Source: Stigmatella erecta (GTDB lineage Bacteria; Myxococcota; Myxococcia; Myxococcales; Myxococcaceae). Taken from it: 64,000 nucleotides of DNA. The position numbers and the translations under genes were made by a program. Positions within the stretch are counted from its first letter, which is position 1. Each line of letters begins with the position of its first letter. The notes under the pieces are model-generated. The model was not told the DNA's origin, searched no databases, and saw nothing but the letters and a program-made list of their open reading frames with translations. Location of the stretch: assembly GCF_900111745.1 (NCBI RefSeq), contig NZ_FOIJ01000021.1:62001-126000 (forward strand). Direction: 5' to 3'. This document shows, one piece after another, positions 1 to 64,000 of this stretch.

Positions 1-1065
1 CAGCGACTCCTGCCCCTCCGAGCGCAGCGTGGCATAGCGCCCCAGCAGGTGGATGCCGTGCTCCACGCCCAGGCCGCCCAGCACCGCGCCCAGGAACCCC
101 GTGAGCAGGTTCACCTGCCCGTACACCGCGCCCACGAAGCCGTACGTCCACGAGAGGCTCGCCACCACGGGCGCCATCGTGAAGGCCACGCTCCACGCGC
201 TGCGGAAGTGGAAGGCCAGGTACAGCACGAGCAGCACCAGCGCGATGCCCGAGGCGCGCCCCAGGTCACCCGTGATGACCTTCTGCTGGTCGATCTTCTT
301 CTTGTAGTTGCCGGTGATGGCCGTGGTGAAGCCGGGCCCGTACTTGGACAGGTCCTGCTGGGCGAGGAACGCCTCCACCTGGCCCACCACCTTCTTCGCG
401 TAGTTCAGGTCCGCCGAGCTGCCCTTGGGCTTGAGCAGCAGCACCACCATGCGCTCCTCGGGGTCCAGGTAGTACAGCTCCCCCGCCGCCGAGCCCTGCC
501 CCGAGCCCGTGCCCGCGAAGCGCTGGCTGGCGCCGCCCGTGTACTTCTGCTCGATGTCGGAGAAGTCCAGCGAGGGCGCGGGCTCCTCGTCTAGCCGCAC
601 GAAGAGCGGGTTGGCCTGCTGCTTCTCCCAGAGGATGCGCGCGTCGATGCGCTCCTGAATCGTCTTCAGGTCCGGCACATCCACGTAATAGAGCGCGTGC
701 TCCTCGAAGAAGGGGCGGGGCCGCTGGTAGTTGACGTAGCGGACCTCGGCGAGCTGGGCGAGCTGGGGCGCCATGTCATCGGCGAAGCGCTTGAGCGCCT
801 CGGGCTCCGCGCCCAGCCCCGCCACCACCACGTTGCCCTGGCCGCCAAAGCGCTTGCGCAGCTTCTCCAGGTCCTGGACGCTGGAGAAGGAGCGGGGCAG
901 GAGCGCCGTCAGGTCCGCGTTGAGCGTCAGCTTGCCCGTGAAGAAGGAACCCACTGCCACCAACACCCCGGCCAGCAGCAGGGCCTGCCAGGGCTTGCGG
1001 TGGTTCCGTGCGGCGAGGGCGCCGATGGCCGTCTCGAACCGCTCACTCAACCGCTTGTCACTCAT
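1..1065 (-). CDS. RND/MMPL superfamily exporter, N-terminal part (cut by window edge)
   Basis: The first 355 residues of an inner-membrane RND/MMPL-type exporter are present; the gene runs off the left edge. The visible part has a short cytoplasmic start, a first membrane helix (about residues 25-43), a large periplasmic loop, and then a block of hydrophobic helices from about residue 275. The block ends in a segment reading GVEHGIHLLGRY, which resembles the GxDYxxHLxxRY-like signature seen in MMPL/HAE3 exporters. The family uses proton motive force to move lipids, hopanoids or other hydrophobic molecules; the substrate cannot be told here. The ATG at 1065 is chosen because the first helix follows it at the usual distance. 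Confidence 0.85.
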   Translation of the reverse strand, partial: MSDKRLSERFETAIGALAARNHRKPWQALLLAGVLVAVGSFFTGKLTLNADLTALLPRSFSSVQDLEKLRKRFGGQGNVVVAGLGAEPEALKRFADDMAPQLAQLAEVRYVNYQRPRPFFEEHALYYVDVPDLKTIQERIDARILWEKQQANPLFVRLDEEPAPSLDFSDIEQKYTGGASQRFAGTGSGQGSAAGELYYLDPEERMVVLLLKPKGSSADLNYAKKVVGQVEAFLAQQDLSKYGPGFTTAITGNYKKKIDQQKVITGDLGRASGIALVLLVLYLAFHFRSAWSVAFTMAPVVASLSWTYGFVGAVYGQVNLLTGFLGAVLGGLGVEHGIHLLGRYATLRSEGQESL

Positions 1066-1236
1066 GAAGTCCGCTCTTTTGTCCAAAACCGCGCAATGGA
1101 GGCCCCCCAACATGTCGAGGCCGCCCCCGTGAGTCAACGAAACCCACACGGGGGGCAGGCGGGGGGCGGAGCCCTGGGCAGGCTGCCGTCAGCACCCTGA
1201 CATATCCACCGGAGGCATGCTTTCTTCCCAGCCCAC

Positions 1237-2925
1237 ATGAAGAAGCCTCGCCGCTGGCTCCGGTTCAGCTTGCTTGCCGGACTCGTGCTCCTGGGAGTCA
1301 CCTACATGCTGCGCCCCCCTCCCCCCCGGGGACGTCCCGCGGATCCGCCCTACCTCACCTTCTTCCTGGTGGACGGGCTGTCGCAGGAGGTGTTCCAGCG
1401 GGAGCTGGCCGCGGGGCGCCTGCCCCACATCGCCCAGCTGATGGCCTCGGGGCTCTACGTGGAGGACGGCATCGCGGCGTTCCCCAGCATGACGGGCTAC
1501 GGCTTCTACCCGTTCCTCACCGGCCGCGACGCGGTGCACAGCGGGGTGCTGGGGCTGCGCTGGTTCCGCCGCGAGGCCCAGGAGGGCAACTTCCGCAACT
1601 ACGTGGGGCGCACCAACGTCGCCATGAACCAGGACATGGTGTCCGAGCCGCGCACGCTCTTCGAGTGCTTCCCCGGCCAGCACTCCTTCTCGGTGAACAG
1701 CTACGCCAACCGCGGCGTGGTGCGGAACGAGATTCTCGGCTGGGCCTTCAGCATCGCCAAGTACCAGGAGCAGTACGGGGTGCTGCGCTTCCTGGCGGGC
1801 ACGCCCTGGCTGGGCCCCCGCTTCATGCCGGACTGGTTCGCCGCCGAGACGCAGACGGTGGAGCTGGCCATGAAGGACCTGGCCTTCCAGCCCAAGGTGC
1901 AGTGGCTCACCCTGGCCACGCCGGATGCGCGCCAGCACATCGCCGGCACGGACGAGACGTACGTGGCGCTGGTGCGGCACGCGGACGCGCTCATCGGCCG
2001 CTACCGCGAGGAGAGCCGGCGCCTGGGCCAGGAGGAGCACCGCGTCTACGCCATCATCTCCGACCACGGCGTCACCGACGTGAAGCACAACGTGGACCTG
2101 CGCCAGGCCCTGGGCCAGGCGGGGCTGAGCGCCTGGCGCGGCGAGGCCACTAACCTGAGCCGCACGCGGCTCGATGAGCCCGTCTCCACCTGGCAGGACA
2201 CCGACGTCATCCTCGCGGTGAACGGCAACACGATGAACTACGTGTACCTGCGCGCCGAGGGAGCCCAAGGCGCGGAGGCGTGGAAGACCCGCGCCGCGCC
2301 GGGCACGGCCTTCCAGCAGGCCCCGCACCGGGGCGGCGCCGCCGTGAACGTGGTGGAGGTGCTGCGCCAGGTGGAGGGCGTGGAGCTGGTGGTGACGCGC
2401 GCGGACGCCTCGGGCGAGGTGCGCCTCTTCTCCCGCACGGGCGAGGCCCGCATCAGCTCGCGCGACGGCGGGCTGGCCTATGCCTGCGAGGGCGAGGATC
2501 CGCTGGGCTACGCCCGGGACGAGGCCACCCGGGGGCTGTGTGACGGGCAGCCGCGCAGCGCGCGCGCCTGGCTCCAGGCCACGCACACCACGGGCTTCCC
2601 GGACGCGGTGGTGCGGCTGCACCGGCTGATGAGCGCCCCGGACGTGGGCGACCTGGTGGTGACGGCGGCCCCCGGCTACGACCTGGCCGCGGACTACGAG
2701 CTCATCGTGGGCAACTACCGCGGGGGCCACGGCGGCCTGCGCGCGGATCAGCTCCGCGTCCCGTACATCCTCTCGGGCCCGGGCATCCCGGCCGGCCAGC
2801 GCCTGCCCACCGCGCGGGCGGAGGACGTCGGCGCCACGCTGATGCGCCTCACGGGGTGCCCGCCCCCGGCCCAGCCGGACGGCGAGGACCTGATGCCCAG
2901 CGTGGCGGGTCCAACGCCTCCCTGA
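1237..2925 (+). CDS. Alkaline phosphatase superfamily protein (nucleotide pyrophosphatase/phosphodiesterase type)
   Basis: A 562-residue protein with an N-terminal membrane anchor or signal (about residues 9-26), followed by an alkaline-phosphatase-fold domain. The start of the fold reads FFLVDGLSQEVF, where D is a metal ligand and S sits near the usual Ser/Thr nucleophile position. Later metal-site motifs are visible as ISDHG (about residue 272) and GGHGG near residue 495. The family hydrolyses phosphodiesters or phosphomonoesters, or transfers phosphoryl groups, outside the cytoplasm; the substrate is unknown. The gene stands alone, diverging from the exporter and followed by a separate lipoprotein gene. 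Confidence 0.8.
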   Translation: MKKPRRWLRFSLLAGLVLLGVTYMLRPPPPRGRPADPPYLTFFLVDGLSQEVFQRELAAGRLPHIAQLMASGLYVEDGIAAFPSMTGYGFYPFLTGRDAVHSGVLGLRWFRREAQEGNFRNYVGRTNVAMNQDMVSEPRTLFECFPGQHSFSVNSYANRGVVRNEILGWAFSIAKYQEQYGVLRFLAGTPWLGPRFMPDWFAAETQTVELAMKDLAFQPKVQWLTLATPDARQHIAGTDETYVALVRHADALIGRYREESRRLGQEEHRVYAIISDHGVTDVKHNVDLRQALGQAGLSAWRGEATNLSRTRLDEPVSTWQDTDVILAVNGNTMNYVYLRAEGAQGAEAWKTRAAPGTAFQQAPHRGGAAVNVVEVLRQVEGVELVVTRADASGEVRLFSRTGEARISSRDGGLAYACEGEDPLGYARDEATRGLCDGQPRSARAWLQATHTTGFPDAVVRLHRLMSAPDVGDLVVTAAPGYDLAADYELIVGNYRGGHGGLRADQLRVPYILSGPGIPAGQRLPTARAEDVGATLMRLTGCPPPAQPDGEDLMPSVAGPTPP

Positions 2926-3026
2926 CGCGGGGCCGCGCAAGCCCTCCCCTCCCGAAGTGCAGGCGCTCCCGGGAAGCCGTCCCGGAGAGCGGGCTGCCGG
3001 GCGAGCGTTCGCTGCACGTGTGGGAT

Positions 3027-3052
3027 TTGCTGGCCACGTTCCCGGCCAGCAA
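3027..3052 (+). promoter_or_regulatory. Leader hairpin upstream of lipoprotein gene
   Basis: A perfect 9-bp stem (TTGCTGGCC / GGCCAGCAA) with an 8-nt loop lies about 40 bp before the ATG of the next gene and before its GGGAG ribosome binding site. It is not followed by a T-run, so it is more likely an mRNA-stabilising or regulatory structure than a terminator. Its role is inferred only. Confidence 0.35.
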
Positions 3053-3090
3053 CGAAGCACTCACACCAACACTCAACCGGGAGCACAGCG

Positions 3091-3600
3091 ATGAAGAACC
3101 TCAAGACCAAGGCACTGGTGGCGGGACTGCTGGCGGGGACGTTGACGTTCGTGGGATGTAAGTCGAACAGCTCCATGGACCGTCCGGAAAGCACCACCAC
3201 GCCCGCGACGGACACCATGTCGACCCCGCCCGCGACCGACAGCACGGGGACGACCGGGACGACGGCCACGCCTCCGGGCACGGGCGGCTCCGGCAGCGAG
3301 ACGCGGCCCTCCGACGACAACCTGCGCATGCCGGAAGAGGATCCGCTGCGCACACCCGGGAACGAGAGCATCCGCGACTCCGAGATGGAGCCGGGCATCC
3401 ACCATGACACCGGCACGGACCTGGGCCCGGGCACCGGCGGCGCCGGCCTGGACAACGGCATCATGGACGACGAGAACCTGAACGAGGCCGGCAATGCCCC
3501 CGAGGGCGTCCGTCTGCCGGATTCGACCACGGACTCGTCCCTGTCGCCGAATGACGCCACGATCGAGCACGACGTGGAGTCGGCCGAAGGGGCCCGCTAG
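3091..3600 (+). CDS. Small Thr/Ser/Gly-rich lipoprotein, unknown function
   Basis: This 169-residue protein is probably a secreted lipoprotein. A short basic N-terminus and a hydrophobic stretch end in a lipobox-like FVGC (Cys at about residue 23). The mature part is low complexity: a Thr/Pro/Gly-rich stretch, then acidic and Asn/Asp-rich sequence with no recognisable domain. The ATG has a GGGAG site 7 bases upstream, and a strong terminator follows the stop, so it is a single-gene transcript. Such disordered lipoproteins are common in myxobacteria, but I cannot name a family. Confidence 0.75.
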   Translation: MKNLKTKALVAGLLAGTLTFVGCKSNSSMDRPESTTTPATDTMSTPPATDSTGTTGTTATPPGTGGSGSETRPSDDNLRMPEEDPLRTPGNESIRDSEMEPGIHHDTGTDLGPGTGGAGLDNGIMDDENLNEAGNAPEGVRLPDSTTDSSLSPNDATIEHDVESAEGAR

Positions 3601-3624
3601 CCCGGCAGCCTCCAAGGACGTCCA

Positions 3625-3662
3625 CGGCGTCCACGCTCCGGCGTGGACGCCGTTTCCATTTT
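3625..3662 (+). terminator. Intrinsic terminator after the lipoprotein gene
   Basis: A perfect 12-bp stem (CGGCGTCCACGC / GCGTGGACGCCG) with a stable TCCG tetraloop is followed by TTTCCATTTT. It begins 25 bp after the lipoprotein stop and is one of the clearest terminators in the window. Confidence 0.9.
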
Positions 3663-3669
3663 CCCCGCC

Positions 3670-3882
3670 TCAGCTCACGCCCACGCCGGGATAGGAGTTG
3701 GGCGAGATCTGCGGATGAATGATGCGCGGCCCATCGCTCTGCGCCGGTGTCCCCGCGGGCCCCTCCGAGGGCCGGATCAACGGGGAGTGGTGAGGGTGCT
3801 CCGTCCGCTCCTCCGAGCCGCCCGTGTGGCGGGTGGCGGGCACTTCCGGGATGGGAATATGCAACACGTCTTTCTGGCTCAT
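3670..3882 (-). CDS. Small 70-residue protein, unknown function
   Basis: A short reading frame starting MSQKDVLHIPIPEVP is preceded by a near-ideal ribosome binding site (GGAGGAAGTGCC then ATG). It encodes 70 residues rich in Pro, His, Ser and Gly, with no membrane segment or cysteine, and ends in PNSYPGVGVS. A long overlapping frame continues upstream, but the strong binding site marks this internal ATG as the start. No domain is recognised. It may be an intrinsically disordered peptide; it converges on the lipoprotein gene and shares the terminator region with it. Confidence 0.6.
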   Translation of the reverse strand: MSQKDVLHIPIPEVPATRHTGGSEERTEHPHHSPLIRPSEGPAGTPAQSDGPRIIHPQISPNSYPGVGVS

Positions 3883-4125
3883 GGCACTTCCTCCGGGTTC
3901 CAGGGTTCCACTCTCAAGGTGGTGCCCCGGAAGGGACCAGTCACCCTTCGAGGACAGCCCCCTCTGCCCCGGCTCCCGGACGCCCAGGCTGGCGCGGGCC
4001 AGGGGTGCCTGGGAATAAACCGCCCCCTCACAAAAGCGGGCGCTCGCTTCCAAAGCCCGACATAACTCCACCGGGTAAGCCGTTCCTTCCAGACGAACCC
4101 AGGTCGGATACCCGAGCGAGGCGTG

Positions 4126-5391
4126 ATGAGCATCCGGTTGCTGCTGGCAGGACGATACGGCGGAGGAGACGCGTTCTTCTCGCCCCCCGAGGCCCCTGAG
4201 CCCTGGTTGCGGCGCGTGGAGCGCTGGTTCCAGGAGAACGTGGGCGAAGGGCTGGAAGGCTCGCGCCGGCTCGACGGCCCCCAGGGGGCACCGATGCTGC
4301 TGCTGCGCCTGCACCCGGCCGCGGGCGAGGTGTCCGTGGTGGCCGCCGGGCAGGCGCGGGTGGTCATCTCGGCGGAGACCTCGGCGGTGGGCCCCGGCTA
4401 CCACGTCTACCTGTGCGAGGTGCTGAAGCAGCTCGGCCAGGCGCTCCACATCACCTGGGCGGACCGTGACACCGCCGCGGGCGTGGGCGATCCGACGGGC
4501 TACTTCCACACGGGCGACCCCGGGGCCGTGGAGCAGCAGATGCTCACGTGGCTCTCCACGGTGGCCGCCCAAGTTTTGGAGATGCGCGCGCAGGGCCGCT
4601 CGGGCTTCGCGCTCTCCATGCGCTTTGGCCATGCCTTCGAGCACCCGGGCGCGCTGCTCACCCCGCTGGGCCCTCGCGACGAGGCGTGGCTGCGGGCGGT
4701 GTGCGAGGAGCCCCGGCGCGGCCAGGACGTGTTTCCCTGGTGGACGCCCGGCGTGAACGCGGCCTCGCGGCGGGGGCGGGCCCTGAGCCTGCTGTGGACG
4801 GAGCTCATCTGGCGCCCCCCACTCCTGGAGGAGGAGCGGCGCCTCTACCGCAACGTGGCGAAGCTGCTGGAGCAGGCCTGGCGCGAGGAGCCCACGCAGG
4901 AGTACCCGTGGCGCGAGTGGCAGGAGGTGCTCGGGTACCTGGGGCTGGGCGGCACGCTGGCCGAAGAGGTGAGCCGCCGCGCGGCGCTGGCCCCCGAGGG
5001 CCCACGCATCGGGTACCGCCGGGGCTCGGTGCACGTGGCGCTGCCCGAGGGGTGGGAGATCCGCATTCCGGGCTCGCTGGCGGAGGAACGGCTGGGAGAT
5101 GGCAGCTGGGTGGCGCGCGACCACCGCCGCAGCGTGCGCTTCGTGCCGCTGGAGGACGCGGAGGACATCGCCCCGGCCAGCTCCGAGCGCCGGGTGCTGG
5201 AGCTGGAGCACCGCGGGGCGCGCGTCAGCGGCCGGGCCTCGCTGCACATGGAGCCGGGCGAGTGCCGCCTCACGGCGCTGTGCCACGCCGGCACGCGCCG
5301 GGCGCTGTGCGTGGTGAGCTTCGATGATCCGGATGAGCAGGACTGGGCGCTGGGCACCTGGCGCTCGCTGGACCGGGCCATCGCCGCCTGA
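4126..5391 (+). CDS. Hypothetical protein, about 421 residues
   Basis: I do not recognise a domain in this soluble protein. It has no signal peptide or membrane helix. It is acidic with many Trp and Arg residues. The C-terminal third (VHVALPEGWEIRIPG onward) looks like a small beta-rich domain of the sort found in uncharacterised myxobacterial proteins. A GTG lies directly before the ATG at 4126, so the start could be three bases earlier. The gene is monocistronic and ends against the DUF4142 gene with a shared hairpin between them. Confidence 0.65.
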   Translation: MSIRLLLAGRYGGGDAFFSPPEAPEPWLRRVERWFQENVGEGLEGSRRLDGPQGAPMLLLRLHPAAGEVSVVAAGQARVVISAETSAVGPGYHVYLCEVLKQLGQALHITWADRDTAAGVGDPTGYFHTGDPGAVEQQMLTWLSTVAAQVLEMRAQGRSGFALSMRFGHAFEHPGALLTPLGPRDEAWLRAVCEEPRRGQDVFPWWTPGVNAASRRGRALSLLWTELIWRPPLLEEERRLYRNVAKLLEQAWREEPTQEYPWREWQEVLGYLGLGGTLAEEVSRRAALAPEGPRIGYRRGSVHVALPEGWEIRIPGSLAEERLGDGSWVARDHRRSVRFVPLEDAEDIAPASSERRVLELEHRGARVSGRASLHMEPGECRLTALCHAGTRRALCVVSFDDPDEQDWALGTWRSLDRAIAA

Positions 5392-5400
5392 AAACGGCGA

Positions 5401-5430
5401 GCGCCGGTCCCCGGAGACGGGAACCGGCGC
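5401..5430. terminator. Bidirectional terminator hairpin
   Basis: GCGCCGGT pairs with ACCGGCGC and the stem extends inward through C/G pairs around a GGAGAC loop. It lies in the 63-bp gap between two convergent genes (stops at 5391 and 5455) and can serve both. There is no strong T-run. Confidence 0.65.
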
Positions 5431-5454
5431 GGGCACCGCGGGGCCGCGAGCGGC

Positions 5455-6234
5455 TTACTTCTTCATGCCCGGCGGCGTGGCCTTGTTCATGTCATTGGCG
5501 CCGGTGGAGCCAGGCGTCCCCTTCATGTCGTTGGCGCCGGGGGTCCCCTTCATGTCGTTGGCGCCGGTGCCCATGTTGTGGTTCATGTGCGTATCGCCCG
5601 AGCCGCCCACGCCGCTGGGCTGCGGGGCCAGCTTGCCGAGCACGGTGTAGGCCTGCTGACGGTGCATGGCCACGTGCTGCGCGTTCTCGTTGATGAGCGC
5701 CAGGGCCTCGGCGTTACCGCTGAAGGCCTGCTGGCCCGCGGCCAGCTTGCCGAGCACCATGTCATGGGCGCCGAGCTGGTTGGCCATATAGGCCGAATCG
5801 AACGGCGCGCCCTTGAGCGCCTGGAGCTTCTCCGCGGAGGCCTTGTCCGCGGCCATGGCCTTCTTCTCCACGTCGTTCATCGGCTTGGGGTCGGCCAGCT
5901 TCAGGTTCTTGCCCTTCGCGTAGGTCATCAGCTTCTCGTCCGCGGCGGTGTGCTCCTGCACCATCTGGCTGCCAAAGGACTTCACGTCTGGGCTCTGAGC
6001 ATTCTGCTGGGCCAGTTGGCCCAGTTTGATCTCTTGCTGGTTCGCATGGTGGAGCCGCTCGAGATAAGCCTTCTCATCCGAGGGAACGATGACGCCCATG
6101 TGCTCGACCGTGCCCTTGGCACCGGCCTTACCTGCCTTGGCGGCGGCCACCGGGGCGGTGGTGCTCTGGGCCAATGCGGCGGAACCACAAACCAGGGAAC
6201 CAGCAATGACGAGGCTCTGAAGGGTGCGCTTCAT
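5455..6234 (-). CDS. DUF4142 family exported protein
   Basis: A 259-residue secreted protein with a clear signal peptide (MKRTLQSLVIAGSLVCGSAALAQ). It then has a four-helix DUF4142-type domain, seen as ANQQEIKLGQLAQQNAQSPDV, FGSQMVQEHTAADEKL and later His-containing helices, in line with the ferritin-like fold predicted for the family. The C-terminal tail is low complexity and repeats GANDMKGTP with variations. The family's role is not established, though members are often linked to envelope stress. The start at 6234 is supported by the signal peptide and an AAAGGA binding site. The leader contains two competing hairpins (separate entry). Confidence 0.85.
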   Translation of the reverse strand: MKRTLQSLVIAGSLVCGSAALAQSTTAPVAAAKAGKAGAKGTVEHMGVIVPSDEKAYLERLHHANQQEIKLGQLAQQNAQSPDVKSFGSQMVQEHTAADEKLMTYAKGKNLKLADPKPMNDVEKKAMAADKASAEKLQALKGAPFDSAYMANQLGAHDMVLGKLAAGQQAFSGNAEALALINENAQHVAMHRQQAYTVLGKLAPQPSGVGGSGDTHMNHNMGTGANDMKGTPGANDMKGTPGSTGANDMNKATPPGMKK

Positions 6235-6243
6235 GTGGATTCT

Positions 6244-6275
6244 TCCTTTGGGAAAAGGACGCCCCGGAGGCGTCC
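6244..6275 (-). promoter_or_regulatory. Leader with two competing hairpins before the DUF4142 gene
   Basis: Read along the mRNA, a 7-bp perfect stem (GGACGCC / GGCGTCC, 6275 to 6257) is followed directly by TTTTCCC. The last three bases of its 3' arm (TCC) also start a second hairpin, TCCTTT-TCCC-AAAGGA (6259 to 6244), which pairs with the Shine-Dalgarno sequence. The two structures share bases, so they cannot both form fully. This layout suits an attenuator or a translation switch, but no ligand or protein partner is evident. Confidence 0.45.
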
Positions 6276-6421
6276 GCTGAAAAAAACAGGGCTGCACTTT
6301 CGTCTGTGAAAACGTTGGGCACACGCGAATTGAGGCTTCGGCGTCTGGCGTACGACGATGGCGGGGCCGGATGTTTTCAGCACCCGACACTGCCCCTGTA
6401 CGCCAGGGAGGGGCACGGCCG

Positions 6422-7462
6422 TCAGCGCCGCTTCAGCACCTGGATGTTCGTGGCCACGGACTCCCCGGACACCCAATCAAAGGACGCGCGGACGCGGCTT
6501 CCTTCCTGAATACGGGCCAGCGGAATGCGCTGCGCGCCCCGGGTCGCGCGGGTGCCCTCATTCACGCGCAGCAGGTAGGGCTCGCCCGTCTCGAAGTCGA
6601 TGACCTCAATGGCCTTTTGAGAGACATCCTTCACCCGGCCCTCGAAGACCGCGCTGGCCACGGCGGCATCCTCGCCCACCGTCCCGGAGCCGCCCGTGCC
6701 CTCATCCCGGTTGCGATCGGCCTCCGCCTGGAGCCGCCGCACCTCGGACTGTAACCGGGCGATCTCCTCCTGGGCCTGCTGCGGGGTGAGCGCCGCGGAG
6801 CCTCCGGGGACCCCCTGGGTCGAAGCGCCACCCGGCGCTCCCACCCCTGTATTCGTCCCGGTCGTGTTGGGTGCCGGGGTGCCCCCCACCGGGGTGCTGC
6901 CCACCTGCCCCGTCCCGGGAACCGGAGAGGTACCCGTGCCCACCGTTCCAGGCGTCACGGAGGTTCCGCCCAGGGGAGGGATGCTGGCCGACGTTCCCGG
7001 CACGGTCCCAGGCTGAGTGATGGTGGTGCCCGTCGTCCCGGTGCCCACCGTCCCGGTTCCCGCCGCCCCCGGTCCAAACGAGGACGTCCCGGTTCCCGAG
7101 CCCACCTGCCCGGCGCCCCCCGTTCCGCTGGTCTGCCCCAAGCCATTCACGTTTCCAGTCCCGGTGCCCAGCCCCGAGCTGTTCAGCGGCTGGGTCGACG
7201 GCAGCCCGAAGGAACCCGTGGACGGCGTCTGCGTGCCTCCCACCGTGGAGTCCGCGCCATTGCTCGACGAGCCGGTGCCCACGGTGCCAGGCCCCGAGGT
7301 GCCGGAGCCACCCAGGGCATTTCCCGTACCGGCGCCGCCCGTTCCACCCACCGGGGAACCAGCGGCCCCAGTTCCCGCTCCTCCGCCCGCCTGCTGGCCG
7401 TGGCTGGCCAGGGGAAGACCCAGGGTGAACACGAGGGCCGCCGACAGGATGATCTTTCGCAT
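6422..7462 (-). CDS. Exported Gly/Thr-rich protein with coiled coil and small C-terminal domain
   Basis: This 346-residue protein has a signal peptide (MRKIILSAALVFTLGLPLASHG) and about 200 residues of Gly/Thr/Ser/Pro-rich low-complexity sequence. A short coiled coil follows (LTPQQAQEEIARLQSEVRRL), then a compact C-terminal domain (VFEGRVKDVSQKAIEVIDFETGEPYLLRV). The C-terminal part looks like a small beta-barrel, but I cannot assign a family. AAGGAG upstream of the ATG supports the start, and an inverted TTCCGG/CCGGAA pair at 7465-7494 flanks that site. An exported envelope or matrix protein is likely. Confidence 0.7.
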   Translation of the reverse strand: MRKIILSAALVFTLGLPLASHGQQAGGGAGTGAAGSPVGGTGGAGTGNALGGSGTSGPGTVGTGSSSNGADSTVGGTQTPSTGSFGLPSTQPLNSSGLGTGTGNVNGLGQTSGTGGAGQVGSGTGTSSFGPGAAGTGTVGTGTTGTTITQPGTVPGTSASIPPLGGTSVTPGTVGTGTSPVPGTGQVGSTPVGGTPAPNTTGTNTGVGAPGGASTQGVPGGSAALTPQQAQEEIARLQSEVRRLQAEADRNRDEGTGGSGTVGEDAAVASAVFEGRVKDVSQKAIEVIDFETGEPYLLRVNEGTRATRGAQRIPLARIQEGSRVRASFDWVSGESVATNIQVLKRR

Positions 7463-7723
7463 GGTTCCGGGCTCCTTGCTTTCCCGTGCCGGAAAGTTGG
7501 GTTCCCGACAGCCCAAGACCAAGGGCCCCCCTGGCCGGAACAGGCATGGGCTGCCTGACCGCACGGTGTCCCGGGGCCCGTGCGCACGGGCCCGGGGGCG
7601 GGCGCGCCTTCATGGGGTGTCAGGCGCCCTACACCCCGCTGCCCTGCTGGGCCAACTCGCCTTGAACCCAACGGCGTATCCCCCCAGATTCAGCCGCAAT
7701 CCGGCAAGAGGAACGGATAACCG

Positions 7724-9859
<2,136 letters not shown>

Positions 9860-9882
9860 GCACCTGAACCTGCAGTCCCGGG

Positions 9883-9925
9883 AGCCCGCCTGAGCCCTGA
9901 AGGCTCACGGCGGGCTTCTTCATTT
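9883..9925 (+). terminator. Intrinsic terminator after glgX
   Basis: A long stem (AGCCCGCC-TGAGCC paired with GGCTCA-c-GGCGGGCT) around a short loop is followed by TCTTCATTT. It lies 24 bp after the glgX stop. Confidence 0.85.
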
Positions 9926-9971
9926 GATAGCCTCGAGCCAGGCGAAGCGCAGGCCCGGGGGGAATCAACGA

Positions 9972-10190
9972 ATGACATGGAAAGCGGTGGGAATAGGAGC
10001 GATGGCACTCGCCACAACCACGGCGTGCCCCCACTCTTTCGGCCGCGAGGGCACCATCGACCGCGCGGTGCACAAGGACTTGATGGACCGCTTGCGAATA
10101 AACTGCACTGAGGATGAACTTGAAGCCTTCTGTGAAGCGCCCGTGAGCGAATTGTGCCTCAAGAACTGCGGCAGCCCCGATGGCAAGTAA
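9972..10190 (+). CDS. Small lipoprotein, 72 residues
   Basis: A short frame starts MTWKAVGIGAMALATTTAC, a lipoprotein-like signal with Cys at about residue 19. Four more cysteines follow in the mature part. The start is set by the signal peptide and a G-rich site just upstream. The stop overlaps the start of the next gene in a TAATG arrangement, so the two are almost certainly cotranslated. Function is unknown. The sequence is less GC-rich than the flanking genes. Confidence 0.65.
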   Translation: MTWKAVGIGAMALATTTACPHSFGREGTIDRAVHKDLMDRLRINCTEDELEAFCEAPVSELCLKNCGSPDGK

Positions 10191-11056
10191 TGGTGGGAAT
10201 AGGCTTGGCCTTCCTCCTGCTGTTACCCATGGCACTGATCCTGGGGAGCCTGACGAACCCGCTGAGCTCGGCCTCACCTCCAACGGGAAGGCCTGTCAGC
10301 CCTGTGCTCGATGCCGAATCGCGTGCGCGGCTGGGGACTTATCATCGGCGTTGTAAGCAGAGCGCTGATTGTGAGCCGCCCCTGGGATGCGTCGCCGATG
10401 GCCGCATCGGCCAGATTTACTGCGCCGACAGTCAATGCACCACGGACCTGGACTGCCCCAGCGGACTTGTGTGCCGTAACGGTTCCACCCTGGGTAAAGG
10501 ACCCACGGTGCGACTCTGCATTCCAGTAGGCCCCCGCCCGCTCGGCACAAGGTGCACCGACACACCGGCGAATTCGCAAACGGCCTGTGGGCCTGGCCTT
10601 CAATGCAGTGGAAGAAATGGCTGGTGCGGCACAGCGTGCCGCCCCGGTGTGCATGAGGATTGTCCGTCAGGATTTTTCTGTGATCCAGAGGCAACAGAAC
10701 CCCTCTGCATTCCCACCTGCGAAGCACAAGGATGCCCCGGAGGCCAACAGTGCATCCGCTACGAGCGGGGTTCCTCGGCTTGTGCAACCGTCTACGGCCG
10801 CAACTGCCAGCAGGACTCCTGTCCCGCCAACCAGCAGTGCAAGATGATAAATGACACGGGACCTCTTGGAAAGATTTGGATGGATTGTGTCAACCAATGC
10901 GGTCCAGGCCGCGAAGAATGTCCTGAGGGCCTGACATGTTCCATCGTCTTCTGCCGCCGCCCATGCGATCCGCAGGATTCCGGTGCCTGCGGTACAGACT
11001 TTCGTTGCGGCCAGCATTCGTCCAACGCGCCCTGGTTCTGCGGGCCCGACTGGTGA
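10190..11056 (+). CDS. Membrane-anchored or secreted cysteine-rich protein
   Basis: This 288-residue protein has an N-terminal hydrophobic helix (about residues 2-20) followed by an extracytoplasmic region with 32 cysteines. They fall in repeated short modules of the form C-x(5)-C-x(4-6)-C, such as DLDCPSGLVC, HEDCPSGFFC and REECPEGLTC. This pattern matches cysteine-rich repeat proteins found in many deltaproteobacterial secretomes, thought to be disulfide-stabilised extracellular proteins. The start at 10190 overlaps the stop of the preceding lipoprotein gene (TAATG). Function is unknown. Confidence 0.7.
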   Translation: MVGIGLAFLLLLPMALILGSLTNPLSSASPPTGRPVSPVLDAESRARLGTYHRRCKQSADCEPPLGCVADGRIGQIYCADSQCTTDLDCPSGLVCRNGSTLGKGPTVRLCIPVGPRPLGTRCTDTPANSQTACGPGLQCSGRNGWCGTACRPGVHEDCPSGFFCDPEATEPLCIPTCEAQGCPGGQQCIRYERGSSACATVYGRNCQQDSCPANQQCKMINDTGPLGKIWMDCVNQCGPGREECPEGLTCSIVFCRRPCDPQDSGACGTDFRCGQHSSNAPWFCGPDW

Positions 11057-11068
11057 AGTAAGACCACC

Positions 11069-12190
11069 TCAATGGCGCACGGAGCGCCCGTTCCGGAACT
11101 CATGAGGGACGTACTCAGGGCTTGTCTCCATCTCCCCCCGCGCCTGGGAGGCCATGGAGATGACCTCGCGGATCTCCTCCACGGCCTCGCGCGGCCCATA
11201 AGGTTGCCCCGTGGCGGCCAGGAACGCGCGCAGCGCATCCCGCATGGCCGCCGCGGTGGCATGGCGCTCGGCCGGATCGACGCGCAACGCCTGAAGCGCC
11301 ACGGCCCGCAGCGGCGCGGAGACAGCCGCCATCACCTTCTCCACGTCCCTCGCATGAAGCCGCGAGGCCCGGTCACCGAGCCGGGCCGGATCCACCCAGG
11401 CGCTCTTCTCGGGCCAGAGCTTTCCAAGCAACCGCTGAAAGCCCCCTGAGAGGCGCGTCCTAGGCCGCTCATGAGGCAAGTCCAGCACATGGACATGGGT
11501 CAGCAGTTCCACCAGCACCACGCCCAGGGAGAAGATGTCCGAGCGGGCCTCCGGGGTTCCCAGGCTCAGCACTTCGGGCGCGGAGTAGCCCACGGTGCCC
11601 TTCAGGGTATGCGCGGGGGTGCGCTGGCGGCCAGGAAGCCGCGTGAAGACCGCCCCGAAGTCCGTGAGCTTCACCTCGCCGTGTTTGCTGATCCGGAGGG
11701 TGGAGGGATTCACGTCCCGGTGCACGAGGTGGAGGCGCCGCCCATGGCCGTCCTTCAGCGTGTGCGCATAGTGGAGCGCATCGGCGGCTTGCGCGATGAC
11801 ATAGGCGGCGAACCGCTCGGACACGGGCTTGTGGCGCCGCACGGCGCGGCGCAGCACCTGCTCCAGCGCCAGGCCATCCACGTACTCCATCACCACCAGG
11901 GGACGCCGGGCCCGCGTGTCCACATGCAGCACCCGTGCGATGGCCGGATGGTCCAGCCTCCGGGCCACCCGGGCCTCTTCGAGCATCCGGCGGCGTTCCG
12001 CCATCCGGGCCGCAGGAGGCAGGCACTTGATGACCGCGAGCCCCCCCGGCCCTCCAGGGGTATGGCGCTGCGCGAGGACGCGCTCCCCAGGCCCTTCTCC
12101 CGCCAGCTCTCTCACCAGGGAGTAATGAACCCCATTCGCGGTGAACAGGTGGATGTCCCCCTCGGGGGTGGTGGTGCGGTCAGCGGACAT
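11069..12190 (-). CDS. Serine/threonine protein kinase homologue with altered catalytic loop
   Basis: A 373-residue Hanks-type kinase-fold protein without a membrane helix. Retained features are the ATP-anchoring Lys (AVIKCL, residue 55), the HRD motif (157-159) and DFG (177-179). The glycine loop is poor (AGEGPGERV). The catalytic loop reads HRDVNPSTL, so the lysine two residues after Asp is Asn, and the Mg-binding Asn five residues after Asp is Thr. This makes it a candidate low-activity kinase or pseudokinase. It lies 107 bp downstream of another kinase gene on the same strand. Confidence 0.85.
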   Translation of the reverse strand: MSADRTTTPEGDIHLFTANGVHYSLVRELAGEGPGERVLAQRHTPGGPGGLAVIKCLPPAARMAERRRMLEEARVARRLDHPAIARVLHVDTRARRPLVVMEYVDGLALEQVLRRAVRRHKPVSERFAAYVIAQAADALHYAHTLKDGHGRRLHLVHRDVNPSTLRISKHGEVKLTDFGAVFTRLPGRQRTPAHTLKGTVGYSAPEVLSLGTPEARSDIFSLGVVLVELLTHVHVLDLPHERPRTRLSGGFQRLLGKLWPEKSAWVDPARLGDRASRLHARDVEKVMAAVSAPLRAVALQALRVDPAERHATAAAMRDALRAFLAATGQPYGPREAVEEIREVISMASQARGEMETSPEYVPHEFRNGRSVRH

Positions 12191-12297
12191 GCGTGCCCTC
12201 CTCCTGAGGCGTCCTTCGCCTCGAACCCATCGGCCCGGTTATCCCAAATGAGCCTACCTGGAGGGTAGTATGGCAGGGTGACAAAAGCCACGCGCAC

Positions 12298-14247
12298 CTA
12301 TTCGCTGAACACTTCCACGAACGTCGCGATCCCGATGTTGGTGTGCTTGAACGTGTCCTGGGTGGAGCCAGCATCCTTGACCAGCCCGAAACCGCCCTCG
12401 GTGCCATCTTCTGCCACGGCGCAGATGGGAAAGCGGGGCCCCTTGATCAACTGGGCCTCCGTATAGCGGATATAAAACCGGTCTCCCGCCCCTCCCCAGA
12501 TGTGCCCGAACAGCCGGGTTCCACGGGGAAGCTGCTTGTAGCGGTCAGAGGCGACCCAGCTCACGATAGGTCCCATTCGAAAGGGGACCGAATCGTTGCC
12601 GTTGGTAGGGGGGTAGCTGGAATTGAGCCGGACGTTCATTCCATCTCTTGCCCGGATACGAATGGCCTCCATGGCCCTGATCGCCTCGGGAGGACAGGCC
12701 TGGGGCTCGGGCCTCACGGGGACTCCCGTACAGCTCACGATGAAGCCTGCCACGGCACACAGCGCGCCCTTGCTGACGCTCTTGGACTTGGGAATGGCCC
12801 TGCCCGGCGAAGGAGAATCGGCGGGGGAGGATGTTGAGGGGGTCTTCACGGGGCTGTCTTTCTGCGGAGCGTCAGGGGAAGAGAACGGCACGGGGAGCAG
12901 CGGCGAGACTGCCACGGGAGTTTGGTGCGTGGGGAGCAGCGGCCAGGACAAGTCCTGAGGCAGAACGAGCGACGCCCCCGCCCCAGGTGACGAGGGCTCT
13001 CCAGGCGAAGTGTTGGCCCCCCCCTCCCCCTGGGGCCACACGGCCCACAGCCCTGCGGTCAACATGCCCAAGACGCCTACGGCAACGACATGCTTCCACC
13101 CCGTCCACCCGCTCGGGGACTGGGCGGACAACAACAGGTCCCGCTGATTGCGTGCCGCCTCCCGCCGCTGCTCCTCGTGACCCTCGACTGCCTTGAGCGC
13201 ATGCGCCGCTCGCACGGCCTCATCCTCCGCCACCACGCCATCACCGGGAGTAGGAGGCAACGTCGTGGCCATCTCCGGAGCCCTCGTCGGCCGCGGCACA
13301 TACAAGGGAGCCTCCCATACCCCCGTTTGCGTCATCCCCCGCTCCAGGGCCTCGCAGAGCCGATACCCATCCTGGTAACGCAGTCGCGGATTCTTGGAGA
13401 GCAGCCGCAACACCACCCGGCTCAGCACGGGCGGAACCCTGGAATTGATCCGATGAGGAGGAACCGGGCGCTGCCGTGCCACCTGCTGCGCGAACGCGGC
13501 ATCCGGCAAACCCTCCGGAAAGGGCAGCACTTCCGTGAGCAACACATAAAGCATCACCCCCACGGAGTACCAATCATCCGCCCGCTGGAACCGGTAGGGT
13601 GCAGCCCCTTCGAGTTGAGAAGCCAGAACCCGCGGACTGCAGTAAGGCGGGGTGAAAGGACGCGTGCCCGCTCGTGTCAGGGTGCCTGTTCCCCCGGCCT
13701 CTCCGGCACCAAAGTCCGCCAGGAACGGCTCTCCGTCCTCCTCCCGCACAAGCACATTGCCGGGCTTCACGTCCCGGTGGAGAACCCCTGCGTCATGGGC
13801 TGCTTGGAGTGCGAGCACCACCTTCTGGCACAGGCGAACCACCTCTCGCACGGAGGGGTTGGTGTGCCGTGCCCATTCCAGGAGCGTGGCTCCCTCTACC
13901 CACTCCAGCACGACGTAATGAAGTCCCACCTCGGGATCCTTCCACCGCCCATGCGCCACCACGCGCACCACGTTGGCGTGTGAGACCTGGAGCAACAGCT
14001 GCAACTCGCGCGCGGCCCGTGCATCGCCGCGTGGGTTGTTTTCCGGAGAGTGGAGGCTGAACTTGAGGGCGTACCGGCCCCCCGGACGCTCCACGCTCTC
14101 CACCAGCCAGACGCTGCCATAGCCTCCGGAGTCCACGTGACGCAGCAGCCGGAAGCCACTCACGACCGTTCCTGGTGCCAGGTAGTCCGGGTGAACCTCC
14201 ATGCCCGGCGATGAGCGATGAGGCTCCGTCGTTCCATCCATCCTCAT
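12298..14247 (-). CDS. Membrane-anchored Ser/Thr protein kinase
   Basis: A 649-residue kinase. The kinase domain covers about residues 30-310, with a glycine loop (DSGGYGSV), Lys62, HRDVKPGN (157-164) and DFG (178-180) all intact. A single membrane helix follows at about 384-405, then a Pro/Ser-rich linker and an extracytoplasmic C-terminal domain of about 150 residues with no family I can name. It probably senses an envelope signal through that domain. The start at 14247 overlaps the stop of the upstream DUF2381-like gene in ATGA form, which fixes the start and implies a functional pair. The C-terminal third is less GC-rich than the kinase domain. Confidence 0.88.
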   Translation of the reverse strand: MRMDGTTEPHRSSPGMEVHPDYLAPGTVVSGFRLLRHVDSGGYGSVWLVESVERPGGRYALKFSLHSPENNPRGDARAARELQLLLQVSHANVVRVVAHGRWKDPEVGLHYVVLEWVEGATLLEWARHTNPSVREVVRLCQKVVLALQAAHDAGVLHRDVKPGNVLVREEDGEPFLADFGAGEAGGTGTLTRAGTRPFTPPYCSPRVLASQLEGAAPYRFQRADDWYSVGVMLYVLLTEVLPFPEGLPDAAFAQQVARQRPVPPHRINSRVPPVLSRVVLRLLSKNPRLRYQDGYRLCEALERGMTQTGVWEAPLYVPRPTRAPEMATTLPPTPGDGVVAEDEAVRAAHALKAVEGHEEQRREAARNQRDLLLSAQSPSGWTGWKHVVAVGVLGMLTAGLWAVWPQGEGGANTSPGEPSSPGAGASLVLPQDLSWPLLPTHQTPVAVSPLLPVPFSSPDAPQKDSPVKTPSTSSPADSPSPGRAIPKSKSVSKGALCAVAGFIVSCTGVPVRPEPQACPPEAIRAMEAIRIRARDGMNVRLNSSYPPTNGNDSVPFRMGPIVSWVASDRYKQLPRGTRLFGHIWGGAGDRFYIRYTEAQLIKGPRFPICAVAEDGTEGGFGLVKDAGSTQDTFKHTNIGIATFVEVFSE

Positions 14248-15179
14248 GGCTGCCTCCGTCCTCTGGACGCCTCTGGCAACCGGGGCTCCAAGGGCAATGC
14301 ATTCACCTGGAGTTCCCTTTCCCCCCCCTGCTCCGGGACGCTGAGCCGGCAGCGCGGCATCTTCTGTCCCGGGGGCGCCTCCCACTCCACCACCAGACGG
14401 GCGGTGTCCCCTGGCCGCAGCACAGCCCCCTCCAAAAGCCGGGCTACAGCCCGCGGAGCAGCCCTTTCGGACTGTCCGAGATCCACGATGGCCTCCCCAG
14501 GGGCCCAGGGCAGCTCACCTCGCTCCAGAAAGAGCGTGACCTCCAGCGCCATGCGCCCCGTGGCGACGTACAACCGGGCCTCCCTCACCGTCATGCCCGG
14601 AGGGGCCCAGTCCTCGGGCTCCACCCGGATGGCCCGGATCCCCTGCTCCCCGAGAAGCCCCGTGGAGATGAGCCCCATCAGCCCGCTCCCCTCCTCACTC
14701 GGCGCCGCCCCCTCCGCCGCCTGCGCCCCTCCGGCAGCCTGCGGCTCGGCCCGCGCCTCCGAGCCGGGCAGAAGCCCCCGCGTCACCTCCACCCGGGCCT
14801 CCGCCTCCCTGGGGCCCACCACCAGCACCAGGGGCAACCCCGCCTCGGGCTGGCCGTCCGCGAAGCGCACGGTCAGCGGAATCCGCGCCGCCACCGCCTC
14901 GCCGGGCCGGGGCAGAAGCACCAGGGCGCGCTCCGCCACCTCCACGCGCTCGAATCCCCACGTGCGGCCCGCTTGCCGCAGGGCGTTCACCTCCAGGGGC
15001 GCATCGAACAGGAGCGTGGTGAGGCGCCCCGGCGCCAGCCGCACCTCGGGCGCGTCGCGGGAGCCCGCCAGGGTGAGCCGCCGCACGGGCAGCAGGCTCT
15101 CGGTGCTGGGTTGTGCCAGGGCGGCCGCCCCCACCAGGTGAATCCACAGCCAAACAACCCCGCGAGGCGGACCGGACAC
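14244..15179 (-). CDS. DUF2381-like (Myxococcus paralogous family) exported protein
   Basis: A 311-residue exported protein. The GTG at 15179 is chosen because GGGAGG lies 5 bases upstream and it starts directly before a signal peptide (RGVVWLWIHLVGAAALAQ). The mature sequence resembles the DUF2381 family, an expanded myxobacterial family often found beside Ser/Thr kinases. Visible family-like parts include the RRLTLAGS start, LLFDAPLEV, and a C-terminal part with LRPGDTARLVVEWEAP. It is translationally coupled to the membrane kinase downstream, so it may be the extracytoplasmic partner of that kinase. Biochemical function is unknown. Confidence 0.75.
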   Translation of the reverse strand: MSGPPRGVVWLWIHLVGAAALAQPSTESLLPVRRLTLAGSRDAPEVRLAPGRLTTLLFDAPLEVNALRQAGRTWGFERVEVAERALVLLPRPGEAVAARIPLTVRFADGQPEAGLPLVLVVGPREAEARVEVTRGLLPGSEARAEPQAAGGAQAAEGAAPSEEGSGLMGLISTGLLGEQGIRAIRVEPEDWAPPGMTVREARLYVATGRMALEVTLFLERGELPWAPGEAIVDLGQSERAAPRAVARLLEGAVLRPGDTARLVVEWEAPPGQKMPRCRLSVPEQGGERELQVNALPLEPRLPEASRGRRQP

Positions 15180-15281
15180 GCAAACCTCCCAGGTCCACAC
15201 CCTACCAGAGGTTGGTGACGCGTCCTCCCTGTCAGGCAGGGTGGCATGCACCCCACGTCATGGGTCGTCTGAAATGCGAAC

Positions 15282-15309
15282 GGGCCAGCCTCCCAGGGGA
15301 AGCCGGCCC
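15282..15309 (-). terminator. Terminator hairpin after the M4 metalloprotease gene
   Basis: On the minus strand GGGCCGGCTTCC pairs with GGAGGCTGGCCC, with G-T wobbles and a short loop. It lies 30 bp past the protease stop and is followed by an AT-richer stretch. Confidence 0.6.
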
Positions 15310-15338
15310 GCGTGACGCACGTCCTTCTGGAGCGGGCG

Positions 15339-16880
15339 TTACTTGACGTTGACCGCCGCCCAGGCGGCGTTCACGGCGTTGTACTCGGCGCTGCTCGCGC
15401 CGTAGAGGTCCGTGGCCGCGGCGAGGGTGGCCGTGCGCGCACCGGCGTACTTGGTGCTCGAGGTCATCTTCACGGTGAGCGCGCGGTACCAGATCTTCCC
15501 GGCCTTGTCCTTGCCGATGCCCGTCACGGCCGCGCCGTTGCAGGTGGGGCTCACGGGGTTGGCGTTGGAGCCCTGCGCCAGCAGGTAGAAGAAGTGGTTG
15601 GCGATGCCGCTGGAGGCGTGGACATCGAGGTTGCCCACGGTGCTGGAGTAGCAGTCCGGCGACTTGCCATCCAGCGAGGGCTTGTGCATGTAGCGCAGCG
15701 CATCCCCGCTCTTGCTCGGCGTGTAGATCTCCTCGCCGATGAGGAAGTCGCCCGGGTCATTGGCGTTGGCGGCGTAGAACTCCACCAGCGAGCCGAAGAT
15801 GTCGCTGGTCGCCTCGTTGAGGCCTCCGGACTCACCCGAGTAGACGAGGCCCGCGGTGCGGCTCGTCACGCCATGGGTCATCTCGTGGCCGGCCACGTCC
15901 AGCGAGATGAGCGGGGTGAACGTGCTGCCGTCGCCATCGCCGTACGTCATGCAGAAGCAGCTGTCCTGCCAGAAGGCGTTGTTGTAGCGCGTGCCGTAGT
16001 GCACCCGGCTGTAGCCCGTGCCACCCGTGCCGTTGATGCCGTTCCGGCCGTGGACGTTCAGGTAATAGTCGTACGTCACCTGCTGGCCGTAGTGGGCATC
16101 CACGCCCGCGGTCGCGGTGTCCGACGTGGTGCCGTTGCCCCAGACGTTGTCCGTGTCCTTGAAGACGGCGTTCGTCGTGTAGTTGACCGTATAGAAGCCG
16201 CCGCGCGACGGGTCGCGCAGCTCGTACCCGCCGGAGACCGAGTTGGTGCCGATGGACACGGTGCCCGAGTAGAGCGACTTGCCGGAGCCCGTGGCGGCGG
16301 CGGTGTGGACGCCCTCCCACTTCTCGCGGATCTGGCCCGTCTTCGCGTCCACCAGCACGTGCAGCTCGCTCGGGGTGGCGCCATCCTCCTGGAGCCCCTC
16401 GAGGATGACCTCGTAGGCGAGCGCGGCCTTGTCTTCACGCGCGTCGATGACCAGCTCCGCGCTGCCGGGCCCCTGGCGCTGGCCGGCGAACACCTTCTCC
16501 GCGAGCACCACGGCCCCGGCGCCATCGAACACCGGCTTCACATCCAGCCCGCGCAGCGAGGCCTGGCTGTTGAGGGTCACCGACTTCAGCAGGCCCGTCT
16601 CGGACTGGTGCACCACGAAGTCACCGCCGATGGTCCGCAGGCCCCGGTAGCGCTTGTCGAAGCGGACGTGCTCCTCGCCCGAGTCATCCTTGAAGACCGA
16701 CCGGACCACCAGCTCTTCCTCGGGGGTGCGCATGCCCAGGTTCTGCTGGGCCCGCTTCACCGCGCTGGAGAGCTCCAGCTCATCGTGAACCTCTCGCGAG
16801 GAAGTCACCGTGGGGGAATCCGCTCCGTCACAACCAACCAGGGTCAACGTCGTCAGCGCAGCCAACAAGTGACGCTTCAT
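15339..16880 (-). CDS. M4 family (thermolysin-like) metalloprotease
   Basis: A 513-residue secreted zinc protease with propeptide. A lipoprotein-like signal (LTLVGC, Cys at residue 17) is followed by an FTP/PepSY-type propeptide to about residue 195. The mature catalytic domain follows, with HEMTH (His332, Glu333, His336) and the third zinc ligand in SGGLNEATSD (Glu356). The C-terminal helical domain includes NLDVHASSGIANHFFY, where the substrate-assisting His sits. Such proteases digest extracellular protein, in keeping with predation. A lipid-anchored proform is possible because of the lipobox-like Cys. A sigma70-like promoter lies just upstream. Confidence 0.93.
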   Translation of the reverse strand: MKRHLLAALTTLTLVGCDGADSPTVTSSREVHDELELSSAVKRAQQNLGMRTPEEELVVRSVFKDDSGEEHVRFDKRYRGLRTIGGDFVVHQSETGLLKSVTLNSQASLRGLDVKPVFDGAGAVVLAEKVFAGQRQGPGSAELVIDAREDKAALAYEVILEGLQEDGATPSELHVLVDAKTGQIREKWEGVHTAAATGSGKSLYSGTVSIGTNSVSGGYELRDPSRGGFYTVNYTTNAVFKDTDNVWGNGTTSDTATAGVDAHYGQQVTYDYYLNVHGRNGINGTGGTGYSRVHYGTRYNNAFWQDSCFCMTYGDGDGSTFTPLISLDVAGHEMTHGVTSRTAGLVYSGESGGLNEATSDIFGSLVEFYAANANDPGDFLIGEEIYTPSKSGDALRYMHKPSLDGKSPDCYSSTVGNLDVHASSGIANHFFYLLAQGSNANPVSPTCNGAAVTGIGKDKAGKIWYRALTVKMTSSTKYAGARTATLAAATDLYGASSAEYNAVNAAWAAVNVK

Positions 16881-16915
16881 GTGAACACTCCGGGGGATTA
16901 CTGCGAGGCGCGCTT

Positions 16916-16943
16916 CTTATACACGGAACTTATTTTCCTGCAA
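16916..16943 (-). promoter_or_regulatory. Candidate sigma70-type promoter of the M4 protease gene
   Basis: On the minus strand TTGCAG (16943-16938) and TATAAG (16921-16916) are separated by 16 bases, about 35 bp before the protease ATG. A GGAG site lies between promoter and ATG. The region is conspicuously AT-rich for this genome. Not tested. Confidence 0.4.
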
Positions 16944-16990
16944 AACAAGAATTAAATGGGAGACCAACAATCTCCCTGAGCTTGTTTTTT
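16942..16990 (-). terminator. Nested-stem terminator after the CXXCG gene
   Basis: An inner 6-bp stem (GGGAGA / TCTCCC, 16958-16976) sits inside an outer stem AAAACAAG / CTTGTTTT (16942-16949 with 16981-16988). The AT-rich outer arms give T-runs in both directions, so it can work on either strand. It follows the CXXCG gene stop at 17007. Confidence 0.65.
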
Positions 16991-17006
16991 TACACTGACC
17001 CAAGAA

Positions 17007-17852
17007 TCACAACACGAGGTGAGCCACTTCCAACGCAAAGCCCTTGGCCTTCAGGTCCACCAGCATCTGGTGCAGCTTCTGGGAGATGAGCACCCGCGGT
17101 TCAGGACGAAGTTCTCCCCGGCGTACTCCGAACAACTTGTCCGTGCGAAACCAATCGCCAGGCGCCACACTCCGCTGCGAGAGATACAACTCGGAGAGCT
17201 GGTTCAACCCCGCCATGTGTCCTTGGGGGCACCGGTACGTCCCTGGCTCGTCCAAGTCGAACAGGTTGATTCCAGCGCGTGTTCGCGGACTGACCTCCAA
17301 AGCCTTGGACGTCACGATGAGCTGACGCCACTCAGAGGGCTCCGGGCCTTTACGCCCACAGTGCATGACGGGCCGGTAGTCCGCGCCTTGAATCCCGTGC
17401 GCACTCAAAGCATTCGCCAGCCGTGAGGAGATGACCATTTCCCCAGCGATTGTCTGGGAAATGTCTTTTCCTTTCGGAATGCGGCGAGTATCGAGCCTGA
17501 GTTCAGACAGCTGATGCCCGCCCGCTCCACAGTGTTTGCAGGCAGCCGATTCATCATACGTGGTGCCACACATGGAGCCTGAGGGCTCGAAGCGAGCACG
17601 CGGAACCAGTTCCAACAATGCTGCGGCGCGAAGCTCACTTTCCGAGTAGGCCCGGTGAATCTCCGAGTAGATGAAGAAGAATTCGCCCCGGGCCCGGTGC
17701 TCACGCTGAATCTCACCAATTCTCTGGACCTGTGCATCCGCGAGCGGAAGCACCACCCGGCGCAAGGTGTCATTGATGGGGACGCCCAGCCCTGGCTCCA
17801 GAAACTTTCGTGCCAGCGCCTCGTCGATTCGAAACTCGATGGTTTCGCGCAT
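17007..17852 (-). CDS. CXXCG-motif protein, candidate immunity protein
   Basis: A 281-residue soluble protein carrying a zinc-knuckle-like CKHCG (with a nearby MCGTT) and later MHCG and YRCPQGH cysteines. It resembles the Myxococcus double-CXXCG paralogous family. No signal peptide is present, so it should be cytoplasmic. It begins two bases after the stop of the upstream lipoprotein gene, so the two are coupled. The sequence is clearly less GC-rich than the neighbouring genes. In this position it may neutralise the upstream protein; this is inferred from context, not shown. Confidence 0.6.
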   Translation of the reverse strand: MRETIEFRIDEALARKFLEPGLGVPINDTLRRVVLPLADAQVQRIGEIQREHRARGEFFFIYSEIHRAYSESELRAAALLELVPRARFEPSGSMCGTTYDESAACKHCGAGGHQLSELRLDTRRIPKGKDISQTIAGEMVISSRLANALSAHGIQGADYRPVMHCGRKGPEPSEWRQLIVTSKALEVSPRTRAGINLFDLDEPGTYRCPQGHMAGLNQLSELYLSQRSVAPGDWFRTDKLFGVRRGELRPEPRVLISQKLHQMLVDLKAKGFALEVAHLVL

Positions 17853-17854
17853 GC

Positions 17855-18367
17855 TCAGGGCTCGATCCCAACAAGTTGGGGGATTGGATACTTCGAGTAG
17901 ACCCGGGACATGAGACCCATGAGTTCCTCGGAGCTTGGCCTGCTTCTGCCATACGCCCATTCCTGACGGAACGCTTGCGTGATGGCCTTATGGTAGGCGG
18001 TGGGTAGCCGGTACGTCGTGCCCTGTGAGGAGCCACCCAGGTACAGCGGAACGGCGTGGTGGTTCTGGTACCCTGCGCTGTCGGGGTACAGCGCCTGGGC
18101 CTCCGCCAAGCGCTTCCAGTAGAGCTGGCGTGTCCGCTCTATCCCCTGCGCGTCCGCCGTACGCCGCATCCCCTCGGCAGGCAGGCCCGGTGCGGGCCGG
18201 GGCGTCCTCAGCGCGGGGGGTCTCCGGAAACCTGGGCTTCCCCCTCTCCGCACCGGCCGGTGCACCTGGAGGCTCTCACCAGCCTCTACCTCCTCCCGAT
18301 GCGCGGGCTTCGAGGCCGTACAGCCCAGCAATACACCCAGCCAGAGTCCTACCGCCCACTTCAGCAT
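17855..18367 (-). CDS. Lipoprotein with HNH-like C-terminus, candidate toxin
   Basis: A 170-residue lipoprotein. The signal ends in LGVLLGC (Cys16), with Thr at position +2 rather than an inner-membrane-retention Asp. An Arg/Pro-rich linker follows, then a C-terminal domain containing NHHAVPLYLGG and LPTAYHKAI. That spacing of His residues resembles HNH/WHH-type nuclease toxins. It recalls the small paralogous lipoproteins of Myxococcus and the SitA toxins that pass between cells by outer-membrane exchange. An AGGGGGG site precedes the ATG at 18367. The nuclease assignment is tentative. Confidence 0.6.
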   Translation of the reverse strand: MLKWAVGLWLGVLLGCTASKPAHREEVEAGESLQVHRPVRRGGSPGFRRPPALRTPRPAPGLPAEGMRRTADAQGIERTRQLYWKRLAEAQALYPDSAGYQNHHAVPLYLGGSSQGTTYRLPTAYHKAITQAFRQEWAYGRSRPSSEELMGLMSRVYSKYPIPQLVGIEP

Positions 18368-18495
18368 CGCGTTCCCCCCTCGCGCTCTTTGCCTCCGGGA
18401 GCGTACACCTCGCACGGCCCTTCTCGCGGTAGGCTGCGCGCCGCGTCCCGTGTTACCGGCGGGCGTCCTTAGAAACCGGCCCAGGAGCCTCCGCG

Positions 18496-20313
18496 ATGTC
18501 GTCCTCCACGCCTCACTACAAGCCCAACCTGCGCGACCTGTACTTCAACCTCTTCGAGTTCCTCGACATCGGCCGGACCTCCCTGGGCAAGGGAACCTTC
18601 GGCGACCTCGACGAGACGGCCGCGCGCCAGACCCTGGAGACGTTCGCCCAGGTGGCCGTGAACGAGATTGCCCCCAGCTTCTCCGAGTCCGACCACCACC
18701 CGCCCGTCCTCAAGGACGGCGAAGTCACCCTGCCGCCGCTGCTCAAGCGCTCCATCACCGCCTTCTACGACTCGGGCATGAACCTGTTGGATCTGCCTGC
18801 CCACATGGGGGGCCTGGGCGCCCCGCCCAGCCTCGGCTGGGCCGCCTTCGAGCTGCTCGCCGGCGCCAACCCCGCCACCGCCTTCTATTCGCTCGGCACC
18901 CTGGTCTCCCGCGTCATCGACATGCTGGGCACCGAGTCCCAGAAGCGCCGCTACCTGCCCGCCATCACCGAGCGCCGGTGGATCGGCACCATGGTGCTCA
19001 CCGAGCCCGATGCCGGCAGCGACGTGGGCGCCGCGCGCACCCGCGCCCGCCATGTGGGCGGCGATGTCTGGGAAATCGAGGGCGTGAAGCGCTTCATCAC
19101 CAGCGGCGAGCACGACGCCTCGGAGAACATCGTCAACATGGTGCTCGCCCGCCCCGAGGGCGCCGGCCCCGGCACCAAGGGCCTGTCGCTCTTCATCGTC
19201 CCCAAGTTCTGGGTGGAGGAGGACGGCCGGCTCGGTGAGCGCAACGGCGTGGTCTGCACCAACCTCGAGAAGAAGATGGGCATCAAGGGCTCCGTCACCT
19301 GCGAGATGACGTTCGGGGACGGCAAGCCCGCGCGCGGCCTGCTCCTGGGCGAGGTGCACGAGGGCATCCGCCAGATGTTCCACATCATCGAGCAGGCGCG
19401 CATGGCCGTGGGCATCAAGTCCATGGCCACGCTGTCCACCGCCTACCTCAACGCCCTGGCCTTCACGCGCGAGCGCGTCCAGGGCTCGGACCTGCTCGCC
19501 GCGCGCGACAAGAGCGCCCCCCGCGTCGCCATCCAGCGCCACCCGGACGTGCGCCGCATGCTCATGGCGCAGAAGGCCCACGCCGAGGGCATGCGCGCCC
19601 TCGTGCTCTTCACCGCCTCCATCCAGGATCAGGTCGCCCTCAAGGGCGGCCACCGCGCCACCGAGGCCGCCGAGCTGGATGCCGTCAACGACCTGCTCTT
19701 GCCGCTCGTGAAGGGCTACAACTCGGAGAAGGCCTATGAGCTGCTCTCCGTGTCCCTCCAGTGCCTGGGCGGCTCGGGGTACCTGGCCGACTACCCCATC
19801 GAGCAGTACATCCGCGACCAGAAGATCGACTCGCTCTACGAGGGCACCACGCACATCCAGGCCCTGGACCTGCTGCTGCGCAAGGTGGCGCGCGATGGCG
19901 GCGCCACCCTCCAAGGGCTGCTCGGCCGGGTGCGTGAGACGGCAAACTCGGATGCGGGCGGCAAGGAGCTGGAGACGGAGCGCGCCGCGCTGGGCCAGGC
20001 CCTCACGGACGTGGAGACGATGCTCGGCGCCCTGATGGGCAAGCTGGGAGAGTCGCTCTACCACGTCGGCTTCCAGGGCAACCGGGTCCTCATGGCCGTG
20101 GCGGAACTCATCATCGGATGGCTGCTCGTCCAGCATGCGGCCGTGGCGCTGGAGCGCTCCCGGGTGAACCCGGGCGACAAGGCGTTCTACGTGGGCAAGC
20201 TGGCCTCGGCGCGCTGGTTCTGCCGCGAGGTGCTGCCGGGGCTGGGCCACGCCGCCCGGATGGTGGAGCGCAGCGCGCTGGATCTCATGGAGGTCCCCGA
20301 GGAATCCTTCTGA
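18496..20313 (+). CDS. Acyl-CoA dehydrogenase (large, DmdC/FadE-like)
   Basis: A 605-residue FAD-dependent acyl-CoA dehydrogenase that oxidises acyl-CoA to the 2,3-enoyl-CoA. The N-terminal helical domain, beta domain (MVLTEPDAGSDVGAARTRA) and C-terminal helical domain are all visible. The catalytic Glu is probably that of YEGTTHIQALDLL. The extra C-terminal region of about 130 residues is typical of the longer type, which includes DmdC-like enzymes. AGGAG lies 8 bases before the ATG. The next gene, a desaturase, follows on the same strand and may be linked to lipid metabolism. Confidence 0.92.
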   Translation: MSSSTPHYKPNLRDLYFNLFEFLDIGRTSLGKGTFGDLDETAARQTLETFAQVAVNEIAPSFSESDHHPPVLKDGEVTLPPLLKRSITAFYDSGMNLLDLPAHMGGLGAPPSLGWAAFELLAGANPATAFYSLGTLVSRVIDMLGTESQKRRYLPAITERRWIGTMVLTEPDAGSDVGAARTRARHVGGDVWEIEGVKRFITSGEHDASENIVNMVLARPEGAGPGTKGLSLFIVPKFWVEEDGRLGERNGVVCTNLEKKMGIKGSVTCEMTFGDGKPARGLLLGEVHEGIRQMFHIIEQARMAVGIKSMATLSTAYLNALAFTRERVQGSDLLAARDKSAPRVAIQRHPDVRRMLMAQKAHAEGMRALVLFTASIQDQVALKGGHRATEAAELDAVNDLLLPLVKGYNSEKAYELLSVSLQCLGGSGYLADYPIEQYIRDQKIDSLYEGTTHIQALDLLLRKVARDGGATLQGLLGRVRETANSDAGGKELETERAALGQALTDVETMLGALMGKLGESLYHVGFQGNRVLMAVAELIIGWLLVQHAAVALERSRVNPGDKAFYVGKLASARWFCREVLPGLGHAARMVERSALDLMEVPEESF

Positions 20314-20333
20314 TTCCGGCACCTTCTTCCCGT

Positions 20334-20363
20334 CAGGCAATCCACATTGACTTGCCCTGCCTG
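20334..20363 (+). promoter_or_regulatory. Inverted repeat between acyl-CoA dehydrogenase and desaturase genes
   Basis: CAGGCA and TGCCTG are separated by 18 bases, and a TTGACT lies inside the spacer. This could be an operator or part of a promoter for the desaturase gene, which begins at 20405. No clear -10 element is visible. Confidence 0.25.
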
Positions 20364-20404
20364 GCGGTGGAGCCTGCGCGCTCCGAGTGAACATTGGAGG
20401 TCTG

Positions 20405-21451
20405 ATGTCCAGCAGCAAGACGGCCCCCACCGCATATGAGGTGGTTCAGGAGCCCGAGCCACACCCGGCCCGCACGGCCGCCATCCTCAAGGCCCACCCC
20501 GAAGTGCGGAAGCTCTTCGGGCGCAACTCCGCCACCGCGTGGCTCGTGCCGCTGATCCTCGTGGTCCAGTTCGGCATGGCTTATCTGGTGCGAGATCAGC
20601 CCTGGTGGGTCATCGTCCTGGCGGCCTACACGCTCGGCGCGCTGGTGAACAACACCTGCTACGTCATCATCCACGAGGCCACGCACAGCCTCATCTTCAA
20701 GGGACGGGCGGCCAACCTGCTGACGGCCATCGGGGCGGACCTGGTGCACGTCATCCCGTCGGCGGCCACCTTCACCCGCTTCCACCTGGTGCACCACCGG
20801 CACCAGGGCGAGTTCGACCTGGACGCGGACCTGCCCTCGCACGCCGAGGCGAAGCTGGTGGGCAACAGCACCGTCATGAAGGCGCTGTGGATCACCTTCT
20901 TCCCGCTCATGCAGGCGCTGCGCATGCCGCGCTTCTCCAAGCTCATCTCCTTCTGGGAGCCTTGGACGGTGGTCAACGCGCTCGCGGTGTTCTCCGTGGA
21001 CGCCGCGGTGTTCTTCCTGATGGGGCCGTGGGCCTTCCTCTACGTGGTGCTGAGCATCTTCTTCTCCATCGGCCTGCACCCGCTGGGCGGACGGCTCATC
21101 CAGGAGCACTTCATCATCTCCCACCCGCAGGAGACTTACTCCTATTACGGGCCGTGGAACATCAGCGCGCTCAACGTGGGCTACCACAATGAGCACCACG
21201 ACTTCTCCGCCGTGCCCTGGAACCGGCTGCCCCAGGTGAAGGCGGCGGCGCCCGAGTTCTACGACACCCTGGTGTCGCACCGCTCGTGGACGGGCCTGCT
21301 GGTGCGCTTCATCACCGATCCCTCGATGAGCCTCTACAGCCGCATCACCCGGCCTGGTGGGATCAAGCGCCGGATCCTCACCGGGGGCGTGGGCCGCGTG
21401 CCGGACTCGGTGGCGTCGCTCGATCAGCCTCCGGTTCAGCCCGCCGCCTGA
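20405..21451 (+). CDS. Membrane fatty acid desaturase, sphingolipid delta-4 desaturase-like
   Basis: A 348-residue integral membrane di-iron desaturase. The three histidine boxes are HEATH (about residue 97), HLVHHRHQGEFD (about 133) and NEHHDFS (about 261). The second box, together with the nearby DLDADLPS segment, matches sphingolipid delta-4 (DES-type) desaturases better than ordinary acyl-lipid desaturases. The product would be a double bond in a ceramide long-chain base. This fits the presence of sphingolipids in myxobacteria but is not proven. GGAGG precedes the ATG at 20405, and a strong terminator follows. Confidence 0.85.
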   Translation: MSSSKTAPTAYEVVQEPEPHPARTAAILKAHPEVRKLFGRNSATAWLVPLILVVQFGMAYLVRDQPWWVIVLAAYTLGALVNNTCYVIIHEATHSLIFKGRAANLLTAIGADLVHVIPSAATFTRFHLVHHRHQGEFDLDADLPSHAEAKLVGNSTVMKALWITFFPLMQALRMPRFSKLISFWEPWTVVNALAVFSVDAAVFFLMGPWAFLYVVLSIFFSIGLHPLGGRLIQEHFIISHPQETYSYYGPWNISALNVGYHNEHHDFSAVPWNRLPQVKAAAPEFYDTLVSHRSWTGLLVRFITDPSMSLYSRITRPGGIKRRILTGGVGRVPDSVASLDQPPVQPAA

Positions 21452-21483
21452 GCGCCTCTGGCCTCTGGCCGGACCGCCGTTCG

Positions 21484-21516
21484 AAAGGCCCATGGCCCCG
21501 TGCCATGGGCCTTTTT
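21484..21516 (+). terminator. Intrinsic terminator after the desaturase gene
   Basis: A perfect 13-bp stem (AAAGGCCCATGGC / GCCATGGGCCTTT) with a CCCGT loop is followed by TTC. It is a textbook rho-independent terminator. Confidence 0.95.
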
Positions 21517-21590
21517 CATTCCGTCCAGCCGTCAACCGAGGCGCCCGCGCGAGGCCCCGGAAATCCCAGCGGGAGCGCTAGGCTCTCTCG

Positions 21591-22058
21591 ATGGCTTTCA
21601 CGTTGACCATCAATGGCAAGACCCACGTCATCGAGTCCGCGGAGGACACCCCGCTCCTCTATGTCCTGAGGGACGAGCTGGGCCTCCACGGGGCCAAGTA
21701 CGGCTGTGGCGTGGGCCAGTGTGGCGCCTGCACGGTGCTCCGGGATGGCGCGCCGCTGCGCTCCTGTCTCGCCCCGGCCGCCGCGCAGCGCGGGCACGAG
21801 CTCACCACCCTGGAGGGGCTCCGGGGGCCGGACGGGGCGCTCCACGCCCTTCAGAAGGCGTTCCTGGCCGAGCAGGCCGGCCAGTGTGCCTACTGCATCC
21901 CGGGGATGATCCTCGCGGCGGAGGCCCTGCTGCGCGCACGCCCCCAGCCGTCCGAGGCGGACATCCGCTCCACGTTGGACTCCCACTTGTGCCGGTGTGG
22001 CTCCCACAACCGCATCGTCCGGGCCATCCAGCGCGCCGCGAAGGAGGTGGCCGGATGA
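21591..22058 (+). CDS. [2Fe-2S] subunit of a molybdenum hydroxylase (IorA-like)
   Basis: A 155-residue electron-transfer subunit of the xanthine oxidase family. It has two [2Fe-2S] sites: a plant-type N-terminal ferredoxin cluster (CGVGQCGACTV with an additional Cys at SCLAP) and a C-terminal helical cluster (CAYCIPG and LCRCGSH). It passes electrons from the molybdenum subunit encoded next. The stop overlaps the start of the large subunit (ATGA), fixing both ends. There is no FAD subunit, which matches isoquinoline 1-oxidoreductase-type enzymes that pass electrons to a cytochrome. Confidence 0.92.
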   Translation: MAFTLTINGKTHVIESAEDTPLLYVLRDELGLHGAKYGCGVGQCGACTVLRDGAPLRSCLAPAAAQRGHELTTLEGLRGPDGALHALQKAFLAEQAGQCAYCIPGMILAAEALLRARPQPSEADIRSTLDSHLCRCGSHNRIVRAIQRAAKEVAG

Positions 22059-24256
22059 GCCCGCGCCTGAACCGCCGCACCTTCCTGCAAGGGTCGCTGG
22101 CGCTGGCGTTCTCCCTGGCGGGCCCGCGCGTCCTGGGCGCGGCCCAGGGGCCGAAGCCGCTCCCCGGCAGCCTGGCGGGAAATCCCCAGCTCAACGCCTG
22201 GCTGGAGCTGGGCGCGGACGGCTCCGTCACGCTGAAGACGGGCAAGGTGGAGCTGGGCCAGGGCATCCTGACTGCCCTGGCGCAGATCTGCGCGGATGAG
22301 CTGGATGTCGAGCTGTCTCGGCTGACGATCGTCTCCGGAGATACCCAGCGCTCGCCCAACGAGGGTGCCACCGCGGGCAGCATGTCCATCTCCCAGGGCG
22401 GCCTGGCCGTGCGTCACGCTGCGGCCGAGGTCCGTGCGCTCCTGTTGGACATGGCCAGCGAGCGGCTGGGCGTCCCGGCCGCGCGGCTGACCGTGAAGGA
22501 CGGGACCATCACCTCGGCCAAGGGCTCCGTCACCTACTGGAGCCTGCTCGGAGGAAAGGCGCTGGAGCGCGAGGCCACCGGCACCGTGAAGCCCAAGCCC
22601 GCCGCCTCGCGCCGCTACACCGGCCAGTCCGTGCCGCGCATCGACCTGCCCGCCAAGCTCACGGGTGAGCCCAGCTTCATCCAGGACTTCCGGCCCCCCC
22701 ACATGGTCCACGGCCGCGTGGTCCGTGCTCCGTCCTACGGCGCGGTCCTGAGTGAGGTGGATGCGGCCTCCGTGGAGCGCATGCCCGGCGTGCTGCGCGT
22801 GGTGCGCGATGGCAACTTCCTGGGCGTCATCGCCTCCGGGGAGTGGCAGGCCATCCAGGCCTGCGCCGCCCTGGCGCGAGGCGCCCGGTGGAAGGAGCAG
22901 GCCGCCCTTCCCATGGACCCTTACGCTTGGTTGCAGGCGCAGCGCACCCAGGACACGGTCATCCAGAACACCGCGCGCACAGGGGAGGCCACCCCAGCCC
23001 GGACCCTGGAGGCCAGCTACCGCCGCCCCTACCAGCTCCACGGCGCCATTGGCCCCTCCTGCGCGGTGGCGGACTGGACCGGCGAAGTCCTGACCGTCTA
23101 CACGCACAGCCAGACCCTCTTCGACACCACGGCCGCGATCGCGAGGATGCTCCGCCTGCCGGAAGACGCGGTGCACGGCAAGCACCTGCCCGGTTCGGGA
23201 TGCTATGGCCATAACGGGGCGGATGACGTGGCGGCGGATGCCGCGCTCCTGGCCCAGGCCCTGCCCGGCCGCCCGGTCCGGGTGCAGTGGTCACGCCAGG
23301 ACGAACACACGCAGGAGCCTTACGGCTCCGCCATGGTCACGAAGGTCCGCGCCAGCCTGGCGCCCAACGGGGACGTGCTCGACTGGGCCTATGAGCTCTG
23401 GTCCAACCCCCACTCCACGCGGCCCAGCGGTAACCCTGGCAACCTGCTCGCGGGCCGCTCCCTGGAGAAGCCCTTCGCCATGCCGGTCCCGAGGAACGGG
23501 GGACCGCCCAATTACGCCGCGGACCGGAACGCCATCCCGCTGTATGCGTTTCCTGGCCAGCACGTCACCACGCACCTGGTGACGGAGATGCCCGTGCGTG
23601 TCTCCTCGCACCGGGGGCTCGGCGCCTACGCCAACGTCTTCTCCATCGAGTCCTTCATGGACGAGCTGGCCCACGCGGCGAAGGTGGACCCTGTGGAGTA
23701 CCGGCTCCGCCAGCTTCAGGACGCGCGCGCCCAGGCCGTCATCCGCAAGGCGGCGGAGCGGTTCGGTTGGCCGGCGTTTGACCGGAAGCCCCAGCATGGG
23801 CGGGGCATTGGCTTCGCGCGGTACAAGAACCTCGCGAGCTACTGCGCCGTCTGCCTGGAAGTCCTCATCGAGCCCGGCAGCCAGGCCATCCGGGTCGTGC
23901 GTGCCGTGCTGGCCGCCGACGCGGGCGAAGTCGTCAACCCGGATGGGATTCGCAACCAGCTCGAAGGAGGGCTGATCCAATCCCTGAGCTGGAGCTTGAA
24001 AGAGGCGGTCCAGCACGACGGCCGCCGCATCCTCTCCCGCGACTGGAGCAGCTACCCCCTCCTCTCCTTCTCGGAGGTGCCTCCCGTGGAGATCGAACTC
24101 ATCGACCGCCCCGGAGATCCCTTCCTGGGCGCCGGGGAAGCCTCACAAGGCCCCACGGCCGCGGCCCTGGCCAACGCCGTCTTCGATGCCACGGGCCGCC
24201 GGCTCCGGGAGCTTCCCCTCACCCCCGAGCGCCTCAAGGCCGCGGCTTCCCCCTAA
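22055..24256 (+). CDS. Molybdenum hydroxylase large subunit (IorB-like), Tat-exported
   Basis: A 733-residue molybdopterin subunit of the isoquinoline 1-oxidoreductase type. The N-terminus has a twin-arginine signal (NRRTFLQGS, then LALAFSLAGPRVLGA), so the assembled enzyme should be carried to the periplasm. Family features include GKVELGQGILTALAQI, GAIGPSCAVADW and a C-terminal LGAGEASQGPTAAALANAV containing the likely catalytic Glu. It hydroxylates an aldehyde or N-heterocycle; the substrate is unknown. Its stop codon overlaps that of the convergent cytochrome-like gene by 4 bp. The start is set by the ATGA overlap. Confidence 0.92.
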   Translation: MSPRLNRRTFLQGSLALAFSLAGPRVLGAAQGPKPLPGSLAGNPQLNAWLELGADGSVTLKTGKVELGQGILTALAQICADELDVELSRLTIVSGDTQRSPNEGATAGSMSISQGGLAVRHAAAEVRALLLDMASERLGVPAARLTVKDGTITSAKGSVTYWSLLGGKALEREATGTVKPKPAASRRYTGQSVPRIDLPAKLTGEPSFIQDFRPPHMVHGRVVRAPSYGAVLSEVDAASVERMPGVLRVVRDGNFLGVIASGEWQAIQACAALARGARWKEQAALPMDPYAWLQAQRTQDTVIQNTARTGEATPARTLEASYRRPYQLHGAIGPSCAVADWTGEVLTVYTHSQTLFDTTAAIARMLRLPEDAVHGKHLPGSGCYGHNGADDVAADAALLAQALPGRPVRVQWSRQDEHTQEPYGSAMVTKVRASLAPNGDVLDWAYELWSNPHSTRPSGNPGNLLAGRSLEKPFAMPVPRNGGPPNYAADRNAIPLYAFPGQHVTTHLVTEMPVRVSSHRGLGAYANVFSIESFMDELAHAAKVDPVEYRLRQLQDARAQAVIRKAAERFGWPAFDRKPQHGRGIGFARYKNLASYCAVCLEVLIEPGSQAIRVVRAVLAADAGEVVNPDGIRNQLEGGLIQSLSWSLKEAVQHDGRRILSRDWSSYPLLSFSEVPPVEIELIDRPGDPFLGAGEASQGPTAAALANAVFDATGRRLRELPLTPERLKAAASP

Positions 24257-24921
24257 GGCGTGGGGCAGTGCGCCCCGGTGTCGATCCATGCCCGGATCAG
24301 CGCCCCGAACTCCTTCTGCGTCCCGGGCACCGGCTGGCGCCCTTCGCCGGGCGCCCAGCCCCAGCCCACCAGGACATCCTCGGCCATGTGGTGGTGGATG
24401 AACTCCAAGTCATGCCCCCCGTTGCGCTGGGGATCCTTGAGCTGCTCGCAGATCGCTCCCAATGGCTTGCCGATCCACGCCATCTCCACGGGGGCCAGGG
24501 CCCACTTCGGATTGCCCGGCATGCTCTGGAGGGTCTCTCCCACCAGCCGGGTATTCGCCACCTGATGACAGGCAGTGCAGGGAAGGCCCGGCATGCCGTG
24601 GCCATCGGCCCCGCCCGTCACGGGCGGAACATGCGGGCGCTGCTCCAGGCCCTGCCGGGGGATGCCGTCCGGCGGATGGCAGTTGGTGCAGCGTGGGTGG
24701 GTGATGACGCGCCCTGCCTCCTGGAACAGCGCCACCGAGCGGGCCTTCCGGTCCGCGATGGCGTCAAAGCGAGACACGGGCTGGAGCGGAGGATTCGTCC
24801 CCGCTTCCGTCCCCGCCCGGGGCGCGGGCTCCGGGGGCTCGGCCGTCCGCGCCGCGCCCTTGCAGCCCGCGAGCGCCAGGGCCGTGCCCCACATCACCAG
24901 GAGGGAAGGCAGGCTGTTCAT
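24253..24921 (-). CDS. Diheme cytochrome c-like lipoprotein
   Basis: A 222-residue exported protein with a lipobox-like LALAGC signal (Cys at about residue 20). Two heme-binding motifs, CTNCH and CTACH, are separated by about 40 residues. Several other His/Met residues could be axial ligands. It would lie in the periplasm, bound to a membrane by lipid. It may be the electron acceptor of the convergent molybdenum hydroxylase, whose gene it overlaps by 4 bp at the stop codons. The ATG overlaps the stop of the upstream DUF3037 gene (ATGA), so it is coupled to that operon. Confidence 0.8.
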   Translation of the reverse strand: MNSLPSLLVMWGTALALAGCKGAARTAEPPEPAPRAGTEAGTNPPLQPVSRFDAIADRKARSVALFQEAGRVITHPRCTNCHPPDGIPRQGLEQRPHVPPVTGGADGHGMPGLPCTACHQVANTRLVGETLQSMPGNPKWALAPVEMAWIGKPLGAICEQLKDPQRNGGHDLEFIHHHMAEDVLVGWGWAPGEGRQPVPGTQKEFGALIRAWIDTGAHCPTP

Positions 24922-25301
24922 CGGACCATGCGCTCCATCAGGTGCTCCAGCGCCCGGCCCGGCTCCTCGCACAGCCCCGAGTGCACCGGAGATGTCTGGA
25001 GAATGGTGCTGCGCGGCGCCACCAGCCAGTGCCACCGCTCCTTCTGGGGAAGCTGCCCGATGGGGCCCGCGCCCCGGCCCCCCGCGCAGATGCGCGGGAT
25101 GCTCTCCAGGTGGCCGCGCACCAGCGCCACATCCACCTCCGGCGCCAGCGCCCGCAGGCGCTGCTCGTCCAGCGCCACCTGGGCCGTCAGGAAGCGGCTC
25201 GTCAGGCAGTAGAGGATGACCCCTGCGTTGATGAACTCTCCCCGCTCCACGCGCGGCACCACCCGCACGATGGCGTAATCAAACGAGCTGCGCGCGAGCA
25301 C
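24918..25301 (-). CDS. DUF3037 family protein
   Basis: A 127-residue protein starting with FDYAIVRVVPRVERGEFINAGVILYC, the typical opening of DUF3037. The family is usually encoded next to a HipA-like kinase, as it is here. The start is a GTG at 25301 with AGGAGG 7 bases upstream, inside the end of the kinase gene (23-bp overlap). Its stop overlaps the ATG of the cytochrome gene. The function is not known; a role with the HipA-like partner is inferred from the conserved pairing. Confidence 0.85.
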   Translation of the reverse strand: MLARSSFDYAIVRVVPRVERGEFINAGVILYCLTSRFLTAQVALDEQRLRALAPEVDVALVRGHLESIPRICAGGRGAGPIGQLPQKERWHWLVAPRSTILQTSPVHSGLCEEPGRALEHLMERMVR

Positions 25302-26064
25302 GCTCCGCCTCCTGGATGAACACAGCGCTCGACGCCAGGCGCTCCTTCAGGAACGCGACGTAGGCGGCCCGGTGCTCCGCCTTGGACGAAAAGCCCGCCT
25401 CCGCCTCCTCCAGCCACCCGTCGGGAATCAGCCCCACCACCTGCTCCAGCACCCCGGGCGTCAGCCGCTCGCGCAGGTGGGCCTCCGCGGCGCGCAGCTC
25501 CGAGGCCCACGGCAGCAGCACGTGGTCCTTGATGGGCGCGAACGCGCTCCGGGCCCGCTCCAGGTGCCCCTCCCACGAATGGTGGAAGTACAGCGCGGCC
25601 CCGTGGTCGATGAGCCGGAGCGCCTGGTGCCACACCAGCAGGTTCGGGTTCTTCGGCGTCCGGTCCACGTTCGTCACGTACGCATCGAAGCAGACGATGC
25701 CCGAGGCCTCCGCCGCGCCGGGCGCGGGCCCCGCCAGCGGATCAAACGTGATGGAGCCCGGCAGATAATCCATCCCCAGGTTCAGCCCGGCGCTCGCCTT
25801 GATCAGGTCTCGAATCTCCCCGTCCGGCTCGGCGCGCCCCAGCACCGGGTCCAGCTGGATGAACACCAGCTCCGGCACCCGCAGCCCCACCGCCCGCGCC
25901 AGCTCGCCGGCAATCAGCTCGGCGATGAGCGCCTTGGGGCCCTGCCCTGCCCCCCGGAACTTCAAGACGTAAAGCCCCGCGTCCTCCGCCTCGACGATGG
26001 CGGGCAGGGAGCCGCCCTCTCGAAGCGGCGTCACATACCGGGTCGCCGTGACCGTTCTCATCAT
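25279..26064 (-). CDS. HipA-like kinase (HipA_2 family)
   Basis: A 261-residue protein of the HipA-like family usually found with DUF3037. The HipA-type kinase core is visible: FDAYVTNVDRTPKNPNLLV holds the catalytic Asp and Asn (compare NxDRHxxN), and LIDHGAALYF carries the metal-binding Asp. It lacks the N-terminal subdomain of full-length HipA (about 440 residues). It is therefore unlikely to be a classical HipBA toxin, and no HipB-type repressor is adjacent. It is the first gene of a three-gene coupled operon. Confidence 0.85.
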   Translation of the reverse strand: MMRTVTATRYVTPLREGGSLPAIVEAEDAGLYVLKFRGAGQGPKALIAELIAGELARAVGLRVPELVFIQLDPVLGRAEPDGEIRDLIKASAGLNLGMDYLPGSITFDPLAGPAPGAAEASGIVCFDAYVTNVDRTPKNPNLLVWHQALRLIDHGAALYFHHSWEGHLERARSAFAPIKDHVLLPWASELRAAEAHLRERLTPGVLEQVVGLIPDGWLEEAEAGFSSKAEHRAAYVAFLKERLASSAVFIQEAERARAQLV

Positions 26065-26088
26065 GGCCCCCCCCTTACCACGGAGCCT

Positions 26089-27624
26089 CTACCCGGAGGA
26101 GGACTCCTGGGCATAGGAGGGCGGCTGGCGCGGCACCCGCACCGTGAAGGTGGTGCCCTGGCGCGCGTCCGAGTGGACATCGATGGAGCCCCCGTGCGCG
26201 CGAACGACGTGGTCCACGATGAACAGCCCCAGCCCCAGGCTCCGCCCGGAGGACCCGTCGGACGGCTCCCGCCGCTTCATGGGCGCGAAGAGCCGGGGCA
26301 GCAGCTCCATCGGAATGGGCGGCCCCAGGTTGTGGACCTCCAGGATGACCGCCTGCGCCTCGCCGCGCGTCGTCACCCGCACGGGCGTTCCCCGCGGACT
26401 GTAGCGCAGCGCGTTCGTCACCAGGTTGGTGAGCACCTGGGCCATGCGGTCCGCATCCCAGTCTCCCTGGCTGCGGCCCTGGTGGAGCACTTCCACCTCG
26501 CGATCCGGGAAGTTGAGCTGCACCTCTTCCACCACCTGCTGGGTGAGTTCCTGGAAGTCCAGCGGCTTGCGCACCACCCGCAGCCCGCCGCCCAGCCGCG
26601 CCTGCGTGAAGTCGAGCGTCGTGTCGATGAGCCGGTGCGCGCGCTCGGCCGAGGACAGGATGCGGTTGAGCGCATCGCGCATGCGCTCGTCGAGATCCCT
26701 TCGGCGCAGCATCATCACCGCCGACAGGGTGATGGCGCTCACGGGGTTGCGCAGATCGTGCCCCACGATGCCCGCCAGGTACTGCTCGAACTCCGCCCGC
26801 TGCAGGGCCTCCTGCTCCTGGCGCTTCTGGCTGGAGATGTCCAGGGCCAGGGTGGCCAGCGCCACGGACTGGCCCTCCTCGTCCGGGATGAAGAAGAGGT
26901 CATGCTGAACCGGAAGGGTGTTGCCGGTGCTCAGGTTGCGCATCCGGAACTCCCCGCTCCACCGTCCGGTCTGCCGGAGGATGGGCTCGATCTGCTCCTC
27001 GTTCAGACGCTGCTCCTCGGGCCCATAGAAGTCGGTCACCTTCAGCTGCGTCACGTCCTCCTTCTCCACGCCCACCATCTGGCGGCCCGCGGGGTTGAGG
27101 TACTGCATCTGGCCCTGCTGCGAGGCGAACCCGATGAAGTAGGAGGAGTCGGCCACCACGGCCGCCAGGCGCTGGTGCTCCACCTTCAGACGCATCCGCT
27201 CGGCGGACTCGGCCTGGAGCTGGCGCCGGAGCCGCTCCCGCTCCAGCGTGTTGTGCACGGCGCGGAACAGGCTCTCCGGGGTGACGTCCGACTTGACCAG
27301 GTAGTCGGCCGCGCCGGCCTTGAGCGCCTGCGTGGCGATGCGCTCACTGCCCCGCCCCGTCAGCATCACCACCGGCGGCGAATGGATGCCGGCGCGCGCC
27401 TTCAGCCGCCGCAGGAACTCCAGGCCATCCATGCCCGGCAGGTGGTAGTCGAGCAGGATGCAGTCCACCGGCGGCCCGCAGCACACCTCCAGCGCCCGCT
27501 CGGCGTCCTCCTCCTCCAGGAAGGCGTAGCTGGACTCGCCCACCTCCTCCAGGAAGGACCGGTAGGTGTTGCGATCCTCGGGACTGTCCTCGACCAGCAG
27601 CAGCGTCAATGAGGGCTGCGTCAT
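26089..27624 (-). CDS. Receiver-PAS-histidine kinase (hybrid, N-terminal receiver)
   Basis: A 511-residue soluble hybrid sensor. An N-terminal receiver domain (LLLVEDS, DYHLPGMDG with the phospho-Asp, VKSDVTP) is followed by a PAS domain (SSYFIGFASQQGQMQYLNPAG) and a HisKA/HATPase core. The core has GHDLRNPVSAITLSA (phospho-acceptor His), LTNLVTNALRYSP (N box) and SLGLGLFIVDH (G box). With no membrane helices, it should take its input from the upstream signalling proteins. The start overlaps the stop of the upstream receiver gene (ATGA), so the two are coupled. It is the last gene of the light-sensing operon. Confidence 0.92.
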   Translation of the reverse strand: MTQPSLTLLLVEDSPEDRNTYRSFLEEVGESSYAFLEEEDAERALEVCCGPPVDCILLDYHLPGMDGLEFLRRLKARAGIHSPPVVMLTGRGSERIATQALKAGAADYLVKSDVTPESLFRAVHNTLERERLRRQLQAESAERMRLKVEHQRLAAVVADSSYFIGFASQQGQMQYLNPAGRQMVGVEKEDVTQLKVTDFYGPEEQRLNEEQIEPILRQTGRWSGEFRMRNLSTGNTLPVQHDLFFIPDEEGQSVALATLALDISSQKRQEQEALQRAEFEQYLAGIVGHDLRNPVSAITLSAVMMLRRRDLDERMRDALNRILSSAERAHRLIDTTLDFTQARLGGGLRVVRKPLDFQELTQQVVEEVQLNFPDREVEVLHQGRSQGDWDADRMAQVLTNLVTNALRYSPRGTPVRVTTRGEAQAVILEVHNLGPPIPMELLPRLFAPMKRREPSDGSSGRSLGLGLFIVDHVVRAHGGSIDVHSDARQGTTFTVRVPRQPPSYAQESSSG

Positions 27625-28073
27625 CGCCAGCGTCTCTCCCGGGTTGGCGCCAGGGGCGGAACGACGAACTCCAGCCAGAACTCCCTCAAGAGCCGCACCA
27701 TGCGCTCGAACCGGTCCAGATCCACGGGCTTGAGCAGGTAGGCGCTGCCCCCCAGCTGGTAGCAGCTCTGGACGTCCTTCGGATTGTCCGAGGTGGAAAA
27801 GACAATGACAGGAATGCTCTTCAAGAAGGCATCGGTCTTGATGTGCTCCAGCACTTGGCGCCCATCCATTCCCGGCAGATTGAGATCCAACAACACGAGT
27901 CCCGGCCGAAGGGACTGCTCTCCTTCCGGGTAACTCCCCAGCCGGGAAAGAAACTCCAACGTCTCTTCTCCATCCGAACACCGGTGCACCGGGTTGGGGA
28001 TGTCCGCGTTCCGGAACGCGTGTTGGAGCATGCCAAAGTCCTCGTCGTTGTCCTCGACCACCAGGATAGGCAT
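27621..28073 (-). CDS. Response regulator receiver, phytochrome-associated (Rcp1-like)
   Basis: A 150-residue single-domain receiver: ILVVEDNDEDFGML (acidic pocket), LVLLDLNLPGMDG (phospho-Asp), VFSTSDN and LLKPVDLD (conserved Lys). Its short form and the HCSD-like region resemble the Rcp1-type regulators that partner phytochrome kinases. It begins 4 bases after the stop of the phytochrome gene; a GTG at 28085 is an alternative start overlapping that stop. Its own stop overlaps the next kinase gene. It is the likely phospho-acceptor of the phytochrome kinase. Confidence 0.9.
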   Translation of the reverse strand: MPILVVEDNDEDFGMLQHAFRNADIPNPVHRCSDGEETLEFLSRLGSYPEGEQSLRPGLVLLDLNLPGMDGRQVLEHIKTDAFLKSIPVIVFSTSDNPKDVQSCYQLGGSAYLLKPVDLDRFERMVRLLREFWLEFVVPPLAPTRERRWR

Positions 28074-28077
28074 CCCG

Positions 28078-30357
28078 CTATTCACTGACAGGCTCCGGGG
28101 CCCCCGTCTCCGCGGCCAAGGTGAAAAAGAAGGTGGAGCCCTGCCCCGGCGTGGACTCCAGCCAGATGCGGCCGTTGTGCCGCTCGAGGATGCGCTTGAC
28201 GATGGTGAGGCCCGTGCCCGTGCCCCCGCCGAAGCGGTCGCGCCCGTGCAGCCGCTTGAAGATGCGGAAGATGGTCTCGTGGTACTCGGGCTTGATGCCG
28301 ATGCCGTTGTCCCGCACGAAGTAGGCCACGCGCGCCTCGCTCCCCTCCCGCACCGCGCCCAGCTCCACCCACCGCTCGGCCCTGTCGTTGTACTTGATGG
28401 CGTTGGTGATGAGGTTGGTGAACACCTCCGCGATGCGCACCCGGTCACAGCGCGCCGGGGGCAGCGGGTGGGGGACGCGCACCTCCACGCGCGCCTCCTC
28501 CAGCCGGGGCCGGAGCAGCTCCAGCACCTGGTTCACCACCTCGTTGAGGTCCGTCTCCCGCAGCAGCAGCTCGGTGCGCCCCACCTGGGCATAGTGCAGG
28601 AGCGAGTTGATGAGGCTCTCCATGCGCTGGGTGAGCCGCACCACGGTGTCCAGCCGCTCCCTGGGGACCGCGGGCAGCGCGCCGCCCACCTCGCGCAGGG
28701 CCAGCAGGGTGTAGTTGTGGATGCCGCGCAGGGGCTCCTTCAGGTCGTGGCTGGCCGCGTACGCGAACGCATCCAGCTCCACGTTGCTGCGCTCCAGCTC
28801 CGTGTTGAGCTTGAGCAGCTCCTCGCTGCGCTGCAGCGCGACATCGATGATGGAGCGGCGCAGCTCGGCGGCCGCCTCCACCTCGTAGCCCTTCCAGGGC
28901 AGGCACCGGCCGCGCACCGTCTCCTTCCACTGCTCGAAGGACTTGCGCGGGTGGATCCGGGGCTCGTCCTTGCCCACCTCCACGGGCTTCGTGGGGTTGC
29001 CGCCCCAGCTCACCGTCTGCACCACCTCCGGGCGGAACCAGAGCACGAAGTTGTTGCGCCCCCGGGACATGGAGAGGGCGATGAGCCCGGCGGCCACCTG
29101 CTGGAAGCTCGCGGCCTCCGGGTACTCGCTGGCGAGCCGGTCCGTGCAGAACAGCCCATCCCCGGTGCGCTCGCCCAGCCACTCGATGAGGCCCGAGAGG
29201 TGCTCGTCCGCGGGGGCCTGGCCCAGCACCGTCGTGCGCCCGTGGAAGTGAATGGCGGCCCCCTGCGCGTGGACCAGCTCCAGCAGCGCGGGCTCCTGGC
29301 GGGCCAGCTCCGAGACGAAGTCCACCTCGCGCGCCATGCGCTCCAGCAGCGAGGCGTGGATGGACTTGGCGCGGATGCGCTGGCCGTAGTCCTCGTTGCC
29401 CTCCTTCACCGCCAGCAGGCTGGACATCACCTCGCCGAGGAACTCGCACGCCGAGCGGACCTCGTAGGGCACGTACTTCGCCCCGGAGATGTGGGTGCAG
29501 GAGATGAGCCCCCAGAGCTTGCCGTCCCGGATGAGCGAGATGCTCATGGAGGCCTGCACGCCCATGTTGTGCAGGTACTCCAGGTGGATGGGCGACACGC
29601 TGCGCAGCACCGAGAAGGACAGGTCCAGCGGCGCCCCGTGCTCCGGCAGGGCCAGCACGCGCGCCGGCTGATAGTCGACGGTGGGGATGATGCGCAGCCA
29701 GTTGAGCTGGTACAGCTCGCGCGCCTGGCGCGGAATGTCCGAGGCGGGAAAGCGCAACCCCAGGTAGGGGTCCGCCCGCGAGTCCCGGGCCTCGGCCAGC
29801 ACCGAGCCATGCCACTCCGCATCGAAGCGGTAGATGATGGCGCGGTCGAAGCCCGTGAGGCTGCGCACCTCCTGGACGACGGCCTCGCACAGCTCCTGCA
29901 GATCCCGGGCATCGCGCAGGCGCGACAGGCCTTCACGCACCCCGTGGAAGAAGCTCAGGAAGGGCACGGACTCGCGCGGCGACGAGGGCTCCAGCTCCAG
30001 GAGCAGCTTGCCCTGGTGGCGGTGGGCGATGCCGTCGAAGAACCGGTCCACGCCCCCCACGCGCCAGACCACCTTCAGCGGGTTGAACTGCCTGAGCCGC
30101 TCACTGCGCAGCCCCGCCTCCAGGGGCTCGCGCACCGAGGGCTCGATGAAGCGTCCCAGCTCCGCGCCCAGCAGCTCGGCGGCGGGGGTGCCCAGCAGGC
30201 CGGGCGCGTTCTCGCTCACGTGCGTGAGGCGCAGGTCCGGCTCGCTGAGCCCCAGCAGCACGCCGTGCGGCTGGATGGCCCCCGGGATGTGGATGGGCTC
30301 CCGGTCACAGTTGGTGAGATCGACCTCCAGGCCGCCGCGGGCCGGCTCAGTGCTCAT
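28078..30357 (-). CDS. bphP: Bacteriophytochrome histidine kinase
   Basis: A 759-residue red/far-red photoreceptor. PAS-GAF-PHY photosensory modules are all recognisable. TNCDREPIHIPGAIQPHG near the N-terminus has Cys17 in the biliverdin-binding position, and RFPASDIPRQAREL (about residue 200) is the GAF signature. HLEYLHNMGVQASMSISL carries the conserved His, and HPRKSFEQWKE is the PHY tongue with its PRxSF motif. The kinase core has SHDLKEPLRGI (His) and TGTGLTIVKRI (G box). The start at 30357 overlaps the upstream gene by 11 bp and has a GGGGGG site. No heme oxygenase gene is in the window to supply biliverdin. Confidence 0.95.
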   Translation of the reverse strand: MSTEPARGGLEVDLTNCDREPIHIPGAIQPHGVLLGLSEPDLRLTHVSENAPGLLGTPAAELLGAELGRFIEPSVREPLEAGLRSERLRQFNPLKVVWRVGGVDRFFDGIAHRHQGKLLLELEPSSPRESVPFLSFFHGVREGLSRLRDARDLQELCEAVVQEVRSLTGFDRAIIYRFDAEWHGSVLAEARDSRADPYLGLRFPASDIPRQARELYQLNWLRIIPTVDYQPARVLALPEHGAPLDLSFSVLRSVSPIHLEYLHNMGVQASMSISLIRDGKLWGLISCTHISGAKYVPYEVRSACEFLGEVMSSLLAVKEGNEDYGQRIRAKSIHASLLERMAREVDFVSELARQEPALLELVHAQGAAIHFHGRTTVLGQAPADEHLSGLIEWLGERTGDGLFCTDRLASEYPEAASFQQVAAGLIALSMSRGRNNFVLWFRPEVVQTVSWGGNPTKPVEVGKDEPRIHPRKSFEQWKETVRGRCLPWKGYEVEAAAELRRSIIDVALQRSEELLKLNTELERSNVELDAFAYAASHDLKEPLRGIHNYTLLALREVGGALPAVPRERLDTVVRLTQRMESLINSLLHYAQVGRTELLLRETDLNEVVNQVLELLRPRLEEARVEVRVPHPLPPARCDRVRIAEVFTNLITNAIKYNDRAERWVELGAVREGSEARVAYFVRDNGIGIKPEYHETIFRIFKRLHGRDRFGGGTGTGLTIVKRILERHNGRIWLESTPGQGSTFFFTLAAETGAPEPVSE

Positions 30358-31978
30358 CCGGTGTTCCCCCCGCGGACTTGCCCGGCGGAGGGTTGCGCGG
30401 AAGCTCCACGGTGAAGGTGGCGCCCTGGCCCGGCTCGCTGCACACGGACACCTGGCCCCCCATGGCCTCCAGCACCTGCCGGGTGATGAACAGCCCCAGC
30501 CCCAGCCCCCCGTAGTGCCGGTCCGACACGCCCCGCTCGAAGCGGCCAAAGAGGCGATTGCGGACCGCCTCGTCCATGCCGATGCCCTCGTCGCTCACCG
30601 TGAGCCGCACCTGGTCTCCCAGCTCCTCGACCCGCAGCCGGATCGGGCGGCCCGCCCCGAACTTGAGCGCGTTGGACAGCAGGTTCGTCACCACCTGCTC
30701 CAGCCGCAGCGCATCCCAGCGGCCCAGCACGCGCGCCGGGGCGGTGACCTCCACCGGGCTGCCCACCCGCATCGCCTGGGTCTCGAACACCGAGACCACC
30801 GAGCGCACGATGTCCGCCAGGTTGACGTCCTGCTCGTGGCGAAGCGACAGCCGGCCGCTGATGATGCGCGTGGTGTCCAGCAAGCTGTCCACCAGCGCCG
30901 CCAGCCGCCGGACCTGGCCATCCGCGGACTCCAGGTGCTTGAGCAGGTTCGGCGCACCGGAGGCGGAGAGCCGCCCGTCCACCTCCTTGCGCAGGACCTG
31001 CACCCGCAGGGACAGGGACGTGAGCGGGGTCTTCAGCTCGTGGCTGGCCACGGACAGGAACTCATCCCGCAGGCGCACGGCCTCCCGCAGGCCGCCCATG
31101 AGCCGCTCCCGCTCCGCCTCCGCCGTCTTCGCCTCGGTGATGTCCGTCATGAAGCCTTCGATGAACCGCAGCGCCCCCTCCGGGGCGAACACCCCCGCGG
31201 ACCGGGCCCACATCCAGCGCTGCTCCCCGTCCCTCCGCCGGATGCGGTACTGGGCCGTCAGCAGCCGGCCGTCCGCGAACGCCTCCCGCGCTTCCTCGAC
31301 GATGCGCGCCACGTCCTCGGCCGCCATGAGGTCTGTCCAGAGCGCGGGGTTGGCGCTGAACTCCAGGGCCGAGTAACCGGTGAGCGCCTGGCAACCCTCG
31401 CTGAGGAAGGTGAGGCTCCAGTCCGGACGGCACCGGAAGACCATGCCGGGCAGGTTGCCCATGAGCATCGACAGGGAGCGCTGGCTCTCGAGCAGCGCCT
31501 CCTCTGCCTGGAGGCTCCGGGCCTCCAGCAGCCGCCGCTCGCGCTCGCCCAGGGCATTCTCCTGGCGTCTGAGCGCCTCACGCTCGTGGTAGAGGTCCAC
31601 GAAGACCCGCACCTTGGCGCGCAGGGCGTCCGGCTCCACGGGCTTGCTCAGATAGTCCACCGCGCCACTCGCGTACCCGCGCACGATGGCCGCCTCCTCC
31701 CGCCGCACGCCGGACAGGAAGATGAGCGGCACGCGCCGGTGGGGCACATGCTCCCGGATGAGCCGGGCCGCCTCGAAGCCGTCCATCCCCGGCATCCGCA
31801 CATCCATCAGGATGAGCGCGAATTCCTGCGCCTCCAGGTACCGGAGCGCCTCCTCTCCCGACTCCGCCTTGACTATTTGGAGGTCCAACGAATTGAGGGA
31901 GCGCTCGACGGCCGCCAGCTCGAAGGGCTGATCATCCACCACCAAGATGGTGGCTTGTGGTTCACGCTCAACGTGCAA
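30347..31978 (-). CDS. Receiver-PAS-histidine kinase, first gene of the phytochrome operon
   Basis: A 543-residue soluble hybrid: N-terminal receiver (ILVVDDQP, ILMDVRMPGMDG, LSKPVEPD), a short coiled coil, a PAS domain (LPGMVFRCRPDWSLTFLSEG) and a HisKA/HATPase core (SHELKTPLTSLSL, LTNLLSNALKFG, GGLGLGLFITRQ). The start appears to be a TTG at 31978, since GGAGG lies 6 bases upstream and no in-frame ATG or GTG fits. It overlaps the phytochrome gene by 11 bp, which implies that the two signalling proteins are made together. Confidence 0.88.
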   Translation of the reverse strand: MHVEREPQATILVVDDQPFELAAVERSLNSLDLQIVKAESGEEALRYLEAQEFALILMDVRMPGMDGFEAARLIREHVPHRRVPLIFLSGVRREEAAIVRGYASGAVDYLSKPVEPDALRAKVRVFVDLYHEREALRRQENALGERERRLLEARSLQAEEALLESQRSLSMLMGNLPGMVFRCRPDWSLTFLSEGCQALTGYSALEFSANPALWTDLMAAEDVARIVEEAREAFADGRLLTAQYRIRRRDGEQRWMWARSAGVFAPEGALRFIEGFMTDITEAKTAEAERERLMGGLREAVRLRDEFLSVASHELKTPLTSLSLRVQVLRKEVDGRLSASGAPNLLKHLESADGQVRRLAALVDSLLDTTRIISGRLSLRHEQDVNLADIVRSVVSVFETQAMRVGSPVEVTAPARVLGRWDALRLEQVVTNLLSNALKFGAGRPIRLRVEELGDQVRLTVSDEGIGMDEAVRNRLFGRFERGVSDRHYGGLGLGLFITRQVLEAMGGQVSVCSEPGQGATFTVELPRNPPPGKSAGGTPDEH

Positions 31979-32157
31979 AACGCCTCCGGGAAGGACGATT
32001 TAGCCGCGCTGCCCTAGATACGCACGAACGTCTGAAGGCTCGATGAAGTATCCAACATCCGCCCGGACCGGAGTTGCCCGGGAGTGGACGCGCTCGAATG
32101 CCCGGGAAGGTTCCAAGCCGCCCGGCCGGTCCTACATCGTCCTACCCGAGGGGCCCG

Positions 32158-32637
32158 CTAGGGAAGCCCCCCGCCAGCGCTCAGGCGCGTCTCCTGAAGC
32201 GCGGGCTCCCGCCGCAGGCGGTGGGCCATCCGCTTCAGCTTCGCCGCGGTCGCCGCGCGGTGAATGAGGGTGGTGAGTTCCTGCGGCCGGTAGGGCTTGC
32301 GCAGCAGGTGGAAGTGGTCCCGGGTCTGCTGCAGCTCCAGCCGGAGCACGGACTGGTAGTCGCCGGTGATGAGGATGCCGGCCATGTACGGCCGGCTGGT
32401 GGAGGCCGCGTGCAGCAGGTGGCCGCAATCTCGCGGGGGCATGTCGATGTCCACGCACGCGACATCGAAGTGGTGTTGATCCATCAGCGCGATCGCCGGC
32501 TCGGCGGCCGTGGCGAGCTTGACCTGGAAGTGCATGGACAAGATGGCCCCGGCCGTTCCCAAGGTGGCCTCCTCCGCCGCCACGAACAGAACGCTGCACA
32601 GGTTGGAAACCTCCGTACGGAGTGTCATTCCACGCAT
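32158..32637 (-). CDS. Receiver-like single-domain protein
   Basis: A 159-residue protein with a receiver-like fold. VACVDIDMP holds the likely phospho-Asp and FHLLRKPYRP the conserved Lys, but the first strand (VLFVAAEEATLG) lacks a clear acidic pair. It may be phosphorylated weakly or act without phosphorylation. The ATG at 32637 is preceded by GGGGGG; a second in-frame ATG follows at 32628. It lies upstream of the phytochrome operon on the same strand but with a 179-bp gap. Confidence 0.75.
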   Translation of the reverse strand: MRGMTLRTEVSNLCSVLFVAAEEATLGTAGAILSMHFQVKLATAAEPAIALMDQHHFDVACVDIDMPPRDCGHLLHAASTSRPYMAGILITGDYQSVLRLELQQTRDHFHLLRKPYRPQELTTLIHRAATAAKLKRMAHRLRREPALQETRLSAGGGLP

Positions 32638-33034
32638 GATGTGAATCCCCCCAGGGAGCCCCTGTGCCCGCATCCGGACGTTCAACGGCTCCGTAGAGAT
32701 CCATCCATCAAAAGGCCTGTCCTGTTCAAGCCCCTCCCCTTGAAATGACCCAAAATCCGGGGGGGGACAGAACCCAATGGTGAACGCTTTCGGGACACGC
32801 CCGGACACCACTGTCTTCTCCTGGGCAAAGCCATCACCCTGATGGCCGGTTTGAATTCCCCGGGTTTGTCGGTGATAGTGACCTTCTGGGCTGGGACAGC
32901 ACTGTCCAGACGGGGGGGCACTTCATGACACGTGGGTCCTTGGCGGATGCCTTGGCGGCAGGAGTGTGCCTGTCCGCATGCAGGCTGTGAACGGACTCGC
33001 CCTGTTCCGGGCTTGCGCTTCCTCCGGGTTCCCC
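32638..33034. other. Divergent intergenic region, 397 bp
   Basis: No gene is supported here. The region separates the receiver-like gene from the histidine kinase gene and should hold both promoters. It contains AT-richer patches and a GGACAG-CA-CTGTCC palindrome at 32894-32907 that could be an operator. If the kinase gene begins at 32966 or 32978 instead of 33035, the region is shorter. Confidence 0.5.
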
Positions 33035-34498
33035 ATGAGCCATCCCGAGACTGAAAACACTTTGGCGGAGCGCCTGGGCACCGAGACGCAGCGGCTGTAT
33101 GCCCAGTACACCTCCGACACCCGGCGGCGGGTGGATGCCATCTTCGCCTGGCTCATGGCGGGCCAGTGGGTGTTTGCCATTGGGCTGGCGCTGGCCCTGT
33201 CCCCCTATGGCTGGGAGGGCCGCACCCGCACGCTGCATGTCCACCTGCATGCGGCGCTCTTCCTGGGCGGCGGGCTCAGCCTGCTGCCCATCCTGCTGGC
33301 GTGGTGGCACCCCGGCTCGGTGCTCACCCGGCACGGGGTGGCCGTCTCCCAGCTGCTCTGGTCCTCGCTGCTCATTCACCTGACCGGGGGCCGCATCGAG
33401 ACGCACTTCCACATCTTCGGCTCGCTGGCCTTCCTGGCCTTCTACCGGGACTGGCGGGTGCTGCTCACCGCCACGCTCACCATCGGGCTGGACCACTTCC
33501 TGCGCGGCCTGTTCTGGCCCGAGTCCATCTACGGCACCCCCGTGCCCCAGCCCTGGCGCGTGGGAGAGCACCTGTTCTGGGTGGCCTTCATGGACATCGT
33601 GCTGTTCGTGGCGTGCCGGGCCGCGCTGTGCGAGGTGCAGGAGATGGCCAAGCGCCGGGCCATGGCGGAGCTGGCCTACGGGCAGCTCTCGGCCAGCCTC
33701 ACGCAGCTGCAGGCCACCCAGGCGCAGCTCCTGTTCGCGGACCGGCTGGCCGCCATGGGAAGGCTCGCCGCGGGCGTGGGACACGAAATCAACAACCCCC
33801 TGGCCTACGTCATCAGCAACATCAACTACGTGCACCGCGAGCTGGGGCTCCTGCAGGATGCCGCCTCGCCGGAGACCCAGCACGAGCTGCTCGCGGCGAT
33901 CGCCGACGCGCAGGAGGGCGCCGAGCGCGTGCGCATCATCGTCCAGGACCTGAAGATGCTGGCGCAGGCGCAGGACTTCCGGTCGCTCGTGGAGCACGAC
34001 ACCTGCAACGGGCCGTCGGACCTGAAGGCCATCGTCGACAGCGCCGTGCGCGTCGCCGCGCAGCAGATCCGCCGCCGGGCCCGGCTGGTGACGGAGTTCG
34101 ACGCCATCCCCCTGGTGCAGGGCAACGAGGGGCGGCTGCGGCAGGTGTTCCTCAACCTGCTCATCAACGCCGCCCAGGCCATTCCCGAGGGCCGCGTGGA
34201 CCAGAATGAGATCCGCGTGGTGGCCCGCCAGGTGGCCCCCCAGCGCGTGAGCGTGGAGGTGCACGACACGGGGTGCGGCATCCCGGCGGAGAACCTGGAG
34301 CACATCTTTGATCCGTTCTTCACCACCAAGCCCCCCGGGGAGGGCACGGGGCTGGGGCTCTCGGTGAGCCACAGCATCATCACCGCCATGGGCGGCGCCA
34401 TCAGCGTGGAGAGCGATGTGGGCAGCGGCACCACCATCCGCGTCCACCTGCCCACCGTGGAGCGGTCCCTGCGCGGGGCGATGCAGCCCTCGCACTGA
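33035..34498 (+). CDS. Membrane sensor histidine kinase
   Basis: A 487-residue kinase. The N-terminal half has about six hydrophobic helices (first at about residues 28-45), with HFHIFGSLAFLAFYRDWR between helices; similar helical-bundle sensors occur in myxobacterial kinases. The kinase core follows: AAGVGHEINNPLAYVISN (phospho-His), LNLLINAAQAIP (N box), DTGCGI (G1) and GTGLGLSVSHSII (G2). There is no receiver domain. The start is uncertain: the ATG at 33035 lacks a strong binding site, and in-frame starts exist at 32978 and 32966. It is divergent from the receiver-like gene. Confidence 0.88.
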   Translation: MSHPETENTLAERLGTETQRLYAQYTSDTRRRVDAIFAWLMAGQWVFAIGLALALSPYGWEGRTRTLHVHLHAALFLGGGLSLLPILLAWWHPGSVLTRHGVAVSQLLWSSLLIHLTGGRIETHFHIFGSLAFLAFYRDWRVLLTATLTIGLDHFLRGLFWPESIYGTPVPQPWRVGEHLFWVAFMDIVLFVACRAALCEVQEMAKRRAMAELAYGQLSASLTQLQATQAQLLFADRLAAMGRLAAGVGHEINNPLAYVISNINYVHRELGLLQDAASPETQHELLAAIADAQEGAERVRIIVQDLKMLAQAQDFRSLVEHDTCNGPSDLKAIVDSAVRVAAQQIRRRARLVTEFDAIPLVQGNEGRLRQVFLNLLINAAQAIPEGRVDQNEIRVVARQVAPQRVSVEVHDTGCGIPAENLEHIFDPFFTTKPPGEGTGLGLSVSHSIITAMGGAISVESDVGSGTTIRVHLPTVERSLRGAMQPSH

Positions 34499-34521
34499 GG
34501 CGAGGGCCGCGCCCGCGGACT

Positions 34522-35553
34522 TCAGGGAATGGGCAGCGGGTTGCGCTCGGTGAACTGGCGCTGGTGCCAGTACGGGTAGGCGGGCACCGTGGCGCTGGCC
34601 GCGTCCAGCTTCGCCACCTGCGCGGCCGTCAGGTTCCAGCCCACCGCGCCCAGGTTCTGGCGCAGCTGCTCCTCGTTGCGCGCGCCGATGATGACGTTGG
34701 CCACCGTGGGCCGCTGCAGCAGCCAGTTGAGCGCCACCTGCGGCACCGTCTTGCCCGTCTCCGCCGCCACCGCGTCCAGCGCGTCCACCACCTGGTAGAG
34801 GTACTCGTCGGGCACCTTCGGGCCGCCCTCCTTCGTCACCGCCGTCAGGCGGGTGCCCTGCGGCGCGGGCTGGCCGCGCCGGATCTTCCCGGTGAGCCGC
34901 CCCCAGCCCAGCGGGCTCCACACCACCGCGCTCACCTTCTGGTCGAGCCCCAGCGGCATCAGCTCCCACTCGTACTCGCGCCCCACGAGCGAGTAGTACG
35001 CCTGGTGGGCCACGTACCGGGAGAGGTTGTGCCGGTCCGACACCGCCAGCGACTTCATCAGGTGCCAGCCCGAGAAGTTCGAGCAGCCGAGGTAGCGAAT
35101 CTTGCCGGCACGCACCAGGTCATCGAGCGCGTTGAGCGTCTCCTCCACCGGCGTGGTGGCATCGAAGCCGTGCAGTTGGAAGAGATCGATGTAGTCGGTG
35201 CCCAGGCGGCGCAGGCTCGCCTCGCAGGAGCGGATGAGGTGGTAGCGCGAGGAGCCCACGTCGTTGGGGCCCTTGCCCGCGCGGAAGGTGGCCTTGGTGG
35301 AAATAATGACCTGGTCTCGCCGGCCCTGGATGGCCTGGCCCAGGATCTCCTCGGCCATGCCATTGGAATACACATCGGCCGAGTCGAACATGGTCAGCCC
35401 CGCGTCGAGCGAGATGTCGACGAGCCGGGTGGCCTCCTTCACGTCCGAGGAGCCGAAGCCCTTGAAGAAGTCATTGCTGCCGCCAAAGGACGCCGTGCCC
35501 AGGCTGAACACGGGAACCTTGAACCCCGAACCACCCAGCTGTCTGTATTCCAT
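34522..35553 (-). CDS. Aldo/keto reductase
   Basis: A 343-residue NADPH-dependent aldo/keto reductase of the (beta/alpha)8 barrel family. The catalytic tetrad is recognisable: FDSADVYSNG (Asp and Tyr), IISTKATF (Lys) and LFQLHGFD (His). The cofactor region near the C-terminus reads VIIGARNEEQLRQNL. It resembles the AKR subfamily near YajO/YhdN, which reduces aldehydes and ketones; the substrate is unknown. It faces the histidine kinase gene with a 23-bp gap and has its own divergent promoter region by cysC. Confidence 0.92.
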   Translation of the reverse strand: MEYRQLGGSGFKVPVFSLGTASFGGSNDFFKGFGSSDVKEATRLVDISLDAGLTMFDSADVYSNGMAEEILGQAIQGRRDQVIISTKATFRAGKGPNDVGSSRYHLIRSCEASLRRLGTDYIDLFQLHGFDATTPVEETLNALDDLVRAGKIRYLGCSNFSGWHLMKSLAVSDRHNLSRYVAHQAYYSLVGREYEWELMPLGLDQKVSAVVWSPLGWGRLTGKIRRGQPAPQGTRLTAVTKEGGPKVPDEYLYQVVDALDAVAAETGKTVPQVALNWLLQRPTVANVIIGARNEEQLRQNLGAVGWNLTAAQVAKLDAASATVPAYPYWHQRQFTERNPLPIP

Positions 35554-35592
35554 GGGGCGGATTGTCTCCAGGCCCCCTTCCGAGGCAAGGGA

Positions 35593-36201
35593 TTACGCGG
35601 GAGGCGCCGCCATCCGTGCCGGGGTGAACAGGCCTCGCTCGCGCAAGCGTTCGAGAATGCGTGCCACGCCTTGCTCGACGGACTCCTGGTCCGTGTGCAC
35701 CACCACGTCCGGGCGCTCCGGCGGCTCGTAGGGGGCCGAGATGCCGGTGAAGTGGGCAATCTCTCCCGCCAGCGCCTTCTTGTAGAGCCCCTTCACATCG
35801 CGCTGGATGAGCGCCTCCAGGCTGGCGTGGGCATGCACCTCCACGAAGGCGATGCCCTGCTCCCCGGCCAGACGCCGCACCTCCTCGCGCCCCTGGCGGT
35901 AGGGGGAGATGGCCGCGGTGATGACCGCGACCCGGTGCCGGGCCAGCACGCGGGCCACATAGCCAATGCGGCGGATGTTCTCCTCGCGGTCCGCCCGGGA
36001 GAAGCCCAGCCCCCGCGAGAGGACGGTCCGCACCTCGTCCCCATCCAGGATTTCCACGGGCAGGACAGGCTCCAGCTCGCGCCGGACCGCGAGCGAGAGC
36101 GTGCTCTTGCCCGCCCCGGACAGGCCCGTCAGCCAGAGGATGAACCCCGCGGGCCTGCCTCCATCGACATCCCGTGGGTGAGAGGTGAGCGCGTGGTCCA
36201 T
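35593..36201 (-). CDS. cysC: Adenylylsulfate kinase CysC
   Basis: A 202-residue kinase that phosphorylates adenylyl sulfate to PAPS, the donor for sulfate reduction or sulfation. The P-loop GLSGAGKST (about residue 27), DGDEVR and FSRADREENIRRIGYVA are typical. Its length fits the family. cysN and cysD are not beside it, so it may serve sulfation rather than the main assimilation pathway; that is inference. The start is set to ATG at 36201; another in-frame ATG lies at 36216. It diverges from the dehydrogenase gene at 36290. Confidence 0.93.
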   Translation of the reverse strand: MDHALTSHPRDVDGGRPAGFILWLTGLSGAGKSTLSLAVRRELEPVLPVEILDGDEVRTVLSRGLGFSRADREENIRRIGYVARVLARHRVAVITAAISPYRQGREEVRRLAGEQGIAFVEVHAHASLEALIQRDVKGLYKKALAGEIAHFTGISAPYEPPERPDVVVHTDQESVEQGVARILERLRERGLFTPARMAAPPA

Positions 36202-36289
36202 GGGGCACCGGAGCATCCCCGCTCCCGGCGCGGATATCCAGGGCGCCCGGGGCCGGGCCTGCGCTATATGGGCGCGGGAGGAAACGTCC

Positions 36290-37069
36290 ATGCCGCGCCA
36301 AGTGGCCCTCATCACCGGAGCTTCCGCAGGATTGGGAGAGCAGTTCGCAGAGCGCTTCGCCCAAGGTGGGCACGACGTCATCCTCGTGGCGCGCACCGCC
36401 TCGCGGCTGGAGGCGCTGGCCACCCGGCTGGAGCAGGCGCACGGCGGCAAGGTGCACGTGCTGCCCGCGGACCTGGCCCGGCCCGAGGCCCCCGCGCGCA
36501 TCTTCGAGGAGGTGCGCGCCCGGGGACTCGAGGTGGAGTACCTCGTCAACAACGCGGGCTTTGGCTCCTCGGGTGCCTTCCTGGACCAGGCCGTGGAGCG
36601 CGAGGCGGAGATGGTGGAGGTCAACTGCACCGCGCTGCTGAAGCTGACGCACCTGTTCGCCCAGCCCATGCGGGCGCGGCGCTCCGGGCGCATCCTCAAC
36701 ATCGCGTCCACGGCGGGGTTCCAGCCGGGCCCCTACATGGCCACGTACTACGCGACCAAGGCCTTCGTGGTGTCGTTCTCCGAGGCGCTCGCGCACGAGC
36801 TCCGGGGCACCGGGGTGACGGTGACGTGCCACTGCCCCGGCGCCACGCACACGGAGTTCGCCTCGCGGGCGAGCATCGAGAAGACGCGCCTGTTCCAGCG
36901 GCCCGGGGTGGCGGCGGCCCCGGACGTGGCGGCGGATGCCTACGCGGCGATGATGAAGGGCCGCGTGCTGGCGGTGCACGGCCTGGTCAACTGGCTGGGC
37001 ACGGTGGGCGTGCGGTTCGGCCCGCGCGCCCTCGTGCGCTCCATCGCCGCCAGCCTCAACAAGACCTGA
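36290..37069 (+). CDS. Short-chain dehydrogenase/reductase
   Basis: A 259-residue classical SDR. The cofactor motif is TGASAGLG, the middle motif NNAG, the catalytic Ser lies in NIASTAG, and YYATKAF holds the Tyr and Lys (YxxxK). An Arg in the first beta-alpha unit (VARTASRL) suggests NADP preference. The nearest relatives are ketoreductase-like SDRs of unknown substrate. A GGGAGG site precedes the ATG. It converges on the RlpA-like gene, and the hairpin between them includes both stop codons. Confidence 0.92.
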   Translation: MPRQVALITGASAGLGEQFAERFAQGGHDVILVARTASRLEALATRLEQAHGGKVHVLPADLARPEAPARIFEEVRARGLEVEYLVNNAGFGSSGAFLDQAVEREAEMVEVNCTALLKLTHLFAQPMRARRSGRILNIASTAGFQPGPYMATYYATKAFVVSFSEALAHELRGTGVTVTCHCPGATHTEFASRASIEKTRLFQRPGVAAAPDVAADAYAAMMKGRVLAVHGLVNWLGTVGVRFGPRALVRSIAASLNKT

Positions 37070-37094
37070 GCGGCCCCGGGCGCCTTCCGCTCAG
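37066..37094. terminator. Hairpin spanning two convergent stop codons
   Basis: CTGAGCGG (37066-37073) pairs with CCGCTCAG (37087-37094). Each arm carries the stop of one gene: TGA of the dehydrogenase and TGA (minus strand) of the RlpA-like gene. It has no T-run, so it is a weak terminator or an RNA end-protecting structure. Confidence 0.45.
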
Positions 37095-37510
37095 AGCACC
37101 TGGTACTGCACGTTGATGACGCCGAGATCCGGATTGGCGAGCTGGATGAAGGCCCCGTAGGTCAGATCCAGGCACCGGGTCCCGCCGAAGCCGCCCCGGT
37201 CATTGATGGTCACGATGACCGACTTGGTCCCGTAGGTCACCTTGACCTGGGTGCCGAAGGGAAAGGAGTTGTGCGCCGCCTTGAGCGCCATCCGGTGGAA
37301 CGGCTCGCCACTGGCCGTCGGCCACCCCTCCGGAATCTCCCCCACCGCGCCGTACCAGGACGCCTGGCAGGTGGCCATCGTGCCGATGGGGCTCACGGAC
37401 GCCTCCGCCGGCCGCGCCAGCGTGAGGACCGCCGCCGTGCCAATCCCTGCCACCAGCGTGGCGGCAATCACTGCGCGGCGGTGAAGGTTCAGACGGTTCA
37501 TCATGTTCAT
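37091..37510 (-). CDS. RlpA-like double-psi beta-barrel exported protein
   Basis: A 139-residue exported protein with a signal peptide (LHRRAVIAATLVAGIGTAAVLTLA). Its single domain is RlpA-like: CQASWYGAVG, FHRMALKAAHNSFPFGTQVKVT, VTINDRGGF and RCLDLTYGAF, in the double-psi barrel order. The Asp of NDRGGF corresponds to the catalytic Asp of related lytic transglycosylases and expansins. The domain is alone (no SPOR), so it may act as a small expansin- or RlpA-type peptidoglycan-binding protein. The first of three in-frame ATGs (37510) has a GGAGAG site. Confidence 0.85.
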   Translation of the reverse strand: MNMMNRLNLHRRAVIAATLVAGIGTAAVLTLARPAEASVSPIGTMATCQASWYGAVGEIPEGWPTASGEPFHRMALKAAHNSFPFGTQVKVTYGTKSVIVTINDRGGFGGTRCLDLTYGAFIQLANPDLGVINVQYQVL

Positions 37511-37593
37511 GGGTGCTCTCCGTTTCGGGTCAATGCCTCGCACCAAGAAGTGCCAGAACACTCTTGAACCGGATTGCAGGTCTGTCCAGATTT

Positions 37594-37610
37594 ACCAACC
37601 TGAGATTGGT
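37594..37610. promoter_or_regulatory. Short inverted repeat in the AT-rich region before the pyrimidine operon
   Basis: ACCAA and TTGGT are separated by CCTGAGA. It lies in the 254-bp divergent gap between the RlpA-like gene and the dihydropyrimidinase gene, which should carry both promoters. It could be a regulator site; no regulator gene is adjacent. Confidence 0.25.
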
Positions 37611-37764
37611 TTAGCGCAAGACGGATTCACCCTCAGCGGTCTTTTGCCGTAGCACTTCCCCCGCCGAGGGAAACGCGGAGGGGGGGCCAGACTTCTTCTG
37701 TTACTTGTGAAACACTTCCCCGGCAGCGCCGATGGCGTAATCCCCCCCCCCGCCCCGAGGGAGC

Positions 37765-39159
37765 ATGAGCGTCCTCATCCAGAATGGCCGAATCGTCACC
37801 GCCGTGGACGACTATGTGGCGGATGTGTTCATCGAGGGAGAGCAGGTCTCCCTCATTGGCAAGAACCTGAAGATCGCGGCGGACCAGGTCATCGACGCCA
37901 CGAACCGGCTGGTCCTTCCGGGGGGAATCGATCCCCATACCCACTTCGACATGCCCTTTGGCGGGACCGTCTCTGCGGACGACTTCGCCAGCGGAACGAA
38001 GGCGGCGGCCTTTGGTGGCACCACCTGCATCATCGACTTCGCGGTGCAGACCAAGGGGCAGTCCACCCTGCAGGGGCTGGATGTCTGGCATGCCAAGGCG
38101 CAAGGCAAGAGCACCATCGACTATGCCTTTCACATGATTGTCACCGACATGCCGGACGAGCGGCTGCCGGAGATGCGGCGGCTCGCCGATGAGGGCGTCA
38201 CCTCCTACAAGCTGTTCATGGCCTATCCTGGCGCCCTCTACGTGGACGATGGGACGCTGTACCGCGCCTTCCGCCAGGCCGGGGAGAATGGCACCCGCAT
38301 CTGCATGCATGCCGAGAACGGCATCGTCATCGATGAGATCATCAAAGCGGCGGTGAAGGACGGGAAAACGCAACCCCGGTGGCACGCGCTCACCCGGCCC
38401 ACCCGGATGGAGGCCGAGGGCGTGCACCGCGCCATCAGCATCGCCGAGGTGGCGCAGGTGCCGCTCTACATCGTTCACCTCTCCAGCTCGGATGCGCTGG
38501 AGGAAGTGAAGCGCGGCCGGGCGCGCGGCGTGGATGTCATTGCCGAGACGTGCCCCCAGTACCTCTTCCTGGACCAGAGCTACTACGAGCGCGAGGGCTT
38601 CGAGGGCGCCAAGTGGGTGATGACCCCCGCGCTGCGCGAGCGGTGGAACCAGGACGAGCTGTGGCAGGGCCTGAAGTTCCGGGACCTGGAGACCATCGCC
38701 ACGGACCACTGTCCCTTCTGCTTCAAGGACCAGAAGGCGCTGGGCAAGGACTCCTTCACGAAGATTCCCAACGGGGCCCCGGGCGTGGAGAACCGGATGA
38801 GCCTCGTCTACAACGGCGGCGTGGTGTCCGGGCGCATCTCCCTCAACCGCTTCGTGGAGCTGACCTCCACGGCCGCCGCCAAGGCCTTTGGCCTCTTCCC
38901 GAAGAAGGGCACCATCGCCGTGGGCTCCGACGCGGACATCGTCATCTTCGATCCGGACCGCCAGGAGACCATCAGCGTCAACAACCCCCATACGCACCAC
39001 ATGCGTGTGGACTACAGCGCCTACGAGGGCTTCGTGGTGCAGGGCTTCACCGAGACGGTGCTCTCCCGCGGACGCGTCATCATCGAGAAGAACACGTTGA
39101 AGACCGAGGGCGGCGGGCAGTTCGTCAAGCGCGCCCTGTGCAACACGTTGCTGCGCTGA
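37765..39159 (+). CDS. hydA: Dihydropyrimidinase / D-hydantoinase
   Basis: A 464-residue cytoplasmic zinc amidohydrolase that opens dihydrouracil or dihydrothymine (or hydantoins) to the N-carbamoyl beta-amino acid. Metal and catalytic motifs are present: DPHTHFD, TSYKLFMAY (carboxylated Lys), CMHAEN, YIVHLSS and ATDHCPF (Asp). GAGGGAGC precedes the ATG. It is the first gene of a seven-gene operon with the rest of the reductive pyrimidine pathway, which favours dihydropyrimidine over hydantoin as the natural substrate. Confidence 0.95.
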   Translation: MSVLIQNGRIVTAVDDYVADVFIEGEQVSLIGKNLKIAADQVIDATNRLVLPGGIDPHTHFDMPFGGTVSADDFASGTKAAAFGGTTCIIDFAVQTKGQSTLQGLDVWHAKAQGKSTIDYAFHMIVTDMPDERLPEMRRLADEGVTSYKLFMAYPGALYVDDGTLYRAFRQAGENGTRICMHAENGIVIDEIIKAAVKDGKTQPRWHALTRPTRMEAEGVHRAISIAEVAQVPLYIVHLSSSDALEEVKRGRARGVDVIAETCPQYLFLDQSYYEREGFEGAKWVMTPALRERWNQDELWQGLKFRDLETIATDHCPFCFKDQKALGKDSFTKIPNGAPGVENRMSLVYNGGVVSGRISLNRFVELTSTAAAKAFGLFPKKGTIAVGSDADIVIFDPDRQETISVNNPHTHHMRVDYSAYEGFVVQGFTETVLSRGRVIIEKNTLKTEGGGQFVKRALCNTLLR

Positions 39160-39188
39160 AGCCCGCGGCCACTCTTCCTTCCCTTCCC

Positions 39189-39204
39189 GGGACCGTGAGG
39201 TCCC
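39189..39204 (+). promoter_or_regulatory. Intercistronic GNRA-type hairpin
   Basis: GGGACC-GTGA-GGTCCC forms a 6-bp stem with a GNRA-type tetraloop in the gap between hydA and the ureidopropionase gene, just upstream of the second gene's binding site. It may stabilise or process the operon mRNA. Its role is inferred. Confidence 0.35.
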
Positions 39205-39220
39205 CTCTTCGAGGTGCGGC

Positions 39221-40090
39221 ATGCGTAAGGTCACCGGCGGGCTCATCCAGTGCTCCAATCCCATCAACGACCCAGCGGCGTCTGTCCAGACCATCCGGGA
39301 CGCGATGTTCGAGAAGCACCTGCCCCTCATCGAGGAGGCGGGCAAGCGCGGCACGCAGATCCTCTGTCTCCAGGAGGTCTTCAACGGCCCGTACTTCTGT
39401 CCCTCGCAGGACGCGAAGTGGTGTGACATCGCCGAGACCATTCCCGGCCCCACCGTCACGCAGCTGTCCGCCTATGCGAAGAAGTACCAGATGGCGATGA
39501 TCATCCCCCTCTATGAGCGGGAGATGGCGGGCGTCTATTACAACACCGCCGCGGTCGTGGACGCGGACGGCACGTACCTGGGCAAGTACCGCAAGAACCA
39601 CATCCCCCACACCAACGGCTTCTGGGAGAAGTTCTTCTTCAAGCCGGGCAACCTGGGCTACCCCACCTTCCAGACGCGCTACGCCCGGATCGGCGTGTAC
39701 ATCTGCTACGACCGGCACTTCCCCGAGGGCGCACGCCTGCTGGGGCTCAACGGGGCGGAGATCGTCTTCAACCCGTCCGCCACGGTGGCGGGGCTGTCCC
39801 AGTACCTGTGGAAGCTGGAGCAGCCGGCGCACGCGGTGGCCAACGGCTACTTCATCGCCGCCAGCAACCGCGTGGGCACCGAGGCGCCCTGGAACATCGG
39901 CCGCTTCTACGGCAGCAGCTACTTCTGCGATCCGCGCGGCAACATGCTCGCCGTGGCCAGCGAGGACCAGGACCAGCTCATCACCGCCGAGATGGATCTC
40001 GATCTCATCGAGGAGGTGCGCCGCACCTGGCAGTTCTTCCGGGACCGCCGGCCCGACACCTACGAGAACATGTCCAAGCAGCTGCCGTAA
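39221..40090 (+). CDS. Beta-ureidopropionase (N-carbamoyl-beta-alanine amidohydrolase)
   Basis: A 289-residue nitrilase-superfamily enzyme that releases ammonia and CO2 from N-carbamoyl-beta-alanine. The Glu-Lys-Cys triad is visible in LCLQEVF (Glu), KYRKNHIPH (Lys) and YICYDRHFPE (Cys). Its position directly after dihydropyrimidinase fits the next step of the same pathway. It could also act on other N-carbamoyl amino acids, since the family is broad. Confidence 0.93.
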   Translation: MRKVTGGLIQCSNPINDPAASVQTIRDAMFEKHLPLIEEAGKRGTQILCLQEVFNGPYFCPSQDAKWCDIAETIPGPTVTQLSAYAKKYQMAMIIPLYEREMAGVYYNTAAVVDADGTYLGKYRKNHIPHTNGFWEKFFFKPGNLGYPTFQTRYARIGVYICYDRHFPEGARLLGLNGAEIVFNPSATVAGLSQYLWKLEQPAHAVANGYFIAASNRVGTEAPWNIGRFYGSSYFCDPRGNMLAVASEDQDQLITAEMDLDLIEEVRRTWQFFRDRRPDTYENMSKQLP

Positions 40091-40112
40091 CATGCACGGG
40101 GGAGACAAGACG

Positions 40113-41411
40113 ATGGAATCCAAGACGATCCGCGCCAAGCACAAGCAGTACCTGCTGCCCTCGGTGGCCAACTACTACGAGGAGCCCGTGGTCCTGCATG
40201 AAGGCAAGGGCTCGCGCATCACCGACCTGGACGGCAAGAGCTACCTGGACTTCTTCGGCGGCATCCTCACCGTCTCCGTCGGCCACGCCAACGCGCGGGT
40301 GAACGCCGCCGTCAGCGCCCAGCTCCAGCGCCTGAGCCACGTCTCCACGCTCTATCCCACCGTGCCCATCGTGGAGCTGGCGGAGAAGCTGGTGGCCGTG
40401 GCGCCCGGGAACCTCAAGAAGGCCTTCTTCACCGCCTCGGGCACGGAGGCGGACGAGACGGCGGTGGTGCTCGCCCAGGTGGCCACCGGCAACCAGGAGC
40501 TCATCGCGCTGCGCCACGGGTACTCGGGGCGCTCGCTGCTGGCGCAGTCGCTCACCGCCCACTCGAACTACCGCGCCGTGCCCAGCCAGGTGGCCGCCAT
40601 CAAGCACGGGCTGTCGCCTTACTGCTACCGCTGCCCGCTCAAGCTGGAGCCCGGCACGTGTGGCACCGCGTGCGCCAAGGATCTGGAGGAGCTCATCCGC
40701 ACCACCACCACCGGCCGCATCGCCGGCATGCTGGCCGAGCCCATCCAGGGCGTGGGCGGCTTCATCACCCCGCCCAAGGAATACTTCGAGATCGCCTCGG
40801 AGATCATCCGCAAGTACGGCGGGCTGATGATCATCGACGAGGTGCAGACGGGGTTTGGCCGCACCGGGAAGATGTGGGGGGCGCAGCAGTACGGCGTGGA
40901 CCCGGACATCATGACCACGGCCAAGGGCATCGCCAACGGCTTGCCCCTGGCCGCCACGCTCTGCACGCCCGCCATCGGCGATGCGTTCAAGTCGAGCACC
41001 ATCTCCACCTTCGGTGGCAACCCGCTGTCCTGCGCGGCGGCCATCGCCGTGCTGGAGGAAATCGAGGAGAACCACCTGGTGGAGAACGCCGCCAAGCGCG
41101 GCGAGGAGCTGCGCGAGGGGCTGGTGCGGCTCCAGCGCAAGCACCCGAAGACCATTGGCGACGTGCGCGGCATGGGGCTGATGCAGGCGCTGGAGCTGGT
41201 GGTGGATGAGACCACCCGGGACCGCACCCCCAACCCGCGCGCCACGCTCCAGCTCTTCGAGGAGACGAAGAAGCGCGGCCTGCTCATCGGCAAGGGCGGG
41301 CTCTACGGCAACACCATCCGCATCGCCCCGGCGCTCAACATCACGGCCGGCGAGGTGGCGGAGGGGCTCCGGGCCCTCGAGGAATCCTTCGCGGCGATGG
41401 GGGTGGCATGA
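40113..41411 (+). CDS. Class III (omega) aminotransferase
   Basis: A 432-residue PLP enzyme. LMIIDEVQTGFGRTGKMWG holds the Asp that binds PLP nitrogen, and TTAKGIANGLPLAA holds the PLP-binding Lys. It resembles alanine-glyoxylate/beta-alanine-pyruvate aminotransferases. In this operon it likely moves the amino group of beta-alanine or 3-aminoisobutyrate to pyruvate or glyoxylate, giving the semialdehyde. A GGGGGAG site lies 8 bases before the ATG at 40113; an in-frame ATG at 40092 is less favoured. The stop overlaps the next gene (ATGA). Confidence 0.93.
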   Translation: MESKTIRAKHKQYLLPSVANYYEEPVVLHEGKGSRITDLDGKSYLDFFGGILTVSVGHANARVNAAVSAQLQRLSHVSTLYPTVPIVELAEKLVAVAPGNLKKAFFTASGTEADETAVVLAQVATGNQELIALRHGYSGRSLLAQSLTAHSNYRAVPSQVAAIKHGLSPYCYRCPLKLEPGTCGTACAKDLEELIRTTTTGRIAGMLAEPIQGVGGFITPPKEYFEIASEIIRKYGGLMIIDEVQTGFGRTGKMWGAQQYGVDPDIMTTAKGIANGLPLAATLCTPAIGDAFKSSTISTFGGNPLSCAAAIAVLEEIEENHLVENAAKRGEELREGLVRLQRKHPKTIGDVRGMGLMQALELVVDETTRDRTPNPRATLQLFEETKKRGLLIGKGGLYGNTIRIAPALNITAGEVAEGLRALEESFAAMGVA

Positions 41412-42754
41412 AGCAAGGGGATGCGAAGCGGTGGGAGCTTCCGCCTGACCGGGCGGAGGAGGCCTTCGAGGACAAGAGGCCCCTGTACACGCCCGCCGAG
41501 GCCCTGGCCGAGGCCCACCGCTGCCTGTATTGCTCCGGCGCCCCCTGCATCCAGGCCTGCCCCACCGGCATCGACGTCCCCACCTTCATCCGGAAAATCG
41601 GTACCGGGAACCTGAAGGGCGCCGCGCGCACCATTCTCTCCGCCAACCTCCTGGGACAGAGCTGTGCCCAGGTCTGTCCGGTGGAGGTGCTGTGCGCGGG
41701 CGCCTGCGTCTACACGGAGTGGGGACGCGAGCCCATCGCCATTGGCCGGCTCCAGCGCTACGCGGTGGAGAACACGCTGGCCACCACCCCGCCGCTCTTT
41801 CAGGCCCAGCCGCCCACCGGCAAGCGCATCGCCCTGGTGGGTTCGGGGCCCGCGTCCATCGCCGCCGCGGGGCTCCTCGCCCTGGAGGGGCACACCTGCT
41901 TCATTTACGAGCGCAAGGCCCTGCCCGGGGGGCTCAACACGCTGGGAATCGCTCCCTACAAGCTCAAGGGACCGGAGGCGCTCCGGGAGCTGGAGTGGGT
42001 GCTCTCCCTCGGGCGCATCGAGCTGCGCACGGGCATCGAGGTGGTGGAGACGGCCACGGGCCCCGGCCAGGTGTCCGCCACCGAGTTGCTCGCGTCCCAT
42101 GACGCCGTGTTCCTGGGGCTGGGGCTGGGCGCGGATGCGCGGATGGGAATCCCCGGCGCGCAGGGCGCGGGCGTCCACGGGGCCACCCACCTCATCGAGC
42201 GGCTCAAGACGGAGCCGGGGCTGACGCTGGAGGGCGCCCGCCGGGCCCTCGTCATCGGCGGAGGCAACACCGCGCTCGACATCGCCCATGAGCTGGCGCT
42301 GCTGGGCGTGGAGGTGGCCATGGTGTACCGCCGATCCGAGGAAGAAATGGGAGGCTATGCCCACGAGCTGGATGCCGCCCGCCTGGATGGGGTGCGGCTG
42401 CTGGAGAACCGGCAGCCGGTGGAGATCCTCCGCGAGGGCGGGCGCGTGGTGGCGGTGCGGCTGGACTTGCTGGCCAGGGGCACGCCCGTGCCAGGCGCCG
42501 GGGAGACGCTGCCCACGGACCTGGTGGTGATGGCCATTGGCCAGGAGCGTGCCACGCACGTGGCCCGGGCTTTCGCCGGCGTCGTCCTGGACGCGCGGGG
42601 CCGGGTGCAGGTGGATCCGCTCACCCACCGCACCGGCAACCCGAAGGTCTGGAGTGGCGGTGATTGCGTCAATGGCGGCAAGGAAGTCGTCAATGCCGTG
42701 GCGGAGGCGAAGCTCGCCGTCCGGGACATCCAGCGGTATCTCGCAGGGGAGTGA
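41408..42754 (+). CDS. preT: NAD(P)-dependent dihydropyrimidine dehydrogenase, PreT subunit
   Basis: A 448-residue flavoprotein of the glutamate-synthase small-subunit type. The N-terminus has two cysteine clusters for [4Fe-4S] centres (CLYCSGAPCIQACP and CAQVCPVEVLCAGAC). FAD- and NADPH-binding Rossmann motifs follow (GSGPAS and GGGNTA). With the next gene it forms the dihydropyrimidine dehydrogenase (PreTA) that reduces uracil and thymine. The start overlaps the aminotransferase stop. Confidence 0.93.
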   Translation: MKQGDAKRWELPPDRAEEAFEDKRPLYTPAEALAEAHRCLYCSGAPCIQACPTGIDVPTFIRKIGTGNLKGAARTILSANLLGQSCAQVCPVEVLCAGACVYTEWGREPIAIGRLQRYAVENTLATTPPLFQAQPPTGKRIALVGSGPASIAAAGLLALEGHTCFIYERKALPGGLNTLGIAPYKLKGPEALRELEWVLSLGRIELRTGIEVVETATGPGQVSATELLASHDAVFLGLGLGADARMGIPGAQGAGVHGATHLIERLKTEPGLTLEGARRALVIGGGNTALDIAHELALLGVEVAMVYRRSEEEMGGYAHELDAARLDGVRLLENRQPVEILREGGRVVAVRLDLLARGTPVPGAGETLPTDLVVMAIGQERATHVARAFAGVVLDARGRVQVDPLTHRTGNPKVWSGGDCVNGGKEVVNAVAEAKLAVRDIQRYLAGE

Positions 42755-42759
42755 AGGCC

Positions 42760-44148
42760 ATGGCTGACCTGTCGATCGAGTTCTGTGGGGTCCGCAGCCC
42801 GAATCCGTTCTGGCTGGCCTCCGCGCCGCCCACCAATACGGGTGATCAGGTGATGCGGGCCTTCGACGCCGGCTGGGGCGGCGCGGTGTGGAAGACGCTG
42901 GGCAACCCCATCGTCAACGTCACGAGCCGCTTCGGCGGCATTGACCATGGCACCACCCGGCTGATGGGGCTCAACAACATCGAGCTCATCACCGACCGTC
43001 CCCTGGAGGTGAACTTCCGGGAGATGCTCGCGGTGAAGAAGCGCTTTCCGAAGCACACCCTTGTCGCCTCGCTCATGGTGGAGACGAAGGAGGAGTGGCG
43101 GGAAATCATCCGGCGCTCCGAGGACGCGGGCGCGGACCTGCTGGAGCTCAACTTCGGCTGTCCGCATGGCATGTGCGAGCGCGGCATGGGCTCGGCCGTG
43201 GGCGCGGAGCCCAAGGTGCTGGAGGAGATCGCCCGGTGGGCCGTGGAGTTCGCCCGGGTGCCCGTCATCGTCAAGCTGACGCCCAACGTGGGGGACATCC
43301 TGGAGCCCGGGGAGGCCGCGGTGCGCGCGGGCATCCCGGCGCTCTCGCTCATCAACACCGTCAAGTCCATCATCGGGGTGGACCTGGACCGGATGGTGCC
43401 GCTGCCCCGCGTGGGGGATGCCTCCACCAACGGGGGCTATTGCGGCCCCGCGGTGAAGCCCATCGCCCTGCACCTGCTGTCCCAGCTGGCCCGCCATCCC
43501 CAGTGTGGCCGGCTGGACCTCTCGGGCATCGGCGGCATCTCGAACTGGCGCGACGCGGCCGAGTTCATCGCCCTGGGGGCCACCTCCGTGCAGGTGTGCA
43601 CCGCCGTCATGCACCATGGCTTCCGCATCGTGGAGGACATGCTCGAAGGGCTGTCGGACTTCCTGGACAGCAAGGGCATGGCCTCCGTCGCCGAGCTGCG
43701 CGGCCGCGCCATCCCCGCCTACCGCGAGTGGGGCGAGTTGGATCTGTCGTACAAGCTGGTGGCGGACATCAACCCGGACACCTGCATTGGCTGCCAGCTC
43801 TGCTACGTGGCCTGCATGGATGGCTCGCACCAGTGCATCCACCTGCCGGGGCGGACCGAGGAGCAGTCCCGCCAGGCGGGGCACACGCACCTGCCAAAGC
43901 ACGTGCCCGAGCGCGCGGTGACGGCGGCGGCCGGGACGCCCGGGGCGCGCGTGCCCTTCGTGGACGCGGAGGAGTGTGTCGGGTGCAACCTGTGCCAGAT
44001 GGTGTGCCCGGTTCCGGGCTGCATCACCATGGAAGAGGTCTCCACGGGCCGCCCCCGGGAGAGCTGGAATGACCGCATCGCCCAGGGGAAGGCGCACGTC
44101 CCCGGTGGGCTGGAAGTGACCGAAGCCGCACGCAGGAGGAACCGTTAG
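42760..44148 (+). CDS. preA: Dihydropyrimidine dehydrogenase, PreA subunit
   Basis: A 462-residue FMN-dependent catalytic subunit. The N-terminal barrel is dihydroorotate-dehydrogenase-like: FWLASAPPTNTGDQ, LLELNFGCPHGMCERGMGSAVG with the catalytic Cys region, VKLTPNVGDI and GGISNWRDAAEF. The C-terminus carries two ferredoxin [4Fe-4S] motifs (CIGCQLCYVAC and CVGCNLCQMVCP). Partnered with PreT it converts uracil or thymine to the dihydro form. The gene starts within 6 bases of the preT stop. Confidence 0.95.
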   Translation: MADLSIEFCGVRSPNPFWLASAPPTNTGDQVMRAFDAGWGGAVWKTLGNPIVNVTSRFGGIDHGTTRLMGLNNIELITDRPLEVNFREMLAVKKRFPKHTLVASLMVETKEEWREIIRRSEDAGADLLELNFGCPHGMCERGMGSAVGAEPKVLEEIARWAVEFARVPVIVKLTPNVGDILEPGEAAVRAGIPALSLINTVKSIIGVDLDRMVPLPRVGDASTNGGYCGPAVKPIALHLLSQLARHPQCGRLDLSGIGGISNWRDAAEFIALGATSVQVCTAVMHHGFRIVEDMLEGLSDFLDSKGMASVAELRGRAIPAYREWGELDLSYKLVADINPDTCIGCQLCYVACMDGSHQCIHLPGRTEEQSRQAGHTHLPKHVPERAVTAAAGTPGARVPFVDAEECVGCNLCQMVCPVPGCITMEEVSTGRPRESWNDRIAQGKAHVPGGLEVTEAARRRNR

Positions 44149-44151
44149 CCC

Positions 44152-45624
44152 ATGTCTTTGACCAACGCGGATCTCGCCGCCACGCCCCCGGAAGCGCGGA
44201 CCTGGACCCTGAAGCACTTCGTCGCGCTCTGGGTGGGCATGGCGGTCTGCATTCCCACGTACACGATGGCCTCCGGGCTCATCGACCAGGGCATGAGCTG
44301 GGGGCAGGCGCTGTTCTGCGTGGGCCTGGGCAACGTCATCGTGCTGGGGCCCATGATTCTCAACGCGCACGCGGGCACGCGCTACGGCATCCCCTTCCCG
44401 GTGTTCGCCCGGGCCTCGTTCGGGGTGACGGGCGCCAACGTCCCGGCGGTGCTGCGCGCCCTCGTGGCTTGCGGCTGGTTCGGCATCCAGACGTGGCTGG
44501 GCGGCCAGGCCCTGTGGCAGCTCCTGCTGGCCATCGCGCCGGGCGTCGAGGGGCCCCTCACCTCGGTGGGCATGAAAGCCGCCCTCGGCATTCACCCGGG
44601 GGAGCTGCTCGGGTTCGCCGTGTTCTGGCTGGTGACGCTCTACTTCATCATCCAGGGCACCGAGTCCATCAAGTTCCTGGAGCTGTACTCCGCCCCCTTC
44701 CTCATCGTGGTGGGGCTCGCCCTGCTCGTCTGGGCCTGGGTGAAGGCGGATGGGTTCGGGCCCATGCTCGCCCAGCCCTCGAAGCTCACCGGGCCGGGCG
44801 AGTTCCTCTCCGTCTTCATCCCCGGCCTCACGGCGATGGTGGGCTTCTGGGCCACGCTGTCGCTGAACATCCCGGACTTCACCCGCTACGCGCGCAGCCA
44901 GAAGGACCAGATGCTGGGGCAGGCGCTGGGGCTGCCGGGCACCATGGTGCTCTTCTCGTTCATCGGCGTGGCCGTGACGTCCGCCACCCCCATCATCTTC
45001 GGGGAGCTCATCTGGGATCCGGTGAAGCTGATGGGGCGCGTGGGCGGCACGCTCGTCACCCTCATCGCCATGTTCTCGCTGTCCATCGCCACGCTCTCCA
45101 CCAACCTGGCGGCCAACGTCGTCTCCCCCGCGAACGACTTCTCCAACCTGGCGCCGGGGAAGATTTCCTACCGCATGGGCGGCATCCTCACCGCCGTCAT
45201 CGGGGCGCTCATCTTCCCGTGGAAGCTCATCGAGTCCTCGGGCGGCTACATCTTCACCTGGCTCATCGGCTACTCGGCGCTGCTGGGCCCCATCGGCGGC
45301 ATCATGGTGGCGGACTACTTCCTGCTGCGCCGGCGCGAGCTGGTGGTGGAGGACCTGTACCGCCGGGGAGGCCAGTACGAGTACCGGAAGGGCGTGAACT
45401 GGAAGGCCATGCTCGCCCTCGCCATCGGCGTGGCGGTGAACGTGCCCGGCTTCCTGGCCGAGGCCGTGCCCGGGTTCAAGGACGCGGTGCCCGGCTTCTG
45501 GCGCTCGCTCTACACCTATGCTTGGTTCGTAGGCTTCCTTCTGTCCGGGGCGCTCCACATGGCCTTCGCCGCCTGGGGGCTCTCCCGGGCCGGCAACCGG
45601 CTCGCCTCGGAGCGCGGCGCATAG
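44152..45624 (+). CDS. NCS1 family nucleobase/hydantoin importer
   Basis: A 490-residue membrane protein with about twelve helices and NCS1 features near the start (WTLKHFVALWVGMAVCIPTYTMASGLIDQGMSW is split by the first helices). Later helices include LSLNIPDFTRYARSQKDQMLGQ, typical of NCS1 carriers. The family brings in uracil, allantoin or hydantoins with sodium or protons. In this operon it is the likely substrate importer. It follows preA with a 3-bp gap. Confidence 0.92.
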   Translation: MSLTNADLAATPPEARTWTLKHFVALWVGMAVCIPTYTMASGLIDQGMSWGQALFCVGLGNVIVLGPMILNAHAGTRYGIPFPVFARASFGVTGANVPAVLRALVACGWFGIQTWLGGQALWQLLLAIAPGVEGPLTSVGMKAALGIHPGELLGFAVFWLVTLYFIIQGTESIKFLELYSAPFLIVVGLALLVWAWVKADGFGPMLAQPSKLTGPGEFLSVFIPGLTAMVGFWATLSLNIPDFTRYARSQKDQMLGQALGLPGTMVLFSFIGVAVTSATPIIFGELIWDPVKLMGRVGGTLVTLIAMFSLSIATLSTNLAANVVSPANDFSNLAPGKISYRMGGILTAVIGALIFPWKLIESSGGYIFTWLIGYSALLGPIGGIMVADYFLLRRRELVVEDLYRRGGQYEYRKGVNWKAMLALAIGVAVNVPGFLAEAVPGFKDAVPGFWRSLYTYAWFVGFLLSGALHMAFAAWGLSRAGNRLASERGA

Positions 45625-45633
45625 GGGTTCAGG

Positions 45634-47640
45634 ATGATGAAGGCAGGGATGTGGATGCTGGCGGGGGCGCTGCTCTCGCTGGGCTGGGACGCGGCGGCCG
45701 CCACCGAGCGCAGCGCCGTGCTGATCCTGGGCAAGGCTGCGGGCTACCAGCAGGTGGAGTACCTGCCCGAGGGCCAGGTGAAGGTCCACTACGAGTACAA
45801 CGACCGGGGCCGCGGCCCCGTGCTCGACCGCACGTACACGGTCACCGCGAACGGCACTGTCGCCGCCTCCGAGGGCCAGGGCGTGGACTACCTCAAGGCC
45901 CCCGTCCAGGAGCGCTACACCGTCCAGGGCACCTCCCACACGTGGAAGAACGCGGCCGAGGAGGGACAGCGCGACCTGAAGGGGCCGGCCTTCTACCTGA
46001 GCCTCCACGGCGTCCCCGAGGAGACCGTCCTGCTGGTGCGCGCCGCGCTCAAGGCCCCCGGCCAGCGCCTGGCGCTGCTTCCATCCGGAGAAGTCCACGT
46101 CCAGGCCATCGGCACCCATACCCTTCAGGGCACGGCCGGCAAGCGCAAGGTGCGGCTCTATGCCCTGAGCGGCATCGACCTGGTGCCCGCCTACGTGTGG
46201 CTCGACGAGAACCAGCGCTTCTTCGCCAGTGGCTCGAGCTGGAGCCTGCTGGTCCGCGAGGGCTTCGAGAACACCCGGGATCAGCTCCTCCAGCTCCAGG
46301 ACGCCGAGGAGGGCCGCCTCGCGCAGGCTCGCGCCCAGCAGCTCACCACGAAGCTCGACCGCCCGCTCGCCATCACCCACGCCCGCGTCTTCGACCCCGG
46401 CACGCTCGCGGTGGAGGAGGACCAGACCGTGCTGGTCGAGCAAGGCCGCATCACCGCCGTGGGGCCCTCGGCGAAGCTGCCCGTGCCCAAGGGGGCCCGC
46501 ACGCTGGATGCCCAGGGCCGCTTCCTCATGCCGGGCCTCTGGGACATGCACGCCCACATCAACCGGGGCGCCGATGGGCCGCTCGCCATTGCCGCGGGCA
46601 TCACCACCGTGAGGGATCTGGCCAACGACGAGCAGGCCCTGGCGAGCCTCATCTCCAGCATCGAGGCCGGCCAGGACATCGGACCGCGCGTCATCAAGGC
46701 GGGCTTCATGGATGGCCGCAGCCCCTACTCCGGGCCCACCAAGGTCTTCGTGGACGATGAGGCCGAGGCCCGCGCCGCCATCGACCATTACGCCGCCAAC
46801 GGCTTCGAGCAGATCAAGGTCTACAGCTCCACCAAGCCGGAGCTCGTGCAGGTGATTGCCCGCCTGGCCCATGCCAAGGGGCTCCGGGTCAGCGGCCATG
46901 TGCCGGCCTTCATGACCGCCCAGCAGTTCATCGAGGCGGGCGCCGACGAGCTCCAGCACATCAACTTCCTGGCGCTCAACTTCCTGTTCGACCGGGTGCA
47001 GGACACGCGCACCCCGGCGCGCTTCATCGCCGTGGGCGAGAACGCCGCTTCCCTGGAGCTGAGCTCGCCCGCGGTGCGCGGCTTCATCACGCTGCTGCGC
47101 GAGCGCAACGTGGTGGTGGACCCCACGGTGTCCATCTTCGATGACATGTTCCACAACCACCCGGGCCACTGGAACGAGGGCGCGAGCACGGTGCTCGCCC
47201 GCGTGCCGCCCACCTGGCAGCGCTGGCTGCGCTCGGGCGCCGGGGGGCTTCCGGACGTGCCGAAGCGGCCCGAGCTGTACCGGGACTCCTTCCTGCGCCT
47301 CGTGGAGTTCGTGGGGCTGCTGCACCGCAGCGGCGTCCACATCGTCGCCGGCACGGACAACGTCTCCGGGCTGTTCCTGCCCCGCGAGCTCGAGCTCTAC
47401 GTCGCGGCCGGCATTCCGCCCAAGGAGGTGCTGCGCATCGCCACGCTGGGCAACGCCGAGGTCATGAAGCGGGACAAGACGTTCGGGCGCGTGCTGCCCG
47501 GCTACACCGCCGACCTCATCCTCATCGAGGGGGACCCCACCCTGCTCATGAGCGATGTGCGCAAGGTGCGCCACGTCGTCCGGGGCGACCGGCTGTACGA
47601 GAGCGCCGCCCTGTTCCGCTCCATGGGCATCACCCCCTGA
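45634..47640 (+). CDS. Exported amidohydrolase family protein
   Basis: A 668-residue protein with a signal peptide (MWMLAGALLSLGWDAAAA), an N-terminal beta-rich region of about 220 residues and a C-terminal amidohydrolase domain from about residue 245. The domain has the metal motif MPGLWDMHAHINRG, later His in SGHVPAFM and ELQHINFLA, and the Asp in VAGTDN. The arrangement matches exported imidazolonepropionase/dipeptidase-like enzymes. Its link to pyrimidine catabolism rests only on the operon position, 9 bp after the importer gene. The substrate is unknown. Confidence 0.85.
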   Translation: MMKAGMWMLAGALLSLGWDAAAATERSAVLILGKAAGYQQVEYLPEGQVKVHYEYNDRGRGPVLDRTYTVTANGTVAASEGQGVDYLKAPVQERYTVQGTSHTWKNAAEEGQRDLKGPAFYLSLHGVPEETVLLVRAALKAPGQRLALLPSGEVHVQAIGTHTLQGTAGKRKVRLYALSGIDLVPAYVWLDENQRFFASGSSWSLLVREGFENTRDQLLQLQDAEEGRLAQARAQQLTTKLDRPLAITHARVFDPGTLAVEEDQTVLVEQGRITAVGPSAKLPVPKGARTLDAQGRFLMPGLWDMHAHINRGADGPLAIAAGITTVRDLANDEQALASLISSIEAGQDIGPRVIKAGFMDGRSPYSGPTKVFVDDEAEARAAIDHYAANGFEQIKVYSSTKPELVQVIARLAHAKGLRVSGHVPAFMTAQQFIEAGADELQHINFLALNFLFDRVQDTRTPARFIAVGENAASLELSSPAVRGFITLLRERNVVVDPTVSIFDDMFHNHPGHWNEGASTVLARVPPTWQRWLRSGAGGLPDVPKRPELYRDSFLRLVEFVGLLHRSGVHIVAGTDNVSGLFLPRELELYVAAGIPPKEVLRIATLGNAEVMKRDKTFGRVLPGYTADLILIEGDPTLLMSDVRKVRHVVRGDRLYESAALFRSMGITP

Positions 47641-47693
47641 TCCACCGGCTTGTGGTAAAGGCACGCCTCACACGGGAGGGGTGAGGAGTGCCC

Positions 47694-48215
47694 ATGCGTT
47701 GGAAGCAGGTGGTCCCAGGGCTGGTGGCCCTGGGATTGGTGACTGGATGCGCGACGGCGTCGCTCTCGAAGCGAGGCGGCCAGGTGTTGCCCCTGGCCAC
47801 GGCGCCCGGGCCCGAGTGCAAGAACCTGGGAACGGTGATTGGCACGGGGGGCGGCATCATTGGCGGCGCCTACGTGACCAATGAGAACCTGGTGCGCTAC
47901 GCGATCAACGATGCCATGAACAAGACGGCGGCGAGGGGTGGCACCCACTTCTTCGCCTACGCCCCGTCGCTCGGCAGCGGCGAAGGGACCACCACCACCG
48001 CGACCCTGATGGCCATTGCGTACAAGTGCCCTCCGGGCACCTACGGCTTGTCCGCGGATGCCCAGGTGGATCCCGAGACAGGCAGCGTTACCGCTCCCGA
48101 GGACCGCGCCCCGTCCTTCCTGGACAACTGTCCCGGCCTGGAGGGGGAGTCCATGCGCGAGCGCGCCCTGCGCTGCAAGAAGCTGTTCAAGGAGCAGGAA
48201 GCGGCAGGGGAGTAG
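47694..48215 (+). CDS. DUF4156-like lipoprotein
   Basis: A 173-residue lipoprotein with a signal ending in LGLVTGC. A glycine-rich turn (IGTGGGIIGGAYVTNENLV) and NDAMNKTAARGGTHFFAYAP resemble the DUF4156 family of small outer-membrane lipoproteins. The C-terminal tail contains KCPPGTYGLS and an acidic end. The ATG at 47694 is preceded by AGGAG. The function is unknown. Confidence 0.75.
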   Translation: MRWKQVVPGLVALGLVTGCATASLSKRGGQVLPLATAPGPECKNLGTVIGTGGGIIGGAYVTNENLVRYAINDAMNKTAARGGTHFFAYAPSLGSGEGTTTTATLMAIAYKCPPGTYGLSADAQVDPETGSVTAPEDRAPSFLDNCPGLEGESMRERALRCKKLFKEQEAAGE

Positions 48216-48227
48216 GCCTGCCCGGCG

Positions 48228-49088
48228 CTACAGGCGAAACAGCGCCTTGAGCCCTTCCCGGAGCGAGGCCGGCTTGCGCCCGAGCAACGTCTCCAGCTCG
48301 GCCGTGGTCTCCTCCTCCTGGCCATTCTGGATGTCGGTCTGAAAGGCGAGGAACTTCTGGACCTGCGGCTCGGGCATGCCGCGCGCCTTCATCTGCTCGG
48401 TGAACGCCTGCGGCTCGATGGGGGTGTAGCGCACCGGCTTTCCCGACAGCTCGCTGAGCGTGGCCGCGACGTCGCCGAACGACCAGGCCTGGGGGCCCGT
48501 CAGCCGGTAAGTCCGGTGGCCGGAGCCCTTCTCCGCCAGCACGTTGGCGATGGCCTCCCCCTGCTCGCTCCGCAACGCGAACGCCACGCGGCCCTCGCCA
48601 GCCGGCAGGCGGATGCCCGTGTCGAAGGCCTTCTCCCCGGCGAAGACCGGGATCGTGTCCATGTAGAGGGCGTTGCGGAACAGGATGGCGTCGAGCCCGC
48701 TGGCCCGGATGTAGTCCTCCGTCTCGAAGTGCCGCTGCATCAGCGGGTTCACCAGCCGCGCCCGGTCCTTGAGCGACCGGCCCGTGTAGGCCACGGTCCG
48801 GACCCCGGCGGCCTTCGCGGCATCCACCACGTTCTGGTGCTGCTGGAGTGCCCGCTCCTCGTTCGTCCCGGACACCAGCAGCACGGTCTCGACGCCGCGC
48901 ATCGCCTCACGCAGGGCGGCGGGGCTGTCGTAGTCGCCCACCCGGAGGGCCACGCCTTGCGGTTCGAGCGCGGACGCCTTGTTCCGGTCGCGCACGAGCG
49001 CGGCGATCCGGTCCGCCGGCAGCCTCGTCAGCAATTGCCGGATGACGGCCAAGCCCAGATGTCCGGTTGCCCCTGTCACCAAAATCAT
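48228..49088 (-). CDS. NmrA/QorB-like NAD(P)-binding oxidoreductase
   Basis: A 286-residue atypical SDR with the cofactor motif MILVTGATGHLG and later VLLVSGTNEERALQQHQNVVDAAKAAGV, like QorB/NmrA quinone or redox-sensing reductases. It lacks the classical YxxxK pair, as expected for NmrA-type proteins. It diverges from a MarR-type gene with a 93-bp AT-rich gap, a common arrangement for MarR-regulated quinone or aldehyde defence genes. It probably reduces a quinone or electrophile. Confidence 0.88.
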   Translation of the reverse strand: MILVTGATGHLGLAVIRQLLTRLPADRIAALVRDRNKASALEPQGVALRVGDYDSPAALREAMRGVETVLLVSGTNEERALQQHQNVVDAAKAAGVRTVAYTGRSLKDRARLVNPLMQRHFETEDYIRASGLDAILFRNALYMDTIPVFAGEKAFDTGIRLPAGEGRVAFALRSEQGEAIANVLAEKGSGHRTYRLTGPQAWSFGDVAATLSELSGKPVRYTPIEPQAFTEQMKARGMPEPQVQKFLAFQTDIQNGQEEETTAELETLLGRKPASLREGLKALFRL

Positions 49089-49126
49089 GGAAGCCCTCGC
49101 TCGCGGAAAGAATGGCCACGCTCTCT

Positions 49127-49157
49127 TGATAAATAGACATATGATAAACGCATTTAT
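49127..49157. promoter_or_regulatory. Operator-like repeats between NmrA and MarR genes
   Basis: In an unusually AT-rich stretch, ATAAAT (49129-49134) and ATTTAT (49152-49157) form an inverted repeat. TGATAAA also occurs twice, 15 bp apart (49127 and 49142), with a CATATG palindrome between. This is the likely binding region for the MarR protein and the promoters of both genes. Confidence 0.5.
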
Positions 49158-49181
49158 ATTTCAACTTCGAGGCGGCCGACC

Positions 49182-49652
49182 ATGAGCAGCGACCCGCGTG
49201 CCATCCAGGAGCTCTTCTCGAAATACGCGCTCGGCCCGCCGGAGAACGCGGTGGGCTTCGTGCTGTGGCGGCTGGTGCACCAGTACCAGCGGGAGGCCGA
49301 CCGGGCGCTCGCCCCGGTCGACCTGACGCACCTTCAGTTCATGACGCTCATCATGGCCGCCTGGCTCGCGCGGTCGGGCGAGGCGGTGACGCAGGCCGGG
49401 ATTTCACGCTCCGGCGACATTCACCCGATGCAAGTGTCCCAGGTGCTGAAGACGCTGGAGGCCAAGGGCATGGTGGCCCGGCGGCGCAACCCGTCGGACA
49501 TCCGCGCCAAGCATGTCGAGGTCACCGCGGCCGGGCTCGCGGCGCTCCGGAGCGCGCTGCCGCTCGCCATCGAGGTGCAGCAGCGGTTGTTCGGGGAAGA
49601 AGGGCGTCCGGGCGGCAGCCTCCTGGCCGCGCTGCTGCGCCTGGACCGCTGA
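49182..49652 (+). CDS. MarR family transcriptional regulator
   Basis: A 156-residue winged helix-turn-helix regulator. Helix 1 (VGFVLWRLVHQYQREAD), a recognition region (ISRSGDIHPMQVSQVLKTLEAKGMV) and the wing (ARRRNPSDIRAKHVEVT) follow the MarR order. It is divergent from the NmrA-type oxidoreductase and probably represses both genes until a ligand or oxidant releases it from the AT-rich operator. The stop sits in a hairpin shared with the convergent PilT gene. Confidence 0.92.
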   Translation: MSSDPRAIQELFSKYALGPPENAVGFVLWRLVHQYQREADRALAPVDLTHLQFMTLIMAAWLARSGEAVTQAGISRSGDIHPMQVSQVLKTLEAKGMVARRRNPSDIRAKHVEVTAAGLAALRSALPLAIEVQQRLFGEEGRPGGSLLAALLRLDR

Positions 49653-49670
49653 GGGCCCCCCGCAGCCCTC
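49651..49670. terminator. Convergent-gene hairpin (MarR / PilT ends)
   Basis: GAGGGC (49651-49656) pairs with GCCCTC (49665-49670) around a C-rich loop, at the 16-bp gap between two convergent stops. There is no T-run. Confidence 0.4.
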
Positions 49671-51522
49671 ACTTCGTGGGGGCGCCCGCGGCCTCCGTGG
49701 GCGCGTCGACCTTGAAGCCCGCGCGCTCCAGCATGGCCCGCATCTCGCTGCGCGCCACCGCCTTGCTCAGCGCCTCGTTCGGGTCCACCAGCTTCTTCTT
49801 CACCAGCTCCAGCAGCGCGTCGTTGAGCATCGTCATGCCCTGCCCGCGCGAGGTCTGCATCACCGAGGGAATCTGGAACGTCTTTCCCTCGCGGATGAGG
49901 TTGGACACCGAGCCGGAGCACAGGAGCACTTCCTGCGCCGGCACCCGGCCGCCCCCGATGCGCTTGCACAGCGTCTGGGTAATCACGCCCTTGAGCGACT
50001 CGGAGAGCATCATGCGGATCTGCGCCTGACGGTCCGAGGGGAACTGGTCGATGATGCGGTCCACCGTGGAGGCCGCCGTGTTCGTGTGCAGCGTGCCGAA
50101 CACCAGGTGGCCCGTCTCCGCCGTCTCGATGGCGATGGCGATGGTCTCCAGGTCCCGCATCTCGCCCACCAGCACCACGTCCGGGTCCTCGCGCAGCGCC
50201 GCCCGGAGCGCGTTCTTGAAGGAGTGGGTGTGGACGCCCACCTCGCGCTGGTTCACCAGACAGCTCTTGTTCTTGTGAACGAACTCGATCGGGTCCTCGA
50301 TGGTGATGATGTGGTCCTCGCGGTGGCGGTTCACGTAGTCGATCATCGCCGCCAGCGTGGTGGACTTGCCCGAGCCCGTCGGCCCCGTGACGAGCACCAG
50401 CCCCTTGCTCAGGAAGCACAGGTCCAGGATGTGCTTGGACAGCCCCATCTCCTCCGCCGTGCGGATGGTGTTGGGGATCTGCCGCAGCACCGCGCCGATG
50501 CCCCGGCGGTCCTCGAAGACGTTCACCCGGAAGCGCGCCGCCTCCGTCTCGTAGGCGAAGTCCGTGTCGTGGATCTCCTCCCACTGCTTCTTGTTCTTCT
50601 CCGGCGCGATGCTGAAGAGCAGCGCCTTGAGGTGGTGGGAGGACAGGACGGCGTACTCGGAGATCGCCACCATGTCCCCGTCGATGCGCATGTGCGGCAC
50701 CGTCTCGCTGGCCAGGTGCAGGTCCGAGGCCCGGCGCGACAGCATCAGCTCCAGCAGGCCCAGCATCTCCTGCCTGTGCCCGGACGTCTCGCCGGACACC
50801 TGAAGGCTCAGCGGCTCCGCCGCCGCCACGGGCGCCGGGGCGCTGGGGGCCGCCACGGGCGCGGGCGGCAGGGGGGCCGCCGGGGGCTGGGCCAGGGGCA
50901 CCGCCGTCATGGGCCGGGCGGCCTGGGGCGCGGGCTTCGGAGGTGCTCCCGCCAGGGCGGCGGCGGGCAGCGGGGCCGGCGTCATGCCCGGCCGCACGTT
51001 CTGGGGCACGGGCGCGGGGGTGGCGGCCGGGGGCGCCGGGCGCGCGGCCGGGGCAGGCGCCGCCACGGGTGCCGGGGCGGGCGTGGGCGGAGGAATGGGC
51101 GCGGGCGTCGTCAGGGACAGGGGAATGGCGGTGGAGAACGAGGGGGTGAAGCCCTCGGCGGCCAGCTGCATCATCTCGGCGGGCGAGGCCAGCTCCAGCT
51201 CCCCCTCGGCCGAGTACCCGGGCACCCCCGGCGTCATCCACGCCTTCACGTGGCCCTGGACGTTCTCCAGCTTCACCTGCACCGGGCCCCCCGGCGACTG
51301 GTAGGAGAACGCGCTGGCCCCCTCGGCGGGAAAGCCCCCGCGCTGCTCGGGGGGCACCAGCTCCGCCAGCGCGCCGAGGATCTGCTGCGAGGTGAGGTTC
51401 TGCTTGAGCACCGGCAACAGGCCGGACGCGGTGCGCATGTTCACCCCGTTGCCCGTCTCGAAGAGCAGCTCCTGCCCCGCGTCCTTGAAAAGCTTTTCGA
51501 TGATGGGATCGAGCCTGGCCAT
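49669..51522 (-). CDS. PilT-type twitching ATPase with extra N-terminal domain
   Basis: A 617-residue PilT/GspE-type ATPase. The C-terminal 350 residues are PilT-like: LLELMLSRRASDLHL, Walker A GPTGSGKST, Asp box ITIEDPIEF, Walker B VVLVGEMRD and His box HLVFGTLHTN. A usual PilT has about 350-375 residues, so about 260 are extra: a small N-terminal domain (about residues 1-140) and a Pro/Ala-rich linker (about 150-255). It is the last gene of an operon, 4 bases after the duplicated-domain gene. A retraction ATPase with a targeting or signal domain is the best guess. Confidence 0.9.
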   Translation of the reverse strand: MARLDPIIEKLFKDAGQELLFETGNGVNMRTASGLLPVLKQNLTSQQILGALAELVPPEQRGGFPAEGASAFSYQSPGGPVQVKLENVQGHVKAWMTPGVPGYSAEGELELASPAEMMQLAAEGFTPSFSTAIPLSLTTPAPIPPPTPAPAPVAAPAPAARPAPPAATPAPVPQNVRPGMTPAPLPAAALAGAPPKPAPQAARPMTAVPLAQPPAAPLPPAPVAAPSAPAPVAAAEPLSLQVSGETSGHRQEMLGLLELMLSRRASDLHLASETVPHMRIDGDMVAISEYAVLSSHHLKALLFSIAPEKNKKQWEEIHDTDFAYETEAARFRVNVFEDRRGIGAVLRQIPNTIRTAEEMGLSKHILDLCFLSKGLVLVTGPTGSGKSTTLAAMIDYVNRHREDHIITIEDPIEFVHKNKSCLVNQREVGVHTHSFKNALRAALREDPDVVLVGEMRDLETIAIAIETAETGHLVFGTLHTNTAASTVDRIIDQFPSDRQAQIRMMLSESLKGVITQTLCKRIGGGRVPAQEVLLCSGSVSNLIREGKTFQIPSVMQTSRGQGMTMLNDALLELVKKKLVDPNEALSKAVARSEMRAMLERAGFKVDAPTEAAGAPTK

Positions 51523-51526
51523 GGTC

Positions 51527-52018
51527 TCAGCGCGGGAGGAACTCCACGTACGCGACGTGGTGTTTGTTGATGAGGGCCATCCGCTCCCCCTGGATGAGCC
51601 GGAGGAAGGACGGGGTGCCGTTGAGGTAGTCCGTGAGCCGCGAGCGGTCATCGGGCTGGAGGTAGGTGACGAGCCCCTGGAGCCGCTGGCCATCCACGAG
51701 CCGCACCTCCACCTCGTGCTCGGTGAGGATGGTGAGCCGCTCCGCCTCGCGCAGCTCGTGCGCGGCCTCCACCCAGGCCACCGCGATGCTCGCGCTGTTC
51801 ACGAAGGTGACCGTCTCGCGCGTGGCGTCCGAGACGGGCACGAACTTCGCCTGGCCGTTGAGCAGGTCCGACAGCCGCTCGCCGTGAGGACTGTCCGGCA
51901 CGCCCTCGGAGAGAAAGACATGGACCTGGCGCGTCTCCCCACCGGGGAGGACGAGCTGGACCGGGATACGCCGTTTCGGGATGCGGAAGTCGTCCAAGGC
52001 GGGGGCCGTTTCTAGCAC
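51527..52018 (-). CDS. Duplicated-domain protein encoded with PilT paralogue
   Basis: A 163-residue soluble protein with two similar halves of about 70 residues. Each has a beta-rich opening (IPVQLVLPGG; VEVRLVDGQRLQG), a DLLNG or DYLNG-like turn (SDLLNGQAKFVPV; TDYLNGTPSFLRL) and a VNSASIAVAWV- or INKHHVAYVEF-like strand. No named family is recognised. The GTG at 52018 is chosen; a GTG at 52039 is possible but its GGAGG sits too close. It precedes the PilT-type gene by four bases, so a direct working partnership is likely. Confidence 0.6.
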   Translation of the reverse strand: MLETAPALDDFRIPKRRIPVQLVLPGGETRQVHVFLSEGVPDSPHGERLSDLLNGQAKFVPVSDATRETVTFVNSASIAVAWVEAAHELREAERLTILTEHEVEVRLVDGQRLQGLVTYLQPDDRSRLTDYLNGTPSFLRLIQGERMALINKHHVAYVEFLPR

Positions 52019-52060
52019 GGCCAGAACGGCCCTTCCCACCCTCCCCCGGAATCCATGCTC

Positions 52061-52609
52061 CTAACCGCGGGTGAACACCGGGCCCCCGGGGCCCTCGGCG
52101 GCCGACACGAGCTGTCCCACCGTGGGCATCGGCCAGCTCAGCCCCCGCTGCGTGCGCCACTGGTCCGCCCACGCGCGGAACACCGCCAGCTGCGTGAGGC
52201 TGGGGGCCACCTGCCACCGCGCCGCCTTCACCCGGCGCAGCGCCTCCAGGGGCGAGTGCCCCAGCGCCACCATCACGCACAGCGCCAGCGTCGCGCTCCG
52301 CCCGATGCCGTACTCGCAGTGGATGTAGACCTTGTGGCCCCGCGCCAGGCGCCCCGTCACCCAGGCCACCCCGTCGGCGAGCATCCCACGCTGGATGCCG
52401 TGCAGGTCCAGGGTGGGCAGGTGCAGCAGGCAGATGCCGTGCTCGCGCAGGATGTGCTCGTCGTCACACATCTCCCGCCGCAGGTCCACGATGTGGCCAA
52501 TGCCCAGCTCCCGGGCCAGGTGCCCGGCCGCCTCGATGGGGAAGCTGCCCCCCACCGCGAGTCCGTCCGTCACCCAGTCGAGGTTCAGATTCCACCGTGG
52601 CCCGCTCAT
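52061..52609 (-). CDS. Dual-specificity protein phosphatase-like protein
   Basis: A 182-residue protein-tyrosine/dual-specificity phosphatase fold. The P-loop VYIHCEYGIGRSATLAL matches HCxxGxxR, and LHLPTLDLHG supplies the general-acid Asp. No signal peptide is present. It lies upstream of the PilT-associated genes on the same strand with a 42-bp gap, so it may belong to that operon and act on a phosphorylated motility protein. The start at 52609 follows a GGAGG-type site at some distance. Confidence 0.88.
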   Translation of the reverse strand: MSGPRWNLNLDWVTDGLAVGGSFPIEAAGHLARELGIGHIVDLRREMCDDEHILREHGICLLHLPTLDLHGIQRGMLADGVAWVTGRLARGHKVYIHCEYGIGRSATLALCVMVALGHSPLEALRRVKAARWQVAPSLTQLAVFRAWADQWRTQRGLSWPMPTVGQLVSAAEGPGGPVFTRG

Positions 52610-52736
52610 GTCCCCGTGCGCCTCCCGCCCCCCCTTCCGTTGCGCGGCCAAGATAGAAACGCCCCCAGTCCTCCGGGAGAGGGGGGGCGTCACAAAGCGT
52701 GGGGAGGGGGTGCGGCGGGCGGGCGCTTCCGGGCGC

Positions 52737-53204
52737 CTACATGTCCGCGGAGGGCTGGGCGGCGCAGGGCGGGCCCAGGGCCCGGTCGATGTGGGCGCGC
52801 AGCTCGCCGGGCATCCACGGGGTGGCCAGCGTGAAGTGGCTCCGAGGGCCACTGCTCTGGGAGGAGGTCTCCTGGCGGCCCAGCACGCTGGACAGCAGGA
52901 TGCGGGGCCCTTCGTAGGCGTGGTCCACCAGCCGGGCCAGGAACCACGAGGCGCCCCGCCCATCCATCAACGCCAGGTCGAGGATGATGGCGGACACCGA
53001 GGGCCGCGCGGCGAGCTTGCGCAGCGCGGAGGTGAAGTGCAGCGCGTGCAGCAGCTCGAAGTTCCGGGCCAGCTCGCGCGCCACGTCGTTGCGCACGCTC
53101 ACCTGCTCGGCGATGACGAGCACGCACGGCTCGCGGTCCGCCCCGGAGCGATCCGGCGGCGAGGAGCGCAGCCGCACCGGCCCCACGCTCGAGGCGGAGG
53201 CCAT
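52737..53204 (-). CDS. Degenerate receiver-like protein
   Basis: A 155-residue protein with a CheY-like layout. The candidate phospho-Asp lies in AIILDLALMDG, but the N-terminal acidic pair is replaced (VLVIAEQVSV) and the conserved Lys is missing (TLATPWMPGE). It is therefore unlikely to be phosphorylated normally. The ATG at 53204 has GGGAG 8 bases upstream; longer upstream starts exist. The phosphatase gene follows on the same strand after 127 bp. Confidence 0.65.
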   Translation of the reverse strand: MASASSVGPVRLRSSPPDRSGADREPCVLVIAEQVSVRNDVARELARNFELLHALHFTSALRKLAARPSVSAIILDLALMDGRGASWFLARLVDHAYEGPRILLSSVLGRQETSSQSSGPRSHFTLATPWMPGELRAHIDRALGPPCAAQPSADM

Positions 53205-53536
53205 GCCCAGGACTCCCGGAATGAAGGCCCTGCGCCGCAGTCCCTTGATCTCCGTGGCGGAGGAGTCTTGCACGGCGGGCAAGAAGCCAGGGCTGGAGGG
53301 GAGCGGTTTGGACACGTGGGCAGAGTAAACCCCTCCCGGCGCGAGACGCAATCGCGGGTTCGGCTCACCTCCGGACGCCCACATGCCCTGGCGCGTCAGG
53401 CGTGAACGTAGGCATGTCCAGCGTGGACCGGGAGCCCTGTCCTGGAGGCCGGAAGCCCGCCCAGCGTGGGCCGCCCCTGGTTCCCCGCCTGCCGTTTCAC
53501 ATGCCGTTCACGGGGGCGAAACCTATTGTTTTCTTC

Positions 53537-54079
53537 ATGACGAAGACACGTTTCGCGTTGGGCTCCGGAGCCCTCCTGTCAGCGGGCCTGCTGGCCAGCG
53601 GGCAGGCCCTCGCGGCCGAGGGAGAAGAGCTCGTCTTGCGCACGCCTCAGGCCGCCATCAGCGCGCGCGTCACGGCGGATGCCATCACTGGCCCCACCTT
53701 CCAGCTCTTCCACTCGCCCAGCGCCATCCGGGGCCGGGCCTATGACCGGGTGGTGAACCTGGCCATCTCCGAGGAGGAAGTCACCGGCATCGTGGGCAGC
53801 CTGCCGGTGCGGATGCGCCTGGAGCGCCAGGGCTCGGAGGCCACCCTCCGCGGCACCTTCGCCGGGCGGTACATCCAGCTTGCCTGGGGGCCCGAGAAGC
53901 TGACGGGCACCCTGGGGCGCTGCGGCTATGACTTGCGGTTCGTGAATGGCGCCTACGCGGGGGAGCGCGCCTGCGGCGGCCTCATCGAGACGCCGGTGTC
54001 GCTCGAGATTCCCGAGGCCCTGGCCCGCGAGGGCGACCTCCAGGTGGCCTCCGCCCTGGCGCTCGTGCTCGGCCTCTAG
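53537..54079 (+). CDS. Exported protein, unknown function
   Basis: A 180-residue protein with a signal peptide (LGSGALLSAGLLASGQALAAE). The mature sequence is predicted to be mostly beta strand, with two Cys residues (RCGYDLRF and ERACGG) that could pair. No family is recognised. The ATG at 53537 is the one that gives a proper signal peptide; no clear binding site precedes it. Its last 98 bases overlap the convergent glycine-rich gene, so their ends cannot evolve independently. Confidence 0.6.
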   Translation: MTKTRFALGSGALLSAGLLASGQALAAEGEELVLRTPQAAISARVTADAITGPTFQLFHSPSAIRGRAYDRVVNLAISEEEVTGIVGSLPVRMRLERQGSEATLRGTFAGRYIQLAWGPEKLTGTLGRCGYDLRFVNGAYAGERACGGLIETPVSLEIPEALAREGDLQVASALALVLGL

Positions 54080-56072
54080 CCGCCCACAGCCCCAGCAGCC
54101 CGGCCAGGCCGCCCAGGCCGCCCAGGCCGCCCGCCGGGCCCGCGCCGCACCCCCAGCCGGTGTCGAGTTCCCGGGGCGCCACCACCTCGAAGGTCGTCAC
54201 CGCGGAGCCGAGCGCCTGGCCCTCCTGGGTGTCGAGCAGCCGGGCCGAGACCTGGTGCGTCCCGGGCGCCAGGGCCTGCGCCGCGGCCAGCACGTAGCGA
54301 AAGCGCCCCTCCGCATCCGCGGACACCTGGGCCACCTCCACCGCGTCCACCTCGATGGACACCCGCGCGTCCGGAGGGCTCTTCCCCGCGAGCAACGGCT
54401 GGGGCTCCACGCGCGCGCCCTCCACGGGCACCACCATCACCACCGCCGGCGCCCCGGGGCTCTCCCCGCCCACCTCGAAGAGGACCGGCGCGGACAGCTC
54501 GCTGGACAGGCCCTGCCACGCGGCGGACACCCGCACCTCGTGGGCCCCCGGGCTCACGTCCGTGGGCGCGGTGTACGCGAAGCGCTCCTGGGCCTCCTCC
54601 AGTTGCACCTGCGCGTAGGGCTGGCCATCCAGCACGAGCGAGACGGACGCGCCCGGCGGCGCCGTTCCCTCGAACAGGGGGCGGGAGGCCACCCCGCGCG
54701 CCCCGCTCAGCGGCTGGCTCAGCACGGGCGGGGCCAGCGGCCCCACGGGAAAGGAGACGGACCGGAGCAGCCCCTGGGAGGGCGCGTCCTGTCCCGCCAC
54801 GGGGCCCGCCCCGCGCGAATCGTTCTGGATGCGCCAGGCGCCGGCGGCCCCGGCGCGCGCGGACGCGGGACACGCCAGCGGGGCGCCCTGGAGCAGGACG
54901 ACGCCGCCCGCGCCCCCGCCCCCCGGCCCCGTCTCCGCCGTGGCGTGCGTGGTGTCCCCGCCCTGGCCCCCGGAGGCCTCCACGCCGCCGCAAGCCAGGG
55001 CGCCCCCCGACCGGAGCGAGAGGGCCCCGCCGGCCCCGCCGCCGCCCGCGCCATCGTCTCCGCCCAGCCGCGTGGCCGCCGCGGCGCTCCCGTTCGCCAG
55101 GAAGCGTCCCGGGCCCTGCACCTGGCCCGCGCGGATGAGCATCGCCCCACCGCCCGCGCCGCCCCCGGTGCCGAACGTGTCGTTGCTCTCCCCCTCGCCG
55201 CCGCCGCCGCCGAAGACGAGGCGCTCGAAGGGCGAGTACACCACCGCGGCCCCGCCCAGGCCGCCCACCGCCCGCGTCCCATCCCCCACGGAGGAGCGTC
55301 CGCCCTCGCCGCCCACGCCCCCATGCCCGCCCCCGCCGCCGCCCGCGTTGTGGCAGTTGCCGCCCCCGCCCCCGTTGGCCACGTTGCCGCGCCCGGAGGC
55401 CACGCCGAAGCGCTCCGCCACCACGCCCTCTCCTTTATAGGAGCCGCCGCGCGTGACGGGCACATCGAAGTCCGAGCACCCGCTCCAGGTGGCATGGTTG
55501 AACACGCTGCCGCCCCGGAACCCCAGCCCCGCCACGGTGACGGTGCCCGCGTTGGCCAGCGTGCCGGTGACGAGGAACACCAGGAGCCCGCCCACGCGCC
55601 CATCCCACGGCGCCGCGCGCAGCGTGGCCCGCTCGCCCACCTGCACCTCCGTGTACTCCGGCACGCTCACCACCTGCGTGCCGGGCACGGGGTAGCCGTG
55701 GACCAGCGGCGCCGTCAGCCGCACCCCCGCCGCCGAGACCGACGCCACGCGCGCGAACTCGTACTGGCCCACCGGGCCGCCGGAGAGCACCACCGGGGCC
55801 TGGGCGCCGGAGGCCGGCGCGGGCGTCAGCCCCGAGGTGGCATGGAGCAGCACCAGCTCTCCGGGCGTGAAGCCGGAGGCGTTCGCCACGGCCAGCTCCC
55901 GGGCCCCCGCCGCTACGGGGGTGCTCAGCGGGGTGTAGCGGTTGATGACGGCGGAGTCCGCGTCCCTCACGGACAGCGAGCCGCTGCGCCCCGAGCCGAA
56001 CCCGAAGGTGTCTGGCTCCGCGAGCACGCGGTGCGCCACGAGAAGGCCCAGCCAGAACAGAACCATCCGCAT
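53982..56072 (-). CDS. Glycine-rich surface protein with Ig-like repeats and MYXO-CTERM-like end
   Basis: A 696-residue exported protein. A signal peptide (LFWLGLLVAHRVLAE) is followed by a DTFGFGSGRSG start and an N-terminal beta domain. A glycine-rich region has GGGGGNCHNAGGGGGGHGG-like blocks (about residues 220-400). Two or three Ig-like modules follow (ARVEPQPLLAGKSPPDARVSIEVD). The C-terminus has GWGCGAG, a hydrophobic Gly/Leu stretch and an Arg cluster, as in MYXO-CTERM sorting signals. It then continues about 22 further residues, unlike its paralogue. It resembles large adventurous-gliding (AgmC-like) surface proteins, but this is tentative. Confidence 0.75.
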   Translation of the reverse strand: MRMVLFWLGLLVAHRVLAEPDTFGFGSGRSGSLSVRDADSAVINRYTPLSTPVAAGARELAVANASGFTPGELVLLHATSGLTPAPASGAQAPVVLSGGPVGQYEFARVASVSAAGVRLTAPLVHGYPVPGTQVVSVPEYTEVQVGERATLRAAPWDGRVGGLLVFLVTGTLANAGTVTVAGLGFRGGSVFNHATWSGCSDFDVPVTRGGSYKGEGVVAERFGVASGRGNVANGGGGGNCHNAGGGGGGHGGVGGEGGRSSVGDGTRAVGGLGGAAVVYSPFERLVFGGGGGEGESNDTFGTGGGAGGGAMLIRAGQVQGPGRFLANGSAAAATRLGGDDGAGGGGAGGALSLRSGGALACGGVEASGGQGGDTTHATAETGPGGGGAGGVVLLQGAPLACPASARAGAAGAWRIQNDSRGAGPVAGQDAPSQGLLRSVSFPVGPLAPPVLSQPLSGARGVASRPLFEGTAPPGASVSLVLDGQPYAQVQLEEAQERFAYTAPTDVSPGAHEVRVSAAWQGLSSELSAPVLFEVGGESPGAPAVVMVVPVEGARVEPQPLLAGKSPPDARVSIEVDAVEVAQVSADAEGRFRYVLAAAQALAPGTHQVSARLLDTQEGQALGSAVTTFEVVAPRELDTGWGCGAGPAGGLGGLGGLAGLLGLWAARGRARAPGRRPPGGRPRGPGPRESRATPASR

Positions 56073-56151
56073 GGGGCCATGCTGCCCCAGCCCCCCACCG
56101 AGGGTCGAGCCACCTGCCCTGCCTTTTCGGGCGCGCGCCAGGAGCGTTCCT

Positions 56152-58176
56152 TCACCGGCCCCGGGAGGCCCGGCGGCGGCGCAAGGCCCCGAGGGCCAGC
56201 AGCCCCCCCAGCACCCCGCCCCCCGCGCCGGCCGAGGCCCCGCACCCGCACCCCACCCCCAGGGTGGTGACGACCTCGAACCGCGTGGGCACCGGCGCGG
56301 GCCGGCTGCCCTCCTCCAGGAGCTGGGCGGTGGCCGCGTGGGGCCCGGGGGCCAGGGCCTGCGCAGCGCTCAACTCGTGGTGGAACCGGCCCTCGCCATC
56401 CACCTCCACCTGGGCCACCTCCACCCCATCCACCTGGAGGCTCACGCGCGTGCCGGCCAGGGCCGTGCCAGCCAGCAGCGGCATGGGGCCCACCACCTCG
56501 TCCTGCCCCGGCACCACCAGCAGCGGCTGTGCCCCCGCGTCCTCCCCGCCGTCCGGCCCCGGCAGGCCCCCGTCCGTCTCCGGGGACACCTCGAAGCGGT
56601 GAGGGACCGCCTGGGCGCTCCAGACGCCCAGGAACTCCGCGGCGGCGCTCAGCTCATGCGGCCCGGGGGCCAGGGGCGTGGTGACCTGGAACGAGAAGAT
56701 GCCGCTGCGGTCCGCGTCCACGGAGGCCAAGGGCACCCCATCCAGGAACAGGTGCACCCGGACCCCTTGCCCGGCGTCGAACTCGAGCAGGGGGCGCGCA
56801 GCCACCCCCGTGGCCCCCTGGGCGGGGGACACCAGCGTGGGCGGGGCGGGCGCCTGGAACGGCAGGGTGACGCTCTGCGCGCGCCCCGGGGCGTTCGCCG
56901 CGTTGCCGTTGGCGGGGGTGGCCCCATGGGAGTCCTTGCTCACCGCCGACCGGCCGGCGATGCCGCCCGAGACCGGGGACAGACAGGCGATGGAGTCCCC
57001 CTGCAGGAAGATGACGCCCCCGCCGCCCCCGCCGCCGGGGCCCAGCGCGGCCACCGTGTCGCGCACGTCCCCGCCGTTGCCCCCGCGCGCCGCCGCGGCG
57101 CCGCAGATCAACCCGCCCGCCGAGCGCAGGACGATGGCGCCGCCCGCGCCCCCGCCGCCCGCCCCATCCTCTCCCTGGGTAATCAACGGCTGGGCGCCAT
57201 CGGCGGTGAAGAGCCCCGTCCCGTCGATCCTCCCGGCGCGCAGGAGCATCAGCCCCCCGCCGGCCCCGCCCCCGGAGCCGCGGCCCTCGTTGCCCTCGCC
57301 CGAGCCGCCGCCCCCGCCAAAGAGGAGGCGCTCGGTGGGGGTGTACACCACCGGGGCCCCGCCCAGGCCGCCCACCGCCTGGTCTCCCCGCGCGGCCGAG
57401 GCCCGCCCGCCCGTGCCGCCCGCCCCCGCGTGCGCGCCGCCGCCGCCGCCCGCGTTGTGGCAGTTGCCGCCGCCGCCCCCGTTGGCCAGGTTCCCGTAGC
57501 CCGAGGCCGAGCCGTAGCGCCCCTCCACCAGCCCCTCGCCCTTGTAGCTGCCGCCGCTGGCCGAAGGCTCGTCCAGCCCCACGCACCCCTCCCGGTCCTC
57601 GTGGCTGAGGAACCGCCCGCCGCGAAAGCCCGTCCCCGAGACGGACACCTCGCCGTTGTTGAGCAGCTCCCCGGAGACCAGCGCCACGAGGATGCCGCCC
57701 TTGCTCCCGTCCCAGGCCTGGGCCCGCAGCGAGGCGCCGGTCTGAACGGTGAGCTGGGTGTACTCGGGCACGCTCACCACCTGGGTGGCCCCGCCGGGGT
57801 AGCCGTGGAGCAGCGGCGCCGTCAGCGTCAGCGTCCCGGCGGCCACCGCGGCGACGCGCGCGAACTCGTACCGGCCCACCGTGCCGCTGGCCAGGTGCAG
57901 GGGCTGGGGGTCGCCCGAGGCCGGCACGGGCGTGAGCCCCGTGGACTGGTGGAGGAGCACCATGCCTCCGGCCTCGAAGCCGGTGGTGGTGGACACCTCC
58001 AGGGACACCGCCCCCGCCGCGGCGCTGACCTTCAGCGGGGCGTAGCTGTTGAGGACCCGGTTCTGGGTGGACACGGTCAACGCGCCGTGGCGGCCCGTGC
58101 CCCGTCCGAAGGTGTCCGGCTCCGCGCCCACGCGTCCGGCGAACAGCAGGGCCAGCAGTCCCAGGGGGATTCGCAT
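56152..58176 (-). CDS. Glycine-rich surface protein with MYXO-CTERM signal (paralogue)
   Basis: A 674-residue exported protein with the same order as its downstream neighbour: signal peptide (MRIPLGLLALLFAGRVGAE), DTFGRGTGRHG, a beta domain, SGGSYKGEG, glycine-rich blocks and two Ig-like modules (RPLLEFDAGQGVRVHLFLDG; MPLLAGTALAGTRVSLQVDG). The C-terminus is a clear MYXO-CTERM-type tail: GVGCGCG, a hydrophobic helix, then RRRR. Such tails send proteins to the cell surface in myxobacteria. A tandem duplication with the neighbour is evident; AgmC-like naming is tentative. Confidence 0.8.
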   Translation of the reverse strand: MRIPLGLLALLFAGRVGAEPDTFGRGTGRHGALTVSTQNRVLNSYAPLKVSAAAGAVSLEVSTTTGFEAGGMVLLHQSTGLTPVPASGDPQPLHLASGTVGRYEFARVAAVAAGTLTLTAPLLHGYPGGATQVVSVPEYTQLTVQTGASLRAQAWDGSKGGILVALVSGELLNNGEVSVSGTGFRGGRFLSHEDREGCVGLDEPSASGGSYKGEGLVEGRYGSASGYGNLANGGGGGNCHNAGGGGGAHAGAGGTGGRASAARGDQAVGGLGGAPVVYTPTERLLFGGGGGSGEGNEGRGSGGGAGGGLMLLRAGRIDGTGLFTADGAQPLITQGEDGAGGGGAGGAIVLRSAGGLICGAAAARGGNGGDVRDTVAALGPGGGGGGGVIFLQGDSIACLSPVSGGIAGRSAVSKDSHGATPANGNAANAPGRAQSVTLPFQAPAPPTLVSPAQGATGVAARPLLEFDAGQGVRVHLFLDGVPLASVDADRSGIFSFQVTTPLAPGPHELSAAAEFLGVWSAQAVPHRFEVSPETDGGLPGPDGGEDAGAQPLLVVPGQDEVVGPMPLLAGTALAGTRVSLQVDGVEVAQVEVDGEGRFHHELSAAQALAPGPHAATAQLLEEGSRPAPVPTRFEVVTTLGVGCGCGASAGAGGGVLGGLLALGALRRRRASRGR

Positions 58177-58241
58177 GCGCGCATGCTGCCCCAGTCCCCC
58201 GAAACGGGTCGAGCACCGCGCGCCGCCCCGCGTCCGCCGCC

Positions 58242-58751
58242 TTACGCCCCCTTGCCCTGCGCGGTGATTGCCTGGAGCGCTTCGCGGTTCAAGGGTTCGA
58301 AAAAGGACTGGCGGAGCAGCCGCGGCAGGGCGCGCTTGTCCACGCACAGCAATTGGAGCGCATCGGCCCACTCGCCCAGCACCGCCACCGCGCGCACCCC
58401 CGCGTCCTGCCGGTACACGTCATTGAGGTTGTGCACGAGCCCGGGCAGATCCTCCACCTCCCAGCGCTCGGTGTGGCCCTCCACGAGCGCGTGCAGCTCC
58501 AGCCGGGGCCGCTCCCGCACGTCCACCAGCTTGAAGCGCCGCGCCGCCCCGCCCATGGCCAGCGTGAGCGGCCCCACGAGCTCATCCGGGCGGACGTTGA
58601 GCGCCGCCGTCAGGCCGCCCTGGAGCAGCCCCGCCTCGCACAGGCGCAGGACAGACACGGGGGGCGGCTCGCCCGGCACGGCCACCCGGGCGGCGGCCTC
58701 ACGCTCCTGCACCAGACGCTCACGGGCCAGTGCGTCAACCACGGAGGACAT
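58242..58751 (-). CDS. Hypothetical soluble protein, 169 residues
   Basis: No domain is recognised. The protein has no signal peptide or membrane helix. It mixes helical and strand-rich parts (RFKLVDVRERPRLELHALVEG; ALQLLCVDKRALPRLLRQSF). The ATG at 58751 has an AAGGAG site 9 bases upstream. It ends 66 bp before the surface-protein gene and may share its transcript. Possibly a regulator or chaperone for the neighbouring surface proteins, but this is a guess from position. Confidence 0.6.
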   Translation of the reverse strand: MSSVVDALARERLVQEREAAARVAVPGEPPPVSVLRLCEAGLLQGGLTAALNVRPDELVGPLTLAMGGAARRFKLVDVRERPRLELHALVEGHTERWEVEDLPGLVHNLNDVYRQDAGVRAVAVLGEWADALQLLCVDKRALPRLLRQSFFEPLNREALQAITAQGKGA

Positions 58752-58916
58752 ACCGCCAGACTCCTTCTGTCTTCCTGATACATCCGTTTTGTCAGACTCG
58801 AAGACACTTCTGCCCTTCCCGGACTCAACACATGTCACACAACGAATCCGGCGGCTGGGCTACCCGCGGGGCGCATTTTCTGCTTTCCTCGCATGTGTCA
58901 CTGAACGGGGGTGCGT

Positions 58917-59645
58917 ATGGGTACTTTAGACGGAAAAGTCGCCATCATCACGGGTGGAGGTTCGGGGATCGGTTTCGCGATTGCCGAGCGTTTCGCGCGC
59001 GAGGGAGCGCAGGTGGTGCTCGCGGGGCGCAGGCAACAGCGGCTGGAAGAGGCCGCGGCGAAGATCGGACGGGGGGCCCGGAGCGTGCCCACGGACGTCG
59101 GAGACGAAGCCCAGGTCAAACGGCTCATGGACTCGGTGTCCCAGGTGGATCTGCTGGTCACCTGCGCGGGCGGCGCGGTGTTCGGCCCCGTCGAGGAGGT
59201 GCCCGTCCCGGCGTGGAGTGAGATGTTCAAGTCCCGCTTCTTCGGACAGCTCTCCGCAGTCCGGTACGCCGTGCCGAAGATGGCGCCGGGCAGCTCCATC
59301 GTGCTGTGCTCGGGCGTCGCCGGGCGCTCGGCCCTGACGCACTACGCGGGCGGCGCGGGGCTGTGCGGCGCCGTCAACGCCATGGGGGCCTCGCTCGCCA
59401 TCGAGCTGGCGCCCAAGGGCATCCGGGTCAACGTCCTGTCGCCCGGGCTGACGCGGGACACGGCCATCGACTGGGGCGTGCCCCCCGAGCAGCTGGGCGC
59501 CTTCATGGACGGCCTGGTGAGCCGCATCCCGCTGCGGCGCTCGGGCACCGTGCACGACATGGCGGACGCGGCCTTCTTCCTGTCCACGAATGCCTATGCC
59601 ACCGGCCAGGTGCTCGACATCGACGGCGGGTGGACGGCGGTGTAG
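58917..59645 (+). CDS. Short-chain dehydrogenase-like protein lacking catalytic Lys
   Basis: A 242-residue SDR with an intact cofactor motif (TGGGSGIG), a CAG middle motif and typical C-terminus (ATGQVLDIDGGWTAV). The catalytic Ser region is present (VLCSGVAG). The usual YxxxK reads YAGGA, so the Lys is missing; a Cys lies nearby (AGLCGAVNAMG). It may be an atypical or inactive SDR, or use another residue. The ATG at 58917 follows a GTG two codons upstream that is also a possible start. Confidence 0.85.
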   Translation: MGTLDGKVAIITGGGSGIGFAIAERFAREGAQVVLAGRRQQRLEEAAAKIGRGARSVPTDVGDEAQVKRLMDSVSQVDLLVTCAGGAVFGPVEEVPVPAWSEMFKSRFFGQLSAVRYAVPKMAPGSSIVLCSGVAGRSALTHYAGGAGLCGAVNAMGASLAIELAPKGIRVNVLSPGLTRDTAIDWGVPPEQLGAFMDGLVSRIPLRRSGTVHDMADAAFFLSTNAYATGQVLDIDGGWTAV

Positions 59646-59669
59646 CCGCGCCCCGCGCCCAGCCCGCGG

Positions 59670-61298
59670 TCAGTTGAGCTTGAACTGCTGGCTGGGCCCG
59701 TCGTGGCAGGGGGCCTGCACCAGGGGGTTGCCGGGCGCGGCGGGCCCTCCGCCGATGTCCAGGCACTGGCCGCTGGGCTGGGCGGTGATGCGGTAGAACC
59801 CACCGTTCACCGCGGAGAGGCCGAAGCGCTGGGTGCCGCCCGTGTGGCACGGCTGCTGGAGGAGCGCGTCCGGCGCCTCCGGGGGGCCGCTGGCGGCCTC
59901 CAGACACTGGCCGCTGTGCTGGGCCACGATGCGGTACGCCCCCGGCGACACGGGCTCGACGCGGAAGCGCTGGCTGGGCCCCATGTGACAGACGGTCTGC
60001 ATGAGGCCCGCCCCCGCCTCCGCGCTGCCCCCCACCACCTCCAGGCACTGGGCACTGTGCCGCGCGATGATCTCGAACGGCGTGGTGAGGTGGGGGTTGG
60101 TGAACAGCAGGCGGTTGGGAGAGCCCCGTCCCGGCTGGAGCACCTTGTCCACCGAGGCGTACCCGGTGAGCGCCTGGGCCACGAGGTACGGCTCCGCGGT
60201 GGGGTTGAACTCCAGGAACAGCGCCGCGGCGCCCGCCACGTGCGCGGAGGCCATGGAGGTGCCGCCCAGGCTGTGCGTGTCCGTGTCGCCGCCGGGCCCG
60301 GCCGAGACGATGCCCACGCCCGGGGCGAACAGATCCAGACACGGCCCCTGGTTGGAGAAGGGGGCGCGGCGGTCCTCGCGGTCCGTGGCGCCCACGGTGA
60401 GGGCCTCGGCGAGGCGGGCGGGGGACACCGCGCAGGCGTTGGTGTTCTGGTTGCCCGCGGACACGGCGTAGACGATGCCCGCGGCGATGGAGTTGCGGAC
60501 CGCGTCATCCACCGCCTGGTTGGCCCCGCCGCTCAGGCTCAGCGTGGCCACGGCGGGCTTGAGGTGGTGGGCCGTCACCCAGTCCACCGCGCCCAGCACC
60601 GTGGACCAGGGCGCGCCGCCCGCGCAGCCGAACACGCGCACCGAGTGCAGGGAGACTTCCTTGGCCACGCCCCACGTGGTGCCGCCCAGGATGCCGGCCA
60701 CGTGGGAGCCATGGCCCTGGCAGTCCCCGGCGCCGTGGCCATCCTGCACGCCGGTGTAGTCCAGCGAGACGCGGCCGCCGAACTCGGCGTGCGTGGCGCG
60801 GATGCCCGTGTCGATGACGTAGGCGTGCACCCCCTTGCCGGTGAAGGTGTGCGTGTAGGCGCCGTTGAACGGCAGGTTCTGCTGGCCAATCCGGTCCAGC
60901 CCCCAGGAGGGCGCCGTCTGCACGGCGTCCGGGGTGGCCAGGCCATCCTCCACCACGTACTTCACGGAGGGCTCCGCGGCGAGCTGCTGGGCCTGGGCCT
61001 CCGAGGCCTTCACCAGGAAGCCCCGCAGCGCGTGCGTGTACGTGCGCTCCACCCGCACGCCGTGGCGGGCGGCGAACACCCGCGCCTCCTCCTCCACGTC
61101 CACGGGACGGGGGCTGGCCAGGGGCTCCCTGAGCACGACGATGTACTGCCCGGGCACCCACTCGCCCCCGGTGCGCAGCAGGCCCCGCGACGTCACCAGG
61201 CGGACCGTGGGCTCCAGGGACGACGGCCCGGACTCCGGCGAGACACAGGCCCCCAGCGCCAGCAAGGCGAGGCCGGACAGGCGCTGGCGAAGTCCCAT
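59670..61298 (-). CDS. Subtilisin-like serine protease (S8) with ricin-type lectin repeats
   Basis: A 542-residue exported protease. A lipoprotein-type signal (ALLALGACVS) is followed by an I9 propeptide (about residues 46-118) and the S8 domain: YVIDTGI (Asp163), GHGSHVAG (His196), SAGNQN (oxyanion Asn283) and GGTSMASAHVAG (Ser348). From about residue 410 there are three ricin B-like repeats with QCLE and QRF-type motifs, which bind carbohydrate. Such proteases digest extracellular or prey proteins. The lectin part may hold the enzyme on polysaccharide. Confidence 0.93.
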   Translation of the reverse strand: MGLRQRLSGLALLALGACVSPESGPSSLEPTVRLVTSRGLLRTGGEWVPGQYIVVLREPLASPRPVDVEEEARVFAARHGVRVERTYTHALRGFLVKASEAQAQQLAAEPSVKYVVEDGLATPDAVQTAPSWGLDRIGQQNLPFNGAYTHTFTGKGVHAYVIDTGIRATHAEFGGRVSLDYTGVQDGHGAGDCQGHGSHVAGILGGTTWGVAKEVSLHSVRVFGCAGGAPWSTVLGAVDWVTAHHLKPAVATLSLSGGANQAVDDAVRNSIAAGIVYAVSAGNQNTNACAVSPARLAEALTVGATDREDRRAPFSNQGPCLDLFAPGVGIVSAGPGGDTDTHSLGGTSMASAHVAGAAALFLEFNPTAEPYLVAQALTGYASVDKVLQPGRGSPNRLLFTNPHLTTPFEIIARHSAQCLEVVGGSAEAGAGLMQTVCHMGPSQRFRVEPVSPGAYRIVAQHSGQCLEAASGPPEAPDALLQQPCHTGGTQRFGLSAVNGGFYRITAQPSGQCLDIGGGPAAPGNPLVQAPCHDGPSQQFKLN

Positions 61299-61475
61299 GA
61301 CGTCTCCTTCCGATGACGCCGGGCGTCAAAGGACCAGAATACCAGTCCTTTCTGGAATTTCGAAGCCAAACCCGGAGGAGGCCCTCGGGGCCATGTGTGC
61401 GCCCCCGGACCCTGGCGGGAGCGGGGGCGCACGACGGCATTGGCGGGGGGGAGCCGGGGGGGCGAGACTGGCCGG

Positions 61476-61763
61476 GTGACACGACACTACCCTGGCTGGA
61501 TCATCGGGGCGCGCGTGCTGGGCACCGCGGCGCTCGTCGGCGCGCTGGCGCTCTCCCTGCAGCCCCGCCCGGACCTGCTCGGGTTGAGCGGGGTGCTCAT
61601 CGCCGTGTTCCTGGTGCTGCGGCTGGGGGCGGCGTGGTTCCTGGCCCTGCGCTTTCCGGACCCCTCGGGCCTCAACCGCCGCTCGGCCCTCCTCACCAGC
61701 GTGCTGGCGCTGGCGGCCGTGGCCTTCTGGTTCTACGTGCGCTCGCGCGGGGCGGGCGCCTAG
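61476..61763 (+). CDS. Small membrane protein, 95 residues
   Basis: A 95-residue protein with about three membrane helices (IIGARVLGTAALVGALALSL; LSGVLIAVFLVLRLGAAWFLAL; LLTSVLALAAVAFWFYV). The GTG at 61476 with a G-rich stretch upstream is the most likely start. Its stop codon overlaps the stop of ychF in a CTAG. No family is recognised. Confidence 0.55.
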   Translation: MTRHYPGWIIGARVLGTAALVGALALSLQPRPDLLGLSGVLIAVFLVLRLGAAWFLALRFPDPSGLNRRSALLTSVLALAAVAFWFYVRSRGAGA

Positions 61764-62869
61764 ACGTTGAAGCGGAAGTGCATGCAGTCGCCGTCCTGGA
61801 CGACGTACTCCTTGCCTTCCACGCGCAGCAGGCCCTTCTCCTTCACCGCGCTCTCGCTGCCGAGCTTGATGAGGTCCTCCCAGCGCATCACCTCGGCCTT
61901 GATGAAGCCGCGCTCGAAGTCCGAGTGGATGACGCCGGCCGCCTGCGGGGCCTTGAAGCCCGTGTGAATCGTCCAGGCGCGGCACTCCTGCTCGCCCACG
62001 GTGAAGTACGTCTGCAGGCCCAAGAGCTTGTAGCCCGCGCGCACCACCTTGTGCAGGCCCGGCTCGGTCAGCCCCGCGCTCTCCAGGAAGCCCGGGCGCT
62101 CCTCCTCGGGTAGCTGCTGGATCTCCGCCTCCATGGCCGCGGCGAGCACCACCACGCCGGCGCCCTCCTTCTCAGCCATCTCGCGCACGGCCTTCACGTG
62201 CACCGAGGCGTCTTCCTTGCCGATCTGGTTCTCGCCGATGTTCGCCACGTACAGCACGGGCTTGTCCGTGAGCAGGAACAGCTCGCGGATGGCCGCGTGC
62301 TCCTCCTCGTTCAGCTTCTGCGCGCGCACGGTGATGGCCGAGTCCAGCCCCGCCTTGATGCGGTCGAGCAGGGCCAGCTCCGCCTTGGCCTCGTCGCCCG
62401 CCTTGCCGCCCATCTTCGCGTTGCGCTGGGAGCGCTCGCGGCGCTTCTCCACCGTTTCCAGGTCCTTGAGGCACAGCTCCGTGTCCACCACGTCCCGGTC
62501 CCGGACGGGGTTCACCCCGCCCTCCACGTGGGTGACGTTGTCGTCCTCGAAGCAGCGCAGCACGTGCAGCACCGCGTCCACCTGGCGGATGTTGGCCAGG
62601 AACTGGTTGCCCAGGCCCTCGCCCTTCGAGGCGCCGCGCACCAGGCCCGCGATGTCCACGAACTCCAGCGAGGTGGGCACCTTCTTCAGGGGCTTGATGA
62701 GGGCCGAGAGCTTGTCCAGCCGCTCGTCCGGCACGGGCACCACGCCCACGTTGGGCTCGATGGTGCAGAACGGGTAGTTGGCCGCCTGCGCGCCCGCGGC
62801 GGACAGGGCGTTGAACAGGGTGGACTTGCCCACGTTGGGCAGTCCGACGATTCCAATGGAGAGCGCCAT
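61760..62869 (-). CDS. ychF: Redox-regulated ATPase YchF
   Basis: A 369-residue universally conserved P-loop ATPase of the Obg family. G1 (GLPNVGKSTLFNAL), G3 (DIAGLVRGASKGEGLGNQFL), a coiled-coil insertion and the C-terminal TGS-like domain (GVIHSDFERGFIKAEVMRW) are all visible. It binds ATP rather than GTP and associates with the ribosome and oxidative stress responses. It ends against a convergent small gene with a shared CTAG. Confidence 0.96.
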   Translation of the reverse strand: MALSIGIVGLPNVGKSTLFNALSAAGAQAANYPFCTIEPNVGVVPVPDERLDKLSALIKPLKKVPTSLEFVDIAGLVRGASKGEGLGNQFLANIRQVDAVLHVLRCFEDDNVTHVEGGVNPVRDRDVVDTELCLKDLETVEKRRERSQRNAKMGGKAGDEAKAELALLDRIKAGLDSAITVRAQKLNEEEHAAIRELFLLTDKPVLYVANIGENQIGKEDASVHVKAVREMAEKEGAGVVVLAAAMEAEIQQLPEEERPGFLESAGLTEPGLHKVVRAGYKLLGLQTYFTVGEQECRAWTIHTGFKAPQAAGVIHSDFERGFIKAEVMRWEDLIKLGSESAVKEKGLLRVEGKEYVVQDGDCMHFRFNV

Positions 62870-62920
62870 GACGGCTCCTTGAACCCGCGCACACGGCGGG
62901 CCCCTTCCTGCACTTGAAAA

Positions 62921-63469
62921 CTACGAGGCGCGGCGGCTGGCCGGCGCGGTGCCCGGGGTGGGCAGACCCTTGACGAACTGCTCGGCCAGGGCGCGCTGCT
63001 TGGGGTCATCCATGCGCTCGGACAGGAGCTTGCCGGCCACTTCCATGGCCAGGTCCACCGCCAGGGTGCGCACTTCCGCGATGGCCTTGGTCTTCTGGTC
63101 TTCGATCTCGCGGCGGGCCTGGAGCTTCAGCTCCTCGGCCTCCTTGCGGCTCTTGTTCATGAGCTCGTCGCGGTACTTCTCCATGTCCGCCTGGTTCTTG
63201 CGCATCATCTCGGCGGCCTCGCGGCGGGCCTCGGCGATGGCGGTCTTCTGGTCGGCCAGGAGCTTCTCCGCCTCGGCGCGCTCGCGCTTGGCGCTCTCGA
63301 TGGCGCTGGTGATCTGCTTCTCGCGCTCTTCCACCAGCGACAGGATGGGTCCCCACGCCTTCCAGCGCAGCACCACGGCCACGAGGATGAAGGTGACGAG
63401 GGTCCAGAAGATGAGGCCCGGGCGGACCTCCACGAAGCTGCTGGCGGCGAGGACGGAAGGCAGGAGCAT
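62921..63469 (-). CDS. atpF: ATP synthase F0 subunit b
   Basis: A 182-residue subunit b: one N-terminal membrane helix (GLIFWTLVTFILVAVVLRW) and a long charged coiled coil (about residues 35-160) that makes the peripheral stalk. The ATG at 63469 is chosen because the helix begins about 20 residues later, as in the family. The length is near normal. It follows atpE on the same strand, and the operon continues upstream into atpB. Confidence 0.93.
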   Translation of the reverse strand: MLLPSVLAASSFVEVRPGLIFWTLVTFILVAVVLRWKAWGPILSLVEEREKQITSAIESAKRERAEAEKLLADQKTAIAEARREAAEMMRKNQADMEKYRDELMNKSRKEAEELKLQARREIEDQKTKAIAEVRTLAVDLAMEVAGKLLSERMDDPKQRALAEQFVKGLPTPGTAPASRRAS

Positions 63470-63548
63470 GGCGGCGTGTCCGGAAGACGGCGGAAGGAGA
63501 AGCGAAGGAGAACGGCCGGGTGCGACGGACTGCGGGGACAGCGGGCCC

Positions 63549-63572
63549 GGCACCCCGCGTGAGGGGGGCGCC
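63549..63572 (-). promoter_or_regulatory. Hairpin between atpE and atpF
   Basis: GGCGCCCC pairs with GGGGTGCC (one G-U) around an 8-nt loop, 24 bp after the atpE stop. There is no T-run. With the hairpin upstream of atpE, this could help adjust subunit ratios by protecting or processing mRNA. Confidence 0.4.
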
Positions 63573-63595
63573 GGACCGGACCTTCAGGCAAACCC

Positions 63596-63826
63596 TTAGG
63601 TCTTGGTGGCCAGCAGGATGCAGACCACGAGCGCGAACAGCGTGGCGCCTTCGATGAGCGCCGCGGCGATGATCATCGTGGTGCGGATGTCGCCACCGGC
63701 GGCGGGCTGACGGCCGGTCGCGTCCATGGCGGCGGCGGCGAGCTTACCGATGCCCAGGCCGGCACCGATGATGGAGAGGCCGGCGCCGATACCAGCGGCC
63801 AGGAAGGCAAGAGCGAGGTTGGTCAT
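63596..63826 (-). CDS. atpE: ATP synthase F0 subunit c
   Basis: A 76-residue proteolipid: two hydrophobic helices joined by a polar loop (ATGRQPAAGG). The ion-binding Glu lies in ALIEGATLF of the second helix. The glycine-rich first helix (GIGAGLSIIGAGLGIG) packs the c-ring. The residue after Glu is Gly and not Ser, which argues against a sodium-type ring and for protons. The gene is flanked by hairpins, in keeping with a need for more c than other subunits. Confidence 0.96.
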   Translation of the reverse strand: MTNLALAFLAAGIGAGLSIIGAGLGIGKLAAAAMDATGRQPAAGGDIRTTMIIAAALIEGATLFALVVCILLATKT

Positions 63827-63926
63827 GGGAGTGCTTCGTCTTTCTTCTGCAGGGACCCACTTGTGGGGGGGTCGTTGTGTCCCTTGGGGGCTACCTCCGG
63901 AGGGCTCTCGCCTTCCGGGTCTTGTC

Positions 63927-63950
63927 GAGCGCCCCCGCGAGAGGGCGCTC
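63927..63950 (-). promoter_or_regulatory. Hairpin between atpB and atpE
   Basis: A perfect 8-bp stem (GAGCGCCC / GGGCGCTC) with an 8-nt loop lies just after the presumed atpB stop and about 100 bp before atpE. It has no T-run, so complete termination is unlikely. It may protect the downstream atpE mRNA or limit atpB readthrough. Confidence 0.45.
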
Positions 63951-63964
63951 TGAACGGGTGGGGG

Positions 63965-64000
63965 CTAGGCGTGGGCCCGGCCGTGGTCGTGGCTGGGGCC
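63965..64000 (-). CDS. atpB: Probable C-terminal end of ATP synthase subunit a (atpB), cut by window edge
   Basis: Eleven codons before a TAG read GPSHDHGRAHA. They lie 138 bp upstream of atpE, where atpB is expected in the operon. The short His-rich tail alone cannot prove identity, so this rests on gene order. Confidence 0.4.
   Translation of the reverse strand, partial: GPSHDHGRAHA

Follow-up and report, generated by a model that had tools for sequence, protein, structure and literature searches.

A probably conserved hairpin beside the ribosome binding site of a DUF4142 gene in Stigmatella-type and Hyalangium-type genomes

The short leader of a DUF4142 gene in the window (the whole stretch of 64,000 nucleotides analysed here, part of a genome of 9.2 Mb) contains a GC-rich hairpin, hairpin 1, located 7 nt ahead of the Shine–Dalgarno sequence (SD). 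Comparison of ortholog leaders points, with moderate confidence, to a conserved RNA stem shared by two myxobacterial clades and traced in eight genomes. The hairpin may represent a clade-restricted 5'-UTR element adjacent to the ribosome binding site (RBS), acting passively to tune ribosome loading or the stability of the mRNA; we give this role about an even chance of being correct. It seems to be a modest, local element, not a new class of RNA regulator, since the leader displays no sign of on/off switching. If functional, it would offer a simple, testable leader hairpin before an exported DUF4142 protein, with a position that is conserved while the sequence is rebuilt.

The DUF4142 gene and its leader

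The following features were recognized at this locus:

5455..6234, minus strand: DUF4142 gene, 259 aa, ATG at 6234; PF13628 match of 92.9 bits (E 2.7e-26); start kept in orthologs.
6242..6249, minus strand: SD, AAAGGAAG; duplex with the anti-SD of -5.8 kcal/mol; AAAGGAAR kept in 4/4 Stigmatella-type genomes.
6257..6275, minus strand: hairpin 1, GGACGCCU-CCG-GGGCGUCC; seven Watson–Crick pairs and an inner U-G (8 pairs).
6287..6297, minus strand: box GTGCAGCCCTG, which is how the GTGCGCnCCCG box of most myxobacterial DUF4142 leaders reads in Stigmatella.

The start at 6234 is backed by the signal-peptide-like N-terminus of the encoded protein (MKRTLQSLVIAGSLVCGSAALAQ), by a suitably spaced SD, and by conservation among orthologs. 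On the minus strand, the leader reads from 6297 to 6232 as GTGCAGCCCTG-TTTTTTTCAGC-GGACGCCTCCGGGGCGTCC-TTTTCCC-AAAGGAAG-AATCCAC-ATG. The reading frame stays open further upstream of the ATG. Two-base indels among relatives, found between the box and the hairpin and again ahead of the ATG, indicate that the leader is non-coding.

The letters of hairpin 1 are GGACGCC-TCCGG-GGCGTCC (GGACGCCTCCGGGGCGTCC, 6275-6257), followed by TTTTCCC. These two arms with TTTT behind them had been described in the original prediction and are read directly from the minus strand. In DNA, the element is a near-perfect palindrome and is found on both strands. Hairpin 1 alone has a folding energy of -14.6 kcal/mol and an ensemble probability of approximately 0.97. 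The z-score for the single sequence is -1.77, and 11 of 200 shuffles fold equally well. About 20% of 61 neighbouring gene leaders (genes of the surrounding 81-kb stretch, with starts picked by a simple script) possess a hairpin of -14 kcal/mol or lower within 65 nt of the start, so that the presence of hairpin 1 alone is unremarkable.

The same genome encodes further DUF4142 paralogs. The leader region of one of them, L168, has no similar hairpin in the part read; the start call of another, L169, is uncertain. Titles and abstracts of the literature mentioning DUF4142 gave no lead on this leader and described no leader RNA for the family.

Searches with Rfam at gathering score returned no match in 10 ortholog loci, including the window copy (L006). 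A permissive Rfam scan of the window gave only one match with E=4.4, on the opposite strand, and none for fourU. The covariance model R1 matches only the DUF4142 locus, with no second genomic copy, and a pattern search for TTYATCGRMCG yielded scattered, uninformative matches. The idea of a regulon-wide element was rejected because R1 finds a single site and, of the loci read, none offered a convincing further non-coding occurrence of the box motif.

Conservation and covariation of hairpin 1

Approximately 49 distinct ortholog leaders were collected. Eight of them were compared in detail: four of the Stigmatella type (the window, G003, G005, which we take to be a Stigmatella aurantiaca-type genome, and G004) and four of the Hyalangium type (G002, G006, which is Hyalangium versicolor, G001, and G020). 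The hairpins at the matching place in the former, and the core arms in the latter, are as follows:

G003: GGACGCC-uuugc-GGCGCCC, with one A-C mismatch.
G005: GGACGUCU-ucc-AGACGUCC.
G004: GGACGUCU-ucc-AGACGUUC.
G002: GACCGU/GCGGUC.
G006: GACCGC/GCGGUC.
G001: GACCGC/GCGGUC.
G020: GACCGUGG/CCACGGUC.

The Hyalangium-type hairpins follow a TTTTCATC-like stretch and are located 6-9 nt ahead of the SD; they have a far longer loop and different stem letters. Accordingly, the distance between the core arms is 7 nt in one clade versus approximately 29-34 nt in the other. G-U states occur at stem pairs in L009 and L014, and one pair is broken (A-C) in L007.

In the four Stigmatella-type leaders alone, 93.8% of the hairpin-1 cells are paired and one change is both-sided, values that are reached by 90 of 500 shuffles and do not exceed this control. 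With all eight leaders and the loops cut out, 97.9% of the core cells (47/48) are paired, and three of the six pairs have changed on both sides. None of 500 shuffles reached the pairing percentage or the covariation score, part of which was selected for because the Hyalangium-type hairpin was aligned by position and pairing; slid registers gave 23-50%. In neutral simulations on the protein tree that began with a perfect stem, 47/48 pairings were never retained together with three double changes (20,000 runs x five rates).

Since pairing was one of the criteria used to select the Hyalangium-type hairpin, an additional control was run with a fixed 5' arm. When the 3' arm was demanded beside the SD, shuffles matched the observed helix in 0.15-4.5% per genome, a procedure that corrects the selection only in part. 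In a small neighbour control, nine leaders could be aligned across the four Stigmatella-type genomes; of their hairpins, hairpin 1 was the only one paired in more than 90% of cells at low leader identity (0.58); two better-paired hairpins sit in one leader of 0.83 identity.

The original prediction had called for covariation in both stems. It was found in the first stem (three of six core pairs, eight genomes). The second stem, that of the SD-side hairpin 2, is paired in 79% of cells in the four Stigmatella-type leaders, with no both-sided change.

The SD-side hairpin, alternative explanations and the proposed role

Two registers of hairpin 2 have to be distinguished:

6244..6259, minus strand: register of the original prediction, UCCUUU-UCCC-AAAGGA; letters present, ensemble probability 0.01, predicted to be negligible.
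6241..6256, minus strand: shifted register, UUUUCC-CAAA-GGAAGA; predicted, weak, overlapping the SD, not conserved, compatible with hairpin 1.

The original prediction regarded the leader as regulatory, with a terminator or anti-SD switch operating between two mutually exclusive hairpins. The strings behind this idea exist. TCCTTT-TCCC-AAAGGA is present at 6259-6244, its first three bases are common with hairpin 1, and four U stand right after hairpin 1. However, the exclusive register is only 1% probable. The energies of the two registers are the same (-4.4 kcal/mol for each), and the shifted one attains an ensemble probability of 0.79-0.96. The latter has no base in common with hairpin 1; the two therefore form together and are not mutually exclusive. 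Their combination is the minimum-free-energy fold, with -19.0 kcal/mol together, versus -10.8 kcal/mol for the exclusive alternative composed of the noted SD hairpin and a shortened hairpin 1. The RBS had also been thought to be hidden by the hairpin. Opening of the SD costs 4.6 kcal/mol, an average value that ranks at the 39th percentile when compared with 61 gene starts of the 81 kb around the locus; by this ordinary cost and the fold probabilities, the SD is neither unusually hidden nor swapped between hairpins. The terminator-like character of hairpin 1 was not borne out either: the U-tract is not kept in relatives (at the corresponding place, leader L008 of the S. aurantiaca type reads CCCUCUUCG), and a terminator pattern scan, which needs five T in eight, does not list the hairpin. 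A transcription attenuator or intrinsic terminator was rejected on the grounds of this U-tract loss and because no alternative fold has comparable stability. Attenuators with intrinsic terminators likewise have a short U-run directly behind a GC-rich leader stem, but only four U occur here, they are interrupted in relatives, and there is no comparably stable anti-terminator. As the S. aurantiaca-type genome has lost the U-tract and the SD stem is not kept, we consider a switch between exclusive hairpins extremely improbable. What stands of the predicted new cis-acting element is a cis-located structured element with no Rfam family; its reading as a regulatory switch fails. A related possibility is an RNA thermometer. 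In the fourU motif, a two-hairpin layout places four U across from the SD region (PMC10586365), and the window leader likewise has two hairpins, the second with four U facing the SD region. Hairpin 1 would then be the stable scaffold and UUUUCC-CAAA-GGAAGA the SD stem that melts, comparable to the layout of agsA and blyA. Unlike in those thermometers, the layout with four U is not conserved in relatives; the leader has no Rfam match at gathering score and no fourU match in the window, and lacks predicted melting in the physiological range, the predicted unpaired probability of the SD barely changing (0.20 at 15 C, 0.23 at 48 C). The four U paired with the SD in the window sequence are absent in L008, and the helix is devoid of covariation. 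A fourU-like thermometer is therefore highly unlikely.

Hairpin 1 could also be a chance hairpin of a GC-rich leader, functionless and kept through shared descent. The z-score of only -1.77, the equally stable hairpins in approximately 20% of the 61 local leaders, and the absence of such a stem from Archangium, Myxococcus, and Pyxidicoccus-type orthologs agree with this explanation. Yet 47/48 pairings are kept with three double changes across two clades, an outcome never seen in neutral simulation, and we consider chance rather unlikely. The near-perfect palindrome in DNA could alternatively be an inverted repeat serving as a putative transcription factor site, with an incidental RNA hairpin; orthologs from other genera do bear other upstream inverted repeats, such as CGTGCG-n4-CGCACG in Archangium-like leaders. 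However, the spacing of the half-sites is very different between the clades while pairing is retained, G-U states are present, and the genome has no second copy (R1 matches one site). The G-U states and the clade-dependent arm distance fit RNA pairing better than a DNA operator of fixed spacing, which makes an operator improbable.

The preferred reading, passive tuning by an RBS-adjacent hairpin, supposes that the GC-rich hairpin (6275-6257) folds just 5' of the RBS in a short DUF4142 5' UTR; its location inside the transcript is assumed. The folded leader segment may hinder RNase entry, and the hairpin may keep the RBS free of pairing with the U/C-rich leader. The mRNA lifetime or ribosome loading would thereby be set at a fixed level, and hairpin 1 would exert no ligand-, temperature- or transcription-controlled switching. 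A switch, a thermometer, or a regulon element is not invoked, because a conserved U-tract, a competing fold, unusual SD occlusion, a predicted temperature response, an Rfam match, and a second copy were all missing from the leaders and genome analysed.

The classic 5'-UTR mRNA-stabilising stem-loop is that of ompA. Stem-loops in 5' UTRs also stabilise the mRNAs of recA in A. baumannii and vacA in H. pylori (PMC7509114). Like the latter two, hairpin 1 is a stable stem-loop situated 5' of the SD within a short leader. It differs in being only 7 nt from the SD and has no sequence relation to them. One feature that characterizes such stabilising elements, a stable and structurally conserved leader stem-loop, was found in hairpin 1, given its assumed place within the transcript.

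The upstream box, leaders of other genera and other repeats

The (CCAAn)GTGCGCnCCCG box is located approximately 35-90 nt ahead of the DUF4142 start in most Myxococcaceae (L006-L035, L103-L122), and GTGCGCnCCC is the single feature common to most DUF4142 leaders across clades. Outside the DUF4142 leaders that contain it, the exact motif CCAASGTGCGCGCCCG is found mostly in apparent coding sequence. The conserved block of the Hyalangium-type leaders begins sharply at the box, which is a candidate promoter-proximal or 5'-end element.

A closing stem is predicted by the consensus fold of each of three clades whose leader interiors are unrelated. The segment from the box to the ATG might therefore be imagined as one RNA domain in many Myxococcaceae, in which base pairing of the box to the SD and to the GCAC ahead of the ATG closes the clade-specific hairpins, and which controls DUF4142 translation upon a protein or metabolite signal. 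We consider this very unlikely. A long-range GUGC/GCAC stem around the SD is not claimed, because matched leader pairs (-8.98) performed no better than swapped ones (-9.11).

RBS-adjacent hairpins come and go between genera, as judged from their differing presence and absence clade by clade; several genus names of the leader groups were inferred from the grouping. In Corallococcus, the DUF4142 leaders contain a GGACC...GGTCC-type hairpin that follows the box and, approximately 5 nt ahead of the SD, a GCCTC...GAGGC hairpin. The Corallococcus hairpins (L021, L022, L024, L025, L028, L030, L031, L103, L104, L110-L112, L118, and L120) appear to have changed stems and shifted bulges, which automatic alignment missed. 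The g12 leaders have GCGGCCU-CGC-AGGUCGC ahead of the SD. No comparable stem was seen in the DUF4142 leaders of Archangium, Myxococcus, and Pyxidicoccus type. The inverted repeat CGTGCG-n4-CGCACG lies 5' of the box, at a distance of roughly 85-110 nt from the DUF4142 start, in L010-L013, L015, L017-L019, L027, and others (Archangium-like or related leaders), and is possibly an operator.

Two further repeats were noticed in the window. The perfect inverted repeat TTGCTGGCC-acgttccc-GGCCAGCAA (approximately 3026-3051, plus strand) is located some 40-65 nt ahead of a small lipoprotein-like ORF (3091-3600); in the three further genomes of Stigmatella type, its pairing is not kept (56% of cells). 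A nine-base inverted repeat, CTGGCGTAC...GTACGCCAG (6398-6406 with 6345-6353, minus strand), lies between the upstream gene and the DUF4142 gene. It is nearly kept in L007, and L008 contains the differently placed, similar-lettered AACGCCAG...CTGGCGTT.
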